Positions 1-64,000 of a stretch of 64,000 nucleotides of DNA are shown here, piece after piece. The position numbers and the translations under genes were made by a program. The DNA is from Bacteroidota bacterium (GTDB taxonomy: Bacteria > Bacteroidota > Bacteroidia > Chitinophagales > Chitinophagaceae). The DNA lies in the NCBI GenBank assembly GCA_016868895.1, contig VGFK01000001.1:478896-542895 (forward strand), given 5' to 3'. The notes under the pieces were generated by a model. It was given only the letters and a program-made list of their open reading frames with translations, had not been told where the DNA came from and did no database searches. Position 1 is the first letter of the stretch. Each line of letters opens with the position of its first letter.

Positions 1-703
1 GATTGCGGGACCAAAACTTTTGGAACACATGGTCGATACCGTTCTGCAATTTGAAGGCGATCAAAACTATGCGTACCGGATTTTGCGCACGACAAAAAAC
101 CGATTTGGATCAACCTCCGAAATTGGAATTTATGAAATGACAGGAACAGGAATGCGACCAGTAGAAAATCCATCCGACATCCTCATCAATCAAAAAGAAG
201 AACAACTCAGCGGCATTGCAATTGGCGCCACCATGGAGGGACTTCGTCCGTTGCTGATCGAAGTGCAGGCATTGGTTACACCATCGGTATACGGAACTCC
301 TCAACGAACCGCCAGCGGTTTTGACCTGCGACGCTTGCAATTATTATTGGCCGTATTGGAAAAACGGGGTGGCTTTCATTTCGGAACCAAAGACGTGTTT
401 GTGAATATAGCAGGCGGGCTCAAAGTGGAGGACCCAGGAATCGACCTGGCCATGGTCTTCGCCCTGCTCAGCTCCTACGAAGATGTTCCCCTCTCCCAAA
501 AAATTTGTTTTACCGGAGAAGTGGGACTCAGTGGAGAAATCAGAGCCGTCAATCGCATCGATCAGCGCATCTCGGAAGCAAAAAAACTGGGATTTGAAAA
601 AATTGTGATCAGCAAATACAACCGAATGGCAGATGCCCATTCTGGAATTTCCACGATGCACGTGGCCCTGATCGAAGAAGTCTATCGCTCGCTGTTTCCA
701 TAA
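1..703 (+). CDS. radA: DNA repair protein RadA, C-terminal part (5' end outside window)
   Basis: Translation LLIEVQALVTPSVYGTPQRTASGFDLRRLQLLLAVLEKRGG...GEVGLSGEIRAVNRIDQRISEAKKLGF is the RadA Lon-like C-terminal domain; the open frame runs to the window edge. Confidence 0.95.
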   Translation, partial: IAGPKLLEHMVDTVLQFEGDQNYAYRILRTTKNRFGSTSEIGIYEMTGTGMRPVENPSDILINQKEEQLSGIAIGATMEGLRPLLIEVQALVTPSVYGTPQRTASGFDLRRLQLLLAVLEKRGGFHFGTKDVFVNIAGGLKVEDPGIDLAMVFALLSSYEDVPLSQKICFTGEVGLSGEIRAVNRIDQRISEAKKLGFEKIVISKYNRMADAHSGISTMHVALIEEVYRSLFP

Positions 704-1414
704 TGGTCCCTACCCTGCACCCCTTGATCCGAGCAGCCCGTTCGTTAACCGACCTTTTTCTTCCGCTGTGTTGTCCCGGTTGCCGCTCCACTCCCCTGGA
801 CCCCAACGAATTCCTGTGCATGGATTGTCGCACAACCCTTCCCTTCACCCGATTTGAAGTCCTCCGCGGCAATCCCGTGGAAAAATTATTTTGGGGCCGA
901 CTCCCCCTTCTCCTTCGCAAGTACTACACTGTATTTCATCGATCACTCCCCCATCCAACACATTGTTCACGCAATCAAATACCAGCACCACACTTCCCTC
1001 GCCCGGTGCATGGGCAACCTGATGGGACATCGTCTGTGCGACCCACTCACGCAACATCCCATCGACCTGTTGATCCCCATGCCCCTGCATCGTTCAAAAG
1101 AAAAAAAACGCGGATACAACCAGGCGGAATTGCTCTGCACCGGACTATCAGAAGCAACTGGTATTCCAATTGGAAACACGTGCATACAACGCAGCCTGAA
1201 AACGGCCACGCAAACCAAAAAAAGCAGAACAGAGCGGTGGGACAATGTACGAACAGCTTTTACGGTGGACGACCCTGAACGGCTTTGCAACAAACACCTG
1301 CTGCTGGTGGACGATGTGATCACCACCGGTGCATCACTGGAAGCATGCGGACAAACCGCTTTGCTGCACGGAGCAACTTCTGTGTCCTTCGCAGGACTAG
1401 CCTTCACGCCTTAA
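703..1414 (+). pseudogene. comF: ComF family phosphoribosyltransferase, split by an apparent +1 frameshift at a C5 run (903-907)
   Basis: Frame 1 gives the zinc-ribbon N-terminus (LFLPLCCPGCRS..CMDCRTTLPFTRFEVLRGNPVEKLFWGR); frame 2 gives FSFASTTLYFIDHSPIQHIVHAIKYQHH..PMPLHRSKEKKRGYNQAELL..LLVDDVITTGASLEAC. Confidence 0.85.
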
Positions 1415-1479
1415 GGAATTCACCACCGCTCAACCTTTTTCCTCTTTAATCGTTAATTTGTACGACTAAACCAATTGTT

Positions 1480-1998
1480 ATGATACGTTTGCTTATGCTT
1501 GCTCTCCCACTGCTGTTGTTGAATCCCTCTTCCATTCATCGTTTCAAAGTGAGCGGGATCGATGGATCCACGATTGATTTTTCTAAATTCAAGGGAAAGA
1601 AAATCCTGATCGTGAACACAGCATCCAAATGCGGATACACTCCACAATATGCCGATTTGGAAAAACTCTACAAAGCACACGGCAACAAGTTGGTGATCGT
1701 AGGATTTCCGGCGAATAATTTTGGTGGACAAGAACCCGGATCGAATTCAGAGATCAACGAATTCTGCAAAAAAAATTATGGAGTGAGTTTCGTCATGGCT
1801 GAAAAGGTTTCAGTGAAAGGCGAAGACATGCACCCCCTGTTCAAATGGCTCACTCAAAAAGCAGAAAACGGTGTAATGGACGCAGAGATCCGCTGGAACT
1901 TCACCAAATTCCTCCTGGATGAAAAAGGCGAACTGCTTGCGGTATTCCCCAGCAAAGTGAATCCCACTAGCGAAGAAATCACGCGCTTCCTTCAATAA
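1480..1998 (+). CDS. Glutathione peroxidase (Cys type)
   Basis: VNTASKCGYTPQYADLEKLY, GFPANNFGGQEPG, WNFTKFLLDEKG motifs; N-terminal hydrophobic segment. Confidence 0.93.
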   Translation: MIRLLMLALPLLLLNPSSIHRFKVSGIDGSTIDFSKFKGKKILIVNTASKCGYTPQYADLEKLYKAHGNKLVIVGFPANNFGGQEPGSNSEINEFCKKNYGVSFVMAEKVSVKGEDMHPLFKWLTQKAENGVMDAEIRWNFTKFLLDEKGELLAVFPSKVNPTSEEITRFLQ

Positions 1999-2038
1999 TC
2001 TCTCCGCAACCCAACACGCTCATTTCGTACATTTGAGC

Positions 2039-3172
2039 ATGCGCCTTGCAGATGTTCCTGGACAACATTCAGTAAAAGAGAAATTAACGGGACTGGTCGA
2101 TGCCAATCGACTGAGCCATGCGCTGCTCTTTCTCGGCAAAGAAGGAGCAGGGGCTTTGCAACTAGCTATTGCACTTTCACAGTACATCGTTTGCGTAAAC
2201 AAGCAATCACAAGATGCATGCGGAGCCTGTCCGGCTTGCATCAAAGCAACTGCGTTGAGTCACCCCGACATCCACTTCTCCTTTCCCACCATCACCCGCA
2301 ACAGTGGCGATAAACCCATTTGCTCGGACTTCATGACTGAATGGAGGAGCTTCATTGCTCAAACCCCATTTGGAAATGCCTACGATTGGTTGCAAGCCAT
2401 CGGTGCAGAAAACAAACAAGGCAACATCACCGCACACGAATGCGAAGACATCAACCGGAAATTGCAACTCAAAAGTTTTGAAAGCGGCTTCAAAGTGCTA
2501 ATTCAATGGATGCCGGAATACCTCGGACAATCCGGCAACAAACTCCTGAAGCTTATTGAAGAACCACCCCCGAAAACTGTTTTCGTGTTTGTGGCAGAAG
2601 ACGAATCCCGCATCCTGCCCACCATCCTTTCGCGAACACAACTGGTCAAGATCAATCCACTGGACACCCCTTCACTGGAACACTGGCTGATCAGCAATCA
2701 GGCTGTGCCCCGCGAAAAAGCGCGTTCCATTGCCCCCATGGCGCAAGGCAACATGCGGGAAGCGTTTCAGATACTGCATAACGCGGATGAAGACTGGCAA
2801 GAACACCTGCGGCAATGGCTCAACGCAGTACTCAAAAACGGTCCCGCCGCCCAACTCAAATGGGTGGAAGAAATAGCCAAACTCGGAAGGGAAAAACAAA
2901 AGCAATTCCTCAGTTACTTCATTCATTTGCTATCGACTGCCACCCGTATCCTGCACACCGGAATGCCCCCTTCTTCCACCGATATCGAAATTGATTTTGC
3001 AACCCGCCTCACCAAATTAGCCCGTACCGAACAGATCCAGGCCATGGTGGAAGAACTCGATCGCAGCATCTATCACATCGAGCGAAACGCCAATCCCAAG
3101 ATCCTGTTCATGGCCCTGACCATCAAAATAAGCCATATCCTAAGGGATAAATCGCTAATTTTGACCCATTGA
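2039..3172 (+). CDS. holB: DNA polymerase III subunit delta'
   Basis: GQHSVKEKLTGLVDANRLSHALLFLGKEGAG, zinc Cys cluster CGACPAC, LLKLIEEPPPKTVFVFVAED..ILPTILSRTQ; ATG at 2039. Confidence 0.92.
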   Translation: MRLADVPGQHSVKEKLTGLVDANRLSHALLFLGKEGAGALQLAIALSQYIVCVNKQSQDACGACPACIKATALSHPDIHFSFPTITRNSGDKPICSDFMTEWRSFIAQTPFGNAYDWLQAIGAENKQGNITAHECEDINRKLQLKSFESGFKVLIQWMPEYLGQSGNKLLKLIEEPPPKTVFVFVAEDESRILPTILSRTQLVKINPLDTPSLEHWLISNQAVPREKARSIAPMAQGNMREAFQILHNADEDWQEHLRQWLNAVLKNGPAAQLKWVEEIAKLGREKQKQFLSYFIHLLSTATRILHTGMPPSSTDIEIDFATRLTKLARTEQIQAMVEELDRSIYHIERNANPKILFMALTIKISHILRDKSLILTH

Positions 3173-3228
3173 GGATGAATTCCGAATACGATTGACTACC
3201 GCGCGCAAGCGTTTAAATACTTTAGCAA

Positions 3229-4509
3229 ATGGGATGTGGTTCATGTGGAACCGGCAGTGGTTCACCAAAAGGGTGCAAGAATAACGGAGGATGCAGCTCC
3301 GGTGGATGCAACAGGCTCAATGTACACGATTGGCTCTCCAACCTTCCGTTTACCGACCCAGCAGTTTCCTGCCGTATCGTAGAAGTTACCTTCAACAACG
3401 GAAGCAGAAAAGAATATTTCCGCAACACCACCCTTCACCATTTCAATAAAGGTGAAATCGTGAGCGTAGAAGGGGTCAGCGGTTTTGACGTGGGCGTTGT
3501 GAACCTCAGTGGTGAGCTGGTGCGGCTTCAACTCAAGAAAAAAAGAATTCCCGAAGACAGCGCTGAATTAAAAAAGATTCTCAGAAGGGCCACGGAAGTA
3601 GACATTCAAAAATGGGAAGAAAATAAATCACGGGAGAAAGAAGCACTGGCCCGTTCTCGTGCCATTGCCCGCCAACTCAAATTGCAGATGAAAATCTGTG
3701 AAGTGGAAATTCAGGCGGATGGCCGAAAGGGTACTTTTTTTTACACAGCCGATGATCGGGTTGATTTCAGGGAGTTGATCAAGATATATGCCGGTGAGTT
3801 CAAAGTGAAAGTGGAGATGAAGCAGATTGGTGCGCGACAAGAAGCGGCGAAAGTTGGCGGCATTGGCAGTTGCGGAAGAGAACTCTGTTGCAGCAGCTGG
3901 CTGAATGATTTCAAGAGCGTGACCACCGCCATGGCCCGCTACCAGAACCTCAGCATCAATCAGACGAAACTGAGTGGGCAATGCGGTCGACTCAAATGCT
4001 GTTTGAATTACGAGTTGGATACCTACTTGGATGCACTCCAGCATTTTCCGGATCATGCCGATGTGCTGCAAACGGCAAAAGGCAATGCACAGCTGATCAA
4101 AAAAGATATTTTCAAAAACCTCATGTGGTATACGTTGCCGGATAGCAGCAAGCAGTATCCGCTGAGCATTGAAACGGTTCAAAAAATAAAAGCGCTCAAC
4201 GCAAAAGGCATTCGTCCCGAAGAACTGGAAACCTCGGAACCGGTCACTGCAAAAACGAAAGAAGTGGAACCGCAGTTTGTGGATGTGGTGGGACAAATCA
4301 GTTTGCGTTCACTGGAACGAAATGCCCAAAAAAGAAAATCAAGAGAAAAATCATTTTCGAATCGCCCCGGCTCCTCCGGTAACCAATCGGGTTCGAACAA
4401 ACCTGGTGCACAACAACGTCGACCTCAGGGTCCGCCGCGCCGACAAGAAAACGCACAACGCCCTTCCGGCCCCGTGAAACCGCCGATTAAAAAAAATCAA
4501 ACCCCTTAA
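3229..4509 (+). CDS. ricT: PSP1 domain / RicT (YaaT)-like protein with Cys-rich N-terminus
   Basis: VEVTFNNGSRKEYF, GGIGSCGRELCCSSWL, LSGQCGRLKCCLNYE motifs of PSP1/YaaT; downstream of holB. Confidence 0.92.
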   Translation: MGCGSCGTGSGSPKGCKNNGGCSSGGCNRLNVHDWLSNLPFTDPAVSCRIVEVTFNNGSRKEYFRNTTLHHFNKGEIVSVEGVSGFDVGVVNLSGELVRLQLKKKRIPEDSAELKKILRRATEVDIQKWEENKSREKEALARSRAIARQLKLQMKICEVEIQADGRKGTFFYTADDRVDFRELIKIYAGEFKVKVEMKQIGARQEAAKVGGIGSCGRELCCSSWLNDFKSVTTAMARYQNLSINQTKLSGQCGRLKCCLNYELDTYLDALQHFPDHADVLQTAKGNAQLIKKDIFKNLMWYTLPDSSKQYPLSIETVQKIKALNAKGIRPEELETSEPVTAKTKEVEPQFVDVVGQISLRSLERNAQKRKSREKSFSNRPGSSGNQSGSNKPGAQQRRPQGPPRRQENAQRPSGPVKPPIKKNQTP

Positions 4510-5399
4510 CGGTAGAGCAAGTACGCCACCAGCCACACCGCTGGTGAGGCTAACAGAATTGAATCAAACCGATCCAAAAATCCTCCGTGTCCAGGAAGAA
4601 AGGTTCCGCTGTCCTTCACCTGCGCCAGGCGTTTCAACCGACTCTCCAACAGATCTCCGAACGTGCCCGCAACAGCAGCAGTAAGCGCGATGACCAAGAC
4701 TTCATAATTGGCCTCCCAGCGGAAATAAGCAAATCCCCATATCAATCCAGCCGACAACAAAATTCCTCCTATGGTTCCTTCCCAGGTTTTTTTGGGCGAC
4801 CATTTTGTCAACGGGGTTTTTCCAATCCACGACCCCACGAGATAGGCCATGGTATCATTGATCCAAATGCTCACCACCATCAAAAGAGCGATGATCTTGC
4901 CGCTGAATACCGAGATGGCACTGGTAAAGGCATCGGAACTGTTTCCCTGCATCCAGATCCATCCGGATCGCAGGTTCACCAGCAATGCAAGAAAGACCGA
5001 AACATAGACCACTCCTCCCATGGAACGGGCCAAGTGCCTTACTGTATAGGTGCGGTCCAGCACAAACAGCACCGGTAAAAAATATCCCCCCCACCGAATG
5101 ATGTGATAACCGACTTCATGAAGTGCAATGGTTCCTATCACCAATCGATCCGATGCGGCAATGAGCAGAAATCCCCAGCCCAATAGCGGAAAAAAAATTC
5201 GATTCAAGAGAGAGGATAGAGAATAGCTGGGATCAATCAATGAGGCCAGTCGTTGATACTCGTACCAACATCCAAAGTGAACAATTGAAAACAATGCAAA
5301 AAAGGACCACTCGTTCCATAACAAGCCGGTCAGCATCACCGCTGCATAAATCACTGCGGTTCTCACTCTTACTTGAAAGACCTGCTTATCGAGTGCCAT
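4506..5399 (-). CDS. cdsA: Phosphatidate cytidylyltransferase
   Basis: SWIGKTPLTKWSPKKTWEGTIGG and GDLLESRLKRLAQVKDSGTFLPGHGGFLDRFDS signature. Confidence 0.95.
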   Translation of the reverse strand: MALDKQVFQVRVRTAVIYAAVMLTGLLWNEWSFFALFSIVHFGCWYEYQRLASLIDPSYSLSSLLNRIFFPLLGWGFLLIAASDRLVIGTIALHEVGYHIIRWGGYFLPVLFVLDRTYTVRHLARSMGGVVYVSVFLALLVNLRSGWIWMQGNSSDAFTSAISVFSGKIIALLMVVSIWINDTMAYLVGSWIGKTPLTKWSPKKTWEGTIGGILLSAGLIWGFAYFRWEANYEVLVIALTAAVAGTFGDLLESRLKRLAQVKDSGTFLPGHGGFLDRFDSILLASPAVWLVAYLLYR

Positions 5400-6285
5400 C
5401 GGAAAGCTGTTGATGAAATCTTCGAATAAAAAAAAGCAATGCACCGAGTGCGATGCATCCACCCCACCAAGGAACCTGTTCAGTCAACCCATCATCGATG
5501 GAACGCCCTACGCTTCGCAGATAATATACTTCTCCAACAGCAATCGCATTGTTGATGAAGTGTGCCATAATGGGTACCCAAAGATTGCGGCTCATCCCAT
5601 ATAACCATCCGAGTACAATACCCAACGCCGTTCTGGCTAAAAATCCATAAAAGGAAAAATGAATGGCACTGAATAATAAAGCGGTGATGATGATGCTGAC
5701 CCAAAGCTGACCGGTTGCCCGGTGCATCATATTCTGAAACGTTCCTCTGAAAAAGAATTCCTCCACTACAGCAGGAACGAGTGCCATGGTGATCAATACG
5801 ATCACAAAATCAGTCCAGTTGTTCATTTGCGACATCACCTCAATCTGCTGCAGGTACTGCTCTTCCATGTCCTTGAAGTACAGTTCCATTTGAGCACTCA
5901 GCGGAATCCATTCGGTGAATTGGGCGAGCATGCTCGCGACAAAAATCATCAGGATCATGACGACCGTTCCAAATGCGTACGCCCGCCAGGTGGAATGCCG
6001 GCTCAATCGAAAATACGCTGCTGGTGTGCGGCTGACTGCACGGACTGCAACATAGGAGGGCACTAAAAAAATGAATACCGAGAGCACCGTCTGCGCAATG
6101 CGCACTTCCAGTGCGCGGGATGCATCCTGCATCGACTCCGTCGAGAAAGGAACGCCGGTCATGGCTTCCCAGGTGAAATAGGCGACAAACCCGCCAATCA
6201 AATACCCCATCGCCATGAGGGCAATCAGTAAAAACAATCCGCTTTTTTCAGACATACCGGTCTGATCCGTTTTCTCCCATTCCAT
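5386..6285 (-). CDS. CPBP family intramembrane metalloprotease
   Basis: Multi-TM with VEEFFFRG (EExxxR), AIHFSFYGF and MAHFINNAIA motifs. Confidence 0.92.
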   Translation of the reverse strand: MEWEKTDQTGMSEKSGLFLLIALMAMGYLIGGFVAYFTWEAMTGVPFSTESMQDASRALEVRIAQTVLSVFIFLVPSYVAVRAVSRTPAAYFRLSRHSTWRAYAFGTVVMILMIFVASMLAQFTEWIPLSAQMELYFKDMEEQYLQQIEVMSQMNNWTDFVIVLITMALVPAVVEEFFFRGTFQNMMHRATGQLWVSIIITALLFSAIHFSFYGFLARTALGIVLGWLYGMSRNLWVPIMAHFINNAIAVGEVYYLRSVGRSIDDGLTEQVPWWGGCIALGALLFFIRRFHQQLSDGTR

Positions 6286-6312
6286 ACGCTTATTTGTAAC
6301 TTTGCACAGTTC

Positions 6313-7311
6313 ATGATAAAGATAGGCAACATACACTTACCCTCGTTTCCCCTGCTGCTGGCTCCCATGGAAGATGTGAGCGATCCTCCGTTTCGTGCAG
6401 TTTGCAAGAAAAACGGTGCGGACCTGATGTTCACCGAATTCATCAGTAGCGAAGGATTGATCCGCGACGCCATCAAAAGCAGACAGAAACTGGACATCTT
6501 CGAGGAGGAACGACCGGTGGGCATACAGATTTTTGGCGGGGACGAAGAAGCATTGGCCCTGAGCGCTCGCATCGTCGAAACTGTTCAACCCGATCTGCTC
6601 GACATCAATTTTGGTTGTCCCGTGAAAAAAGTCGTCTGCAAAGGCGCCGGCGCTGCTGTACTCAAGGACGTGGATCTCATGGTGCGCCTCACCAAAGCGG
6701 TGATCGCTTCCACACAGTTGCCTGTTACCGTGAAAACGCGACTGGGATGGGATCATGCGTCGATCAATATATTGGAAGTTGCCGAACGTTTACAAGACAT
6801 CGGCGTTCAAGCACTTTCGATTCACGGTCGCACCCGCAGCCAACTCTACAAAGGAGAGGCGGATTGGACCTGGATCGCAAAAGTCAAAGAAAACCCGCGC
6901 ATCCATATTCCCATTTTTGGAAACGGCGATATCGATTCACCGGAAAAGGCATTGCAGTACAAGAACACCTACGGCGTGGATGGCATCATGATTGGAAGAG
7001 CGGCAATTGGAAATCCGTGGTTCTTTCGTGAGGTGAAACATTTTTTTGAAACCGGAGAACACCTGTCGCCTCCCACCCTCGAAGAAAAAATAGCCGTCAT
7101 ACGCCAGCACCTGCACGCCTCGATAGCCTGGAAAGGCGAAAAGCTTGGCATTTTTGAAATGCGCCGACACTATGCCAACTACCTCAAAGGCATCCCCAAC
7201 ATCAAAACCTTGCGAACACAACTGGTTACCTTGGGTTCACGTGCCGAGATCGAGGCAGTTCTGGATCAAGCCGCTAAAACATGCATTCATGAGTACAGCA
7301 CCCTGGCATAA
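6313..7311 (+). CDS. dusB: tRNA dihydrouridine synthase DusB
   Basis: LAPMEDVSDPPFR, DINFGCPVKKV, SIHGRTRSQLYKGEADW, GIMIGRAAIGNPWFF. Confidence 0.96.
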   Translation: MIKIGNIHLPSFPLLLAPMEDVSDPPFRAVCKKNGADLMFTEFISSEGLIRDAIKSRQKLDIFEEERPVGIQIFGGDEEALALSARIVETVQPDLLDINFGCPVKKVVCKGAGAAVLKDVDLMVRLTKAVIASTQLPVTVKTRLGWDHASINILEVAERLQDIGVQALSIHGRTRSQLYKGEADWTWIAKVKENPRIHIPIFGNGDIDSPEKALQYKNTYGVDGIMIGRAAIGNPWFFREVKHFFETGEHLSPPTLEEKIAVIRQHLHASIAWKGEKLGIFEMRRHYANYLKGIPNIKTLRTQLVTLGSRAEIEAVLDQAAKTCIHEYSTLA

Positions 7312-8389
7312 TCAGATTGATTCCCCCGCACTGGTTGTATTCCCAGAAATAGTACGCCACAACATCGCAGAAATGGTGAGGATGGTTGGAGATCCCAAGC
7401 GGCTTCGCCCCCATATCAAAACGCACAAAACCGCTGAAGGGATTCGGATGATGATGGAGGCCGGTATTCAAAAATTCAAATGCGCAACGATTGCAGAAGC
7501 GGAACTCCTGGCGCTTGAAGGGGCACCGGATGTGTTGTTGGCGCATCAGCCGGTGGGACAAAAGCCTTATCGGTTGCTGGAATTGATGAACCGCTATCCC
7601 GGAACTGCGTTCAGTACCATCGTGGACGATCTTCCTACTGCTATAGCTGTTGGTAATTGTGCACAGGAGCATCGTGCAACCATCGGCGTGTACATCGACT
7701 TGAATGTGGGAATGAACCGTACCGGAATTCCTCCCGGTGATGCAGCCATTGCTTTGCACCGATGCATCAAAGAACATCCCGGATTACGGTTTTGCGGACT
7801 GCATGCCTACGATGGTCAGCATCGTCATCCAGATCCACTCGTACGTGAACAGGCATGCACAGCAGGATTTGAAGCAGTACGTGCACTGAGCGATCAATTG
7901 GTAAAGAGGGGCTATGATTGTCCCATGCTCGTTGCCGGTGGATCGCCCACCTTTTCCATTCATGCCAAGTATGCCGACCGCGAATGCAGTCCCGGTACCA
8001 ATATTTTTTGGGACCATGGCTATCGCACCATCTGCAGAGAACAAGCGTTCACTCCAGCCGTGCACATCCTGACCCGTGTGATTTCAAAACTGGCACCGAA
8101 TCGGATCTGTCTGGATCTGGGACACAAAGCCGTTGCTGCAGAAAACGAGATCACCAAACGCATACATTTCCCGGATCATTCGGATCTCATCCCAGTAGGA
8201 CAAAGTGAAGAACATTTGGTGCTGGAAACAACTTCAGCAGAACGTTATGCAGTTGGTGATGTATTGATCGGCATTCCTTTTCATGTTTGTCCCACTATTG
8301 CACTCCACGAATCACTGATCGCAGTAGAGAACGGTGCAATCACTGGAGAATGGCAAGTGGTGGCACGAAAAAGAAGAATCACCATCTAG
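7289..8389 (+). CDS. D-threonine aldolase-like, alanine-racemase-fold PLP enzyme
   Basis: RPHIKTHKTAEGIRMMMEAGIQKFKCATIAEAELLA, LDLGHKAVAAE; ATG at 7289 overlaps the dusB 3' end. Confidence 0.9.
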   Translation: MSTAPWHNQIDSPALVVFPEIVRHNIAEMVRMVGDPKRLRPHIKTHKTAEGIRMMMEAGIQKFKCATIAEAELLALEGAPDVLLAHQPVGQKPYRLLELMNRYPGTAFSTIVDDLPTAIAVGNCAQEHRATIGVYIDLNVGMNRTGIPPGDAAIALHRCIKEHPGLRFCGLHAYDGQHRHPDPLVREQACTAGFEAVRALSDQLVKRGYDCPMLVAGGSPTFSIHAKYADRECSPGTNIFWDHGYRTICREQAFTPAVHILTRVISKLAPNRICLDLGHKAVAAENEITKRIHFPDHSDLIPVGQSEEHLVLETTSAERYAVGDVLIGIPFHVCPTIALHESLIAVENGAITGEWQVVARKRRITI

Positions 8390-8430
8390 GGATGCATTTA
8401 TTGCTACCTTTGCTCTCCTAACCCTTTACA

Positions 8431-9090
8431 ATGACTATACACAAGGAAGGCTTTCGGACAATTCTGATTGTTGGCTGGGGCGTCGTGGCATTGATTTTTC
8501 TTTCACTCCGGTACCTCTACCCTGTTCTGCCTATTGCTCATAGTGTACTTTCGGTCGTGCTTGTAGCCGTTTGGGTATTCATCATTTCGTTTTTCAGGAT
8601 TCCAAAGCGAACATTCACCTACAACGAACAGGCCTTCGTATCTCCTGCTGACGGCAAGGTCGTGGTCATCGAAGAAACTGTAGATGCTGAATATTACCAT
8701 GAAAAACGATTACAGATATCGGTGTTCATGAGTCCCGCTAACGTTCACGTGAACCGGTACCCCATATCAGGAGAAGTCATCTACAATCAGTACCACAAGG
8801 GAAAATACCTGGTGGCATGGGATCCGAAGTCATCGACCGAAAACGAGCGGCACAGTCTCGTCATTCAAACCCCGCGCAACTCGGTATTGGTCAAACAGAT
8901 TGCCGGCGCATTGGCCAAACGCATCGTCAATTATGCCGCAGTTGGGAAATCGGTGAAGCAAAACGACGAATTGGGATTCATCAAGTTCGGCAGCCGTGTG
9001 GATCTGCTCTTACCGCTCGATGCAAAGCCTGCTGTGAAGATCGGAGACCAGGTAAAAAATGGCATCACCGTATTGGCAACGTTTTCTTAG
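8431..9090 (+). CDS. psd: Phosphatidylserine decarboxylase proenzyme
   Basis: SPADGKVVVIEE, SVFMSPANVHVNRYPISG, GFIKFGSRVDL (Ser cleavage site). Confidence 0.93.
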   Translation: MTIHKEGFRTILIVGWGVVALIFLSLRYLYPVLPIAHSVLSVVLVAVWVFIISFFRIPKRTFTYNEQAFVSPADGKVVVIEETVDAEYYHEKRLQISVFMSPANVHVNRYPISGEVIYNQYHKGKYLVAWDPKSSTENERHSLVIQTPRNSVLVKQIAGALAKRIVNYAAVGKSVKQNDELGFIKFGSRVDLLLPLDAKPAVKIGDQVKNGITVLATFS

Positions 9091-9794
9091 AGTATCGTCG
9101 AGAGGTCCCACAAGCTATTCAACACATAAGTAGGAACCGTCTTCCCATCGTGAGGAACAGCGGTATTGAAATAGGCCGTATCCATTCCAACCTGTTGTGC
9201 GCCAAGAATATCAACATCCAGTGTGTCGCCGATCATGATGGAAGCCTGGGCATTGGTCTGTGCTTTTTCCATGGCGTATTCAAAAATTGCAGCATGCGGT
9301 TTCATGATCCCGGCCTGTTCGGACGTGATGACAGTTTTGAAGTAAGCAGCGATTCCGCTGTTGGCCAATTTTTGATGCTGCGTTTTTTCAAACCCGTTGG
9401 TGATGAGGTGCATGGGATATCCTTTTTCGGATAGGTACTCCAGGATTTCACGGCAGTGGGGAAACAAATTGGATTTGGTAGGGAGTATGTCCAGGTAGCG
9501 TTCGCTCATGTGCTTGGCCAATGCTTCATCGGTTATCTTGTAATCTACCAGCGTGCGCCACATGCGCTTCCATCGCAGTTCTTCCCGGTTGATGAATCCT
9601 TTTCGGAAGCGATCCCAGTAGATGGTGTTGTGATGGTGATAGGTCTGGTGGAAGTGATCAAAATCATCTGTTGCAAGACGATGCAGTTCAAGTTCCGCAT
9701 ACAGGTCCTTAAGGGTTGCCGTGGAGTTGGTGTCAAAGTCCCACAACGTATGATCAAGATCAAAGAAGAGATGGTCGTACCGCTTGGATTTCAT
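9087..9794 (-). CDS. YjjG-family HAD pyrimidine nucleotidase
   Basis: HLFFDLDHTLWDFDTNS, LITNGFEKTQHQKL, MIGDTLDVDILGAQQVGMDT. Confidence 0.92.
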   Translation of the reverse strand: MKSKRYDHLFFDLDHTLWDFDTNSTATLKDLYAELELHRLATDDFDHFHQTYHHHNTIYWDRFRKGFINREELRWKRMWRTLVDYKITDEALAKHMSERYLDILPTKSNLFPHCREILEYLSEKGYPMHLITNGFEKTQHQKLANSGIAAYFKTVITSEQAGIMKPHAAIFEYAMEKAQTNAQASIMIGDTLDVDILGAQQVGMDTAYFNTAVPHDGKTVPTYVLNSLWDLSTIL

Positions 9795-9846
9795 GGTATG
9801 CAAAGCTAAGCAAGAGAGGATTGTTACCTTTGTTTAAATTTCCCAC

Positions 9847-10545
9847 ATGAACGTAGTCATCACCGGTGCATCTCAAGGAATGGGCAGAGCGATGGCGGAA
9901 GCCTTTGCCAGAGAAGGACACGATTTGTTTCTGTGTTCACGGAACATGGACAAGACAGCGGCCTGGCAGCAATCGCTGATGAAAGAGCAAGGCATTTCCG
10001 TAACCAGTTTCAATGCCGACCTCGCGGTAAAAGAAGGTGTAACTGCATTTGCAGAGCAATTGCTGAAGGCGACTTCCCGAATCGATATTTTGATCAACAA
10101 TGCAGGGACCTATGAGCCGGGGTCGACCTACAACGAGCCGGAAGGAGCATTGGACCGCATGATGGCCATCAATCTCTACGCTGCCTATCATTTGACGCGT
10201 GCCCTGATGGGCACCATGATCGCACAAAAAGAGGGTCACATTTTCAACATGTGTTCGATTGCCGCACTGAAAGCTTATGCAAACGGCGGTGCCTACAGCA
10301 TCAGCAAATGGGCGATGGAAGGATTCAGCCAGAACCTGCGGGAAGAAATGAAGGCATTCAATATCAAAGTGACTACGGTGCATCCCGGTGCAACCTACAC
10401 TGCATCCTGGGAAGGTTCCGGAGTGAATCCCGGAAGATTGATGGAGGCGACCGATATCGCCAAGATGGTGGTTGCGGCTAGTCAACTTTCTCCCCAAGCT
10501 TGCGTGGAGCAGATCATTGTTCGTCCTCAGTTGGGCGATCTTTGA
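9847..10545 (+). CDS. SDR family oxidoreductase
   Basis: TGASQGMGRAMA, NNAGTYEPG, YSISKWAMEGFSQNLR. Confidence 0.93.
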   Translation: MNVVITGASQGMGRAMAEAFAREGHDLFLCSRNMDKTAAWQQSLMKEQGISVTSFNADLAVKEGVTAFAEQLLKATSRIDILINNAGTYEPGSTYNEPEGALDRMMAINLYAAYHLTRALMGTMIAQKEGHIFNMCSIAALKAYANGGAYSISKWAMEGFSQNLREEMKAFNIKVTTVHPGATYTASWEGSGVNPGRLMEATDIAKMVVAASQLSPQACVEQIIVRPQLGDL

Positions 10546-10556
10546 TCAGCCAATCC

Positions 10557-11264
10557 CTATTCGTCTGAAAATTTATATCCCACCCCTCGAACGGAATGAA
10601 AATGCCGGGGTTCTCGGGGATCTGTCTCAAAGTATTTCCTAAAGCTCAGGATAAAATTATCAATGGTACGTGTAGTGGGAAATACCTGATAGCCCCAAAC
10701 GGCTTGTAAGATTTTTTCCCGGGATACCACTTCATTGCGGTATTCGATCATGAGTTTGAGCAGCATGATTTCTTTTTTGCTCAGGCTGATCAGTTCTCCT
10801 TTATGGTTGGTTGCGTTCTGCGCTTTGAAATCAATTGTATTGCCACCAAAACTGAACGACTCACCAACTGAATGCTGTTCATTGATTTTTCGGTTCTTAT
10901 CGATCAACTTTTCGATGCGCAGCAACAACTCTTCCAGGTTGAACGGTTTGGTCAGGTAATCATCCGCGCCCCGCTTCAATCCCGTTACCCGATCATCTGA
11001 ACCGGATCGGGCGCTCAGCATGAGGATGGGAGATTCAATGTTCTTCAGTCGGATGCCCTGGCACACATCAAATCCATCCACCTCCGGCAGCATCACATCC
11101 AGGATGACAAGATCAAAATATTCTTCCTCCACCCGTTTCAGGGCGATGGCTCCATTTTCCGCACAGGTTACGGAATAACCTTCTAGCTCCAGATTTAACT
11201 TGAGGGCGTCGCGGAGGTTGTCTTCGTCCTCGACCACCAGGATACTGCCTTTGGATTGACTCAT
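10557..11264 (-). CDS. OmpR-family response regulator
   Basis: ILVVEDEDNLRDALK, LVILDVMLPEVDGFDV, KPFNLEELLLR, winged-helix C-terminus. Confidence 0.95.
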   Translation of the reverse strand: MSQSKGSILVVEDEDNLRDALKLNLELEGYSVTCAENGAIALKRVEEEYFDLVILDVMLPEVDGFDVCQGIRLKNIESPILMLSARSGSDDRVTGLKRGADDYLTKPFNLEELLLRIEKLIDKNRKINEQHSVGESFSFGGNTIDFKAQNATNHKGELISLSKKEIMLLKLMIEYRNEVVSREKILQAVWGYQVFPTTRTIDNFILSFRKYFETDPREPRHFHSVRGVGYKFSDE

Positions 11265-12247
11265 TCTGCGGTTAGTTTGGGTAGTGTGATGTTAAAAATA
11301 CAGCCATTTGGTTGATTGTCCTCCACTCGAATCATTCCTTTGTGGTTCTGTATGATGCGTGCACTCAAATAGAGTCCCAAACCGGTACCTTTTGTCTTGC
11401 GCGTCCGTTCGTCTTCGAGTCGGTAAAACTTTTCAAACACCTTTTGCTTTAATGCATCGGGAATACCGGGACCACCATCCGCAACCTGTATTTGTATAGC
11501 GTCCTGTAAAGGAGTAAGCGATATTGCAATGGGTGCATTTGCCGGAGTGTATTTGATCGCGTTTTCAATCAGGTTATTGAATACCAGCCGAAGCAGCAGT
11601 TCTTCTCCGTAGACCATCGTGCCCGAAGGAATGTTTGCTTGAATGGATCGATCGGGATAGCGTTTGGAAAAAGAAGTCACTGAAGCCGATAGCGCAATTG
11701 AACAATCGAACTCCTGTTTGATGGATTCATATCCTCCTGCATCCATTTGTGAGCTGAGGAGAATGTTGTTGCAGAGCATATCCAATCGTTCCGCTTCGTT
11801 CAAGGCATCGGACAAAAGTTTTTCCTGCTTTTCCTGAGGAAGCTGATGGCGCTTGAGGGTTTCCAAACTGAGCTTGGTCACCGCAATAGGGGTTTTGAGT
11901 TCATGGGTTACTGCCAGCATGAAATTTTTCTGTTGCAAGTGATAGCGGATTTGTCGCCGCACGGCCCCATACACAAAAATGGCACCGAGTATGGTAAAGA
12001 TCAGAAAGGTCAATCCCTCGCCTAGGAATTGCTTGGCGTTTCGGTCGTGAGCATCTACGGCTTGTTCAAGGGTAAGCGAGCTGTCGTTACCTTTGAGGAT
12101 TTGTTCCCGTTGAAACGCAAGCATTTGGTCATTTTGATGATCCAGCTCAATGTACCACCAGCCAAGCGCAGCAACCAGGTAAATCAACAACAGCCAGTAA
12201 ACATAATTGATGAGCTTTAACGGAATGCGATCAAAAATGCCTTTCAT
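11261..12247 (-). CDS. Sensor histidine kinase
   Basis: AVTHELKTPIAVTKLSLE H-box, NLIENAIKYTP, VADGGPGIPD, GTGLGLYL; two TM segments. Confidence 0.95.
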   Translation of the reverse strand: MKGIFDRIPLKLINYVYWLLLIYLVAALGWWYIELDHQNDQMLAFQREQILKGNDSSLTLEQAVDAHDRNAKQFLGEGLTFLIFTILGAIFVYGAVRRQIRYHLQQKNFMLAVTHELKTPIAVTKLSLETLKRHQLPQEKQEKLLSDALNEAERLDMLCNNILLSSQMDAGGYESIKQEFDCSIALSASVTSFSKRYPDRSIQANIPSGTMVYGEELLLRLVFNNLIENAIKYTPANAPIAISLTPLQDAIQIQVADGGPGIPDALKQKVFEKFYRLEDERTRKTKGTGLGLYLSARIIQNHKGMIRVEDNQPNGCIFNITLPKLTAE

Positions 12248-12248
12248 G

Positions 12249-12716
12249 TTAATTGACTTTTTCAATGCGTAAGCCGAGGTTGACCACTCCTTCAAGGGGT
12301 TCTACCCGCATGTCGTGCGACAACCGAATGGAATAATCGCCGGGTTTACTGAATTTGACTGGATTGCGGTAGAGCAAGATGCGGTGATCAAAAAGATCAT
12401 CCATTCCAGTTCCCAACCAGTGGTCGTCTGTAGCCAACCGCAGTTCAAAGCGTTTGGCACGTTCAACCGTTTCGCCGGGTAGCCGACTCTTTACATTGAC
12501 CCATATGTTACTAAAGGGATAAGCATCGGTATGCCGCAGCAGAAAAAAGATCCGGTAGCTTGAGGCAGTATCTTGAATGGAAAAGGACATGCGGGGTTCA
12601 AATGATTTGGACCAGCGGGCATCGGGAGTGAACATAACCTGCTGATACAATCCGGTGTCTTCACACCCATATAAAAAGATCAATGCAGTAATTGTAAGGA
12701 GTCGCACCATTCGCAT
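12249..12716 (-). CDS. gldH: Gliding motility lipoprotein GldH
   Basis: Lipobox LYGCED; RIFFLLRHTDAYPFSNIWVNVKSRLPG resembles GldH. Confidence 0.85.
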   Translation of the reverse strand: MRMVRLLTITALIFLYGCEDTGLYQQVMFTPDARWSKSFEPRMSFSIQDTASSYRIFFLLRHTDAYPFSNIWVNVKSRLPGETVERAKRFELRLATDDHWLGTGMDDLFDHRILLYRNPVKFSKPGDYSIRLSHDMRVEPLEGVVNLGLRIEKVN

Positions 12717-12753
12717 GCTACAAAGGTATGGATCCTTGTTCAATGCCCGGGTA

Positions 12754-13629
12754 CTAGAGCACATTGAGCACTTGCTCCTTGGCCTTCTCCAGTTCGTCCT
12801 TCATTTCAACGACGGACTTCTGAATTTCCGCATCATAGGCTTTGGAACCCATGGTATTGATTTCCCTTCCGACTTCCTGCAACAAAAACGAAAGTTTTCT
12901 GCCCTTGGTCAGTTCCGGCTCCTGCATCAGCTTTTTGAAATAGTCGCAATGATTCGATAGCCTGACCTGCTCTTCCGTGAGATCAATTTTTTCCAGGTAA
13001 TAAATCAATTCCTGCTCAAACCGGTTGGCGTCGACTTGCTCCTTTCCCACCCGATCTTCCAGCAAGCGGTTCAGCTGTTCGCGTATTTTAACCTGTCGCT
13101 TCGGAGCCAGCTCCCCAATGTTATGCTGAAGGGCAGCGATGTTATCAATGCGCAGACCCAGCTCTTTTCCCAGCACTGCACCTTCATCTTCCCGGTGGAG
13201 ATTCAGCATGGCAATGGCCTGCTGCAGCGTTTCCTTGCAAACCAACCACTCAGCTGCTTCGATGCTATCGGTTGAATTGGCCACAACCTCAGGCAACCGG
13301 AGGATAGAGGATAAAAGCTGTTGGGTATCGGCACCGATCTTGCCTGCGAGTTCACTCAATTGTTGATAGTAGGATGCTGCCAGTGCAGTATTGATGGTAG
13401 AAGGTTTGGCAGATCCATTTTGCTTAACCGTGATCGTGCATTCCACGCTTCCCCTGATCAATCCTTCCGAGAGTTGTGATCGGATTTCAAATTCATACGG
13501 CTTGAGGGATGCAGGAAGTTTGAGCAGCAATTCAAATTGTTTTCCATTGAGCGAGCGAATTTCAACTACAAATTCCTTTTCAAGAACTGCTCGTTCTGCT
13601 CTTCCAAAACCAGTCATTGAACGTATCAT
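12754..13629 (-). CDS. yicC: YicC family protein (endoribonuclease-related)
   Basis: MIRSMTGFGRAE N-terminus and KLSFLLQEVGREINTMGSKA C-terminus. Confidence 0.95.
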   Translation of the reverse strand: MIRSMTGFGRAERAVLEKEFVVEIRSLNGKQFELLLKLPASLKPYEFEIRSQLSEGLIRGSVECTITVKQNGSAKPSTINTALAASYYQQLSELAGKIGADTQQLLSSILRLPEVVANSTDSIEAAEWLVCKETLQQAIAMLNLHREDEGAVLGKELGLRIDNIAALQHNIGELAPKRQVKIREQLNRLLEDRVGKEQVDANRFEQELIYYLEKIDLTEEQVRLSNHCDYFKKLMQEPELTKGRKLSFLLQEVGREINTMGSKAYDAEIQKSVVEMKDELEKAKEQVLNVL

Positions 13630-13664
13630 GGTTCAGTTATTTTGTTGGTGCATGTATAAAAAAG

Positions 13665-13690
13665 CAGCGTCCGGTTGAAACCGGACGCTG
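13665..13690 (-). terminator. Intrinsic terminator in the yicC/lpxD divergent intergenic region
   Basis: CAGCGTCCGGTT (13665-13676) / AACCGGACGCTG (13679-13690); minus strand continues CTTTTTTATAC. Confidence 0.85.
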
Positions 13691-13811
13691 ATATATAGAT
13701 GGGTTAATAAGTACCGGGAATAAATTCCCTTCACAATATTATAACTATATTTCATTAACAGAAAATTTTTTTTAAACTATTTTATTCACACTTTGAGTTT
13801 TTATTGTGAAT

Positions 13812-13819
13812 TACATTTG
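13812..13819 (+). promoter_or_regulatory. -7 box TACATTTG upstream of lpxD
   Basis: Exact TAnnTTTG match with TTTG at 13792-13795. Confidence 0.5.
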
Positions 13820-13833
13820 CTCAAACATCCGAC

Positions 13834-14778
13834 ATGAAACTTACTTCACCGGTATCCGTTGAATGGATTGCTTCGTTCATTGGAGCACGCATCATCGGAA
13901 AACAAGATGGAATGTGTTACGGTATCAATGAAATTCATAAAGTAGAAAACGGTGATATCGCATTTGTGGATCATCCTAAATACTATAAAAAATGCATAGC
14001 GTCCAATGCATCCTTCATCATCATCGATCAACCTACAGAATGCCCGCCCCACAAGGCTTTGCTTATCGTAGATCAACCATTTGAAGCCTATAAAAAGCTG
14101 GTGAATCACTTCCGTCCGTTTCAACGAGCAACGCACCTGGTGGATGCAACAGCAACAATAGGAACCGATACCTATATCGCTCCAAATGTCTTCATCGGAG
14201 AACACGTGACCATTGGAAAGAATTGCATCATTCATCCCAATGTGACGATTTTATCCCATTGTGTGATCGGCGATCACGTTATCATCCAAGCGGGTACCAC
14301 CGTCGGGTCGGATGCGTTTTATTACAATACCAAGAAAAACAGGGAACATTGGTTTGAAAAGATGCCCAGTTGCGGTAGAGTGGTAATTGCTGATCATGCG
14401 GAGATCGGAGCGGGATGCACAATCGACAGAGGCGTAACACACGATACATGCATTGGAGCCGGAACAAAACTGGACAACATGGTGCACATCGGACACGATA
14501 CGGTCATCGGTAAAAACTGTTTGATTGCCGCGCAGGTTGGAATTGCAGGAGCAGTGAATATAGAAGATGGAGTGACGTTGTGGGGACAAGTAGGCGTCAG
14601 TAAAACACTCACCATTGGTAAAGATGCTGTGGTATTGGCACAATCCGGTGTACCCTCAAGCCTTGCAGGAGGAAAAGTTTATTTTGGTTATCCCGTTGAA
14701 GAAGCAATTGCGAAAAAAAGAGAATTGGTCTGGATCAAACGAATTCCAGAACTCTGGAAAGCCATCAAAGGTGCTTGA
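13834..14778 (+). CDS. lpxD: LpxD-like UDP-3-O-acylglucosamine N-acyltransferase
   Basis: Hexapeptide repeats; GRVVIADHAEIGAGCTIDRGVTHDTCIGAGTKLDNMVHIGHD. Confidence 0.88.
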   Translation: MKLTSPVSVEWIASFIGARIIGKQDGMCYGINEIHKVENGDIAFVDHPKYYKKCIASNASFIIIDQPTECPPHKALLIVDQPFEAYKKLVNHFRPFQRATHLVDATATIGTDTYIAPNVFIGEHVTIGKNCIIHPNVTILSHCVIGDHVIIQAGTTVGSDAFYYNTKKNREHWFEKMPSCGRVVIADHAEIGAGCTIDRGVTHDTCIGAGTKLDNMVHIGHDTVIGKNCLIAAQVGIAGAVNIEDGVTLWGQVGVSKTLTIGKDAVVLAQSGVPSSLAGGKVYFGYPVEEAIAKKRELVWIKRIPELWKAIKGA

Positions 14779-15751
14779 TGTAATAATCACAGGTTTCTGC
14801 TATCGTTTGTTTCACGGGCTTAAAGGCAAATCCGGGCAGCGCAGTTACTATTTTAGTCGTGTCAAAGTTGACCTTTTGCTGTGCCGTTTCTGCGGTTTCT
14901 TTTGTCAACAACGGTTCTTCTCCCGTAAAAATGGATTTCAAACGCTCCCATCGCCAGACCAATGCTGCCATCCAGGGACGTACTTTTCTGTGAGGGGGTT
15001 GTTTTCCAAAACATATTGCCATATCACTGAACACGGATCGGTAGCTGCGGTTTTCAGAAGAAAGAATGAAGCGTTCGGAGGAAATGGGACTTTCCATCAG
15101 CCGTCGCATTGCCTCTGCAACATCTTCCGCATCCACAAAACCGCTGACCCCTTCCGTGTACCAGGGAAATTCCCGGTAGGCATTTCGAAATATGGCAGAA
15201 GAGCCTGTTTTCCAATCTCCTTTTCCGAGGATGATCACGGGATTGACGATGACCGCTTCGAGTCCCTCTGCAATGCCTCTCCACACTTCCAGTTCAGCCC
15301 GGTATTTGGTCCACCCGTAAAACGAAGAATTGGCGGCATCGTCCCATTTCACCTGTTCAACAACGGTTTGACCGTCGCGTTTGCGACCCAGCGCAGCGAC
15401 GGAACTCACGTGCACCAACTTGCGTACTCCTGAAGTAAGTGCTGCATTGACAACATTGGTCGTTCCCTCTACATTGATCCGTAGGAGGTCGTTTCGCCGC
15501 TTGGGATTGAACGATACCAATCCCGCACAATGGTATACGCGATCGCATTCCTGCATGAGTTCAGTCAAATGATCTACATCCAGTATATCGCATTTCACCC
15601 AACGGATATTCGATGGAGAAGGTTCTACCTGTTTGGGATGTTGAGAATGATACAGTGCGATGATCGGGTCTTGGGTTTCAGACAACCGACTGATCAAGGC
15701 AGTCCCTAAAAGTCCCGATGCTCCGGTGATGAGTATTCCGCTTACCATCAT
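14765..15751 (-). CDS. NAD-dependent epimerase/dehydratase (extended SDR)
   Basis: ILITGASGLLGTALI, VYHCAGLVSF, SSFYGWTKYRAELEV. Confidence 0.92.
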   Translation of the reverse strand: MMVSGILITGASGLLGTALISRLSETQDPIIALYHSQHPKQVEPSPSNIRWVKCDILDVDHLTELMQECDRVYHCAGLVSFNPKRRNDLLRINVEGTTNVVNAALTSGVRKLVHVSSVAALGRKRDGQTVVEQVKWDDAANSSFYGWTKYRAELEVWRGIAEGLEAVIVNPVIILGKGDWKTGSSAIFRNAYREFPWYTEGVSGFVDAEDVAEAMRRLMESPISSERFILSSENRSYRSVFSDMAICFGKQPPHRKVRPWMAALVWRWERLKSIFTGEEPLLTKETAETAQQKVNFDTTKIVTALPGFAFKPVKQTIAETCDYYIKHL

Positions 15752-16776
15752 GCCCCCGTGAACTGTTCCAAGAACCGAACATCGTTCTCGCTGAAAAGAC
15801 GGATATCGGTGATGCCGTATTTGAGCAATGCAGGTCGCTCAATGCCCATGCCGAACGCAAACCCGGTATATATTTCTGGATCGATTCCGCAATTCTTCAA
15901 TACATTGGGATGAACCATTCCGCACCCCAGGATCTCCAGCCAGCCGGTACGTTTGCACACGGCACAGCCATCGCCTTTGCACAGCATACAGCTGATGTCC
16001 ATTTCCGCACTGGGCTCCGTAAAAGGAAAATAACTGGGGCGGAAGCGGACCTTCACGTCATCACCAAACATTTCCTTCACAAAGAAGTAGAGGGTTTGCT
16101 TGAGGTCGGCAAACGAAACATTTTTGTCAATGTATAACCCTTCCACCTGATGAAAGAAGCAATGCGATCGGGCGCTGATGGTTTCGTTGCGGTAGACGCG
16201 ACCGGGACAAATGATCCGAATCGGTGGTTGATTCCGCTCCATCTCCCTGATCTGCACATTAGAAGTATGGGTGCGCAATAAAATAGCGGGGTCTGTCGAC
16301 AAATAAAAAGTATCCTGCATGTCACGAGCTGGATGGTGCATATCCAGATTCAATGCAGTGAAATTGTGCCAGTCGTCTTCGATCTCGGGACCTTCTGCAA
16401 CGGTAAATGAAAGGCGCTGAAAAATTTCAACGATGCGATTGCGCATCAGGGTCACCGGATGCCGGCTTCCCGTTGGTAAGGGATTCCCCGGAAGGGTTAT
16501 ATCGATTGCGCTTCGCTCAGATGAGGAGCCGAAACTCAATCGATTCTTTTCGCTTTCAAACTTTTCTTCTGCAAGCAATTTGAATGCGTTCATGACCTGC
16601 CCGAACGATTTCTTCTGGTCCACCGGAACTTGCTTCATCTCTCCCATCATGGACTTGATGATTCCCTTCACACCCAGGAATCGAATGCGAAATTGCTCCA
16701 GCGCATCTGCATCCGTTGCAGCAAATTGCCGGATCTCTTCTTGAAAAGTTTCAATCTGCTTGAGCATCTCTTCCAT
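15748..16776 (-). CDS. pheS: Phenylalanyl-tRNA synthetase alpha subunit
   Basis: HPVTLMRNRIVEIFQRLSFTVAEGPEIEDDWHNFTALN, RTHTSNVQIREM, FRPSYFPFTEPSAE, GMGIERPALLKYGI. Confidence 0.97.
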   Translation of the reverse strand: MEEMLKQIETFQEEIRQFAATDADALEQFRIRFLGVKGIIKSMMGEMKQVPVDQKKSFGQVMNAFKLLAEEKFESEKNRLSFGSSSERSAIDITLPGNPLPTGSRHPVTLMRNRIVEIFQRLSFTVAEGPEIEDDWHNFTALNLDMHHPARDMQDTFYLSTDPAILLRTHTSNVQIREMERNQPPIRIICPGRVYRNETISARSHCFFHQVEGLYIDKNVSFADLKQTLYFFVKEMFGDDVKVRFRPSYFPFTEPSAEMDISCMLCKGDGCAVCKRTGWLEILGCGMVHPNVLKNCGIDPEIYTGFAFGMGIERPALLKYGITDIRLFSENDVRFLEQFTGA

Positions 16777-16838
16777 GGCGCGAAGATAATGAATCAAAGT
16801 ATCATCCATTTACAGTAGGTTTGCTGAAAGTTCAGTGC

Positions 16839-17969
16839 ATGTCGTTCAATTCATTGGCTGATTTTCTTGAACCCATTCATCTGGCCAGCATCCTGGGAGA
16901 TGCTGAACTCAAAGAGGGCCAGTTAGGGAAAAACATCAATTATTACAGTGAGGAAATGCCCGATCTTTCGGTGGTCGACCTTGTGATTGCCGGCTGCAAT
17001 GACCTTCGGGGCAATGGCGATATTTCCGGAAGAGACGCAGGCATTGATGCCATTCGAAAAGAATTGTATTTGCTCTATCAGTGGCACAAGGATATCCGTA
17101 TTGCCGATCTGGGTACTATCCGATCGGGAGCCACTGCGCAGGACACCCTGGCTGCAATCCGTTCCATCGCACGTGAATGCATGGAATTGGGAAAACGTTT
17201 TCTGCTGCTGGGCGGTTCGCATGATCTGACCATGGGACTGTATGACGCCTATCGGCAAAAAGAACAAATCATCGAAGCCGTTGGCGTAGATGCCTACATC
17301 GATTTGTCGATTGACAATCCCGTGCGGTCCCGAAACTTCCTCATGGAAATGCTGACCGGCGATCCCAATTTTATTCGCCACTATCATCACATCGCCTTCC
17401 AAAGCTATTACGTGCATCCCACCATGTTGGAAACCATGGATCAGCTTCGGTTTGATTGCTGGCGACTCGGAAAGGTGAAAGAGAACATCGAAGAAATGGA
17501 GCCTTCCTTTCGAAGCAGTGAACTGCTGACGTTTGATTTATCCGCTTTGGGTGCTCCTACGTTTTGGGAAGGAAGCAGTCCCAACGGCCTCAACGGAGAA
17601 GAAGCATGCACATTGATGCGGTACGCAGGCATGAGCGATAAGATGAAAATGCTTGGGATTTTTGGATACGATCAGTCGACCGACCCCCACCATACCCTTG
17701 CCAAACAGGTATCGCAAATGATCTGGTACCTGATCGATGGCATACAGGTGGGCTCCACCGAATCATCACTCAATCAACGAGAAATGTTCCTGGAATGCCA
17801 CATTGCCTTTGGAGCTGTGGAAACCACCTTTATTAAAAGCGTTCGGACCGGGAGATGGTGGATGAAAATGCCCGATCAGAAATACGTCCCCTGCTCCTAC
17901 AACGATTTTCAAGTTGCCGGTAATAATGAAATCCCTGAACGGTGGCTGCGTCTTCAAGAAAGAAGCTGA
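16839..17969 (+). CDS. Arginase/formimidoylglutamase-like ureohydrolase-fold protein with degenerate metal ligands
   Basis: LLLGGSHDLTMGLYDAY, VDAYIDLSID, LTFDLSALGAP align to ureohydrolase motifs but lack several canonical Asp/His residues. Confidence 0.8.
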   Translation: MSFNSLADFLEPIHLASILGDAELKEGQLGKNINYYSEEMPDLSVVDLVIAGCNDLRGNGDISGRDAGIDAIRKELYLLYQWHKDIRIADLGTIRSGATAQDTLAAIRSIARECMELGKRFLLLGGSHDLTMGLYDAYRQKEQIIEAVGVDAYIDLSIDNPVRSRNFLMEMLTGDPNFIRHYHHIAFQSYYVHPTMLETMDQLRFDCWRLGKVKENIEEMEPSFRSSELLTFDLSALGAPTFWEGSSPNGLNGEEACTLMRYAGMSDKMKMLGIFGYDQSTDPHHTLAKQVSQMIWYLIDGIQVGSTESSLNQREMFLECHIAFGAVETTFIKSVRTGRWWMKMPDQKYVPCSYNDFQVAGNNEIPERWLRLQERS

Positions 17970-17971
17970 GC

Positions 17972-19315
17972 ATGAAGGTCGTTTTGATTTTCCAGCGATT
18001 GTTCCTGTTGCTCATCGGCAGTGGAATCCTGCTTGGATGCGGTACACAACACACGTTGAAGCGGGCTGCAGGACAACTGATTGGAAATGAGTTGAGCAAC
18101 GCTCATGTAGGTATTGCCGTTTTTGATCCCCAAAAAAATAGATACCGCTTCACGCATCAATCCGACAAACTCTTTGTCCCCGCCAGCAATACAAAAATTG
18201 TCACCTGCTATGCAGGAATGAAATATTTGCCCGCTCGATTTCCTACTGCCATCTTTCAGGAATTGGATACGGCAGTGATCATAGTCCCCATGGGTGATCC
18301 AACATTTTTGCATCCCGAGTTTGCTGTTCATCCGTTGATGAACCGACTCAAAGATGTGAAGAAACCCATCTACCTCTCCACCACACATTGGAAGACCCTC
18401 GCTTTGGGAAACGGATGGAGTCAAGAGGATTTTTCTGAAGGCTACATGACGGAACGCAGTGTTTTTCCGGTGTATGGGAATCGGGTGCATTGGTTTCAGG
18501 AACGAACAAAAAAAGAAAATCCCAGTCATGCTGCCGATTCAATTGATCTGTTCATTTATTCCAATCCGGAAATCAGCTGGCCTGTAGATTTTGGGAAAGC
18601 AGGATCCCGATTCAGCGTGGTGCGTGCAGCACACAACAATGCATTTACACTACTGGAAGGAAAGGAAAAACAGGCCCGGGTATCGGTGCCGTATATCACC
18701 AACGGAGTGAAAACGGGTTTGGAATTGTTAGCGGACAGTCTGCATACAAGCATTTCCATTTGGGAGGGACCGAAAGAATATACTGCAAGGTTGATTCGAC
18801 AGGATACCATCTATTCACAGTCGACCGACTCTCTCCTCTCCATCATGATGCATCGAAGCGATAATTTCTATGCTGATCAGATTTTGCTGATGGCCAGTCA
18901 AATGAAAAAAGGCGAAATGAATGAAGAGGGGTTCATACAGGATATGCTGGAAACGGAATTGAAATCATTTCCGGTCACCCCGCGTTGGGTGGATGGAAGC
19001 GGATTGAGCCGGTATAATGTATTCAGTCCCTCTGACATGATCCATCTCCTTGAAAAACTGAGGACAGAGGAACCTTGGGAACGGATTGCTGCAGTGTTTC
19101 CGCAATCTTCCGAAGGCACGCTGCGCTCCATTTCGGGACTTTCAGGAACATCGATTATTGCAAAAACCGGATCCATGGGAGGTGTCCTTTGCCTGAGCGG
19201 ATATGTGCGCTCAAAAGATAACAGATGGCTCTCCTTCTCAATCATGATCAACAACCACACTTCAAGTGGTGCGGTTCTGAGGAAAAGAATCGGAGAATTT
19301 CTAAGTCGATTGTAA
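17972..19315 (+). CDS. D-alanyl-D-alanine carboxypeptidase / PBP4-like (S13), putative lipoprotein
   Basis: FVPASNTKIVTCYAG (SxxK), MHRSDNFYADQ (SxN), AKTGSMGG (KTG); lipobox LLGCGT. Confidence 0.93.
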   Translation: MKVVLIFQRLFLLLIGSGILLGCGTQHTLKRAAGQLIGNELSNAHVGIAVFDPQKNRYRFTHQSDKLFVPASNTKIVTCYAGMKYLPARFPTAIFQELDTAVIIVPMGDPTFLHPEFAVHPLMNRLKDVKKPIYLSTTHWKTLALGNGWSQEDFSEGYMTERSVFPVYGNRVHWFQERTKKENPSHAADSIDLFIYSNPEISWPVDFGKAGSRFSVVRAAHNNAFTLLEGKEKQARVSVPYITNGVKTGLELLADSLHTSISIWEGPKEYTARLIRQDTIYSQSTDSLLSIMMHRSDNFYADQILLMASQMKKGEMNEEGFIQDMLETELKSFPVTPRWVDGSGLSRYNVFSPSDMIHLLEKLRTEEPWERIAAVFPQSSEGTLRSISGLSGTSIIAKTGSMGGVLCLSGYVRSKDNRWLSFSIMINNHTSSGAVLRKRIGEFLSRL

Positions 19316-19327
19316 CCGGTTGACTAT

Positions 19328-21130
19328 TCAACTACCAAATACATCGTTCAGTTGTTGCAACTCGATGTGCATGTAAATGGGTCGGCCATCAAAATGCACG
19401 TTTGATTGTTTGCATGCAGACAATTGTTCAATCAGTGATTGCATTTCGTTCAAACTCATTGAAGTGCCGGCGCGTATAGCATGTTTCCTGGCCAATGTCT
19501 TGGCCATCTTTTCGCGGTAAGCAGCGTGCAATCCGGCAGTGGCATCTTTTATATCCTCCAGAATCATCTCGATGATGGCTGCACTGTTTTCATGCGGATG
19601 ATCTGCAGGAGTTCCATTCAACAAAAAAGATTGTTTACCAAAGGACTCCAGTTCATAGCCCATCTGTAAAAGATCGGGACGTATGGAATCCAATAATGAT
19701 TCATCGGAAGGAGCTGTATGAATGGCTTGAGGAAACAGCGACCGCTGAATGGGAATGGGTGAACCTTCCCAAGCTGCATTGAACTTTTCAAACAATACCT
19801 GCTGATGGGCCAGTTGCTGATGAATCAAGCGGAGTCCATCTGAGGTTTCTACTGCGATATATGTTTTCTGAATGTGCAAGCAGGATATTGTTTTGCTCTC
19901 TATAAGTGCATCCATTTGAATTGGAGCAGCAACTGTTTCTTTCGGAGCAGTGTCAAAAAAATCTTTCCAATTTCTAAGGTTGCTACTTGATTCGATGCGG
20001 TGCGCCTGATGGTGGTCGACAAACGTTTTATACAGTCCGCCAGATCGAGCCTGCTGTTGCTGATCAGCGGTAAAGGGTTTGCTCACGGCGTCCAACTGTT
20101 GAATAGAAGGATCCAATTCAAAGTCCAATGCAGGCGCTATACTAAACTGTGCCAGGGCATGGCGAATGGCCGATTTGATGAAGGCATATACTATTTTATC
20201 GTCGTCAAATTTTATCTCTTGTTTGGTGGGATGCACATTGATATCGATGTGTGAGGGATCCAGGTCAATCATCAGCACAAAAAAAGGAAAGCTCCCTTGA
20301 GGAAGCAGCTCCTCATACGCAGTCACGATTGCATGCTGGAGATACGCACTCCGGATGAAACGACGATTGACAAATAAGAATTGTTCTCCCCTGGTTTTTC
20401 GAGCCGTTTCAGGTTTTCCAATAAAGCCACTCACATTCAGGTAGTCCGTTTTCTCTTCCACCTGAACCAGTCGGGAAGCATAACTGCTCCCCATCACCTG
20501 AACAATCCGCTGCTTGAGCGTTCCTTTTTCGAGGTGATGTACTTCTTGGCCATTGCTGATCATGGAAAAGGCAATCTCGGGGAATGCCAGTGCAACGTGT
20601 AAGAACTCCTCCGAGATGTGGCGCAATTCAACGATATTGCTTTTTAAAAAATTCCTCCGCGCCGGAACATTGAAAAACAGGTTCTTCATGCTGATGGACG
20701 TACCCGCACTGCACGTACAGGAAGTTGAAGCGGTGACGATACTGTTTTCCAATTCAATGGACAATCCCAGTTCCTGATCGTGCGGGCGGGTTTTGAGGTG
20801 AACCTGTGCAACTGCAGCAATGGAAGCCAATGCTTCCCCCCTGAATCCCATCGTTTTGATCCGGAACAGGTCCTCGATCTCACCAATTTTTGAAGTCGCA
20901 TGCCGTTCAAAGCAACGTACGGCATCTTCCGCATTCATCCCCTTTCCGTTGTCGATAACCTGCACCAAGGATTTCCCCGCATCTTCAATGATCAGTCGGA
21001 TTTCTGAAGCTCCTGCATCGACTGCATTTTCCAACAACTCCTTCACTGCACTGGCGGGGCGCTGAATGACCTCACCGGCAGCGATTTGGTTGGCAATATG
21101 AGCAGGGAGTACATGGATGGAATTGGGCAT
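19328..21130 (-). CDS. mutL: DNA mismatch repair protein MutL
   Basis: IHVLPAHIANQIAAGEVIQRPASAVKELLENAVDAG, TMGFRGEALASI, NVHPTKQEIKF. Confidence 0.97.
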   Translation of the reverse strand: MPNSIHVLPAHIANQIAAGEVIQRPASAVKELLENAVDAGASEIRLIIEDAGKSLVQVIDNGKGMNAEDAVRCFERHATSKIGEIEDLFRIKTMGFRGEALASIAAVAQVHLKTRPHDQELGLSIELENSIVTASTSCTCSAGTSISMKNLFFNVPARRNFLKSNIVELRHISEEFLHVALAFPEIAFSMISNGQEVHHLEKGTLKQRIVQVMGSSYASRLVQVEEKTDYLNVSGFIGKPETARKTRGEQFLFVNRRFIRSAYLQHAIVTAYEELLPQGSFPFFVLMIDLDPSHIDINVHPTKQEIKFDDDKIVYAFIKSAIRHALAQFSIAPALDFELDPSIQQLDAVSKPFTADQQQQARSGGLYKTFVDHHQAHRIESSSNLRNWKDFFDTAPKETVAAPIQMDALIESKTISCLHIQKTYIAVETSDGLRLIHQQLAHQQVLFEKFNAAWEGSPIPIQRSLFPQAIHTAPSDESLLDSIRPDLLQMGYELESFGKQSFLLNGTPADHPHENSAAIIEMILEDIKDATAGLHAAYREKMAKTLARKHAIRAGTSMSLNEMQSLIEQLSACKQSNVHFDGRPIYMHIELQQLNDVFGS

Positions 21131-21174
21131 CAAGAGACAAATTTCCTATCTTCAAAAATAACAAATACGCCCGT

Positions 21175-24066
21175 ATGCGCATGAGAAAAACTGTATTGTC
21201 GCTGATAGTAGTGCTCCAGGTACTGTGCGTCGAAGCACAGGATGCCCGCAGATGGGTCGATAGCGTCTTGCAGAACCTGAACGAGGATCAAAAAATTGCA
21301 CAGCTCATCATGGTTCGGCTCTCTTCGATCGACCTTCGAACACGGATCATCAGTTATTATGATACAACCGTAGAACGGGATATTCTCCGGTACAATGTTG
21401 GAGGCATCTGCCTGTTTCAAGGGGGTCCGGTTCGTCAAACACAATGGGTCAATCGGTTTCAATCGATTGCCAAAACACCGATTCTGATTGCCATTGATGG
21501 AGAGACAGGCGTGGGCATGCGCATCGACAGTGTAGCCAATCTTCCAAAGATGATGATGTTGGGTGCCCTGCGCGACACCTCTATTGCGTTTGCATACGGA
21601 CAATGGGTAGCGGAACAGTGTAAACAGATGGGCATTCAGGTGAATTTTGCTCCGGTTGCAGATGTGAACAACAATCCCAATAATCCGGTCATCAATGACC
21701 GGTCGTTTGGAGAAGACAAATACAAAGTTGCAGCACTGGCTGTTCAATACATGTTGGGCATGCAATCGCGCGGAATCATGGGCAGCGCAAAACATTTTCC
21801 CGGTCACGGAGATGTAGATGTGGATTCGCACCTCGCTTTACCGGTGATCAGTAAAACCAAAGAACAATTACAGGAACTTGAATTGTATCCATTCCGTCGA
21901 CTATTTGATGCCGGTGTTGGGAGTGCAATGGTCGGGCATTTGTTTGTTCCGGTGATCGACAGCACGCCCAACCGCGGAACGTCAATTTCTGAAAAAGCAG
22001 TCAACGGTCTGCTGAAAACTGAAATGGGATTCAACGGCATCACCTTTACTGACGCGCTGGAAATGAAAGGTGTAGCAGAAGCTTACCCCAATGGAGGAGC
22101 AGGTGTGGAGTCGTTAATTGCAGGAAACGATATGATGTGTCTACCGGGGGAAGTCGGTACCGTCATTCAAAAAGTAAAAGATGCTATTGCTGCCAACCGC
22201 ATAGGCTGGCAGCAAATTGATGCGCATGTCAGAAAAGTGCTGGAAACAAAATATGCATTGGGACTTTCCAATTGGAAGCCGGTTCCCATTCAAGGATTGG
22301 TAGAAAGGCTGAACGAGAAGAGCCATGACTTGAAAAAATTAGTTGCAGAAAAAGCCATTACACTGGCAAAACACGATGATAAGAGCGCTTTCCCTTTTCC
22401 GATCACGGTCAGCAAACGCGTGGCCCTCTTGGATATTGCAAAAAATCGCTCTACCGAATTCAGTAACCGGATGCGCAGCCATTACAATGCAGATGTATTT
22501 CTCTTTGATCATACCCGCAGTGCATCAGAAGCCGATAGTCTGTACCGAATACTGCAAACGTATGAACATGTGGTGGTCGCCATACATGAATTGCCCCGCT
22601 ACCCTGCGAATAATTTCAATATGAGCAAGTCGGCTGTCGGGTTGATTGATACCATTCTGATGACTATGCCTTCCAATCTGTTCATCTTTGGAAATCCCTA
22701 TGCCGCAAAAAGTTTTTGCCAGGGGAAAAATATCATCATCTGTTACGATGACGATCCCATCACCCACCGGGTGGCAGCGGATATGTTTGCGGGAAACCGT
22801 TCACCCGAGGGACAACTTCCGGTCACCATTTGTTCATCTATGAAAGCCGGAACGGGTTTTTCGATTGAAGCTTCACCTGTTCTGACGAGCACCCCACCTT
22901 CCCGGATCAATGATCGCGTTGATTCCATCATTCAGGATGCCATTGAGCGAAAAGCTGCTCCGGGAATGGTATTGCTTGCGGTAAAAGATGGAAAAATTGT
23001 AGAACAAAGAACCTATGGACATTTGGCATACGATAAGAAAAACGCTACAACGCAGGAAGCGGTATACGACATGGCATCGGTAACCAAGATCTGTGCTACT
23101 ACGTTGTGCATGATGAAACTGGTTGATGAAGGAAAGGTGAGGCTGGATGGGAAGCTGGGGGACTATTTACCCTGGACCCTTGGCACCAATAAAGCTGATT
23201 TAAGCATCAGGGATATTTTGCTGCATCAGGCGGGATTGAAAGCATGGATTCCCTTTTATAAAGAAGTTTCCGATAGTGTGACACAGAAAGCGCTTCCGGA
23301 ATTCTTCAGTAAAAAGATGAGTGCCCGGTATGGTGTGAAAGTAGATGATGGATTGTACATGCGCACAGATTGGCGGGATACCTTGTATGCACGGATTTTG
23401 CAGTCGCCTCTTGAAAAAGAAAAAAAATACATCTACAGCGATAATGATTTTATTTTTTTAGGAGAAGTTGTGAAAGCCGTCAGCGGTCGCTCCCTCGACC
23501 AATATGTGCAGCAACATTTTTATGGTCCGTTAGGGTTCCGAAGTTCAGGCTTCAACCCTACCCAGTTCATCAACACATCCGTGATTGCGCCTACCGAAGA
23601 AGATCCCTATTTCAGGGAGCGGTTGGTGAGAGGGTATGTACACGATCCCGGTGCTGCAATGTTTGGAGGTATTTCGGGGCATGCAGGCTTATTCAGCAAT
23701 GCCTATGAAATTGCCGTGTTGATGCAGTTGGTCATGAACAAAGGCATCTTAAATGGAAAACGCTTTTTTTCGGATTCAACTGTAAGTCAGTTTACCCGTT
23801 ACCAGAGTGATATCAGCAGGCGTGGGCTCGGTTTTGATAAACCGGAAAAAGACAATGCAACACGTACTTCACCTTACCCCACCATTGGTGCATCCCCTCA
23901 GGCCTTTGGACATACCGGATTCACGGGCACCTGTGCATGGGGCGATCCCAAGAGCGGACTTGTTTTTGTATTACTGGCCAATCGGGTGCATCCGAAAGCG
24001 ACCAATACATTTGGGGACCTGAATGTTCGGGGAAAGGTGATGGAAGAATTGCTCAAAGCATATTGA
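21175..24066 (+). CDS. Glycoside hydrolase family 3 (NagZ-like) fused to C-terminal serine beta-lactamase/PBP-like domain
   Basis: MGSAKHFPGHGDVDVDSHLALP (GH3) then ASVTKICATTLCMMKLVDEGKVRLDGKLGDYLP (SxxK), GISGHAGLFSNAYE, AFGHTGFTGTCAWGDP. Confidence 0.93.
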   Translation: MRMRKTVLSLIVVLQVLCVEAQDARRWVDSVLQNLNEDQKIAQLIMVRLSSIDLRTRIISYYDTTVERDILRYNVGGICLFQGGPVRQTQWVNRFQSIAKTPILIAIDGETGVGMRIDSVANLPKMMMLGALRDTSIAFAYGQWVAEQCKQMGIQVNFAPVADVNNNPNNPVINDRSFGEDKYKVAALAVQYMLGMQSRGIMGSAKHFPGHGDVDVDSHLALPVISKTKEQLQELELYPFRRLFDAGVGSAMVGHLFVPVIDSTPNRGTSISEKAVNGLLKTEMGFNGITFTDALEMKGVAEAYPNGGAGVESLIAGNDMMCLPGEVGTVIQKVKDAIAANRIGWQQIDAHVRKVLETKYALGLSNWKPVPIQGLVERLNEKSHDLKKLVAEKAITLAKHDDKSAFPFPITVSKRVALLDIAKNRSTEFSNRMRSHYNADVFLFDHTRSASEADSLYRILQTYEHVVVAIHELPRYPANNFNMSKSAVGLIDTILMTMPSNLFIFGNPYAAKSFCQGKNIIICYDDDPITHRVAADMFAGNRSPEGQLPVTICSSMKAGTGFSIEASPVLTSTPPSRINDRVDSIIQDAIERKAAPGMVLLAVKDGKIVEQRTYGHLAYDKKNATTQEAVYDMASVTKICATTLCMMKLVDEGKVRLDGKLGDYLPWTLGTNKADLSIRDILLHQAGLKAWIPFYKEVSDSVTQKALPEFFSKKMSARYGVKVDDGLYMRTDWRDTLYARILQSPLEKEKKYIYSDNDFIFLGEVVKAVSGRSLDQYVQQHFYGPLGFRSSGFNPTQFINTSVIAPTEEDPYFRERLVRGYVHDPGAAMFGGISGHAGLFSNAYEIAVLMQLVMNKGILNGKRFFSDSTVSQFTRYQSDISRRGLGFDKPEKDNATRTSPYPTIGASPQAFGHTGFTGTCAWGDPKSGLVFVLLANRVHPKATNTFGDLNVRGKVMEELLKAY

Positions 24067-24889
24067 ACTGCGTGCGAACTACTGCTTTTGCGGCTACCCA
24101 GGCTTTGTGGTAATTGGGTATGCGGATACGCTCTTCAAGAATGCGCTGTGGTTGAAGCGCTTTGATTTTCTTGAATAAACTCATGTAATACTTATAGGCA
24201 AGGTAGACGCCAAAGCGAGCTTTGAGCGGAAGCTGTATGATGCCCATGTAGGCATGCCGAAAGTCTTGTTCAATATCTGATTCGATGGCCTCTTTCATTT
24301 CAGGAGTAAATGCATTGAAATCTACTCCCGGAAAATAAACCCGGTTCAGTTGCTGATAATCGGCTTTCACGTCCCGAAGAAAATTCACCTTTTGAAATGC
24401 TGAACCCAATGATTGTGCATGGGGCTTCAGCTTCTCGTATTGTTGACGATCGCCATCGCAGAAAACAAACAGGCACATGAGTCCCACTACTTCCGCACTC
24501 CCATAGATGTATTCAGCATATCCTTGCTGATCATAGTTGGAGCGGTCCAAATCAAACTCCATGCTTTTAAAGAATGCATCAACTAACGCGAGGTCGATGT
24601 TGTATCGGTTCACAGTGATTTGAAAACTGTGCAGGATCGGATTCAGGCTGATTCCTTGAGCGATGGCTTCGTAGGTCTCTTTTTTGAAATTAGCCAGTAG
24701 GCTGATTTTATCAAATCTATGAAACGTATCCACGATCTCATCCGCAAAACGCACCAATCCGTATATGTCATAAATCGGTCCCTGAATATCCGAATGCAAC
24801 AATCGGATGGCGCTGCTGAACGAGGTGCTGTAGCGCTGCGTAGTGATGCGGCTGCATTCGTGAGAAACAGTATGGAAGATACCGATCAT
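24053..24889 (-). CDS. crtB: Phytoene/squalene synthase
   Basis: LVRFADEIVDTFH, YIYGSAEVVGLMCL, FQKVNFLRDVKADYQQLNRVYFP. Confidence 0.93.
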   Translation of the reverse strand: MIGIFHTVSHECSRITTQRYSTSFSSAIRLLHSDIQGPIYDIYGLVRFADEIVDTFHRFDKISLLANFKKETYEAIAQGISLNPILHSFQITVNRYNIDLALVDAFFKSMEFDLDRSNYDQQGYAEYIYGSAEVVGLMCLFVFCDGDRQQYEKLKPHAQSLGSAFQKVNFLRDVKADYQQLNRVYFPGVDFNAFTPEMKEAIESDIEQDFRHAYMGIIQLPLKARFGVYLAYKYYMSLFKKIKALQPQRILEERIRIPNYHKAWVAAKAVVRTQFNML

Positions 24890-24959
24890 CTTGTTGAATA
24901 AAATAAACTAATATAAAGAGTTAAGTTAAACTTAATAAACGAATCAGGGTAGATTTTGT

Positions 24960-26462
24960 TCAATAGGGGTAGAGTTTTAATCCGGGAACGATTTCTTTAT
25001 GGACCAATCCTGCTACGACTTCGCCGCTGATCAGGCTGGGGGGAACGCCTGGACCTGGGACGGTCAGTTGTCCCGTGTAATATAAATGCTTAACCTTCTT
25101 GCTTTTGCAGGAGGGTTTCAAGTGAGCAGTTTGCATCAGGGTATTGGCCAGTCCGTAGGCATTTCCTTTGAAAGCGTTGTAATCTTCCACGAAGTTACTG
25201 TAGGAGTAGGCACGTTTGATCACCACGTGGTTGCGGATATCGACCCCGGTTCTGTTCTGCAGTCGCTCGCACAACAGGTTGAAATAATGTTCCCGAATGC
25301 TCTCGTTGTCCCCGTCCAATCCTGCAGCAATTGGAATCAAGAAGAATAAATTTTCTCCTCCTTCTGGTGCCTGAGAGGGATCGGTCACCGAAGTGGCACT
25401 CAAATAAAAGAGAGGAGCTGCGGGCCAAGAAGGGTGCGTATAGATTTCTTGCGCATGATCAGAGAAGGGAACATCAAAAAATAAGCTGTGGTGTTGGAGT
25501 CCTGGTATACGCGTATTGATACCGACATAATAAATCAGACAACCCGGGGCCATGACCCGTTTATCCCAATACCGATCGGAATAAGAACGATGGGGTGCGT
25601 GCAAGAGTTGGGTTTCAATGAAGTGATAATCAGCTGCACCGATTACGGCATCGGACAGATGGAGGGCGCCGTTCTGCAACCGTATTCCTGTTGCGGTATT
25701 TTCTTCCACTTCTATGGAGGTCACATTGCTATTGAAATGAAAGCGCACTCCTTTTTCAACCGCCAAACGGTGCATGCCCTCAACAATTTTGTACATGCCG
25801 CCAACAGGAAACCAGGTACCCAGTTTGATATCGGCATAATTCATCAAGCTATACAATGCAGGCGTGTGTTCAGGAAGTGCTCCCAGAAACAGCACCGGAA
25901 ACTCCATCATCTGACGGATTTTGGGATGCTTGAAGAAGCGGGCAATGTGCGATTGGATGTCTTTGAATACATCCAATTTGAACAGTCCCCTGATGAGTTC
26001 GCCATCTACTAGTTCCATCAGGGATTGTCCAGGCTTGAAGACCAGTTTATTGATTCCTACCTGGTATTTATATTCTGCTTCGGACATGAATTGATCCAGC
26101 TGCTTGCCCGCACCGGGTTCCATGGATTCAAACAGATCCTTCAATTCCCGGTAGTTAGCCGGAACATCCATGTGGTCGTCTGACCAATAAATGCGATACG
26201 ATGGATCCAGGCGATGCAGCGTATAATAGTCGTCTATTTTTTTTCCAAAAGAGGAAAAGTAATGTTCAAATACATCGGGCATCCAGTACCAGCTGGGACC
26301 CATATCAAAAGTGAAGCCCTCTTGTTTAAAATGCCTGCAGCGTCCACCGGGTTGATCGTGTTTTTCAAAAACATCGACTTCCCAACCGTGATGAGCAAGG
26401 AAAGTAGCAGCAGAGAGGCCTGCAAATCCGCTACCAATTATACTGGCTTTTTTGGGGAGCAC
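24960..26462 (-). CDS. crtI: Phytoene desaturase
   Basis: KKASIIGSGFAGLSAATFLAHHGWEVDVFEKHDQPGGRCRHF, C-terminal YYTGQLTVPGPGVPPSLISGEVVAGLV; probable GTG start at 26462, just after the sigma gene stop. Confidence 0.93.
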   Translation of the reverse strand: MLPKKASIIGSGFAGLSAATFLAHHGWEVDVFEKHDQPGGRCRHFKQEGFTFDMGPSWYWMPDVFEHYFSSFGKKIDDYYTLHRLDPSYRIYWSDDHMDVPANYRELKDLFESMEPGAGKQLDQFMSEAEYKYQVGINKLVFKPGQSLMELVDGELIRGLFKLDVFKDIQSHIARFFKHPKIRQMMEFPVLFLGALPEHTPALYSLMNYADIKLGTWFPVGGMYKIVEGMHRLAVEKGVRFHFNSNVTSIEVEENTATGIRLQNGALHLSDAVIGAADYHFIETQLLHAPHRSYSDRYWDKRVMAPGCLIYYVGINTRIPGLQHHSLFFDVPFSDHAQEIYTHPSWPAAPLFYLSATSVTDPSQAPEGGENLFFLIPIAAGLDGDNESIREHYFNLLCERLQNRTGVDIRNHVVIKRAYSYSNFVEDYNAFKGNAYGLANTLMQTAHLKPSCKSKKVKHLYYTGQLTVPGPGVPPSLISGEVVAGLVHKEIVPGLKLYPY

Positions 26463-26475
26463 GCTGGGAAGATAA

Positions 26476-26976
26476 TCAATACTTGGTAATCTGTTCTTTG
26501 AGCAGTCGACGTGCAAAGTGAATACGGCTCTTGATTGTTCCCAACGGTTCATTCAACATATCCGCAATTTCATGGTACTTGTATCCTTCAAAATACAACA
26601 TGAACGGTTGCTTGAATATACCGGGAAGATCATGCAGCGCCTTCATCACATTTTTCATGCCGATGTTTGCTTCTGCTGAGTTGGGGACTGCCGATTGATT
26701 GTGATCCAGAAAATAATCATTTGGTGTGCTGTCGAATATGGTATTCTGCTTCGACTTGCGGCGGTAGCTATTGATGAAAATATTGCGCATGATGGTGTAG
26801 AGCCATGCTTTGATGTTGGTCCCCACACTGTATTTCTCTTTATTGGACAACGCACGGAACATGGTTTCCTGCAACAGGTCTTTTGCGCTTTCGCTGTCTT
26901 TGGTCAGGGTCACTGCAAATGGCTTGAGGTATTCCGTGTTCTGCAACAACAATTGATTGAATTCCTGTGTAGACAT
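26476..26976 (-). CDS. ECF-type RNA polymerase sigma factor
   Basis: DLLQETMFRALSNKEKY, IKAWLYTIMRNIFINSYRR, EGYKYHEIADMLNEPLGTIKSRIHFARRLL. Confidence 0.95.
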   Translation of the reverse strand: MSTQEFNQLLLQNTEYLKPFAVTLTKDSESAKDLLQETMFRALSNKEKYSVGTNIKAWLYTIMRNIFINSYRRKSKQNTIFDSTPNDYFLDHNQSAVPNSAEANIGMKNVMKALHDLPGIFKQPFMLYFEGYKYHEIADMLNEPLGTIKSRIHFARRLLKEQITKY

Positions 26977-26980
26977 ACGA

Positions 26981-27069
26981 TTTGTTTAATTTTTTTCAAA
27001 ACAAATTTAAACAAATCAATTGACGACAGACTAATATTTGTTTAATTTTTTTTAAAAATTATTAAACAG
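26981..27069. promoter_or_regulatory. Cluster of TTTGTTTAA-type sites upstream of the ECF sigma gene
   Basis: Exact TTTGTTTAA at 26981-26989(+), 27007-27015(-), 27037-27045(+); partial at 26998-27006 and 27061-27069; 16-bp exact direct repeat TTTGTTTAATTTTTTT at 26981 and 27037. Confidence 0.65.
27002..27009 (-). promoter_or_regulatory. Candidate -7 box TAAATTTG for the ECF sigma gene
   Basis: Exact TAnnTTTG on minus strand, 25 bp upstream of the ATG. Confidence 0.5.
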
Positions 27070-27113
27070 CGCTAAAGCAATGATTAACAGCGAATTACAG
27101 TTGAAAATTCCTC

Positions 27114-27995
27114 CTATACCAGGCTGGTAATGAACTCCGTTACCTCTTGCAGGGAGCGTTTGAAGTGAATTTGGGGAGGAATTTTCTTCTCGTAAGAAGC
27201 GGCTAGTCGACCAGAAATAATCAAGGGAACCGACCCAAAGCGCTTCAGGGACTGATGAATGAATTTATCGAAACTGAATACACTGGACACCGAAGTCAGG
27301 TGGGTATAAATGAAATCAGGATTCTTGTATTTGACCACATACTCCACGTCTTCCAACGGAACATTGGCACCGAGATAATACACGCGCAGACCACGGCTCT
27401 TCAATAAGTACTGAATGAACAGCAATCCCAATTCATGGAATTCTCCCTCTGGTAAGAAAAGGAGTCCGGAACGCTTCAATTGAAACATGGGATTGACTTC
27501 CTGTGTTCCAACAATTAGTTTTTGACGAATGATGTTGGAGACCAAGTGCTCTTGTGCGGGATTGATGTGGTCGGTAATCCACAACACACCAATGCGTACC
27601 ATAAAGGGGAAAATCACCTGGTGGATTGTTTTTTCTATGCCTTTGGCTCGTATATGATCATCCAGTGTTCCTTCGAAATCTTCGAGGCTCATGTCAACCA
27701 TCGCCTGAATCAGCGCATTGACGATGCGCTCCTGCTGCGCTTGGACATTGGCAATGCTGAGGATCTTTGTTTTGATCTCGTCATCGTTCATACGATCGAT
27801 GTGAGAAATCTTGAACCCGTATTTGTTCAGCAAAGAAATGTTGAGGATCTTCTTGAGCTCTTCGTTGTTGTAATAACGGATGTTCGTATCGGTTCGCTGC
27901 GGCTTTAAAAAACCATAACGCTGCTCCCATATGCGGATGGTGTGAGCTTTGATGCCCGTTAGATTTTCCAGGTCCTTGATGGTGAATGCGTTCAT
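27114..27995 (-). CDS. MerR-family regulator with CarH-like cobalamin-binding domain
   Basis: MerR HTH (FTIKDLENLTGIKAHTIRIWEQRYGFLKPQRTDTNIRYY); W-x9-EH (WITDHINPAQEH) and E-x-H-x-x-G (EFHELG) motifs. Confidence 0.92.
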   Translation of the reverse strand: MNAFTIKDLENLTGIKAHTIRIWEQRYGFLKPQRTDTNIRYYNNEELKKILNISLLNKYGFKISHIDRMNDDEIKTKILSIANVQAQQERIVNALIQAMVDMSLEDFEGTLDDHIRAKGIEKTIHQVIFPFMVRIGVLWITDHINPAQEHLVSNIIRQKLIVGTQEVNPMFQLKRSGLLFLPEGEFHELGLLFIQYLLKSRGLRVYYLGANVPLEDVEYVVKYKNPDFIYTHLTSVSSVFSFDKFIHQSLKRFGSVPLIISGRLAASYEKKIPPQIHFKRSLQEVTEFITSLV

Positions 27996-28169
27996 AGTGT
28001 TATAACACGGGGTTTTGCGAATTGTTGTACCCTACCTACCGGAATGATAAATAAGGCGGGAGCCGGGGAGCCTAAGAACGGAGCTAAAGTACAATGTGGA
28101 AGCTATTCAACAGATTTGTTTCACAATTGTTTAAAAAAATAGATAAAATTGACTGCAAACCATAAACAA

Positions 28170-28191
28170 AAAGCCCCATTTATGGGGCTTT
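28170..28191 (-). terminator. Intrinsic terminator downstream of the gmd-fcl-PHP phosphatase operon
   Basis: Minus-strand stem AAAGCCCCAT aa ATGGGGCTTT followed by T run. Confidence 0.85.
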
Positions 28192-28214
28192 ACGCAGAAA
28201 AAATATTTTTAAAA

Positions 28215-28937
28215 TTATTGAGCTACAGAGCCTAAAGCAGTTTGAAGCGACTTGGTAAACGGCAAGTTTCGGAGCCCCTCCAGGTGCCGTTCATGATGCA
28301 GGTCTGTTCCCAGCATCCTGACCCACCCCTGCTGGGCAATCCATTCGGCAAATTGCTGCACCGATTTTCCGTAATACCCCCCAAATGAAAGAAGGTTGCA
28401 TTGCATCAGGCAACCCATTTCATGCAGCAGTTGTAAGGAAGCACGGTCCCTGGAGTAAAAAGAATACCGTTCAGGGTGGGCAAAAACCGGAACATAGCCT
28501 TGCAGCATCATTTCAAAAATGATTTCATTCAATTGATGAGGTGGTTCGATGAAAGAGACTTCAATTAAAACAAGGTTATTCCGAATGGTCAGTAACCGCG
28601 ATTTCTCTTTCAGCAACTGCTCCAGCTGTTCATCGACCAGGTATTCTGCTGCTGCTTCAATGGAGAGTTCCCATCCTTTTTTGTGCAGGGTATCGACAAA
28701 CATATTGCGGCACTCAACAATGGAATCGGCATCGTTATCAAACATATCGCACATCACATGTGGGGTTGCAGTTAATTTTGAGTACCCCAGTTCCAACAAT
28801 CCCTTGATCAATGACTCGGCATGCACCTCATCTTTTGCTCCATCATCCAGTCCGGGCAAAATATGCGAGTGTACATCACGCTCAAGTTGATGAAAGGGAA
28901 AAATTTCTTTGTGCCGTTTTCCAAAAAAATGAAGCAT
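28215..28937 (-). CDS. PHP-domain tyrosine-protein phosphatase (CpsB/CapC/YwqE-like)
   Basis: DVHSHILPGLDDGAKD, TATPHVM, PVFAHPERY, LGTDLHHERH. Confidence 0.92.
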   Translation of the reverse strand: MLHFFGKRHKEIFPFHQLERDVHSHILPGLDDGAKDEVHAESLIKGLLELGYSKLTATPHVMCDMFDNDADSIVECRNMFVDTLHKKGWELSIEAAAEYLVDEQLEQLLKEKSRLLTIRNNLVLIEVSFIEPPHQLNEIIFEMMLQGYVPVFAHPERYSFYSRDRASLQLLHEMGCLMQCNLLSFGGYYGKSVQQFAEWIAQQGWVRMLGTDLHHERHLEGLRNLPFTKSLQTALGSVAQ

Positions 28938-29866
28938 CAGGAGTGCGACTTCTGGTAATCCGCATACACCATTGCCAAACCCTTATCCAAATTGATTGAA
29001 TGTTTCCATCCAAGTGAATGGAGCTTTGAAACATCCATCAATTTTCGGGGGGTCCCATCGGGCTTGGTAGCATCGTATACAATGGCTCCCCGGTAACCAA
29101 CAGTGCTGCGAATCATTTCAGCAAGTTCTGTGATCGTTTGATCTTCCCCGGTCCCTATGTTAACTAACCCAGCCTCATCATACTGCTGCATTAAAAAATG
29201 ACAGGCATCGGCCAAGTCATCTGCATGAAGAAATTCCCGCTTGGGAGTGCCTGTCCCCCAGATCACTACTTCAGGAGCATTGGCTTGTTTGGCATCATGA
29301 AATTTTCGGATGAGTGCCGGGAGAACATGGGAGCTATGAAGATCGTAATTATCGTTTGGACCATACAGGTTGGTGGGCATCACCGAAATAAAATTGCAAT
29401 TGTACTGGCTGCGATAGGCATCGCACATTTTGATTCCGGCAATTTTGGCAATCGCATAGGGCTCATTGGTATCTTCCAATAATCCGGTGAGCAGGTATTC
29501 TTCTTTCAATGGCTGTGGCGCGAGCTTGGGATAGATGCAGGATGACCCTAAGAACATCAGTTTCTTCACACCGATGGCATACGAAGAGTGTATAACGTTT
29601 GACTGAATCATGATGTTATCATAAATAAAATCAGCCCGAAACGTATTGTTGGCCATGATGCCGCCTACTTTGGCGGCTGCAAGAAAAACGTATTCGGGTC
29701 GCTCTGCCTCAAAAAACTCATTCACCCGCTCCTGAATCCGAAGATCCAACTCAGCTGATGTTCGCGTGATGATGTTGGTATAGCCAAGTGCAATCAGGTT
29801 GAGGTAAATAGCGGAACCCACCATTCCGCGGTGTCCGGCAATATAGATCTTGGAGGACTTATTCAT
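28937..29866 (-). CDS. fcl: GDP-L-fucose synthase
   Basis: [74 protein letters not shown]. Confidence 0.96.
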
Positions 29867-30974
29867 GGGGATTGTTCACCTGGTAGCCTGCATCTTTCAA
29901 TAACTTCTCTCTGCGGAACAGTTCCACATCGCTTAACACCATATCTTGAACGAGCATGGGTAAGTCATAGTTGGGCTTCCAGCCGAGTTGATTCATGGCT
30001 TTGGAAGGGTCGCCTATCAGCAGATCCACTTCGGTTGGACGAAAATAGGCGGGGTCGACTGCCACTACCTCTTTGCCTTTCTCGAGCTGGAAGTCAGGAT
30101 GTGCGCAGGACACGATGTACCCTTTTTCATTCACCCCTTCACCCTTGAATTCAACCGTGATGCCCACTTCTGCAAATGCCATTCGAACAAAATCACGAAC
30201 AGGAGTGGTGATGCCGGTGGCAATCACATAATCTTCCGGTTCGGGTTGCTGCAGAATGCGCCACATCGCTTCAACATAGTCCTTGGCATGTCCCCAGTCG
30301 CGCTTCGCATCCAGGTTACCCAGGTAGATTTTATCCTGCATCCCCAATGCAATTTGGGCAACCCCTCGTGTGATTTTACGGGTGACAAACGTCTCTCCGC
30401 GCAAGGGACTCTCATGGTTAAAAAGAATTCCGTTTACTGCATACATCTTGTATGCTTCGCGGTAATTCACTGTGATCCAATATGCATAGAGCTTGGCAAC
30501 CGCATATGGTGAGCGGGGATAAAAAGGAGTCGTTTCCTTCTGAGGAACTTCATGCACCAATCCGTATAGTTCTGAAGAAGAGGCTTGATAAATTTTTGTT
30601 TTTTCAGCGAATCCCAGTAGACGGACCGCTTCCAGTATGCGCAACGTACCAATGCCGTCAGCATTGGCAGTATATTCAGGCGTGTCAAAACTCACTTTTA
30701 CATGACTCATGGCCGCGAGATTGTAAATCTCATCCGGTTGTGTTTCCTGAATGATGCGAATCAAATTCGTTGAATCGGTCAGATCCCCATAGTGCAACTT
30801 GAGGCGTACACCCTTCTCGTGTCGATCCTGATACAAATGATCAATGCGGGCTGTATTGAATAACGAGGATCTTCGTTTGATGCCGTGTACTGTATACCCT
30901 TTCCCCAATAGGAGTTCAGTCAGGTACGCACCGTCCTGACCGTTTACACCCGTTACCAGTGCGACTTTGCTCAT
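29859..30974 (-). CDS. gmd: GDP-mannose 4,6-dehydratase
   Basis: [78 protein letters not shown]. Confidence 0.97.
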
Positions 30975-31035
30975 AGGTTGATGAATTGAGTGAGTTTGCT
31001 CAACGGTTTCAAAATTAGCGTAAAAAGATGAGGCC

Positions 31036-31275
31036 TCAAACCAACGATCTTCCAGGCGCGACGGGATTATCGCTGTACACCGCAATGCTGAGCTGATCTC
31101 CCTTTTGCACCTGATGATCTGGAATTTCAACCTTGCTGGTCGCGTGGAGAGGTACATCCCCCTGCAAATACTGAATGTGCTTCATGGATTCACAGGAGAC
31201 CAGCAGAGCCGTTAGCACCACCAGCGTGTACCGTAAACTATATGAATTAAACTTTGACAATGGTCTTCTTTTCAA
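31036..31275 (-). pseudogene. Truncated polysaccharide export (Wza-like) lipoprotein, N-terminal remnant
   Basis: Signal/lipobox [18 protein letters not shown]...[16 protein letters not shown] resembles the start of the Poly_export domain, but the frame stops after 79 aa. Confidence 0.65.
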
Positions 31276-31750
31276 ACTTGGCCGTCAACAAAAACCCGAG
31301 GCTGTCGATTCTTACTTCCACCGTGTTGTTGCTGAGTACCCGCAGGATGTGACCGGTTGCTCCCATCATCACACCGGTATTGAGCATGACACGGTCAGCG
31401 GGACGAATATCATAGGAGGTGACTTCCACATCTTCGTATTCAGAAAGGAATTTTCGAATGGCCACGATTTCTTCATCTTTCACCACAGCGGGCTTGCAAT
31501 TCCAATACACATAATTCAAAACCCCGTCTACATAACGCACTTCAGTTATGTCTTTTTTGTCGACCCGAACAAACACATAGCTCTTGAAAAGCGGCTCTTC
31601 AATGGTTTTCATTCGATCGCTCCACTTCCTTAACACTTTATTGAGTGGACAGTACACTTCAATTCCCTTTTTCTCCAACTCTTTGGATACCTTTTTTTCC
31701 CACCTTGGTTTGGTGTACACCGCATACCAGGACCTCTTTTCTGTATTCAT
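31247..31750 (-). CDS. UpxY-family (NusG-like) transcription antiterminator
   Basis: WYAVYTKPRWEKKVSKELEKKGIEVYCPLNKVLRKWSDR, EEPLFKSYVFVRV NGN-domain signature. Confidence 0.92.
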   Translation of the reverse strand: MNTEKRSWYAVYTKPRWEKKVSKELEKKGIEVYCPLNKVLRKWSDRMKTIEEPLFKSYVFVRVDKKDITEVRYVDGVLNYVYWNCKPAVVKDEEIVAIRKFLSEYEDVEVTSYDIRPADRVMLNTGVMMGATGHILRVLSNNTVEVRIDSLGFLLTAKFEKKTIVKV

Positions 31751-31818
31751 GCTAGGCTTTGTTTATGGCTTCGCCACCTCGGTCACAAATGGGTTGCAAC
31801 CGCTAAACGGCATTGATA

Positions 31819-31826
31819 CAAATATA
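31819..31826 (-). promoter_or_regulatory. Candidate -7 box TATATTTG of the UpxY promoter, flanked by inverted repeat CAACCGCT (31797-31804) / AGCGGTTG (31835-31842)
   Basis: Exact match to TAnnTTTG on the minus strand. Confidence 0.5.
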
Positions 31827-31855
31827 ACCTATTAAGCGGTTGAATAGGAAGGGTT

Positions 31856-31907
31856 TGCACTCGTATAAATCAGTGATTTCACTACGTGAAAAACCGATAC
31901 GAGTGTA
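31856..31907. promoter_or_regulatory. Nested inverted-repeat (stem-loop) element
   Basis: Outer CACTCGTAT (31858-31866) / ATACGAGTG (31897-31905); inner TTTCAC (31877-31882) / GTGAAA (31886-31891). Confidence 0.7.
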
Positions 31908-31945
31908 CCGTGAATTACCTAAAAATGGGCTCCAAGATTGCTGCA

Positions 31946-33487
31946 TCATTGCGTCAACGGTATATCCCTTTTCATCATCGCATCCCGGTTGGCCATCTCC
32001 CATGCCGTATGAAACACAAGCTGTGCCCGCTTGGCCAAAAGCGGATAGTTGATCTTATCGGGCGTGTCGGTAGGCTGATGGTAATCGGCTTTCAACATGC
32101 CATCGTAGTAAAAAATAATGGGAATTCCTTTGCGCGCAAAATTGTAATGATCGCTTCTGAAATAAATCCGATTGGGGTCTTTCGGGTCATTGAATTTATA
32201 ATCGAGCATCAACTTGGTGTATTTGTTGTTGACTGACTCGCTGAGCGGCTTCAGATCCGAACTGAGTTTATCATCCCCTACCACATAAACATAGTTCTGG
32301 GTATCGGCGCTCATGCGTTCGGTGTCGATGCGACCGATCATATCGATGTTCAGGTTCGCAGTTACCTTATCAATGGCCACGGTGGGATGATCTGAATAGT
32401 ATTCCGATCCCCACAATCCTTTCTCTTCTCCGCTGACGGTCATGAAGAGGATGCTGCGACGAGGACCTTTTCCTTCGGCCTTGGCTTTGGCAAAGGCTTC
32501 CGCCATTTCAATGACACTGACCGTTCCCGATCCATCATCATCTGCTCCATAATAAATGGCCCCATCCTTTACCCCTTCATGATCATAGTGGGCAGTAACA
32601 ATCAGCCATTCATCTTTTTTATCCGATCCTTCAATCACACCCAGTACATTGGTGGAAGAAAGCTCCGTCACACTCGACGCGTATGCAAGCTTGACGTCCG
32701 CCTTGACGATTTCACCTTTCACTGCGCCGGATTTTCCGGATTCCTTCCATGCATTCCAGCGTTGTTCTCCTGCTAGGGATTGAGCAATCTTCTCCGTAAT
32801 GATATACGTATTGGGATATTGATCGGGTTTATAGAGATCGACCACCATGCTTCCCCCATTGCTCATCATTCGTTTGGGCAAGGTGCCGGACTGTATCACA
32901 ACAGCAGCCGCTCCTTTGCTGCGGGCCGCCATGATCTTTCCATATACATTGCTCGAGGAACGGAATCCGCTTTGTGAAGATTTGAATCCAGCCGGCGCAC
33001 CTTCCATAATAAGAACCGCTTTGCCGGCGACCTGCAGGCCTTTGTAATCATCCACGTCTTTGTCCACTATTCCATGTCCCACAAACACGAGTTCAGAGAA
33101 ATAAGAAGTTGCGCTGGTATTCCAGAGCGTGAAAGGGATAAAGTCGTTCTGGATGGCCAATGGAGTTCCATTCAGGTGAAACTCACTGGAAGTCATTTCC
33201 TGTTTGTATACCGGAAAGGCCTGCTGGTACCCATCGCCATTGCCCGGAAGGAGTCCCATGCTCTTGAACTGCGCCTCAATGTATGCCGCAGCCTTTCGTT
33301 GTCCCTCGGTTGCCGTCTCCCGACCCTGCATCTCTTTACCCGCGATGATGTAGAGGTGGCGACTAAGATCCTCCGTTGTGATGGTGGTTGCATACTTCTG
33401 TGGGTCGGTTGTTTTGGCCGACTTTTTTTGCGCGTGTGCAGAAAGGGTGAGTACCGAAACGACAAATACAATCAGGAGCCTGTTCAT
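31946..33487 (-). CDS. M28-family metallopeptidase, secreted
   Basis: Signal peptide; TAHYDHEGVKDGAIYYGADDDGSGTVSVIEMAEAF, MTVSGEEKGLWGSEYYSDHP, FRSDHYNFARKGIP. Confidence 0.94.
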   Translation of the reverse strand: MNRLLIVFVVSVLTLSAHAQKKSAKTTDPQKYATTITTEDLSRHLYIIAGKEMQGRETATEGQRKAAAYIEAQFKSMGLLPGNGDGYQQAFPVYKQEMTSSEFHLNGTPLAIQNDFIPFTLWNTSATSYFSELVFVGHGIVDKDVDDYKGLQVAGKAVLIMEGAPAGFKSSQSGFRSSSNVYGKIMAARSKGAAAVVIQSGTLPKRMMSNGGSMVVDLYKPDQYPNTYIITEKIAQSLAGEQRWNAWKESGKSGAVKGEIVKADVKLAYASSVTELSSTNVLGVIEGSDKKDEWLIVTAHYDHEGVKDGAIYYGADDDGSGTVSVIEMAEAFAKAKAEGKGPRRSILFMTVSGEEKGLWGSEYYSDHPTVAIDKVTANLNIDMIGRIDTERMSADTQNYVYVVGDDKLSSDLKPLSESVNNKYTKLMLDYKFNDPKDPNRIYFRSDHYNFARKGIPIIFYYDGMLKADYHQPTDTPDKINYPLLAKRAQLVFHTAWEMANRDAMMKRDIPLTQ

Positions 33488-33497
33488 GGTGAGTGAT

Positions 33498-33926
33498 TTA
33501 GATTTTATTGACTCGGGTTTGATGACGACCACCTTCAAATTCAGTGGTTAAAAAAGTATCCAGCATTTCCAGCGCCGCATCCATGGAAACAAAACGGGCA
33601 GGTAGACAAATAACATTGGCATCGTTGTGGGCGCGGGCTAGTTGGGCAATGTCTTTTTCCCAGCACAAGGCCGCACGAATTCCCTTATGCTTATTGGCCG
33701 TCATGCACACCCCGTTTGCTGACCCGCAGATCAGCACGCCCCGATCGGATTGGTGCTGCTCCACCGCAACGGCAACGGCATGGGCATAATCAGGATAATC
33801 GCAGGAAGCATCGCTGAAGGTGCCGTGATCGGTTACGGTGTGACCCATTTTTTCCAAGTGGTCGCGTACCGCTTGCTTGTATCCAAAGCCCGCATGATCC
33901 GATCCGATTGAAATATGCATATGCAT
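33498..33926 (-). CDS. rpiB: Ribose 5-phosphate isomerase B
   Basis: IGSDHAGFGYKQAVRDHLE, DYPDYAHAVA, GVLICGSANGVCMTANKHKGIRAAL. Confidence 0.96.
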   Translation of the reverse strand: MHMHISIGSDHAGFGYKQAVRDHLEKMGHTVTDHGTFSDASCDYPDYAHAVAVAVEQHQSDRGVLICGSANGVCMTANKHKGIRAALCWEKDIAQLARAHNDANVICLPARFVSMDAALEMLDTFLTTEFEGGRHQTRVNKI

Positions 33927-33941
33927 TGATTTTAGTGATGA

Positions 33942-34802
33942 TTACTCCCACTCTTCATCCTGCTTTTTTCTGACACGAGCCGCAATCAGGATACTCAATT
34001 CGTAGAGCATCACCAGCGGAATCACAACAATCAGCTGAGAGCCCCAATCCGGCGAAGGAGTAATCACAGCTGCCACCACCAGCAAGGCCACATAGGCATA
34101 TTTGCGATAGGTGCGGAGGAACTGTGGACTCACAATGCTCAGTTTGGAAAGCAGCCAGGTGGCCATTGGCAATTCAAACGCAATGCCTGCTCCCAGGGTG
34201 ATATCGATCAGCGAATCCAGGTAATCGGCAAGGGTGGGGCGATAATCGATCACCCCTATATTACCGATGGTATAGTTGGAAAGAAAATTAAAGGTGAAGG
34301 GAGCAAGTAAAAAATAACCGAATGCAGCACCCATGAAAAAAAACAGGCTCACCCAAAAAATCACGCCGCGGGTGTATTTGAGTTCCGTGGGCTTCAGAGC
34401 CGGTTTAATGAACTTCCAGATTTCATAAAACACAAAGGGAAGTGCGAGTAAGAGCCCCCCCACCACCGCAATGGTGATGCTGGACATGAACGTACCGCTG
34501 ATGGAAGTGACTTGCAGGCTCAATTTCATCGGGGGCATGCAGAGGGAATCGCCCATCCCCAACAAATGGCTCACTTTGCAGAACGCCCGATAGGAAATGA
34601 AATCATTCCGGGTGGGACCCATGATCACCACATCAAAAATTTCATCGATGTAGATGAAAAAAAGAATGGCGCTGATGAGAATGGCCAGCACCGAACGAAC
34701 GATGTGCCAACGCAGTACTTCCATATGATCGATGAAGCTCATTTCGGCCTCATCACCGCTTCCGGTACGGAGTCGCTTGAAGAAAGAGGGTTGTTCTGAC
34801 AA
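33942..34802 (-). CDS. tatC: Sec-independent protein translocase TatC
   Basis: MSFIDHMEVLRWHIVRSV, six TM pattern, GIAFELPM, ITPSPDWGSQLIVVIPLVMLYELSI. Confidence 0.95.
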   Translation of the reverse strand: MSEQPSFFKRLRTGSGDEAEMSFIDHMEVLRWHIVRSVLAILISAILFFIYIDEIFDVVIMGPTRNDFISYRAFCKVSHLLGMGDSLCMPPMKLSLQVTSISGTFMSSITIAVVGGLLLALPFVFYEIWKFIKPALKPTELKYTRGVIFWVSLFFFMGAAFGYFLLAPFTFNFLSNYTIGNIGVIDYRPTLADYLDSLIDITLGAGIAFELPMATWLLSKLSIVSPQFLRTYRKYAYVALLVVAAVITPSPDWGSQLIVVIPLVMLYELSILIAARVRKKQDEEWE

Positions 34803-34847
34803 TCGCGTTCTTTTGGGAACGCTAAGTTAATCAAATAGATTACTCCC

Positions 34848-35534
34848 TCAAAACTCTACACCTTCCACGTAAATACGTGTAATCCGCCACTGTGCTGCAT
34901 CCTGGACCAGTTCCACCTGCCAGTCGCCATCAATGATGCGGCATTGCAGGGTATCACAGCAACTGGTGCGGTGCTGCCCTTTCAACAGCATCCTTCTGGA
35001 CTCGGTTTTCTTCGCGTGCGATTCGATCCATACCGGTCCGATCGATGCAAACCTTCGTTGATGGCGGTTCACCAGGTAATGCAATTCAGGTTCAGAGAGG
35101 TTGTGGAACTGATTGAGCTGGACACGGGCTCCCAAAAAAGGGAAGGGCTTTAGATCCCCTCCACCTAAGATGGACTGCAAGACTCCTGTGGCGAGTTCTT
35201 CGGGCTGATGGATGGACTCCTGCTCGTTTTTTCCGTCGTACATGAAACAGAAGTACATGTCATCGGGGTGATGGGGCAACTAGAGGTCCATGAAAAAATC
35301 CCGAATGAACGCATAGCGTTTTTTATAGTCAACCGTGGCTTCCTGAAAAACCAGTAAAATACGGTTGCTGCACAACAGTTCCTGAAGGAACTCAACGGTG
35401 TGTTGCAACTCTTCAGTCGACAAAGCATCTGTCAGTGGAAGTTCATGCTTGAGGCGGATCTTGGTTCGAATGGTCGTGTGCATAGGCATCAGGGTTGTTT
35501 TGTTAAATTTCAACCCGTAGTGCTGCACGCACAA
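34848..35534 (-). pseudogene. Hypothetical protein interrupted by an in-frame TAG at 35280-35282
   Basis: ORFs 35280..35534 and 34848..35279 are in the same frame and contiguous: ...IRDFFMDL*LPHHPDDMYFCFMYDG... Confidence 0.6.
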
Positions 35535-35568
35535 GGTCTAAACCCCAATATGAATACTTTTGTAGCGC

Positions 35569-35808
35569 ATGGATCACCCGAAAAACCTGTTCAGGCGACT
35601 GCTGATTTCACCGTTCATCCTGTTGATTCAACTCTACAGGATGGTGATTTCACCATGGATCGGTCCCAAGTGCCGGTATACACCTACTTGTTCTCAGTAT
35701 GCGATGGATGCCTTGCATAAATATGGAATAGTTAAGGGCCTGTGGAAGGCCCTTAAACGAATATCGCGCTGTCACCCTTGGGGCGGCAGTGGTTACGATC
35801 CGGCTTGA
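35569..35808 (+). CDS. yidD: Membrane protein insertion efficiency factor YidD
   Basis: [60 protein letters not shown]. Confidence 0.96.
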
Positions 35809-36398
35809 AAGCGATCGGCAACCTTGTTCCAGTTGACAACCGACCAGAATGCTCCGAGGTAATCGGCTCTTCTATTTTGATATTTGAGATAATAGGCGTG
35901 TTCCCATACGTCCACCCCCAATAATGGAGTCCCTTTTACTTCCGCAACATCCATCAGGGGATTGTCTTGATTAGGCGTAGAGCAAATTTCGAGTTTACCC
36001 TCCTTGAGGATGAGCCATGCCCATCCACTTCCAAAGCGGGTCATGCCAGCGGTTGCAAATTTTTCCTTGAACGCATCAAACGATCCGAAGGCACTGTCGA
36101 TCGCCGCTGCAAGTGCCCCGGCGGGATGTCCACCGGCATTGGGCGCCAGGCTTTCCCAGAAAAAAGTATGGTTCCAGTGTCCGCCACCGTTGTTGCGAAC
36201 GGGTATGGAAATAGACCCCGCTTGTGCAACGAGTTCTTCGATGGATTTATTTTCGTGTGGCGTGCCGGCGATGGCCTTGTTGAGGTTATCGACATAGGCC
36301 TGGTGGTGTTTCCCATGATGGATCTGCATGGTCAGTGTATCCACATGCGGCTCCAATGCATCATGGGCATAGGGAAGTGCGGGTAATGTAAATGGCAT
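35793..36398 (-). CDS. Superoxide dismutase (Fe/Mn)
   Basis: [58 protein letters not shown]. Confidence 0.97.
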
Positions 36399-36437
36399 GG
36401 TACTTTTTTTACAAATGTAATCAATCTGAAACGCTGC

Positions 36438-36878
36438 TCAGCCTCGTTTTGTTCGAAAAAAACTTTTCATCAACTGTGCAGCCTCATCGGCCAGCAGACC
36501 GTATACGATCAAGGTTTTGGGATGGAACGGATGGGTATCGCCTGTATAGACCTGATGCCCATTTTTCCGATCAGAGGTCGCCCACACCACTTTTCCGATT
36601 TTACTCCAGTGCAAGGCTCCGGTGCACATGAGGCATGGCTCGACGGTCACATAAAGCGTTGCATCCGACAGGTACTTGGAACCCATCGCATTGAATGCAG
36701 CGGTGAGCGCAATGATTTCAGCATGAGCCGTGGGATCGTTGAGTTTTTCCACCATGTTGTATCCGCGGGAGATGATGCGATCGTTCATTACCACCACTGC
36801 GCCCACCGGCACTTCTCCCTCTGCATAGGCCTTTTCCGCTTCTTTCAAGGCAAGGCGCATGTAGTGTTCATCATTCAT
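36438..36878 (-). CDS. tadA: Nucleoside/tRNA adenosine deaminase
   Basis: HAEIIAL and PCLMCTGAL zinc motifs; MRLALKEAEKAYAEGEVPVGAVVV. Confidence 0.93.
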   Translation of the reverse strand: MNDEHYMRLALKEAEKAYAEGEVPVGAVVVMNDRIISRGYNMVEKLNDPTAHAEIIALTAAFNAMGSKYLSDATLYVTVEPCLMCTGALHWSKIGKVVWATSDRKNGHQVYTGDTHPFHPKTLIVYGLLADEAAQLMKSFFRTKRG

Positions 36879-37263
36879 GGGAACTGATTTTTTTCTCAAC
36901 CAAAGCTAGCAGGTTCTTCATGGTTTGTTCAATGGTGGAGTAGTCGGACAGCGACGATCCCACATAAATCCAAAAAATATCCAGCTGCCGGTTTGATTGT
37001 TCAAGTGTAGTTTTTAACGACCCGTTATTCAGACGATACGCTTCGCGCATGCGGCGTTTGATCAGGTTGCGGTCGACTGCCCGCTTGAACAGTCGCGACG
37101 CTACACCAAAACCCGACTGCACCGGTATTCTGGTACCAGGACTAAACGCCAGATAACAAAGGAGGTCCCCGGAACGCAACTTCTCCCCTTTTGAAAAAAG
37201 GGTGCGGATGCGGGTGTATCCTTTTAATCGCTCAGACTTGGATAAGGTATGCCGTGTGGTCAT
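36871..37263 (-). CDS. rnpA: Ribonuclease P protein component
   Basis: GFGVASRLFKRAVDRNLIKRRMREAYRLN; next to rpmH and yidD region. Confidence 0.93.
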   Translation of the reverse strand: MTTRHTLSKSERLKGYTRIRTLFSKGEKLRSGDLLCYLAFSPGTRIPVQSGFGVASRLFKRAVDRNLIKRRMREAYRLNNGSLKTTLEQSNRQLDIFWIYVGSSLSDYSTIEQTMKNLLALVEKKISSHE

Positions 37264-37273
37264 GTGAAACAAA

Positions 37274-37303
37274 AATAGCCCCGGATTGGTATCCGGAGCT
37301 ATT
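37274..37303 (-). terminator. Intrinsic terminator after rpmH
   Basis: Minus-strand AATAGCTCCGGAT acca ATCCGGGGCTATT stem (one mismatch) followed by T run. Confidence 0.8.
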
Positions 37304-37326
37304 CATTTATGGAAGATGCGATCAAT

Positions 37327-37482
37327 TTACTTAAGCTTTCTCTCGTCGGATACAGAAAGTTTCTTACGGCCTTTCTTCCGGCGACTGGCCAGAACAGCGC
37401 GACCGTTAGCGGATTCCATGCGTTTTTTGAATCCGTGAACGGATTTGCGGCGGCGACGGTGTGGTTGAAATGTACGTTTCAT
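37327..37482 (-). CDS. rpmH: 50S ribosomal protein L34 (51 aa; not in ORF track)
   Basis: Translated by hand: [51 protein letters not shown]. Confidence 0.97.
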
Positions 37483-37576
37483 AATTGTTTTCCTTTTGGA
37501 GTTGATAGAACAGCGACCGGGTCACCACACCCAGGTCATGTGAAAGGACGGCAAAGGTAATGGAATTTGGTTTCCC

Positions 37577-38404
37577 TTACAAATGGACCTGTCGTGCTTT
37601 TAAAGGAGACCCCCAGAATTGAGAAGCAGCGCCACCAAAAACGGTGGGATCGCCGGTCGTGGTGAAGTCAATTTCCCCACCCCTGCTCAGCCGTTCCTCC
37701 ATCTGAGGGTGCCGCTGCAGGTAAGACGAGAGGCTGTCTGCAACGATTTCCCCCTGTGTGACCAGGTCGATATGGGCGGGAAGTTTACTGAGGATTCGGG
37801 GGTAGAGCAAAGGATAATGGGTACAGGCCAACAAAATCGTGTCGATCAGGGGCGACTGTTCCGCCAATTGCCTGAGGCAGTCTTCGATCAGCGGGTCTGC
37901 CTTTGCTGGATCGAGGTAGTCGCCCGACTCCACGAGCGGAACCCAGGCGGGGCAGGCCAGCTGATGGACCTGAACCTCCGGGAAAAATTTTGCGATTTCA
38001 ATAGCATAGGAACCGGAATCGACCGTGCCCTGTGTTCCTAGAATTCCCACGTGACCCGAATCGGTGTGGTCGCCGATGACTTCGGTGGTGGGACGAATAA
38101 CCCCCAGCACACGACGAGTAGGGTCTATCCCCGGGAGGTCCCGTTGCTGGATAGTGCGCAGCGCTTTTGCCGATGCAGTGTTACAGGCCACAATCACCAA
38201 CGGACATCCTTGCTGGAACAACCAGTTGACCGCTTGCAACGTATACTGGTAGACCGTTTCAAAATCTTTGGTGCCGTAGGGAGCTCGGGCGCTATCGCCC
38301 AGGTACACATAATCGTATTCAGGAAGTACATGCACCAGTTCTTTGAGAACGGTGAGTCCCCCTAACCCTGAATCAAATACACCAATTGGCTGACGGTGTG
38401 GCAT
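37577..38404 (-). CDS. murI: Glutamate racemase
   Basis: PIGVFDSGLGGLTVLKEL, VACNTASAKAL, LLACTHYPLL. Confidence 0.96.
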   Translation of the reverse strand: MPHRQPIGVFDSGLGGLTVLKELVHVLPEYDYVYLGDSARAPYGTKDFETVYQYTLQAVNWLFQQGCPLVIVACNTASAKALRTIQQRDLPGIDPTRRVLGVIRPTTEVIGDHTDSGHVGILGTQGTVDSGSYAIEIAKFFPEVQVHQLACPAWVPLVESGDYLDPAKADPLIEDCLRQLAEQSPLIDTILLACTHYPLLYPRILSKLPAHIDLVTQGEIVADSLSSYLQRHPQMEERLSRGGEIDFTTTGDPTVFGGAASQFWGSPLKARQVHL

Positions 38405-38414
38405 GGCAAAAAAA

Positions 38415-38436
38415 GACCGAAACAAGTGTTTCGGTC
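38415..38436 (-). terminator. Intrinsic terminator between ompH and murI
   Basis: GACCGAAAC (38415-38423) / GTTTCGGTC (38428-38436), then T7 on minus strand. Confidence 0.88.
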
Positions 38437-38443
38437 GTGCTGA

Positions 38444-38974
38444 TTATTTAGCCGGTGGCTTGGGTGCCCCCGCGCCCTCTAATTTCTTTTTGACCAATGG
38501 CAGCAGATCATCTGCATCAGGTTGTACCAGTAAGGCTTCCTTGCGGAATACATAGGTGTATCCGCTGGCCTTAGCTACATCGGCAATCAGCTGATTTGCT
38601 TTTTGCGCGATGGGGGTCATGAGTTCTTCCTGCTTTTGCTGCATTTGCTGCTGGTAGTTCTGCTCAAATCCCTGCAATTGAACCAACAGGTTCTTCATCA
38701 TTTCTTTTTTAGCATTCTTGGTAGCAGGCGCCATTTTGGTAGAGTCTGCCTTGAAGATGCTGTCCTGACGATTCAGTTCTTTGAGGGTTTCCGCATATTG
38801 GATCTGCAGGGAGCTGTCGTATTGCGCCATGTCTGCAGTCGCTTTCTTGTATTCAGGCATGAGCTGAACTACTTCATCCACGCTCACGTAACCGGTTTTG
38901 TTCTGTGCAGAAAGAGAGGTATGGGTGGCCAACATCGCCACTGCAACCAGAACCAGTTTAAATGCTTGTTTCAT
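38444..38974 (-). CDS. OmpH/Skp family periplasmic chaperone
   Basis: Signal peptide; TGYVSVDEVVQLMPEYKKATADMAQY; coiled-coil; YVFRKEALLVQPDADDLLPLVKKKL. Confidence 0.92.
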   Translation of the reverse strand: MKQAFKLVLVAVAMLATHTSLSAQNKTGYVSVDEVVQLMPEYKKATADMAQYDSSLQIQYAETLKELNRQDSIFKADSTKMAPATKNAKKEMMKNLLVQLQGFEQNYQQQMQQKQEELMTPIAQKANQLIADVAKASGYTYVFRKEALLVQPDADDLLPLVKKKLEGAGAPKPPAK

Positions 38975-39010
38975 TGCTGATTGTTTGTTTGATTCGAAAT
39001 TATGTTTTTT

Positions 39011-39514
39011 TTATTTCCCAGTCAGTTCCCGAAGGACATCGTCGCTGCGGTCCAGTTTGGGGTCGGCAAAGATAATGGTAATTCCCTCACTTTTGTCGAA
39101 TATGATGTCGTATTGCCGGGATACAGCGATCTTTTGAACGGCATTGTAGACTTTATCCTGTATGGGTTTCACCAGCTCCTGTCTTCGCTTGAACAAGTCG
39201 CCCTCAAAGCCAAACCGTTTCTTTTGGAGGTCCCTCAGCTCTTTTTCTTTATTGAACAGGTCGTCTTCCCTTTTCTTCAACAATTCTTCGCTCAGCATCA
39301 CTTTTTCTGCTTCATAGTTGCGGTACAACTGATCCAGTACGACCTGTTTATCGTCGATCTCTTTTTGCCATTGCGCGCTGAATGCATCGAGTTTCTTTTG
39401 GGCCTCGGTGTACTCCGGGAGTTTACTCAGGATGTACCGCGTGTCGATGACGGCGTAGCGCTGTGCCTGGGCCGTTGAAGCCACCAGCAGGAGCAGAAAT
39501 AACCATTTTTTCAT
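39011..39514 (-). CDS. OmpH/Skp family periplasmic chaperone (second copy)
   Basis: RYAVIDTRYILSKLPEYTEAQKKLDAFSAQW; coiled-coil; YDIIFDKSEGITIIFADPKLDRSDDVL. Confidence 0.92.
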   Translation of the reverse strand: MKKWLFLLLLVASTAQAQRYAVIDTRYILSKLPEYTEAQKKLDAFSAQWQKEIDDKQVVLDQLYRNYEAEKVMLSEELLKKREDDLFNKEKELRDLQKKRFGFEGDLFKRRQELVKPIQDKVYNAVQKIAVSRQYDIIFDKSEGITIIFADPKLDRSDDVLRELTGK

Positions 39515-39562
39515 ATGCCAGGGTTTTATATAAAGTTATAATTAAGCGGATCAGTAGCCGTA

Positions 39563-42280
39563 TTATTCGGGCTCGAAGCCGAGCATGAACGTGAAGCGAG
39601 CGGCATCACGCAGTCGAGTTGTTCCGGTGATGCGGTCCAGACCGACACCGTAATCAAATCCCAATAGTCCAAACATGGGGAGGAAGAATCGGACACCAAA
39701 TCCAACCGTTCTTCTCAAACGGAACGGATTCCATTCTTTGAACGAGTACCATCCGTTTGCTGCTTCATAAAAGGCAAGTCCATAAATGGTACTGCTGGGG
39801 TTGGTGACAAAGGGATACCGCATTTCCAGCGTGTACTTATTGAAAATGGTAAAGAAATTGGTTGCATTTTGTTTCTCCGGATTGATGGTGGGATCGGAGT
39901 TGTCATAAACGGGATACCCTCTGTGAGCAATGATGTCATATCCCAATACACCAAAGTTGTTGGTCAGACCGGCGTCCCCCACCTGAAAGCGTTCGAAAGG
40001 AGAGATGGGGAGTTTGTTGTTGTAGCGACCAATGAAACCAAACTTGGCGGCCATGCGCAGTACAAATTGCCGGCTCTTGTCTTCTCCAGCTGGCTTTCCG
40101 ATGGGCACAAACCACTCGGAATTAAATCGCCATTTGTGGTACTCCACCAGTTTGAATACGTCTGTTTTATTGATGCCGCGGATATAGGACCAAGGGGGTG
40201 TAAAGGTTCCGCTCAACAAGAAGTTGGATCCGCTTCTGGGAAAGATCGGCTGATCGATTGAGGTTCGCTGCAGCGCCAACTTCAGGTTGAAGTTATTGGA
40301 TACTCCGGTAGAGAACGAGGGGAAGATGGCGTAATTACGGGCTTTGTATTGGATATAGCTGAACGAGGTTACCAGTGAGAAGAAATCATCCGGCCACCGC
40401 AACTGCTTACCCAAGGCAATCGTAACACCTGAAGTAGTCAGGAAGGATGAGTCGGCATACCGCCGATCAAACAGTCCCGTGAATGGATTGTAGGCATTGG
40501 AGAATTTAGTATTGAACACATTCACGGAGAATGAGTTTCTCTTTTTCCCTCCCAACCAGGGTTCGGTGAACGAGAAGTTGACCGAGCGGAAGAAACGTCC
40601 ATTGGATTGATAACGGAGGCTGAGCTTCTGCCCGTCTCCCATTGGGAGTGGATCCCAAGCGGACTTCTTCCAAATATTTTTTATGGAGAAATTATTGAAC
40701 GTTACACCCAGTGTACCGGTCAGTCCGATTCCACCACCCCATCCTGCACTGAGTTCGAGCTGATCGGATGATTTTTCTTCCACACTGTAGTTGATGTCTA
40801 CTGTTCCATCGTCCTGATTGGGCACCGGCTGCATGCCGAGTTTTTCCTGGTCAAAATAACCGAGGTTGACAATCTCGCGCTGAGAGCGGATGAGATCTGA
40901 TCGACTGAATCGCTCGCCGGGAATGGTGCGCAATTCTCTTCGAATCACGTACTCCTTGGTTTTATCGTTTCCGTCGATGTTCACATTTTTGATCGTGGCC
41001 TGGGGACCTTCCGTGATGCGGATTTCGTGATCGATGGTATCATTGTACACGGATGTTTCAACCGGATTGATTTGAAAAAATAAATATCCGTCGTCCATGT
41101 ACAGCGAGCTGATATCCCCGCCCTCTGGAGAAAGTTGCTTTCCCAGTTTTTTATTCAGCACTTCCAGATTATAGGTATCGCCCTTTTTAATCCCCAGCAG
41201 CATGTTGAGCAGGCTATCCGGGTATTTGGTATTGCCCTTCCAGGTCATGTTGCCGAAATAGTATTGTTTTCCTTCTTCCACTTTCAGCGAAACATTCAAG
41301 CGGTTGTGACGATCATAGTACTGTGTATCTGCTGCAATCACCGCATCCCGGTAACCAAGAGAGTTGTAGTATTCCAGGATCTTCTCTTTGTCTTCTACGT
41401 ATTTTTTATCGTTGAACTTTGCAGAAGAAAACATTTTGAATCGGAACCAGGGATCCAGGTAGTCCCTGATCTTCGAAGGCTTTAGGTAATCCAATTCCTG
41501 CACAAATTCTTTTGAACTGAGGTGGGGGACAATGCCGTAGGGACTGATAATGGTATCCCGGTACAACGTAACGCGGGTCTCTTCTTTGGTGCCCTTCATG
41601 TTTCGTTTTAACTGCAGTTGTTTCGCTGCCTCGTTGCCAAAAAAATGAATGTCAGCAATGCGCACTTTATCACCCTTGGCGATATTAAAATTGAGTATGA
41701 CTTTTCCTACGGCTGAAGGATCGGGAAGCTCTTCTATATCCACCGTAGCGCCTTTGAATCCTTTTTCGGTATAGTACTTGATGATGTTTTCTTTTGCGGT
41801 CAGTCGCATGTTATCGGTCACAACGCGGGACTTGAACAGCCCTACTTTGTCCTTGAGTTCGTCCGATTCGGTTTTTCGAACGCCCTTGAACTTGAAATCC
41901 GAAAGCATGGGCCGCTCCACCGCATCAATCTCCACCCAGATATTGTCTCCTTCGAGTTTGGTGATGTAGATGTTGATGTTGGTGAACATGTTTTGCGACC
42001 AGAGCTTATTGATCGCCTTGGAAAAATTGTCCCCTCCGGGGATGGTGACTTCGTCGCCAACCGACAAACCCGATACGGATATAACAATGGCGGGATCGAA
42101 GGCTTTATTGCCCTTCACCTGAATATCCGCAATGATGTATTTTTTGGGGTATTTCGCGTTGTACAATCCCATCAGGGCCGGGTCCACAGAAGCACCCGGG
42201 AGGGTATCGTTTTGGGCCATCACACTGCCTGGAAACAAATAAAGAACCCCTAAAAAAAAGAGCGTACAGATCCTCGTCAT
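39563..42280 (-). CDS. bamA: Outer membrane protein assembly factor BamA
   Basis: Five POTRA-like N-terminal repeats; FRVGDAG-like FQVGDAGLTNNFGVLGYD; C-terminal barrel. Confidence 0.95.
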   Translation of the reverse strand: MTRICTLFFLGVLYLFPGSVMAQNDTLPGASVDPALMGLYNAKYPKKYIIADIQVKGNKAFDPAIVISVSGLSVGDEVTIPGGDNFSKAINKLWSQNMFTNINIYITKLEGDNIWVEIDAVERPMLSDFKFKGVRKTESDELKDKVGLFKSRVVTDNMRLTAKENIIKYYTEKGFKGATVDIEELPDPSAVGKVILNFNIAKGDKVRIADIHFFGNEAAKQLQLKRNMKGTKEETRVTLYRDTIISPYGIVPHLSSKEFVQELDYLKPSKIRDYLDPWFRFKMFSSAKFNDKKYVEDKEKILEYYNSLGYRDAVIAADTQYYDRHNRLNVSLKVEEGKQYYFGNMTWKGNTKYPDSLLNMLLGIKKGDTYNLEVLNKKLGKQLSPEGGDISSLYMDDGYLFFQINPVETSVYNDTIDHEIRITEGPQATIKNVNIDGNDKTKEYVIRRELRTIPGERFSRSDLIRSQREIVNLGYFDQEKLGMQPVPNQDDGTVDINYSVEEKSSDQLELSAGWGGGIGLTGTLGVTFNNFSIKNIWKKSAWDPLPMGDGQKLSLRYQSNGRFFRSVNFSFTEPWLGGKKRNSFSVNVFNTKFSNAYNPFTGLFDRRYADSSFLTTSGVTIALGKQLRWPDDFFSLVTSFSYIQYKARNYAIFPSFSTGVSNNFNLKLALQRTSIDQPIFPRSGSNFLLSGTFTPPWSYIRGINKTDVFKLVEYHKWRFNSEWFVPIGKPAGEDKSRQFVLRMAAKFGFIGRYNNKLPISPFERFQVGDAGLTNNFGVLGYDIIAHRGYPVYDNSDPTINPEKQNATNFFTIFNKYTLEMRYPFVTNPSSTIYGLAFYEAANGWYSFKEWNPFRLRRTVGFGVRFFLPMFGLLGFDYGVGLDRITGTTRLRDAARFTFMLGFEPE

Positions 42281-42320
42281 CCAGTAGTTGGTTTGGCACG
42301 GCAAAATAACCGCTTTTTGT

Positions 42321-43079
42321 CTAATTCTTTGTTAAAGCCTCATTCAGCTGAGCGCTGGTTTTTCCAAATCTCCGCTCGCGGTTTTGATAGTCGATGATGG
42401 CCTCATAGAGGTTTTCCTTTCGGAAGTCGGGCCACCGCGTTTGCGTAAAATACAATTCGGCATAGGCCAGCTGATACAAGAGAAAATTGCTGATTCGGTA
42501 TTCGCCGCTGGTTCGGATCATCAGTTCCGGATCGGGAAACTGGCTCGTCGACAAGTACTGCTGCACCGTTTCCTGATCAATCTGCTCGGGACTGATCACT
42601 CCTTCACGCACATCCTGGGCGATTTTGCGGACCGCCTCCACCAACTCCCATCTGGAGCTGTAGCTCAAGGCCATGATGAGGTTGAGGCCCGTATTCTCCA
42701 CAGTCATGTCGATTGCCTCCTGCAATGCCATCCTGGCTTTGGGCGGCAGCATGGTGATCGCTCCGATGGCGTGCATGCGGATGTTGTTTTTTTTGAGGAT
42801 GGGGACTTCCTTCCGGATGGTTTCCACCAGCAGTTCCATCAAACCGGTCACTTCCTTCTCCGGCCGATCCCAATTCTCCGTTGAAAACGCATACAGGGTA
42901 AGATAACCCACGCCCAGTTCGGAGCATCCCTCCACGATATCCCTGACACTGGCCACTCCATGATAATGACCGAACAACCGATCCTGGCCCTGTTCCTGGG
43001 CCCATCGTCCGTTGCCGTCCATGATGATGGCGATGTGTTGGGGTATACGATCCGTTTGGATGTGCTCTTTCAGAGACAT
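42321..43079 (-). CDS. uppS: Isoprenyl transferase (undecaprenyl diphosphate synthase)
   Basis: PQHIAIIMDGNGRWAQEQG, GYLTLYAFSTENWDRP, MIRTSGEYRISNFLLYQLAYAELYFT. Confidence 0.97.
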   Translation of the reverse strand: MSLKEHIQTDRIPQHIAIIMDGNGRWAQEQGQDRLFGHYHGVASVRDIVEGCSELGVGYLTLYAFSTENWDRPEKEVTGLMELLVETIRKEVPILKKNNIRMHAIGAITMLPPKARMALQEAIDMTVENTGLNLIMALSYSSRWELVEAVRKIAQDVREGVISPEQIDQETVQQYLSTSQFPDPELMIRTSGEYRISNFLLYQLAYAELYFTQTRWPDFRKENLYEAIIDYQNRERRFGKTSAQLNEALTKN

Positions 43080-43122
43080 GGTGCAAAATTAACCTTTTTT
43101 GAATAGCTCAGGGGAAGGAATC

Positions 43123-43941
43123 CTATCGGGGATCAGCGCACTTGTAGGAAGTAAAAGAGAACGATACAGAGACTTCTGCAAAAATGTATTGATCTTTTTG
43201 CGGACTGAACCCGCGCTGTTTGCCTTTGACCCCCAGTCGGGGTAAGGTGAGCGACCGGTCTTGCAAAATATAGGCTGGAGTACCCGGAAGGAAGATGTCG
43301 TCACCGGCATATACGGTGCTTACATCATCGAGGTAATCGGTGGTGGTGTTGCGATGGGTGACTTCTACTCCGATGTTGATGTTGTTGCGGAGATTGTATT
43401 TGAGTCCCAATCCAACGGGAAAGCAAAGAGCCTGCCTTGCATAAGGTTCCGCTTGCCCTTCAGTTCTTAAATCCCGCAATCGATGCTTAGTAGGATCCTC
43501 ATCGATCAATGCATAGGGATCGAAGCTAAATGTACCGACTCCGAGCGTGAAGTACGGTGTGAATCGATAATAGGGACTTCCCGGTATGAATTTAAAAAAA
43601 TTGAAATCCCCGCGCAATGCCGCCTCGGTAATCGTTGTGTTGAAGCTGAGATTTCGCTGACGTTGGTAATAGTTGGTATTGTATCCATCGGCATATCCCA
43701 GCCGCGCAATATGCCCACTGAGCCGCAGGGCAACATGATTACCGAATTGTTTTCTGAAGAAAATGCCCGCTGAGGGCTTGGGACTATTCAAGGCAGTCCG
43801 ATTGTTGAGGTCCCCAAAATAGTGTGCGCCACCAATACTGAAACCAAGCTCTCCTTCGTGCACAATGGAATTGGGTTGTGCGACAGTAATCAAAAAGAAA
43901 CATCCAAATAATACAGTAAGATGACTCCGAAGAAATGTCAT
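43123..43941 (-). CDS. DUF6089 / PorG-like outer membrane beta-barrel protein
   Basis: ELGFSIGGAHYFGDLNN, GIFFRKQFGNHVALRLS, YDLRNN-like GLKYNLRNNINIGVEVTHRNTTTDYLDDVS; context with uppS/bamA. Confidence 0.8.
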   Translation of the reverse strand: MTFLRSHLTVLFGCFFLITVAQPNSIVHEGELGFSIGGAHYFGDLNNRTALNSPKPSAGIFFRKQFGNHVALRLSGHIARLGYADGYNTNYYQRQRNLSFNTTITEAALRGDFNFFKFIPGSPYYRFTPYFTLGVGTFSFDPYALIDEDPTKHRLRDLRTEGQAEPYARQALCFPVGLGLKYNLRNNINIGVEVTHRNTTTDYLDDVSTVYAGDDIFLPGTPAYILQDRSLTLPRLGVKGKQRGFSPQKDQYIFAEVSVSFSFTSYKCADPR

Positions 43942-43962
43942 GGTGTAAAGATAGTGTAGCTT

Positions 43963-44835
43963 TTAGCGATTTCGGGTATCAAATCCCCATGTTAACTTTT
44001 CTCTAAGGGTCCGCAAGAAATTATTCTCGTTGAGTCGCACCAACTGAAAACAAAACTGCTCTTTTCGAACAGCCAGTTGTGTAGTTCGGGATACGACTTC
44101 CTTGCGGGAGTCCAGCGTGCAAATGAAATCGTCAACGCGACCTTCTACTTCAAATGAAATGACGTTGTGATTGGGAACCACAATGGGTCGTATGTTGAGG
44201 TTATGGGGTGCAATCGGCGTGATCACAAAACTTTCACTATCGGGAAACACTACGGGGCCATTGCAGCTGAGCGAATATCCGGTGGATCCCGTTGGCGTAG
44301 CCACGATCAATCCATCGGCCCAAAACGTATTGAGGAATTCGCCGTTCAAATACGTATGGATCTTGATCATGGGCGAGAATTCACGCTTGTGGATCACAAA
44401 CTCATTGAGTGCAAACGGTTCATCGCCAAACAAGTCAACGTTAGCATCCAGGTGAATCAAACCCCGTTTATCCAGCACATAGGTTCGTTCTTTCAATGCA
44501 TGTACGGCCGCTTCTGCATTTTCTTTTCCCAGACTGGCCAGGAAGCCCAAACGACCATAATTGATTCCTAAAACCGGAATCTGCTTGTCCCTCACCATGC
44601 ACGCCGTATCGAGCAAGGTGCCATCGCCCCCCATGGAAATCAAGGCCTCTACATCCTCTCCTAAATCATCGGCGTGGGAAAAAACAGGAAGGTCAGCAGT
44701 AGCGTCGGAAAACTGTTCGCGTAAATTCTTCACGACCAACGGCTGGATGTCGGCTTTTTTGAGTAAGTCCAAAAGACCGCTAAGGTCTTGTGATGCGATG
44801 CTGGTGCCACCGCGACTGTATATGGCGACTCTCAT
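43963..44835 (-). CDS. nadK: NAD kinase
   Basis: ISMGGDGTLLDTACMV, VLGINYGRLGFLAS, DGLIVATPTGSTGYSLSCNGPVV. Confidence 0.97.
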   Translation of the reverse strand: MRVAIYSRGGTSIASQDLSGLLDLLKKADIQPLVVKNLREQFSDATADLPVFSHADDLGEDVEALISMGGDGTLLDTACMVRDKQIPVLGINYGRLGFLASLGKENAEAAVHALKERTYVLDKRGLIHLDANVDLFGDEPFALNEFVIHKREFSPMIKIHTYLNGEFLNTFWADGLIVATPTGSTGYSLSCNGPVVFPDSESFVITPIAPHNLNIRPIVVPNHNVISFEVEGRVDDFICTLDSRKEVVSRTTQLAVRKEQFCFQLVRLNENNFLRTLREKLTWGFDTRNR

Positions 44836-44856
44836 TTCCGGATTTGAGTAAAGGTA

Positions 44857-46287
44857 CTAATTCCTGACTTCCCCTCTGTGGACGAAAAACCCACTCTCCC
44901 CTCGCTGATTAATTGAGTATTCGAATCGCAGGACCACGTCATATATGGTGACGATATCGATTCCTACCCCTCCACTGTACAAGAACTTGTTGTTCAACGG
45001 ATTGATGTTGATGTTACTCTTGTTGTAGGCATATCCCACATCGGCAAATCCTTTTAGGAAAATGCGGAAGGGAATCTTGCCATAGGTCTTGGATTTGAGT
45101 CCGGTGTTCAGCTCATGCCTGATGATCTCTTTACCCACTGTATTTCGGATCATGCCCCCTGCCACACCATCCACAACATAATATTCCAAACCGCGCAGAA
45201 ACGTTTCGTAGTAGCCCATGAATTGCTGATTGAAAAAAGGCTGATTGAATGGAAGTTTCACATTGGCTTCGGCGTTGATCGATATGTAATATTTTTTGGG
45301 CAATGGAAAATATTGTCCATACCGCACCTGCAACTGCGTAAGATCAGTTTTGCCACCAAATCCTCTTCTCAATACATCGATCTCGACCGAAGAACCCCGG
45401 GTGGGATAAGGAATGTAATTCAGATCAAAGTACTGGTACGTATAGCGTATCTCGGGAAAAGCCACCCGTTTTTGTCCCCCGCCCAAATAGTTAGGATTCA
45501 TTTTGGTGATCGTATCTGCAACTTCTTCACCCTGAACACCTGCGCGGACATAATGCCGAACCACGGATCCTTTGCGGTAAGAATAAAGTCCGCCCACATA
45601 ATACTGCTTTCTTAAAAACGCTTTTGGATCCTTATAGAAAACCTGCCGGTTATTCACCGTCGTATAATTGATCTCCCGGTTACGGTTATACGAAACATCA
45701 ATTCCCCACCCGTGCCGGAGGGAGTTATCCGAAAATGGATTGTAGTAGCGCATGGCAAAGCGTTCAGTATACCCTCCGATCAGCCAGGCATTGAGTCGGT
45801 CGTTTCTTCCGGTCACATTCTGAACAATCAGCTTCATGCCATAGTTGACGCGATCCAAACTCAGGTCATAATCTTTTAACCAGACATTGAGGTTGCGATC
45901 AACTGGCTTCAGATAGGGTAAAGGAAAAATGTACCAGCGTTCTTTCACTTCGGCATAAATATCCAACGAATCGTTTTGCCAGTTGATAAAATTAACAGCG
46001 GCATCCACAAACAATGCGGTGTTCATGAGGTTTTGCCGACTGGTCTGGATTCCTCTGAGGATATCGGAAATGGAATACGACGAATCGCGATCAAAGGTGA
46101 TCTCCCGCGAAACAATGTACTGCTTTGTCTTTTTATTTCCGCTAACCAAGATATTGCGGATCACGACATGGGAGTGCTGAAGGATCTGATCATCCTGGTG
46201 CATGACCTCTTGCTGCTGCTGTGCCCGGGAATGGACAGTGAGCAGCCACACGCAACAACATAACCCTATCCGGCGCAGCAACATCAT
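44857..46287 (-). CDS. BamA/TamA-family outer membrane protein with POTRA domain
   Basis: VVIRNILVSGNKKTKQYIVSREITF POTRA; C-terminal VGIDIVTIYDVVLRFEYSINQRGESGFFVH. Confidence 0.88.
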   Translation of the reverse strand: MMLLRRIGLCCCVWLLTVHSRAQQQQEVMHQDDQILQHSHVVIRNILVSGNKKTKQYIVSREITFDRDSSYSISDILRGIQTSRQNLMNTALFVDAAVNFINWQNDSLDIYAEVKERWYIFPLPYLKPVDRNLNVWLKDYDLSLDRVNYGMKLIVQNVTGRNDRLNAWLIGGYTERFAMRYYNPFSDNSLRHGWGIDVSYNRNREINYTTVNNRQVFYKDPKAFLRKQYYVGGLYSYRKGSVVRHYVRAGVQGEEVADTITKMNPNYLGGGQKRVAFPEIRYTYQYFDLNYIPYPTRGSSVEIDVLRRGFGGKTDLTQLQVRYGQYFPLPKKYYISINAEANVKLPFNQPFFNQQFMGYYETFLRGLEYYVVDGVAGGMIRNTVGKEIIRHELNTGLKSKTYGKIPFRIFLKGFADVGYAYNKSNININPLNNKFLYSGGVGIDIVTIYDVVLRFEYSINQRGESGFFVHRGEVRN

Positions 46288-46336
46288 TGAGGCAATTTAC
46301 TCAAAACTACTGCCGGAATTGGCAAATAACAAGGAA

Positions 46337-46999
46337 CTAAATGCTGAGGTAATTCAGGAGATGATCCAGGTTGTTCTGTATTTGATTGTCGTACGACTCT
46401 TCCCCATAATAATATAAGACATGGTAATCGTGCCGCTGGAAGGTTGCCACGATGTCTGAGATATCTTCTTTGTTGATGCGAATGATCACCTGCAGCATTC
46501 CCGTATGCTCATCGAGCACCGTGTTGAGATGCATGATCATGGCATCGTTGGATTCAACAAGCCGATTGATCAATCCCAATGCGTATTCATGTCGGGGCAT
46601 TTCAATGATCAGCAAAGATCCGGTGGATGCCGCTCCGGTAAGCAGTGTCAATGCCGTGAGCAATCGTCCTGTATCCACAGCGCCTTCCCATTCGTTCTTT
46701 TCATTTACTACGGGGACAACATCCACATAAAACTTAGCACGCACCCGCAATGCCTGCAGCATGTGGTCGCCCGAGCGAACCAGCGGTTTCGAAAAAGAAG
46801 TAGAGAGAGAACCGATGGTTGATTGCGGATCAGCGTCTTCCAATTCTTCCAATGGCACGAGTCCCTGATAGCTGCCCGCATCCACAACAGCCAAATAATC
46901 ATGTTGCATTGCGCCATTGGTGGCGAGAGCAAACCCGACGGTGTCGGTTACATCGACTGTTGGAAAATGAGGATTGAGTAGCTGACTGCAGTGCGTCAT
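46337..46999 (-). CDS. CBS domain-containing protein
   Basis: VAVVDAGSYQGLV-like DYLAVVDAGSYQGLVPLEEL, VDVVPVVNEKNEWEGAVDTGRLL; C-terminal ACT-like segment. Confidence 0.85.
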   Translation of the reverse strand: MTHCSQLLNPHFPTVDVTDTVGFALATNGAMQHDYLAVVDAGSYQGLVPLEELEDADPQSTIGSLSTSFSKPLVRSGDHMLQALRVRAKFYVDVVPVVNEKNEWEGAVDTGRLLTALTLLTGAASTGSLLIIEMPRHEYALGLINRLVESNDAMIMHLNTVLDEHTGMLQVIIRINKEDISDIVATFQRHDYHVLYYYGEESYDNQIQNNLDHLLNYLSI

Positions 47000-47027
47000 A
47001 GTATCGGGTGATAGACCAATATTAGCG

Positions 47028-47807
47028 CTAATTTGCTGCAGTACTTGCGTTTTTTTGTAAAAATTTGGCCAAAATCACATTGAACTCAGCAGGCACTTCC
47101 ATCATGGGGGCATGTCCGCAGTGATCAATGAAGTGCAATTCACTGTTGGGAATGAGTTTGTTGAACTCTCGTCCTACAAAGGGAGGAGTAATGCTATCGT
47201 TGTTTCCCCAGATCAATAAAGTGGGGAGTTGGATATTGCGGAGTTCTTCACCCAGATTATTGCGGATGGCACTGCGGGCCAGTGAAATCACCTTCAGTGT
47301 CTTCATCCGTTCATTGACGATTTGATATACTTCATCCACCAATTCCTTCGTTGCTATATTGGGATCAAAAAACGTCATTTCGGTTTTCTTGCGGATGTAT
47401 TCATAATCGCCTCGCTTGGGATAGGTATCCCCCATTCCGTTTTCAAATAATCCCGAACTGCCGGTAAGGATGAGTGATTTTATTTTTGCAGGAGATTTCA
47501 AAACGTGTACCAGCGCGACATGCCCTCCGAGTGAATTTCCAAGCAGGTGGATGCTCTCCAGTTCTTTGTGATCGATGAATTTGCCAACGAATTTTTCGAG
47601 TCCCCCCACGGTGGTATGCAAAATATCCAGCTCAAAAAGCGGGAGCATAGGGACGATGACTTTGTGGGTGTGACGAAAGTGCTCGATGATGCCTGAAAAA
47701 TTACTCATGGCGCCGAACAATCCATGCAACAGCATCAGGGGTTCCCCTTCGCCTTCTTCGATGAATTTGAACTTGCCATCCTCCTTGATCTCGTAAGTCA
47801 GGCTCAT
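47028..47807 (-). CDS. Alpha/beta hydrolase
   Basis: LMLLHGLFGAMSNF, LLGNSLGGHVAL (GxSxG), LLIWGNNDSITPP, DHCGHAPMMEVP. Confidence 0.94.
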   Translation of the reverse strand: MSLTYEIKEDGKFKFIEEGEGEPLMLLHGLFGAMSNFSGIIEHFRHTHKVIVPMLPLFELDILHTTVGGLEKFVGKFIDHKELESIHLLGNSLGGHVALVHVLKSPAKIKSLILTGSSGLFENGMGDTYPKRGDYEYIRKKTEMTFFDPNIATKELVDEVYQIVNERMKTLKVISLARSAIRNNLGEELRNIQLPTLLIWGNNDSITPPFVGREFNKLIPNSELHFIDHCGHAPMMEVPAEFNVILAKFLQKNASTAAN

Positions 47808-47889
47808 GGAATGGTTGTTGGTTGAAAACTGGGTTGGTAACAAAGAAAAACAAAATAGATGAATTGCGGTGCATTTATTTATGGTTGCT

Positions 47890-48351
47890 TCACTGACCGT
47901 ATAACCCGATCAGCCACTGGCCCCAATTCAGTAGATAATCAAGCGATTGAGCATCGTTGTTTTTTGCACGGTTCCAGCCAAAGCGCACCAAAAAAGCAAG
48001 CACGGCTGCATACAATGATCCCCATAGCACGAGGTTCACCACCACACCCATGATCTTGTTGGCTGTTCCAAGAAAAATTACTTCCAATGATTTTTCGATG
48101 ATCTTACCCACGAACTGCACACCGATAATGCCCAACAAGAGTGTAAGTAAAAAAGCAATCAGGCTCAACCATGAACTGTCATCGTTCATCTGTTTTTTCA
48201 GCTCCTCCTCCACCATTCCCGAGCATTTCAGTGCCAGGAAAAGTGCCACAGCGTAAGAGAGCAATTCAAAAACGGACATGACCAGACCCTTGCTCCATCC
48301 CCGGTAGATTGCCCACACTGCAATGACCAATAAAATGATATCAATCGTCAT
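47890..48351 (-). CDS. CvpA family protein
   Basis: IDIILLVIAVWAIYRGWSKGLVMSVFELLSYAVALFLALK; four TM helices. Confidence 0.9.
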   Translation of the reverse strand: MTIDIILLVIAVWAIYRGWSKGLVMSVFELLSYAVALFLALKCSGMVEEELKKQMNDDSSWLSLIAFLLTLLLGIIGVQFVGKIIEKSLEVIFLGTANKIMGVVVNLVLWGSLYAAVLAFLVRFGWNRAKNNDAQSLDYLLNWGQWLIGLYGQ

Positions 48352-48352
48352 A

Positions 48353-48802
48353 TCAGGATAACAGCTGCTTGACCAGCGCCGAGATCATCTTTCCATCGGC
48401 TTTTCCGGCAAGATGCTTGGTTGCGGAACCCATGACCTTTCCGAGTCCACTGGCATCTGTGACACCCAATTCCTGGATGATGCCACGAAGCACTTCTTTT
48501 ACTTCTTCTTCGCTCATTTGCTTGGGGAGAAAGCGTTCGATTACGTCGAGCTCCTCTTTTTCCTTTTGAGCAAGATCCAGTCTGTTCTGGCGCTCGAAGA
48601 TCTCCAAGGAGTCTTTGCGCTGCTTGACCAGTTTCTGCAGCAGTTTGATTTCAGTGTCGGTCGACATTACTTCTGTGGCCCCTTCAGCGGTTTTGGCCAG
48701 CAATACTGCTGATTTGATGGCACGCAACGCGCGCATCGATACTTCATCGCGCGCCAGCATTGCTTTCTTCAGGTTTTCATTTACGGTTAGTTCGAGACTC
48801 AT
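48353..48802 (-). CDS. GatB/YqeY domain protein
   Basis: LKKAMLARDEVSMRALRAIKSAV, GKVMGSATKHLAGKADGKMISALVKQLL. Confidence 0.95.
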   Translation of the reverse strand: MSLELTVNENLKKAMLARDEVSMRALRAIKSAVLLAKTAEGATEVMSTDTEIKLLQKLVKQRKDSLEIFERQNRLDLAQKEKEELDVIERFLPKQMSEEEVKEVLRGIIQELGVTDASGLGKVMGSATKHLAGKADGKMISALVKQLLS

Positions 48803-49137
48803 TGTGTTTCCAGTGATTTTTTGAATTTAGTATAAAAGCCTTTTGCAAATGTTTTCATTTCTGCCGATAATTCAGTTTGATGCGTAGCGCGATCAAACGT
48901 ATCGGCCATGGTCATTATGGTTTGATACACGAAGTCCGCCATTTCATCGACCATCATTTCTTTGGTCCACAGATCAATGCGCAGCGCTGCTTTTTCTTTT
49001 CCATCCCAGAAGGAAATCATCATGGCTTTTGCGTCCTGCTTTTCTTCTGAATTGGACTGCGTAGCATTCCATTGGATCTGATGGGGTATTTTCTGATCAT
49101 CCAAGTTGACATCGATGGTAATGGTTGAAGAGGTCAT
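48799..49137 (-). CDS. gldC: Gliding motility protein GldC
   Basis: ITIDVNLDDQKIPHQIQWNATQS..KAMMISFWDGKEKAALRIDLWTKEMMVDEM. Confidence 0.92.
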   Translation of the reverse strand: MTSSTITIDVNLDDQKIPHQIQWNATQSNSEEKQDAKAMMISFWDGKEKAALRIDLWTKEMMVDEMADFVYQTIMTMADTFDRATHQTELSAEMKTFAKGFYTKFKKSLETQ

Positions 49138-49161
49138 GTGCTGTTTTTGTAAGCCGCAAAT

Positions 49162-49995
49162 TTAACGAAACAGTCCCAATCCCGTTGCAATCATCTCATT
49201 GCGCATCTGTTCATCGTTGTAGATGCGAATCAATTTTTCGCCGATGTCGGCAGGATCCTGTTCATTGAAATACATGCCGGCCCCTTCGGTGAGCTCCGAC
49301 ATGCTGCTGTGCTGAGTGGTCAGCACCGCCACGCCGGCCTGCATGGCATTGAGCAAGGGAACTCCAAAACGCTCCCAGCGGCACGGATGGATCAGGGCAT
49401 ACGCCGCACTGATCAACGATATATCATCGTGGATGGAGGGTTGCTGCAGCATCACGATATCATTGCGGTGACGATAGGTCTCCAATGCACCGAGAATGGA
49501 GGATGAATATGCCCCCTGTGCCCCCGTAAAAACCAGCTTCATGTTGCTGTTCGTTCTTTTTTTGAAAAGACTGAAGCCCTTTAGCAGCGAAATGATGTTG
49601 CATACTGGATGCAACGGAGCACGGCAAACAAAAAAAGCATCCCCCTGAGTAAACTGATAGCGGACAACATCCCGTGCATCTTCATCCGTTGGAAAATACA
49701 TTTCACTGAATGGCGGATCCATGATTTCAATTGGTGAGACAGGGGACCCAAATGCCTCGATCAATGCAGCGCGGGTGTATTCCGTAAACACAAAAATAGG
49801 CGTGTGGGACTTCCATGCTTTTTTGATCCATTGATTTTCGCGCCATCGCTCGAACCAACCCATCGTGGATCCGGGTGACCGATGATATAGATCCTGAATC
49901 AGCAGGCCTTTCAGGGTGGATGAATAGGCATCCATGCTTTCCCGAATGCCCATGTATTCAGGTGGTACATCGTTTTTATAATAGAACCCGTCCAT
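49162..49995 (-). CDS. Glycosyltransferase family 1/4-like protein, apparently N-terminally short
   Basis: LVFTGAQGAYSS, LIHPCRWERFGVPLLNAMQAGVAVLTTQHSSMSELTEGAGMYFNEQDPADIGEKL. Confidence 0.82.
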   Translation of the reverse strand: MDGFYYKNDVPPEYMGIRESMDAYSSTLKGLLIQDLYHRSPGSTMGWFERWRENQWIKKAWKSHTPIFVFTEYTRAALIEAFGSPVSPIEIMDPPFSEMYFPTDEDARDVVRYQFTQGDAFFVCRAPLHPVCNIISLLKGFSLFKKRTNSNMKLVFTGAQGAYSSSILGALETYRHRNDIVMLQQPSIHDDISLISAAYALIHPCRWERFGVPLLNAMQAGVAVLTTQHSSMSELTEGAGMYFNEQDPADIGEKLIRIYNDEQMRNEMIATGLGLFR

Positions 49996-50054
49996 GCGGC
50001 AAAGATATAGTTAGTCGACCCATCTGGTTTATCTTTACTGCTCAAACCCATCGC

Positions 50055-51206
50055 ATGAAAAAATCAACGCTCTTTATACATGCCGGAGCGCACCCGGATC
50101 CCAGTACCGGAGCCATCATGACGCCGATCTACCAAACTTCTACCTACGTGCAGGAGTCGCCAGGCGTAAACAAAGGCTTTGAATACGCCCGTTCGCAAAA
50201 TCCAACGCGGCAGGCACTGGAAGAAGCATTGGCCCTGATCGAAGAAGGCAACTACGGTTTGGCATTTTCCTCCGGTGTGGCCGCTACCGACGCAGTCATA
50301 AAATTGCTGAAGCCGGGTGATGAAGTCATTGCTGCCAATGATATGTATGGTGGTACATACCGACTCTTCAGCAAAATCTTTGAAAAATTTGGAATTGTTT
50401 TTCACTATGTGGACATGAACAAGGTGGAAAATGTTGCAGCAGCCATCACCGCGCGCACGCGCTTGATCTGGGCAGAAACGCCTACCAACCCTTTGATGAA
50501 TATCGCCGACATCCGTGCACTGTCAACACTGGCAAAGCAACACGGAATTCTTTTGTGCGTGGATAACACCTTCGCTTCTCCGGCATTGCAGAATCCCTTG
50601 GCTCTGGGCGCCGATATTGTCATGCACTCTGCAACAAAATACTTGAGCGGTCACAGCGATGTGATTCAGGGCGCATTGGTGATGAATGATAAAGCCTTGC
50701 GGGACGAGCTGTATTTTATTCAAAAAAGTTGCGGTGCGGTGCCGGGACCCATGGACTGCTTTCTGGTGTTGCGCGGCATCAAAACATTGGGGCTCCGCAT
50801 GGAACGCCATTCGCAGAACGGTGCTGCGGTTGCTCACTACCTGAAACAACACGATGCCATACAAACCGTCTACTGGCCCGGATTCGAGGAACATCCCGGT
50901 CATGCGATCGCCAAAGCACAGATGAAGGATTTTGGAGGCATGATCAGCTTTGAATTGAGAAACGACAGCATGGAAGCAGCCAAAGCGGTACTTTCCACTA
51001 CCCATTTATTTTCCCTGGCCGAAAGCCTCGGTGGTGTGGAGTCTCTCATCAACCATCCTGCGAGCATGACCCACGCTTCAATTCCAAGAGAAGAACGGAT
51101 CAAGAACGGCTTGAGTGATACGCTGATTCGTTTGTCGGTGGGAATTGAAGATGCCGACGATCTGATCGCTGATCTGGAACAGGCGATACACCATTCCCTG
51201 GGTTAA
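50055..51206 (+). CDS. Cystathionine gamma-synthase/beta-lyase family PLP enzyme
   Basis: YARSQNPTRQALEEALALIEEGNYGLAFSSGVAA, HSATKYLSGHSDVIQGALV. Confidence 0.96.
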   Translation: MKKSTLFIHAGAHPDPSTGAIMTPIYQTSTYVQESPGVNKGFEYARSQNPTRQALEEALALIEEGNYGLAFSSGVAATDAVIKLLKPGDEVIAANDMYGGTYRLFSKIFEKFGIVFHYVDMNKVENVAAAITARTRLIWAETPTNPLMNIADIRALSTLAKQHGILLCVDNTFASPALQNPLALGADIVMHSATKYLSGHSDVIQGALVMNDKALRDELYFIQKSCGAVPGPMDCFLVLRGIKTLGLRMERHSQNGAAVAHYLKQHDAIQTVYWPGFEEHPGHAIAKAQMKDFGGMISFELRNDSMEAAKAVLSTTHLFSLAESLGGVESLINHPASMTHASIPREERIKNGLSDTLIRLSVGIEDADDLIADLEQAIHHSLG

Positions 51207-51995
51207 ATGCCGCAATCCACTACAGCAATCGATCCGGGTGTTATCCAACTGCTCAATCAACAGTTGAAGCGGTTCAATCAGCCAACGTTCATCGAAAAAG
51301 ATCCCATCAGCATCCCGCATGCGTTTTCACACCAACAGGACATTGAAATTGCGGGATTGTTTGCAGCGCTGTTTGCGTGGGGCAACCGAACTACCATCAT
51401 ACTCAAGAGCAAAGCGTTGATGAAGCAAATGGACAATGCTCCGTATCAATTCATAAAAGGGCATACGGACCGTGATTTAAAAAAGCTGGTCGATTTCAAG
51501 CACCGCACATTCAACGCAACCGACCTGCTTCACCTGATCCGTTTTTTGCATCATCACTATCAACACCATGAGAGTCTCGAGACAGCATTTACCGAAGGGT
51601 TTTCGACGCATGACGAAACCACAGAAGGGGCATTGGTAAACTTTCATCGTGCATGCTTTTCATTGGAGGATAGTCCCCCGCGCACCCGCAAACACATTTC
51701 CACGCCTGCGTCCGGTTCTTCGTGCAAGCGACTCAACATGTTTCTGCGCTGGATGGTGAGGCGTGATCCCTCGGGTGTCGACTTTGGAATCTGGAAGGGG
51801 ATACGCAGCGACCAACTGGTGTGTCCGCTCGACATTCATGTACAACGGGTAGCGGTGCAGCTGGGACTCATCACGGATCAAAAGTCGGATTGGAAAACAG
51901 CAGTAGCATTGACGCATCGATTGAAAGAGTTGGACCCACACGATCCGGTCAAATACGATATCGCACTCTTCAGCATGGGTGCGAATCCCGCGTAA
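51207..51995 (+). CDS. TIGR02757-type family protein
   Basis: DPISIPHAFSHQQDIEIAGLFAALFAWGNRTTII, FLRWMVRRDPSGVDFGIWKGI, CPLDIHVQRVA. Confidence 0.88.
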   Translation: MPQSTTAIDPGVIQLLNQQLKRFNQPTFIEKDPISIPHAFSHQQDIEIAGLFAALFAWGNRTTIILKSKALMKQMDNAPYQFIKGHTDRDLKKLVDFKHRTFNATDLLHLIRFLHHHYQHHESLETAFTEGFSTHDETTEGALVNFHRACFSLEDSPPRTRKHISTPASGSSCKRLNMFLRWMVRRDPSGVDFGIWKGIRSDQLVCPLDIHVQRVAVQLGLITDQKSDWKTAVALTHRLKELDPHDPVKYDIALFSMGANPA

Positions 51996-52027
51996 TGATT
52001 AACTTTGTTCCCTCAAGAACAGCTCTG

Positions 52028-53542
52028 ATGTCAACATCTCATTTGTCTGAACAAGAAATCATCCGCCGCGAAAAATTGGCCGCCCTGCAATCGATCGGCA
52101 TTGATCCCTATCCTGCACCGGCATTCCCCGTATCCACCAGTTCCATCCGCATCAAATCAGGCTACCTGGGCGAGGAGAACAAAGCAGATTTTGCAGATGT
52201 ACGATTGGCTGGTCGACTCATGAGTATTCGCGATATGGGAAAAGCATGTTTTGCCGTGCTGCAAGATCATGCAGGCAAGATTCAGATTTATGTAAAACGC
52301 GATGAGATTTGTCCTACCGACGACAAAACCCTTTACGATAAACTCTGGAAGTCGCTTGACATCGGCGACATCATCGGTATCCAAGGATATGTATTCACCA
52401 CGAAAACCGGTGAAACATCCGTGCATGTGCAATCCCTCACCTTGTTGAGCAAAGCGCTCAAGCCACTTCCGGTGGTGAAAGAAAAAGAAGGCGAAACCTT
52501 TGATGCCGTCACGGATCCGGAATTCAAATACCGCCAACGATATGCCGACCTCATCATCAATCCGGAAGTCAAAGAAACATTTCTTAAGCGCTCGAAGCTG
52601 ATCAATTCCATCAAAGAATTTTTGAACGATCGCGGGGCCATAGAAGTCGATACCCCGGTTTTGCAAAGCATACCCGGCGGTGCAGCGGCACGGCCTTTCA
52701 CTACGCATCACAATGCACTGGACATTCCCATGTACTTGAGAATTGCCAATGAACTCTATTTGAAGCGGCTCATTGTGGGTGGTTTTGATTGGGTTTACGA
52801 ATTTTCCAGAAACTTCAGGAACGAGGGCATGGACCGTACGCACAATCCGGAGTTTACCGTACTGGAGTTTTATACAGCCTACAAAGACTATCTCTGGATG
52901 ATGGACACCACCGAGCAGTTGCTGGAAAAAGCAGCCATCGATGTGAACGGAACGACCGATGTGGTGGTGGATGGAAAAACAATCAGTTTCAAAGCCCCCT
53001 TCCAGCGTGTCACCATGTTCGATGCCATCAAGGAACATACCGGATTTGACATCAGCAACATGGATGAAGCCGGCATTCGCGATGTGTGTAAGCAACTGGG
53101 CATTCATGTAGAGAACAGCATGGGCAAGGGCAAACTCATCGATGAGATTTTTGGCGAGACCTGTGAACATCATTATATACAACCCACTTTCATCATGGAC
53201 TATCCGATCGAGATGAGTCCCCTTACCAAAAAACACCGCAGTAAAGCGGGACTGGTTGAGCGCTTTGAATTGATGGTGAATGGGAAAGAAATCGCTAACG
53301 CCTACTCCGAATTAAACGACCCCATTGATCAACGGGCACGGTTTGAAGAACAACTTAAACTGATGGAGCGCGGCGACGATGAAGCGATGTTCATTGACCA
53401 CGATTTCCTTCGTGCATTGGAATACGGTATGCCACCCACTGCAGGCATCGGTTTTGGAATCGACCGACTGTGCATGCTGCTCACCAATCAGCCTTCCATT
53501 CAGGATGTTTTGCTGTTTCCAATGATGAAACCGGAAAACTAA
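52028..53542 (+). CDS. lysS: Lysyl-tRNA synthetase (class II)
   Basis: RQRYADLIINPEVKETFLKRSKLI, FSRNFRNEGMDRTHNPEFTVLEFY, GIGFGIDRLCMLLTNQPSIQDVLLFPMMKPEN. Confidence 0.98.
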   Translation: MSTSHLSEQEIIRREKLAALQSIGIDPYPAPAFPVSTSSIRIKSGYLGEENKADFADVRLAGRLMSIRDMGKACFAVLQDHAGKIQIYVKRDEICPTDDKTLYDKLWKSLDIGDIIGIQGYVFTTKTGETSVHVQSLTLLSKALKPLPVVKEKEGETFDAVTDPEFKYRQRYADLIINPEVKETFLKRSKLINSIKEFLNDRGAIEVDTPVLQSIPGGAAARPFTTHHNALDIPMYLRIANELYLKRLIVGGFDWVYEFSRNFRNEGMDRTHNPEFTVLEFYTAYKDYLWMMDTTEQLLEKAAIDVNGTTDVVVDGKTISFKAPFQRVTMFDAIKEHTGFDISNMDEAGIRDVCKQLGIHVENSMGKGKLIDEIFGETCEHHYIQPTFIMDYPIEMSPLTKKHRSKAGLVERFELMVNGKEIANAYSELNDPIDQRARFEEQLKLMERGDDEAMFIDHDFLRALEYGMPPTAGIGFGIDRLCMLLTNQPSIQDVLLFPMMKPEN

Positions 53543-56500
53543 TTTCGAACTTTCATCACCCCATTCATCAACGTCCAGTGACCAGGGAAAGTGCAGACAT
53601 ATGGGTAATCCCCTACAGCTGAAGGCGCCTTGAATGTGAGTCGATAAGATTGTCCAGGATTGACCAACGGCGTGGAGTACAATACTTCTGCTAATGCAGG
53701 GACATAATTTTTTTCTGCTCCTTTATCGTCTTTCATCATGGCATCGCCGGCTTTCCCCACTTTCTCCATTGCGCCCGGTCGCGTGACCACCAGGTTGTGT
53801 TGCATGGCATCCGGATTCTCGAGGATGATTTCAACCGACTGCCCAGGCTTCACTGTAAATTCTTTTAGGTCATATTTCATGGCCTCGCGGATGGTCTTGA
53901 TACGGATCACTTTTACATCAGCGGTTGACTTTTCTGTTTTAACAACTCCCCAGGCTTCCATTAATTTGTTCAAACGCTCATTACTATTTTTCGCATTCAT
54001 TGATGTTAAGAACGTATAATCGGCTGGCTTCAACTTCACCTGTTTGTTTTTATAATTCCACCCCTCAGAAATTGCTTTGATTATACTTGCCCGTGCTTGA
54101 GGCTCCATTGCATTTGTTTTCTGGATGATGGCAACCAATGAATCCGCGGGAGCAACCGATGCATAACTTCGAATCGATCGTTCCAGCGCAAATGCATTCA
54201 TATCAGGAGGACGAACGAAGCGTATTTTCTTTGAAAAATTGTTGTTGTTCTTGTTGACTTCTAAAATTTCATTGGACTTATCCAGGCGTACAGTTAACGT
54301 GTATTCGCCAACAACATCCGTGCTGAATGAAATATTTCCCACCCAAGGGCCATTGATGTTTCGGCTGATGGAAACGGTCTCACCGGCTTTAATCCCTTCT
54401 TTGAAATTGCGACTCACCTGATCTATTTTTAACCCTTGCCCTTCGAACCGAATATCCAGCGGCACAAAGACATCACCCGGCAAATCGACTGAACCCTGGT
54501 TCTTCACCTCTATTGTTACGGCAATTCGCTCACGTACTGCAGGTGAGGCAGGGTCAATTTTAATATCGGCAATCATCAGATCCAATCCCGTGACGTTTGC
54601 TGCTGGTATTTTTGAAGTGGTGCTCATTGAGTGTTTGCTATGGTCCATTGGTGGAACGGCAATTGATTGAGTTGCGCTTTTTTTGATGCGTTCTGCTAAA
54701 TGCTTTTTCATCAGCTTACCACCGTTTGCGTTCAGAACAACAGCAAATGCATCGGGCATCCAGCGATCTTCGACTTCTGCCGATTCATTCATGCGTTTGA
54801 AAAAGGCCTGTTCGGCTGCAGTATTCAAGGGCGACTTCGAAAAATATAAGAGTGCGTTCATCACCACCAAAGCATCTTTATCATTCAACAAATCAAATTG
54901 CACAATGCGCGAGACGCCACGCTCATTGTGCTCCATCACTTGAATGGCATTCTTGCGCACAGAGGGGGCAGGATGCAAAAGAGCAGCTTCCAGTGTTTGG
55001 TCATCCAGCGCACCCAATCCTTTGAGGGTCCATAAGGCATGGATTGCTGTCGCGTTGATTCCAATTTCATCGAGCTGTGTATTGGCGACCATTGCTTTTA
55101 GTTGCGGTACCACATCGTTGTTTCCTCTTTCTATCAGCATTCTTTGCGCGTGCATTCGCCAGAACATATTGTCGCTTTTCAATGCAGACAGTAAACTGTT
55201 CGCATCATTGCTGTTCAGCTGCATAGGCAGATATGGAAGAGCCTCCTTGTAGGAAACTCGGTAAATACGCCCGTGAGTGAAGTCGCGAAGATCGGTTTCG
55301 TAGGCATTGCCGGAACCATTCACAAATCCTTGCGGGACCGGATTGTGCTGAACGATATAGCTGTACCAATCGGCTACCCACACTGCACCATCCGGTCCCA
55401 CTGCTGCAAAGACAGGAGCAAACCATTCATCTGCACCCGCCATCAAATTGAAAGCTTCTTTATCGCTGTAGTCGGTCCCTTTTCGTACCAGGTTGTTCTG
55501 GTGCAGAACATGCCCGGTAGGTTCTGCAACAAACGCAATGCTGTTCCAGTATTTTTTTGGAAACGCACGAGCGGTATAAAAATGATGTCCTGCTGCTGCA
55601 GTGAATCCACCGAATGCATCCACTTGTCGCACTTTCTCCGTGATGGGTTTCATATCCCGATGGGTATCTGTACTCCTGCTGCCGTTTTCTATATTGTTTG
55701 CGGAACTGAAGTACCGGTTGGGAATCGCCATGTACCATCCGTGCGAATTGTTGGCAGTCGACCCAAACACATCATTCGTTTCATTGAAACCAAATCCCCA
55801 GGTATTGTTGGAGGTAGAGGTCATCCATTCCAGCTGACTTCCATCAGGTTTGAATCGGAAAAATGCCTGACCGAACTGCAGGGTATCTTTAGAGTGGCCC
55901 ACTTCCCCCTTGAATCCCGAATACCCAACGCAACCCCAGATCCAGTTGTCGAATCCATAATGCAGATTCGAGGGACCCGCATGGGTATCGAAGGTTCCGA
56001 ATCCGGAAAACAATATTTTCTTTTCATCTGCAACATCATCTCCGTTCGTGTCTTTCAAAAACAGCATATGAGGCGCCTGTGACACAATCAGTCCACCATT
56101 GGCAAACACCATTCCGGTCGGTATGCTCAATCCCTCCGCAAATCGGGTAAACTTATCTGCCTTACCATCCTTGTCTGTGTCCTCACAAATAAGAATATAA
56201 TCGCTTCCGCCATTTTCTTTGCGTTCGTTGGGATAATCTTGGGTGATGAGTACGTACATTCTTCCTTTCTCATCCCAGCTCATGGCAATAGGATGCATCA
56301 CATTGGGTTCTGCTGCGAAGAGTTCCAGTTTAAAATCAACCGGGACTTGAATGTGTTTCATTGATTCTTCCGGCGATAGCGGAAGCTGCTGCAGCTGGGC
56401 ACCCGGACGTTTTTCATAATTGGGAAGCGAGGCCTCTTTGTAGTCAAACGGTTGTGGTTTTCGTGCGATATAGGACATATACGCGTTATCGTTTAACGTC

Positions 56501-57186
56501 CATAAAATTGCATAATACAATAGATCCTGAAACCCTTTTGCGCCCCATGTGCGTTCATCGTGTCCCAACGCTGTATAAAAAACTTTTCCTTGTCCGTATC
56601 GGCGCGTCCAGGCATAAGGCTCTGTTTTAGCATCAGGACGGTCACGGTATTGATCTGCTTTGATTTCCCGGGTAGCCAGCACAGCATTATCGGGTTGAAG
56701 GTGGCTGTGCAAATAGGTTTCATCATACACCGTGAACGGTTGCATGGATTTCATGATGCCACTCTCCGGTTGTACAATATTTAAGGTTATGGAATCCATG
56801 GTATGCCGCCAGAATTGTCCCCCAACCAATTTCACGTACGCATCCGAGTTTCTGAAACAATACGATGCACAATGGATGGGAAGAAATCCCTTGCCGGATG
56901 CCACAAAATCCAGCAATGCTTTTTCAGCATCGGGTTGGATGCTGTCCCAATTGGCATAGATCATCAACGCATCATACTTGCGCAAATTGGCCCCGTTGAG
57001 ATCGGATAGCTGATCGGTGTAGGTGATGTTGATTCCTTTTGGACCGAGTGCAGCCATCAGGGTTGGTACACGCTCAATGGGACGATGATGTCCGTTATCA
57101 CCCAGAAACAAGACTTCAACGCGCCGACCTTTCTGTGCAAAGACAGAAGTGGAGAGTAATAAGAAAATCCATAAGCGAGTAAACAT
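53539..57186 (-). CDS. Multidomain secreted protein: ThuA + propeller dehydrogenase-like + HEAT-like + CARDB + C-terminal azurin-like domain
   Basis: ThuA (KYDALMIYANWDSI..GFLPIHCASYCF..YLHSH), PVC-type propeller (IPTGMVFANGGLIVSQAPHMLFLKDTNGDDVADEK), CARDB-like (ASPAVRERIAVTIEVKNQGSVDLPGD), MQHNLVV plus CTFPGHWTLM copper ligand set. Confidence 0.88.
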   Translation of the reverse strand: MFTRLWIFLLLSTSVFAQKGRRVEVLFLGDNGHHRPIERVPTLMAALGPKGINITYTDQLSDLNGANLRKYDALMIYANWDSIQPDAEKALLDFVASGKGFLPIHCASYCFRNSDAYVKLVGGQFWRHTMDSITLNIVQPESGIMKSMQPFTVYDETYLHSHLQPDNAVLATREIKADQYRDRPDAKTEPYAWTRRYGQGKVFYTALGHDERTWGAKGFQDLLYYAILWTLNDNAYMSYIARKPQPFDYKEASLPNYEKRPGAQLQQLPLSPEESMKHIQVPVDFKLELFAAEPNVMHPIAMSWDEKGRMYVLITQDYPNERKENGGSDYILICEDTDKDGKADKFTRFAEGLSIPTGMVFANGGLIVSQAPHMLFLKDTNGDDVADEKKILFSGFGTFDTHAGPSNLHYGFDNWIWGCVGYSGFKGEVGHSKDTLQFGQAFFRFKPDGSQLEWMTSTSNNTWGFGFNETNDVFGSTANNSHGWYMAIPNRYFSSANNIENGSRSTDTHRDMKPITEKVRQVDAFGGFTAAAGHHFYTARAFPKKYWNSIAFVAEPTGHVLHQNNLVRKGTDYSDKEAFNLMAGADEWFAPVFAAVGPDGAVWVADWYSYIVQHNPVPQGFVNGSGNAYETDLRDFTHGRIYRVSYKEALPYLPMQLNSNDANSLLSALKSDNMFWRMHAQRMLIERGNNDVVPQLKAMVANTQLDEIGINATAIHALWTLKGLGALDDQTLEAALLHPAPSVRKNAIQVMEHNERGVSRIVQFDLLNDKDALVVMNALLYFSKSPLNTAAEQAFFKRMNESAEVEDRWMPDAFAVVLNANGGKLMKKHLAERIKKSATQSIAVPPMDHSKHSMSTTSKIPAANVTGLDLMIADIKIDPASPAVRERIAVTIEVKNQGSVDLPGDVFVPLDIRFEGQGLKIDQVSRNFKEGIKAGETVSISRNINGPWVGNISFSTDVVGEYTLTVRLDKSNEILEVNKNNNNFSKKIRFVRPPDMNAFALERSIRSYASVAPADSLVAIIQKTNAMEPQARASIIKAISEGWNYKNKQVKLKPADYTFLTSMNAKNSNERLNKLMEAWGVVKTEKSTADVKVIRIKTIREAMKYDLKEFTVKPGQSVEIILENPDAMQHNLVVTRPGAMEKVGKAGDAMMKDDKGAEKNYVPALAEVLYSTPLVNPGQSYRLTFKAPSAVGDYPYVCTFPGHWTLMNGVMKVRN

Positions 57187-57189
57187 AAC

Positions 57190-57231
57190 GGTTGTAGGTT
57201 GTAAGTTGTAGGTTGTTGGTTAAAGGTTGAA
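57190..57231. repeat. Imperfect 7-bp tandem repeat (six units of GGTTGTA-type)
   Basis: GGTTGTA GGTTGTA AGTTGTA GGTTGTT GGTTAAA GGTTGAA. Confidence 0.85.
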
Positions 57232-58335
57232 GTTGGGGACTTGAATCAGTGCACCACCCTGCAAGGCCGATTCATGCGCGAGGATGCCCACAGAAGTCCA
57301 GTTCGCTGATTGGGCTGCATTGGGAAACGGATCTCGATCTTCAACCAAGGCCATTAAAAATTCATGAGCGAGGTGCGGATGTGAGCCTCCATGTCCCGCT
57401 CCCTGGGTAAAACTCAAGTGGGTATTTTCAGCAACATCATACACACCTTTTGTCGTGAAATCCCGGATGCCCTCTGGAAGCAGGTGCGCATAATCAGGCA
57501 CCTTCACCTTTTTCGGAATTTCATGTTCAGGCAACTTCGCCGTATGCAGCACATGTTCTTCATCTTCAATCAGACTCCATTCAAAGGATTTTTTTGATCC
57601 GTAAACTTCAAAACTTTCGCGGTATTGTCGCGCAACATCAAACAATGATCGATAGACATAGGCACTGAGATCAGAATTTTTGAACTTGATGTGCGCTGAT
57701 TCAACGGCAAATGGTGAATTGTGAATTTTTGCGAGCTCTTCACGAATGGTCCCTGAACCAAAACAAGAAACATATTCCGCTTCAAGTTTTAACAGACCCG
57801 CGACTGGTCCTACACAATGTGTTGCATAATGCATGGGGGGCAATCCCGGCCAGTAATCGGGCCATCCGTCCATGTCCTGTTGGTGTGATGCTTTCAAAAA
57901 CTGCACTTTTCCCAACTCTCCTTTTTCATGGAGTTCTTTCACATACAGAAATTCACGCGCATACACCACCGTTTCCATCATCATGTATTTCTTGCCTGTC
58001 TTTTTGCATGCTTTCACAATCTTCATACAATCTTCAACACTGGTCGCCATAGGCACCGTGCAGGCCACGTGTTTACCCGCATACAAAGCCTTGAGCGATT
58101 GTTCTGCATGATTGGGAATGGGGGAGTTGATGTGGACCGCATCCACATGAGGATCGTTCAACAAGTCATCGTAATTCGTATATCGTTTTTCAATACCAAA
58201 GGCATTGCCGATGGCATTGAGTTTGGTTTCGGTACGCTGACAAATGGCATACATGTTGGCGTGAGGATGCCGTTGGTAAATGGGAATGAACTCTGCACCA
58301 AATCCGAGTCCTACTATAGCCACATTGATCTTCAT
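57220..58335 (-). CDS. Gfo/Idh/MocA family oxidoreductase
   Basis: VAIVGLGFGAEFIPIYQRHPHANM, HINSPIPNHAEQSLKALYAGKHVACTVPMA. Confidence 0.93.
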   Translation of the reverse strand: MKINVAIVGLGFGAEFIPIYQRHPHANMYAICQRTETKLNAIGNAFGIEKRYTNYDDLLNDPHVDAVHINSPIPNHAEQSLKALYAGKHVACTVPMATSVEDCMKIVKACKKTGKKYMMMETVVYAREFLYVKELHEKGELGKVQFLKASHQQDMDGWPDYWPGLPPMHYATHCVGPVAGLLKLEAEYVSCFGSGTIREELAKIHNSPFAVESAHIKFKNSDLSAYVYRSLFDVARQYRESFEVYGSKKSFEWSLIEDEEHVLHTAKLPEHEIPKKVKVPDYAHLLPEGIRDFTTKGVYDVAENTHLSFTQGAGHGGSHPHLAHEFLMALVEDRDPFPNAAQSANWTSVGILAHESALQGGALIQVPNFNL

Positions 58336-58337
58336 AA

Positions 58338-59168
58338 TTAGATAAGTTGTTTGATGTATTGGATGCTTTGTTTGGCCAACTCCATTTCCGAATCAAACAT
58401 TTTTCTCCAGATGTTGGCAGCAGTGAGTCGGGTACTGAATGCTTCTACACTCATCATGCCGGTATAGTGGATGGACTGCAATGCAGCGATCGTAGATGCA
58501 AAATCGATTTGACCGCTGCCGATGGTAGAGCGATCGTTTTCGGAGAGTTGCACATGAACAATGCGGTCGCCTGCTGATCGAATCGCTGACAACGGATCTT
58601 TCTCCTCAATGTTGGCATGGAAGGTATCGAACATCATTTTACAATGGGGGTGTTGAACCGCATCGATCAATGCAATCAGTTCAGCAGTCGACGTTACCAG
58701 ATAGCTTTCAAACCGGTTCAGGTACTCGAGTCCGATGATAATACCCATTGACTTTGCATGTTCTGCCAACTCCCACAGTTGTTCTTGTGCCCGGCCCAAC
58801 TCTTGAGCGGTGGGACCCTTTCCCGAAAAAACAGAAAGGGAGGAGTGAAGCGGTCCCGTAAGCAACCGCGCGCCAAGTGCAGCGGAGCAGTCGACTATGC
58901 GCTTATTGTACTCCAGGGTTTTCTTCCGCATGGATGCATCAGCACTGATCAGTTGATGTGCTGCTGTATTCAATGAAACGGCTACCCGGTCCATTTCCAA
59001 TACATCGAGCTCCCTTCCCCATTTTTTCCATTTCCCTTCATCGGTATCCAAAACAGGTACTTCTACTCCATCGTATCCCATCTCGCGCAATGCAGAAAGG
59101 AGCGGCATATGCGAATCATTCATTTCCGTTCCCCACAGCAAAAGGTTCATTCCGATTGAATTGGGCAT
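58338..59168 (-). CDS. Sugar phosphate isomerase/epimerase (xylose isomerase-like TIM barrel)
   Basis: MGYDGVEVPVLD, IIGLEYLNRFESYLV, KMMFDTFHANIEEKDP, IVHVQLSENDRSTIGSGQIDF. Confidence 0.92.
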   Translation of the reverse strand: MPNSIGMNLLLWGTEMNDSHMPLLSALREMGYDGVEVPVLDTDEGKWKKWGRELDVLEMDRVAVSLNTAAHQLISADASMRKKTLEYNKRIVDCSAALGARLLTGPLHSSLSVFSGKGPTAQELGRAQEQLWELAEHAKSMGIIIGLEYLNRFESYLVTSTAELIALIDAVQHPHCKMMFDTFHANIEEKDPLSAIRSAGDRIVHVQLSENDRSTIGSGQIDFASTIAALQSIHYTGMMSVEAFSTRLTAANIWRKMFDSEMELAKQSIQYIKQLI

Positions 59169-59227
59169 GGTAGTTTTTTGGGATTTTCAATATAGTGATA
59201 TAAATTCATTGAAACAACCGACTGCTT

Positions 59228-60313
59228 ATGCCTGCCGCACAACGTTTTACCGCACTGGACGTGTTCAGGGGGATGACCCTCTGCTTCATGATCATCGTCA
59301 ATAACCAATACGGTCCCATCGCCTATGCACCCCTTGAACATGCGGAGTGGGATGGATTTACACCAACCGATCTGGTCTTTCCCTCTTTTCTGTTTGCAGT
59401 CGGCAACGCCATGGCCTTCACCATGCCCCGTTTGCAATCGATGGGGAATGCAGCCGTGCTGACCAAAATCCTGAAGCGAACCTTCTTGATTTTTTTGATT
59501 GGTTTCTTGCTGTACTGGTTTCCGTTTGTGGACAGGCCCCTTGAAAACACGCGCATTCTGGGTGTTTTGCAACGGATCGCACTGTGTTACGGAATGTGTG
59601 CCTTACTCATTCACTACTGCTCAACGCGCACGGTGCAAACCATTGCCGTATTGATCTTGATTGGTTATTGGGCGCTGTTATACGCTGGAGGAGATTATAC
59701 GATGCTGGGAAATATTGGCACAACAGTCGACAAGCTCCTTCTGGGCGAAAGCCACATGTACAAAGGCGAGGGTGTTGCATTTGATCCGGAAGGATTCCTG
59801 AGCACTTTTCCATCGATGGTCAATGTGCTGATTGGGTACTACGCGGGTGTGGCGCTGAGGGACAAGGGGACCGAATGGGAGACCATTACCAGAATCCTTA
59901 TAGCAGGAGTCGTCCTGATGGCCATTGCCTATTGCTGGAATTATTGCCTGCCGATCAATAAAAAACTATGGACCGGTTCGTTTGTACTCTATACCTGCGG
60001 AATGGACCTGATGCTGATCGGATTTCTGGTATTCCTGCTGGACAAGACTCCCTATAAAAAGAACTGGACCTACTTTTTTGAGGTCTTTGGCAAGAATCCT
60101 CTGTTCATTTATATTTTATCGGGACTCATCCCGGACATCATGGGCATCGTTAAAATCGGAGAGAACAGCCTCAGCCAAACCATTGCCATTGGGTTCTACC
60201 AGGGCATTGCTCCGGGCGCCCTGGGTACATTTCTTTACTCCTTCAGCTTCATGTTTTTGTGCTGGCTGATCGGGTACATCATGGACAAACGGAATTGGTA
60301 CGTCAGGGTTTAA
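59228..60313 (+). CDS. Heparan-alpha-glucosaminide N-acetyltransferase-like / NagX-type acyltransferase
   Basis: RFTALDVFRGMTLCFMIIVNNQYG, WDGFTPTDLVFPSFLFAVGNAMAF; multi-TM. Confidence 0.9.
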   Translation: MPAAQRFTALDVFRGMTLCFMIIVNNQYGPIAYAPLEHAEWDGFTPTDLVFPSFLFAVGNAMAFTMPRLQSMGNAAVLTKILKRTFLIFLIGFLLYWFPFVDRPLENTRILGVLQRIALCYGMCALLIHYCSTRTVQTIAVLILIGYWALLYAGGDYTMLGNIGTTVDKLLLGESHMYKGEGVAFDPEGFLSTFPSMVNVLIGYYAGVALRDKGTEWETITRILIAGVVLMAIAYCWNYCLPINKKLWTGSFVLYTCGMDLMLIGFLVFLLDKTPYKKNWTYFFEVFGKNPLFIYILSGLIPDIMGIVKIGENSLSQTIAIGFYQGIAPGALGTFLYSFSFMFLCWLIGYIMDKRNWYVRV

Positions 60314-60364
60314 CAGCCCTAAATCGCTTCAATTCGTTATTTTTGAGGTTCGCAAGAAATCAGT

Positions 60365-61021
60365 ATGGAATACAATACCACAAGAGGTCACCTTGAAATG
60401 AGGGAATATGGCCGGCATGTTCAGCAGATGGTCGACCACCTGTTGACCATTGAGGACAAGGAAAGGAGGCAAAAGAATGCGCATGCTGTCATTGAGTTGA
60501 TGGGCTTCTTGAATCCCCACTTAAAAAACGTAGAAGATTACCGCCACAAGTTGTGGGATCACCTGTTTTTGATATCCGACTTCAAATTGGAAGTAGACAG
60601 TCCCTACCCCATCCCCACCCGGGAATCCTTAAAAGCAAAGCCCAAGCCGCTTCCCTATCCTAAGCGCTATCCCCGCTATTCGCATTTGGGTAAACACCTG
60701 GAGCTGGTCATCAACAAAGCAATGGCCGAACAGAACGAAGAGAAACGTTCCGGATTTGCGCACATCATCGCCTACTACATGAAGCTGGCCTATAATACTT
60801 GGCACAAGGAACTCATTCCAGACGAAAGCATTCGCAGTGAATTGAACGCCATTACACAGGGACAACTGGAATTCACCAGCACCCCGTTTGTAAAAGCGTA
60901 CCGTGAATTCGACGACCGTTTCGCAAAACGCGGCAAAGGCGGTTTCCAGCAACGCAACAACCGCATGGGCGGCGGAAAGACCAGGCCTCCACAAAAGTTT
61001 CAAAAGAAACGATTTAATTAA
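60365..61021 (+). CDS. DUF4290 domain-containing protein
   Basis: MEYNTTRGHLEMREYGRHVQQMVDHLLTIEDKERR..AVIELMGFLNPHLKNVEDYRHKLWDHLF. Confidence 0.9.
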   Translation: MEYNTTRGHLEMREYGRHVQQMVDHLLTIEDKERRQKNAHAVIELMGFLNPHLKNVEDYRHKLWDHLFLISDFKLEVDSPYPIPTRESLKAKPKPLPYPKRYPRYSHLGKHLELVINKAMAEQNEEKRSGFAHIIAYYMKLAYNTWHKELIPDESIRSELNAITQGQLEFTSTPFVKAYREFDDRFAKRGKGGFQQRNNRMGGGKTRPPQKFQKKRFN

Positions 61022-61043
61022 GCGCATTCCTTAACCCGATCGC

Positions 61044-62354
61044 ATGAAAGCCTTTGAAGTGCACGGCGGCAATCGACTCAAGGGCAGCATTGTGCCCCAG
61101 GGTGCAAAGAACGAAGCCCTGCAAATCATCAGTGCTGTATTGCTTACGCCCGAGCCGGTTACCCTGCACAATATCCCAGATATTCTAGACGTGAACCTGC
61201 TCATTGACCTGCTTGCAGAGTTGGGTGTGAGCGTGGATCGCCGCGATCATCACACCGCCGTGTTTCAGGCAAAAGATGTCATACTGGAAAAACTGGAAGA
61301 CCCGGCATTTCAAAAAAGCAGTTCCCGTTTGCGCGGATCGGTGATGATTGCTGGTCCCCTGTTGGCCCGATTCAAAAAAGCCTTCATCCCCAAACCCGGT
61401 GGCGATAAAATAGGAAGACGACGCCTTGATACACACATCATTGGTTTTGAAAAACTGGGCGTGCGTTTTGAGTACGTACAGGGAGAAGGATTTTTTCGAT
61501 TGAAGGCCGATGCCTTGAAGGGCACACACATGTTATTGGATGAGCCATCGGTAACCGGCACAGCCAACATTGTCTTTGCAGCAGTCATGGCAAAGGGTAC
61601 CACCACTATCTACAATGCCGCCTGCGAACCGTATATCCAGCAGCTGTGCAAAATGCTCAACCGCATGGGCGCAAAGATCAGCGGGGTGGGTTCCAATCTG
61701 CTCACCATTGAAGGAGTGGAAGCATTGGGAGGGACGGAACATACGATGTTGTCCGACATGATAGAAGTCGGTTCCTTCATAGGACTCGCAGCCATGACGC
61801 AAAGCGAGCTGATCATCAAAGATGCAGGCATTGAACACCTGGGCATCATCCCGGAGAAGTTCAGGCAACTGGGCATTGATCTTGAATACTCCCATGATGA
61901 TATCATCGTACATGCGCAGGATGTATATGAAATACACAAGTTCATTGACGGATCGGTATTGACGATTTACGATCATCCCTGGCCTGGAATGACACCGGAT
62001 TTGCTCAGCATCATATTGGTCGTTGCCACACAGGCGAGGGGCAGCGTGCTCATTCATCAAAAAATGTTTGAGAGCCGATTGTTTTTTGTCGACAAGCTCA
62101 TCGACATGGGGGCGCGCATCATCCTCTGCGATCCTCATCGTGCAGCGGTGATTGGACTGGAGCGGGAGCAACCGCTTCGCGGCATCACCATGAGCAGTCC
62201 AGATATCCGTGCAGGCGTCGCATTGCTGATAGCCGCACTGAGCGCCGAAGGAAAAAGCATCATTCAAAATATCGAACAGATCGATCGCGGTTACCAGTAT
62301 ATTGATAAGCGGTTACTGGCATTGGGTGCAGACATTAAACGAATCGAAGCCTGA
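61044..62354 (+). CDS. murA: UDP-N-acetylglucosamine 1-carboxyvinyltransferase
   Basis: GSIVPQGAKNEALQIISAVLLTPEPVTLHNIPDI, SSSRLRGSVMIAGPLLARF, SPDIRAGVALLIAALSAEG. Confidence 0.96.
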   Translation: MKAFEVHGGNRLKGSIVPQGAKNEALQIISAVLLTPEPVTLHNIPDILDVNLLIDLLAELGVSVDRRDHHTAVFQAKDVILEKLEDPAFQKSSSRLRGSVMIAGPLLARFKKAFIPKPGGDKIGRRRLDTHIIGFEKLGVRFEYVQGEGFFRLKADALKGTHMLLDEPSVTGTANIVFAAVMAKGTTTIYNAACEPYIQQLCKMLNRMGAKISGVGSNLLTIEGVEALGGTEHTMLSDMIEVGSFIGLAAMTQSELIIKDAGIEHLGIIPEKFRQLGIDLEYSHDDIIVHAQDVYEIHKFIDGSVLTIYDHPWPGMTPDLLSIILVVATQARGSVLIHQKMFESRLFFVDKLIDMGARIILCDPHRAAVIGLEREQPLRGITMSSPDIRAGVALLIAALSAEGKSIIQNIEQIDRGYQYIDKRLLALGADIKRIEA

Positions 62355-62932
62355 TGCCTGATACCGCTTCGCATAAAATCATCATACTCGCAGCTCCTTC
62401 CGGTGCAGGAAAGACCAGCATCAAAACGAAGTTGATGGAAAAGATGGGAGACCACCTCTCGTTCAGCATTTCTGCTACTACCCGTGCCATAAGAGGCAAT
62501 GAAAAAGACGGCGTAGACTATTTCTATATGGATGAGGCCGCCTTTCAATCCATCATCCATGCCGATGGATTCATTGAACACGAGATGGTGTATCCGGGAC
62601 TGTATTACGGAACCACCAAAGCAGAAATGGATCGGATTTGGGGAGAGGGGAAATACCCGCTGCTGGACATCGACGTAAAAGGTGCGCTGAATGTGAAGAA
62701 GAAATTCGGGAAGGATGTACTGGCTATTTTCATTGATCCTCCTTCTCTCGACGTATTGCGTGAGCGCCTTCAGAAAAGAGGAACCGATACTGAAGAACAG
62801 ATTGCGATGCGCGTAAGAAAAGCCGAATACGAACTTGATTTTCGGTCCCAGTTTGATCATTGTGTCGTGAACCACGATTTGCATTCTGCAACAGCAGAGG
62901 TGATGGAATTGGTCAAGTCCTTCATCGGATGA
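62354..62932 (+). CDS. gmk: Guanylate kinase
   Basis: ILAAPSGAGKTSIKTKLME, SISATTRAIRGNEKDGVDYFYM, GLYYGTTKAEMD, LLDIDVKGALNVKKKF. Confidence 0.96.
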   Translation: MPDTASHKIIILAAPSGAGKTSIKTKLMEKMGDHLSFSISATTRAIRGNEKDGVDYFYMDEAAFQSIIHADGFIEHEMVYPGLYYGTTKAEMDRIWGEGKYPLLDIDVKGALNVKKKFGKDVLAIFIDPPSLDVLRERLQKRGTDTEEQIAMRVRKAEYELDFRSQFDHCVVNHDLHSATAEVMELVKSFIG

Positions 62933-62975
62933 AAAAAGGCGCAGATTACTTAATTTCGTCCCCTGCCACCGAGCG

Positions 62976-63047
62976 GGTCCCGTAGTTCAATGGATAGAAT
63001 AGAAGTTTCCTAAACTTTAGATACAGGTTCGATTCCTGTCGGGACTA
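62976..63047 (+). tRNA. tRNA-Arg (anticodon CCT), CCA not encoded
   Basis: Acceptor GGTCCCG/CGGGACT (one G-T), D stem GTTC/GAAT, anticodon arm GAAGT-TTCCTAA-ACTTT, T arm ACAGG-TTCGATT-CCTGT, discriminator A. Confidence 0.93.
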
Positions 63048-63101
63048 CAGTATTTCATTGGTTTTCAATGTATTATGAAATTATATTGAAATAAGGGGTA
63101 C

Positions 63102-63725
63102 TTACACTACCACTAAAGCTCCTGGAACAGCTTTAATTTTTTTTAGCGAAGCTACCTGATTGAATGCTATAAGAATACTCAAACAAATAAGAGTAGTTAT
63201 TATAATACCCAAATGTGAATAATTAAAGGCATTGACTAATTCGTTAAAAAATCCCAAATCTTCTTTAATCACTAGACTGAAGTTGAAAAAATCACCTTCA
63301 TGCTCTATGTCGTAACCTATCGCATGAGGTATTTCTTTTTTAATAATTATGATTCCAATCCCCGTTAGCATTCCATCAATTACGCCTGATGGAAAATAAT
63401 TAGAGATATTGCCTGCTTTGGCAAAACCAAGTATTATTTGGAAAAGACCTGCCAACATTAGGGATAATATAAACGCCTCAAATCCTAGATCATTGATCGC
63501 AAGCAGTACAATAGCAATTAGCCCAGCCGCTGGCCCACTAACACTTACATTTGAGTTACTCAGAAGACCAACTACTATTCCTCCAATGATCCCTGTAATT
63601 ATACCAGCAAGAGGGGGAGCCCCACTTGCAATTGCAATTCCTAAACAAAGAGGTAGTGCTACCAAAAAAACTACCAAACCTGACTTCGCGTCTGCTTGTA
63701 CGGATGAAAATAATTTATTTTTCAT
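63102..63725 (-). pseudogene. SulP-family anion transporter, C-terminally truncated
   Basis: SGLVVFLVALPLCLGIAIASGAPPLAGIITGIIGGIVVGLLSNSNVSVSGPAAGL is the SulP N-terminus; frame ends at VPGALVVV* after about 208 aa. Confidence 0.85.
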
Positions 63726-64000
63726 TAAAAATCTTTTAGAGTACTTGATCAATTATAAAGTGTGATGCTGCCTTAACATAGATGCATTTCAAATCTTATC
63801 TTACCTAAAAAATCAACTAGTAGCTGAATTTGGGTTGTAGGGAAGGGAAGAGTGATGTAAGCAAATTTTTACTTTTTTTGATTTTTCATCTATTTTGAAA
63901 ACAAAACTTTTATTGACAAAAATTTCTCTTCGGGTTGAAATGAAATGAACATTACATTGTACAATTGCCAAATCCGCTCTCAGAATATAATCTACATCGG

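Follow-up and report, generated by a model that had tools for sequence, protein, structure and literature searches.

A B12-dependent photoreceptor that represses an operon of an ECF sigma factor gene, crtI and crtB is strongly supported, by sequence conservation and by a structural model, in a 64,000-nucleotide stretch of a Bacteroidota genome (hereafter, the window). A two-tier, self-limiting light circuit, in which the CarH-type protein would repress sigma-crtI-crtB and the sigma factor would in turn drive photolyase, the late carotenoid genes and carH itself, is considered likely. The original prediction had placed merR directly upstream of sigma-crtI-crtB on one strand, and this arrangement is borne out, as all four open reading frames are on the minus strand (Table 1). 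The order merR-sigma-crtI-crtB is kept in about 30 same-genus genomes and also in most of the 80 named relatives; in L072, L075, L076 and L079, approximately 1–3.5 kb of other sequence separates merR from sigma, and sigma retains the operator described below. The sigma factor is of the small ECF type (Pfam, NCBIfam), with no anti-sigma gene adjoining it. The open reading frame of crtI as listed (24960-26552, minus strand) starts inside the sigma gene; its likely start is instead the GTG at 26462, 13 bp past the sigma stop, as in relatives, and its product passes the NCBIfam model CrtID (bifunctional phytoene desaturase/3,4-desaturase) with 718 bits (cut-off 640). In the genus, the conserved downstream neighbour of crtB encodes a GH3 glycosidase with a fused beta-lactamase-family domain (21175-24066, plus strand).

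Table 1. Genes and predicted regulatory elements of the locus, in window positions
Feature	Position	Strand	Description
merR/carH-like gene	27114..27995	-	293 aa; MerR DNA-binding, four-helix-bundle B12-binding and Rossmann B12 domains
ECF sigma factor gene	26476..26976	-	166 aa; Sigma70_r2 and r4_2 (Pfam)
crtI/crtID, phytoene desaturase/3,4-desaturase	24960..26462	-	likely GTG start; NCBIfam CrtID
crtB, phytoene synthase	24053..24889	-	SQS_PSY (Pfam)
Predicted ECF-type promoter of merR	28004..28026	-	AACAATTCGCAAAACCCCGTGTT; TGTT ends 8 nt before ATG
Distal CarH operator palindrome, predicted	27038..27069	-	CTGTTTAA-N16-TTAAACAA; 1 mismatch
Proximal CarH operator palindrome, predicted	26982..27014	-	TTGTTTAA-N17-TTAAACAA; 0 mismatches
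Bacteroidota -7 box of the sigma operon	27002..27009	-	TAAATTTG (TAnnTTTG); starts within the proximal palindrome (left arm)

By its Pfam domains, four published light-response motifs and predicted fold, the merR product is a CarH/LitR-type AdoCbl regulator. Its MerR_1, B12-binding_2 and B12-binding domains all exceed the Pfam cut-offs, and the residues W139, I140, E149, H150, E185, H187 and G190 are present (W139-I140-x8-E149-H150; E185-x-H187-x2-G190); the cobalamin-binding ExHx2G and adenosyl-capping Wx9EH motifs that had been read in this protein are thereby confirmed residue by residue. Across 67 Bacteroidota homologues, W139, E149, E185 and H187 are invariant, H150 is found in 66, and the glycine of the lower-ligand ExHx2G motif (G190 here) in 51. 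The light-response signature applied here, GxxW, EH, GxxH and GxxxP, consists of the SignatureFinder motifs by which a published screen calls light-responsive cobalamin domains (PMC11796333); all four are present in the window protein (GVLW, EH, GEFH and GANVP) and in 51/67 homologues. An AlphaFold model built on the 67 relatives has a mean pLDDT of 93.1, and Thermus CarH is the top PDB match by both sequence and fold (Foldseek 5c8e, E 2.6e-15). The CarH reading is weakened by two features: merR misses the equivalog cut-off of 400 of the NCBIfam model TransRegCarH (NF052513), scoring 108.8 bits with what is yet its best-scoring NCBIfam model, and in the classic B12 motif the Ser and one Gly of GG appear replaced (THLT, SGR), with His in the column in 44/67. 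Cobalamin adenosyltransferase, the maker of AdoCbl, is encoded in the same genome. A second CarH-like MerR protein (33% identity; L031:6837-7748, G000:C2:323845-324717) keeps the Trp, the EH and the ligand His; its gene is not beside crt genes, and an operator-like site with two mismatches lies between it and a divergent signal-peptidase-like gene.

When the sigma upstream regions of relatives were compared side by side, repeated inverted arms, TTTGTTTAA and TTAAACAAA, were seen at a gap of 16 or 17 bases; upstream of sigma, two such palindromes (TTGTTTAA-N16/17-TTAAACAA) stand about 55 bp apart. In 80 independently retrieved loci, 91 arm pairs with at most one mismatch occur at gap 16/17, and other gaps give at most 7 each. 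Within 931 kb of related loci, 89 of the 91 sites are located upstream of sigma or merR at a distance of no more than 400 bp; operator sites numbered 0, 0 and 0 when these 931 kb were Markov-shuffled three times. At the same tolerance of one mismatch, the operator is found in 88/105 sigma upstream regions (0.1 expected); among 100 non-redundant sigma upstreams, 72 carry two palindromes, mostly 55–57 bp apart, and 27 carry one, while in the single upstream left over (L049) the operator overlaps the sigma start. In 58/58 aligned cases the proximal palindrome contributes, with its left arm, the TA of the Bacteroidota -7 box (TAnnTTTG-like). The distal palindrome stops at the expected start of the -33 region, and between the two palindromes the sequence is unconserved except for a weak TTTG. 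The 1.75-Mb genome contains only two matches to TTGTTTAN{18,19}TAAACAA, and the proximal palindrome is one of them. The other exact palindrome (L133:5027-5059, G000:C3:100026-100058) precedes the open reading frame of hemD (uroporphyrinogen-III synthase) by 51 bp; this operator-like site was not counted and may be chance, a reversed-pattern control also yielding two matches in the genome. Genome-wide operator matches in L129, L134, L137-L139 and L142 were dropped, as they lie inside or at coding sequence that is conserved among close relatives.

The operator also keeps company with the regulator: it is present in 42/47 genomes with the regulator versus 2/14 without it (p 2.6e-7, kinship of genomes ignored) and, among order-level genomes alone, in 10/13 versus 2/11 (p 0.012, kinship likewise ignored), regulator absences having been rechecked by profile search. 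It remains at sigma-crtI or sigma where merR is located elsewhere (L121, L123, L136), is found on crtI-crtB itself in G048 (L126), which lacks an adjacent sigma, and precedes merR-crtI-crtB in L050. Its half-site core TnnACA matches the CarH repeat nAnnTnnACAn (PMC8156234), and the operator overlaps the promoter, the half-sites being arranged as inverted pairs and not in tandem; perhaps one tetramer is bound on four half-sites, or two dimers. The sites themselves are recognized by their conservation, and binding and repression by the CarH-type protein are what we infer at them. Fold, motifs and, most of all, the phylogenetically conserved operator at the sigma promoter strongly support the proposal that the B12 MerR protein acts as repressor of sigma-crtI-crtB. 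No CarH operator was found within 1.5 kb of photolyase in 30 loci, nor on crtZ in 30 loci. Elsewhere, in two different families of the order, fasciclin (FAS1) lipoprotein genes are immediately preceded by CarH-type palindromes (L128:3435-3466, L135:3118-3150), and carotenoid binding is possible in FAS1 proteins (AstaP, PMC10147662). Further palindromes adjoin GTP cyclohydrolase I/SDR genes in G043 (L116:2729-2760) and, in G049, coincide with the beginning of a bacteriorhodopsin-like gene (L124:3694-3725), which suggests, from sequence, that the light regulon may be broader in other Bacteroidota.

In most same-genus genomes merR has no palindrome upstream and carries instead a conserved AAC-N16-TGTT element, common to merR, photolyase, crtZ (which crtY adjoins) and a cruF-like gene and usually placed 8–9 nt before the ATG. 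At merR upstreams the element occurs at spacing 16 in 65/118 and at 16/17 in 74 (3.1 expected), and it is scarce upstream of sigma (2/95) and cpsB (0/26). Similarly, it is found in 18/30 crtZ upstreams at spacing 16/17, standing farther from the ATG within the genus, and in photolyase upstreams in 16/30 at spacing 16 and in 18/30 overall, mostly 8–9 nt before the ATG. When spacing 16 is combined with an ATG distance of 7–10 nt, 59 genes are retrieved, namely 39 merR, 15 photolyase, 3 crtZ, 1 crtI and 1 cruF-like; with the ATG distance fixed, other spacings each give at most 6 light or carotenoid genes, and unrelated genes are flat. In G052 (L049:4079), crtI lies with crtB outside the sigma operon and carries AAC-N16-TGTT. 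The regulon of the window's genome was sampled by targeted searches; its photolyase (L150:1452, G000:C2) has AACCAAAATGCCGCTCATGTGTT 8 nt before the ATG, in the same layout as merR, the transcript of which is predicted to be near-leaderless. A conserved sigma-type promoter was also sought before crtB, with no convincing result (6/80 versus 1.7 expected). In two relatives, a small conserved gene near merR, with a product SRPBCC-like by eye, has AAC-N16-TGTT 8 nt before its ATG (L229:5450 and L230:5450).

Classical ECF promoters have a GAACTT-like -35, which the arms of AAC-N16-TGTT resemble, and the element is probably an ECF-type promoter read by this sigma factor; the promoters are defined by their conservation, and their use by this sigma, which we infer, is the least certain step of the model. 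Under an alternative that we regard as unlikely, the CarH-type repressor of sigma-crtI-crtB would be retained and the element would be the promoter of another ECF sigma factor or a second, everted CarH site, given that the AAC/GTT symmetry could accommodate a regulator other than sigma and that the left arm in distant relatives can resemble the CarH half-site TAAACAA. However, the left arm (AAC[a/c/t]..TTT) and the right arm (TGTT[A/T]) are not symmetric, no ACA core is present in the left arm at photolyase (AACCAAA), and the position-fixed element occurs in 43/96 merR genes with a neighbouring sigma versus 0/16 without (p 2.2e-4), being missing from 16/16 of the latter.

With the element read as a promoter of this sigma factor, the circuit would run as follows. 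In the dark, the AdoCbl-loaded CarH-type protein would occupy the two 32-33-bp palindromes that bracket and overlap the housekeeping promoter and block sigma-crtI-crtB. In green or blue light, the Co-C bond of AdoCbl would be split, as motif and fold suggest, and the protein would leave the DNA, whereupon sigma, CrtI and CrtB would be made. The sigma factor, having no anti-sigma neighbour, would then bring RNA polymerase to AAC-N16-TGTT at photolyase, crtZ, the cruF-like gene and merR. Renewed CarH would shut the operon once darkness and fresh AdoCbl return, closing a negative feedback via merR.

The original prediction had drawn attention to the Ile after W139 and to the different photochemistry that might follow. 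The Ile is there, and altered photochemistry is a reasonable expectation, but it is not peculiar to this protein: in the 67 Bacteroidota homologues the residue is L in 21, Q in 19, V in 12, I in 6, M in 6, T in 2 and A in 1, the bis-His-type His being found in 0/67, so that its absence is, by sequence, a property of the clade. Given that this His is variable among CarH proteins (PMC9304148, PMC11796333), it is not needed for membership of the CarH family. A bis-His light state via that position is therefore ruled out, and water/hydroxo or another residue must serve; a His four residues past the Trp (H143 here), present in 36/67 and located in the AlphaFold model in a loop after the helix, is a candidate substitute upper ligand.

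The missing equivalent of His132 in 67/67 homologues also bears on an improbable reading in which the B12 protein would respond to cobalamin level or redox/oxygen, and not to light, and would repress carotenogenesis at times of abundant AdoCbl. In one study TtCarH H132A mostly stays tetrameric and largely fails to disassemble under light, the same paper mentioning an earlier report of disassembly (PMC10442372). On the other hand, every adenosyl-capping motif is retained here, photolyase, a light-repair gene, is in the second tier, and CtMerR (Arg), SasPcob (Gln) and AbDPcob (Tyr) still photoconvert without a His after the Trp (PMC11796333). These three proteins, which belong to other organisms and have other output domains or targets, also carry the signature motifs, and light sensing is preferred for the window protein.

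It had been suggested that the carotenoid end product may be acyclic or completed elsewhere, and CrtY-family cyclase, CrtZ-like, CrtD and CruF-like proteins are indeed encoded on another contig. Contig C3 of the same genome carries an Idi-like NUDIX protein, CrtD (551.6 bits, cut-off 500), a PF04240 protein, a CrtZ-like protein assigned by eye from sequence resemblance and with no Pfam match, and a PF05834 lycopene cyclase, the last being found in place of a PF18916-type lycopene cyclase, which is absent. From pathway knowledge, a saproxanthin-type product would fit this gene set.

Among known systems, the AdoCbl photoreceptor-repressor CarH of Thermus thermophilus (also of B. megaterium and M. 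xanthus) has the domain order, Wx9EH, ExHx2G and fold in common with the window protein, together with a similar recognition helix (RxWEQRY versus RxWERRY), the half-site core TnnACA and an operator over the target promoter. In contrast to CarH, the 67 homologues have no His after the Trp, identity is only about 23%, the target is a sigma-crt operon, and the operator is built from two copies of an inverted pair of half-sites with a 16/17-bp gap and not from 3-4 tandem 11-bp direct repeats. As is predicted here, the light regulon of Pseudomonas class II LitR (PplR) includes photolyase and the regulator itself, and also folE (PMC9758184), but class II LitR is without the Rossmann B12-binding domain, whereas the protein here has both B12 domains. 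MliR of Bizionia, which has no effector domain, was set aside as a comparison.

The closest circuit is LitR-LitS-crt of Streptomyces coelicolor, in which a B12 MerR regulator controls a carotenoid-driving ECF sigma (PMC12705666); unlike there, sigma here shares one operon with crtI-crtB, and its predicted targets are merR, photolyase, crtZ and the cruF-like gene, with feedback onto merR. Light-activated LitR is described as promoting litS transcription (PMC12705666), and a regulator that likewise activates in the light is the least probable reading of the present locus, since a proximal palindrome over the -7 box and a distal one ending at the expected -33 start have the geometry of a steric repressor; dark repression is proposed here.

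The arrangement is real and well supported as a CarH-type light circuit, which differs from the known ones in operator layout, the missing His, the shared operon and the predicted feedback onto merR. No Bacteroidota CarH study was found in the open-licence literature searched, in which light-induced carotenoids are recorded for Chryseobacterium lacus (Bacteroidota) with no regulator assigned (PMC7064467). With the operator and the second-tier promoter, precise DNA targets are at hand in isolates in culture, for example Sediminibacterium salmoneum, Hydrotalea sandarakina and Ferruginibacter paludis, and the clade offers a natural protein set for the disputed need of an upper His ligand in light-driven release. 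There is an even chance that, in many Bacteroidota, a His-less AdoCbl photoreceptor on inverted operators feeds an anti-sigma-less ECF sigma factor, the regulon of which would comprise photolyase, late carotenoid and photoreceptor genes in a closed negative-feedback loop.
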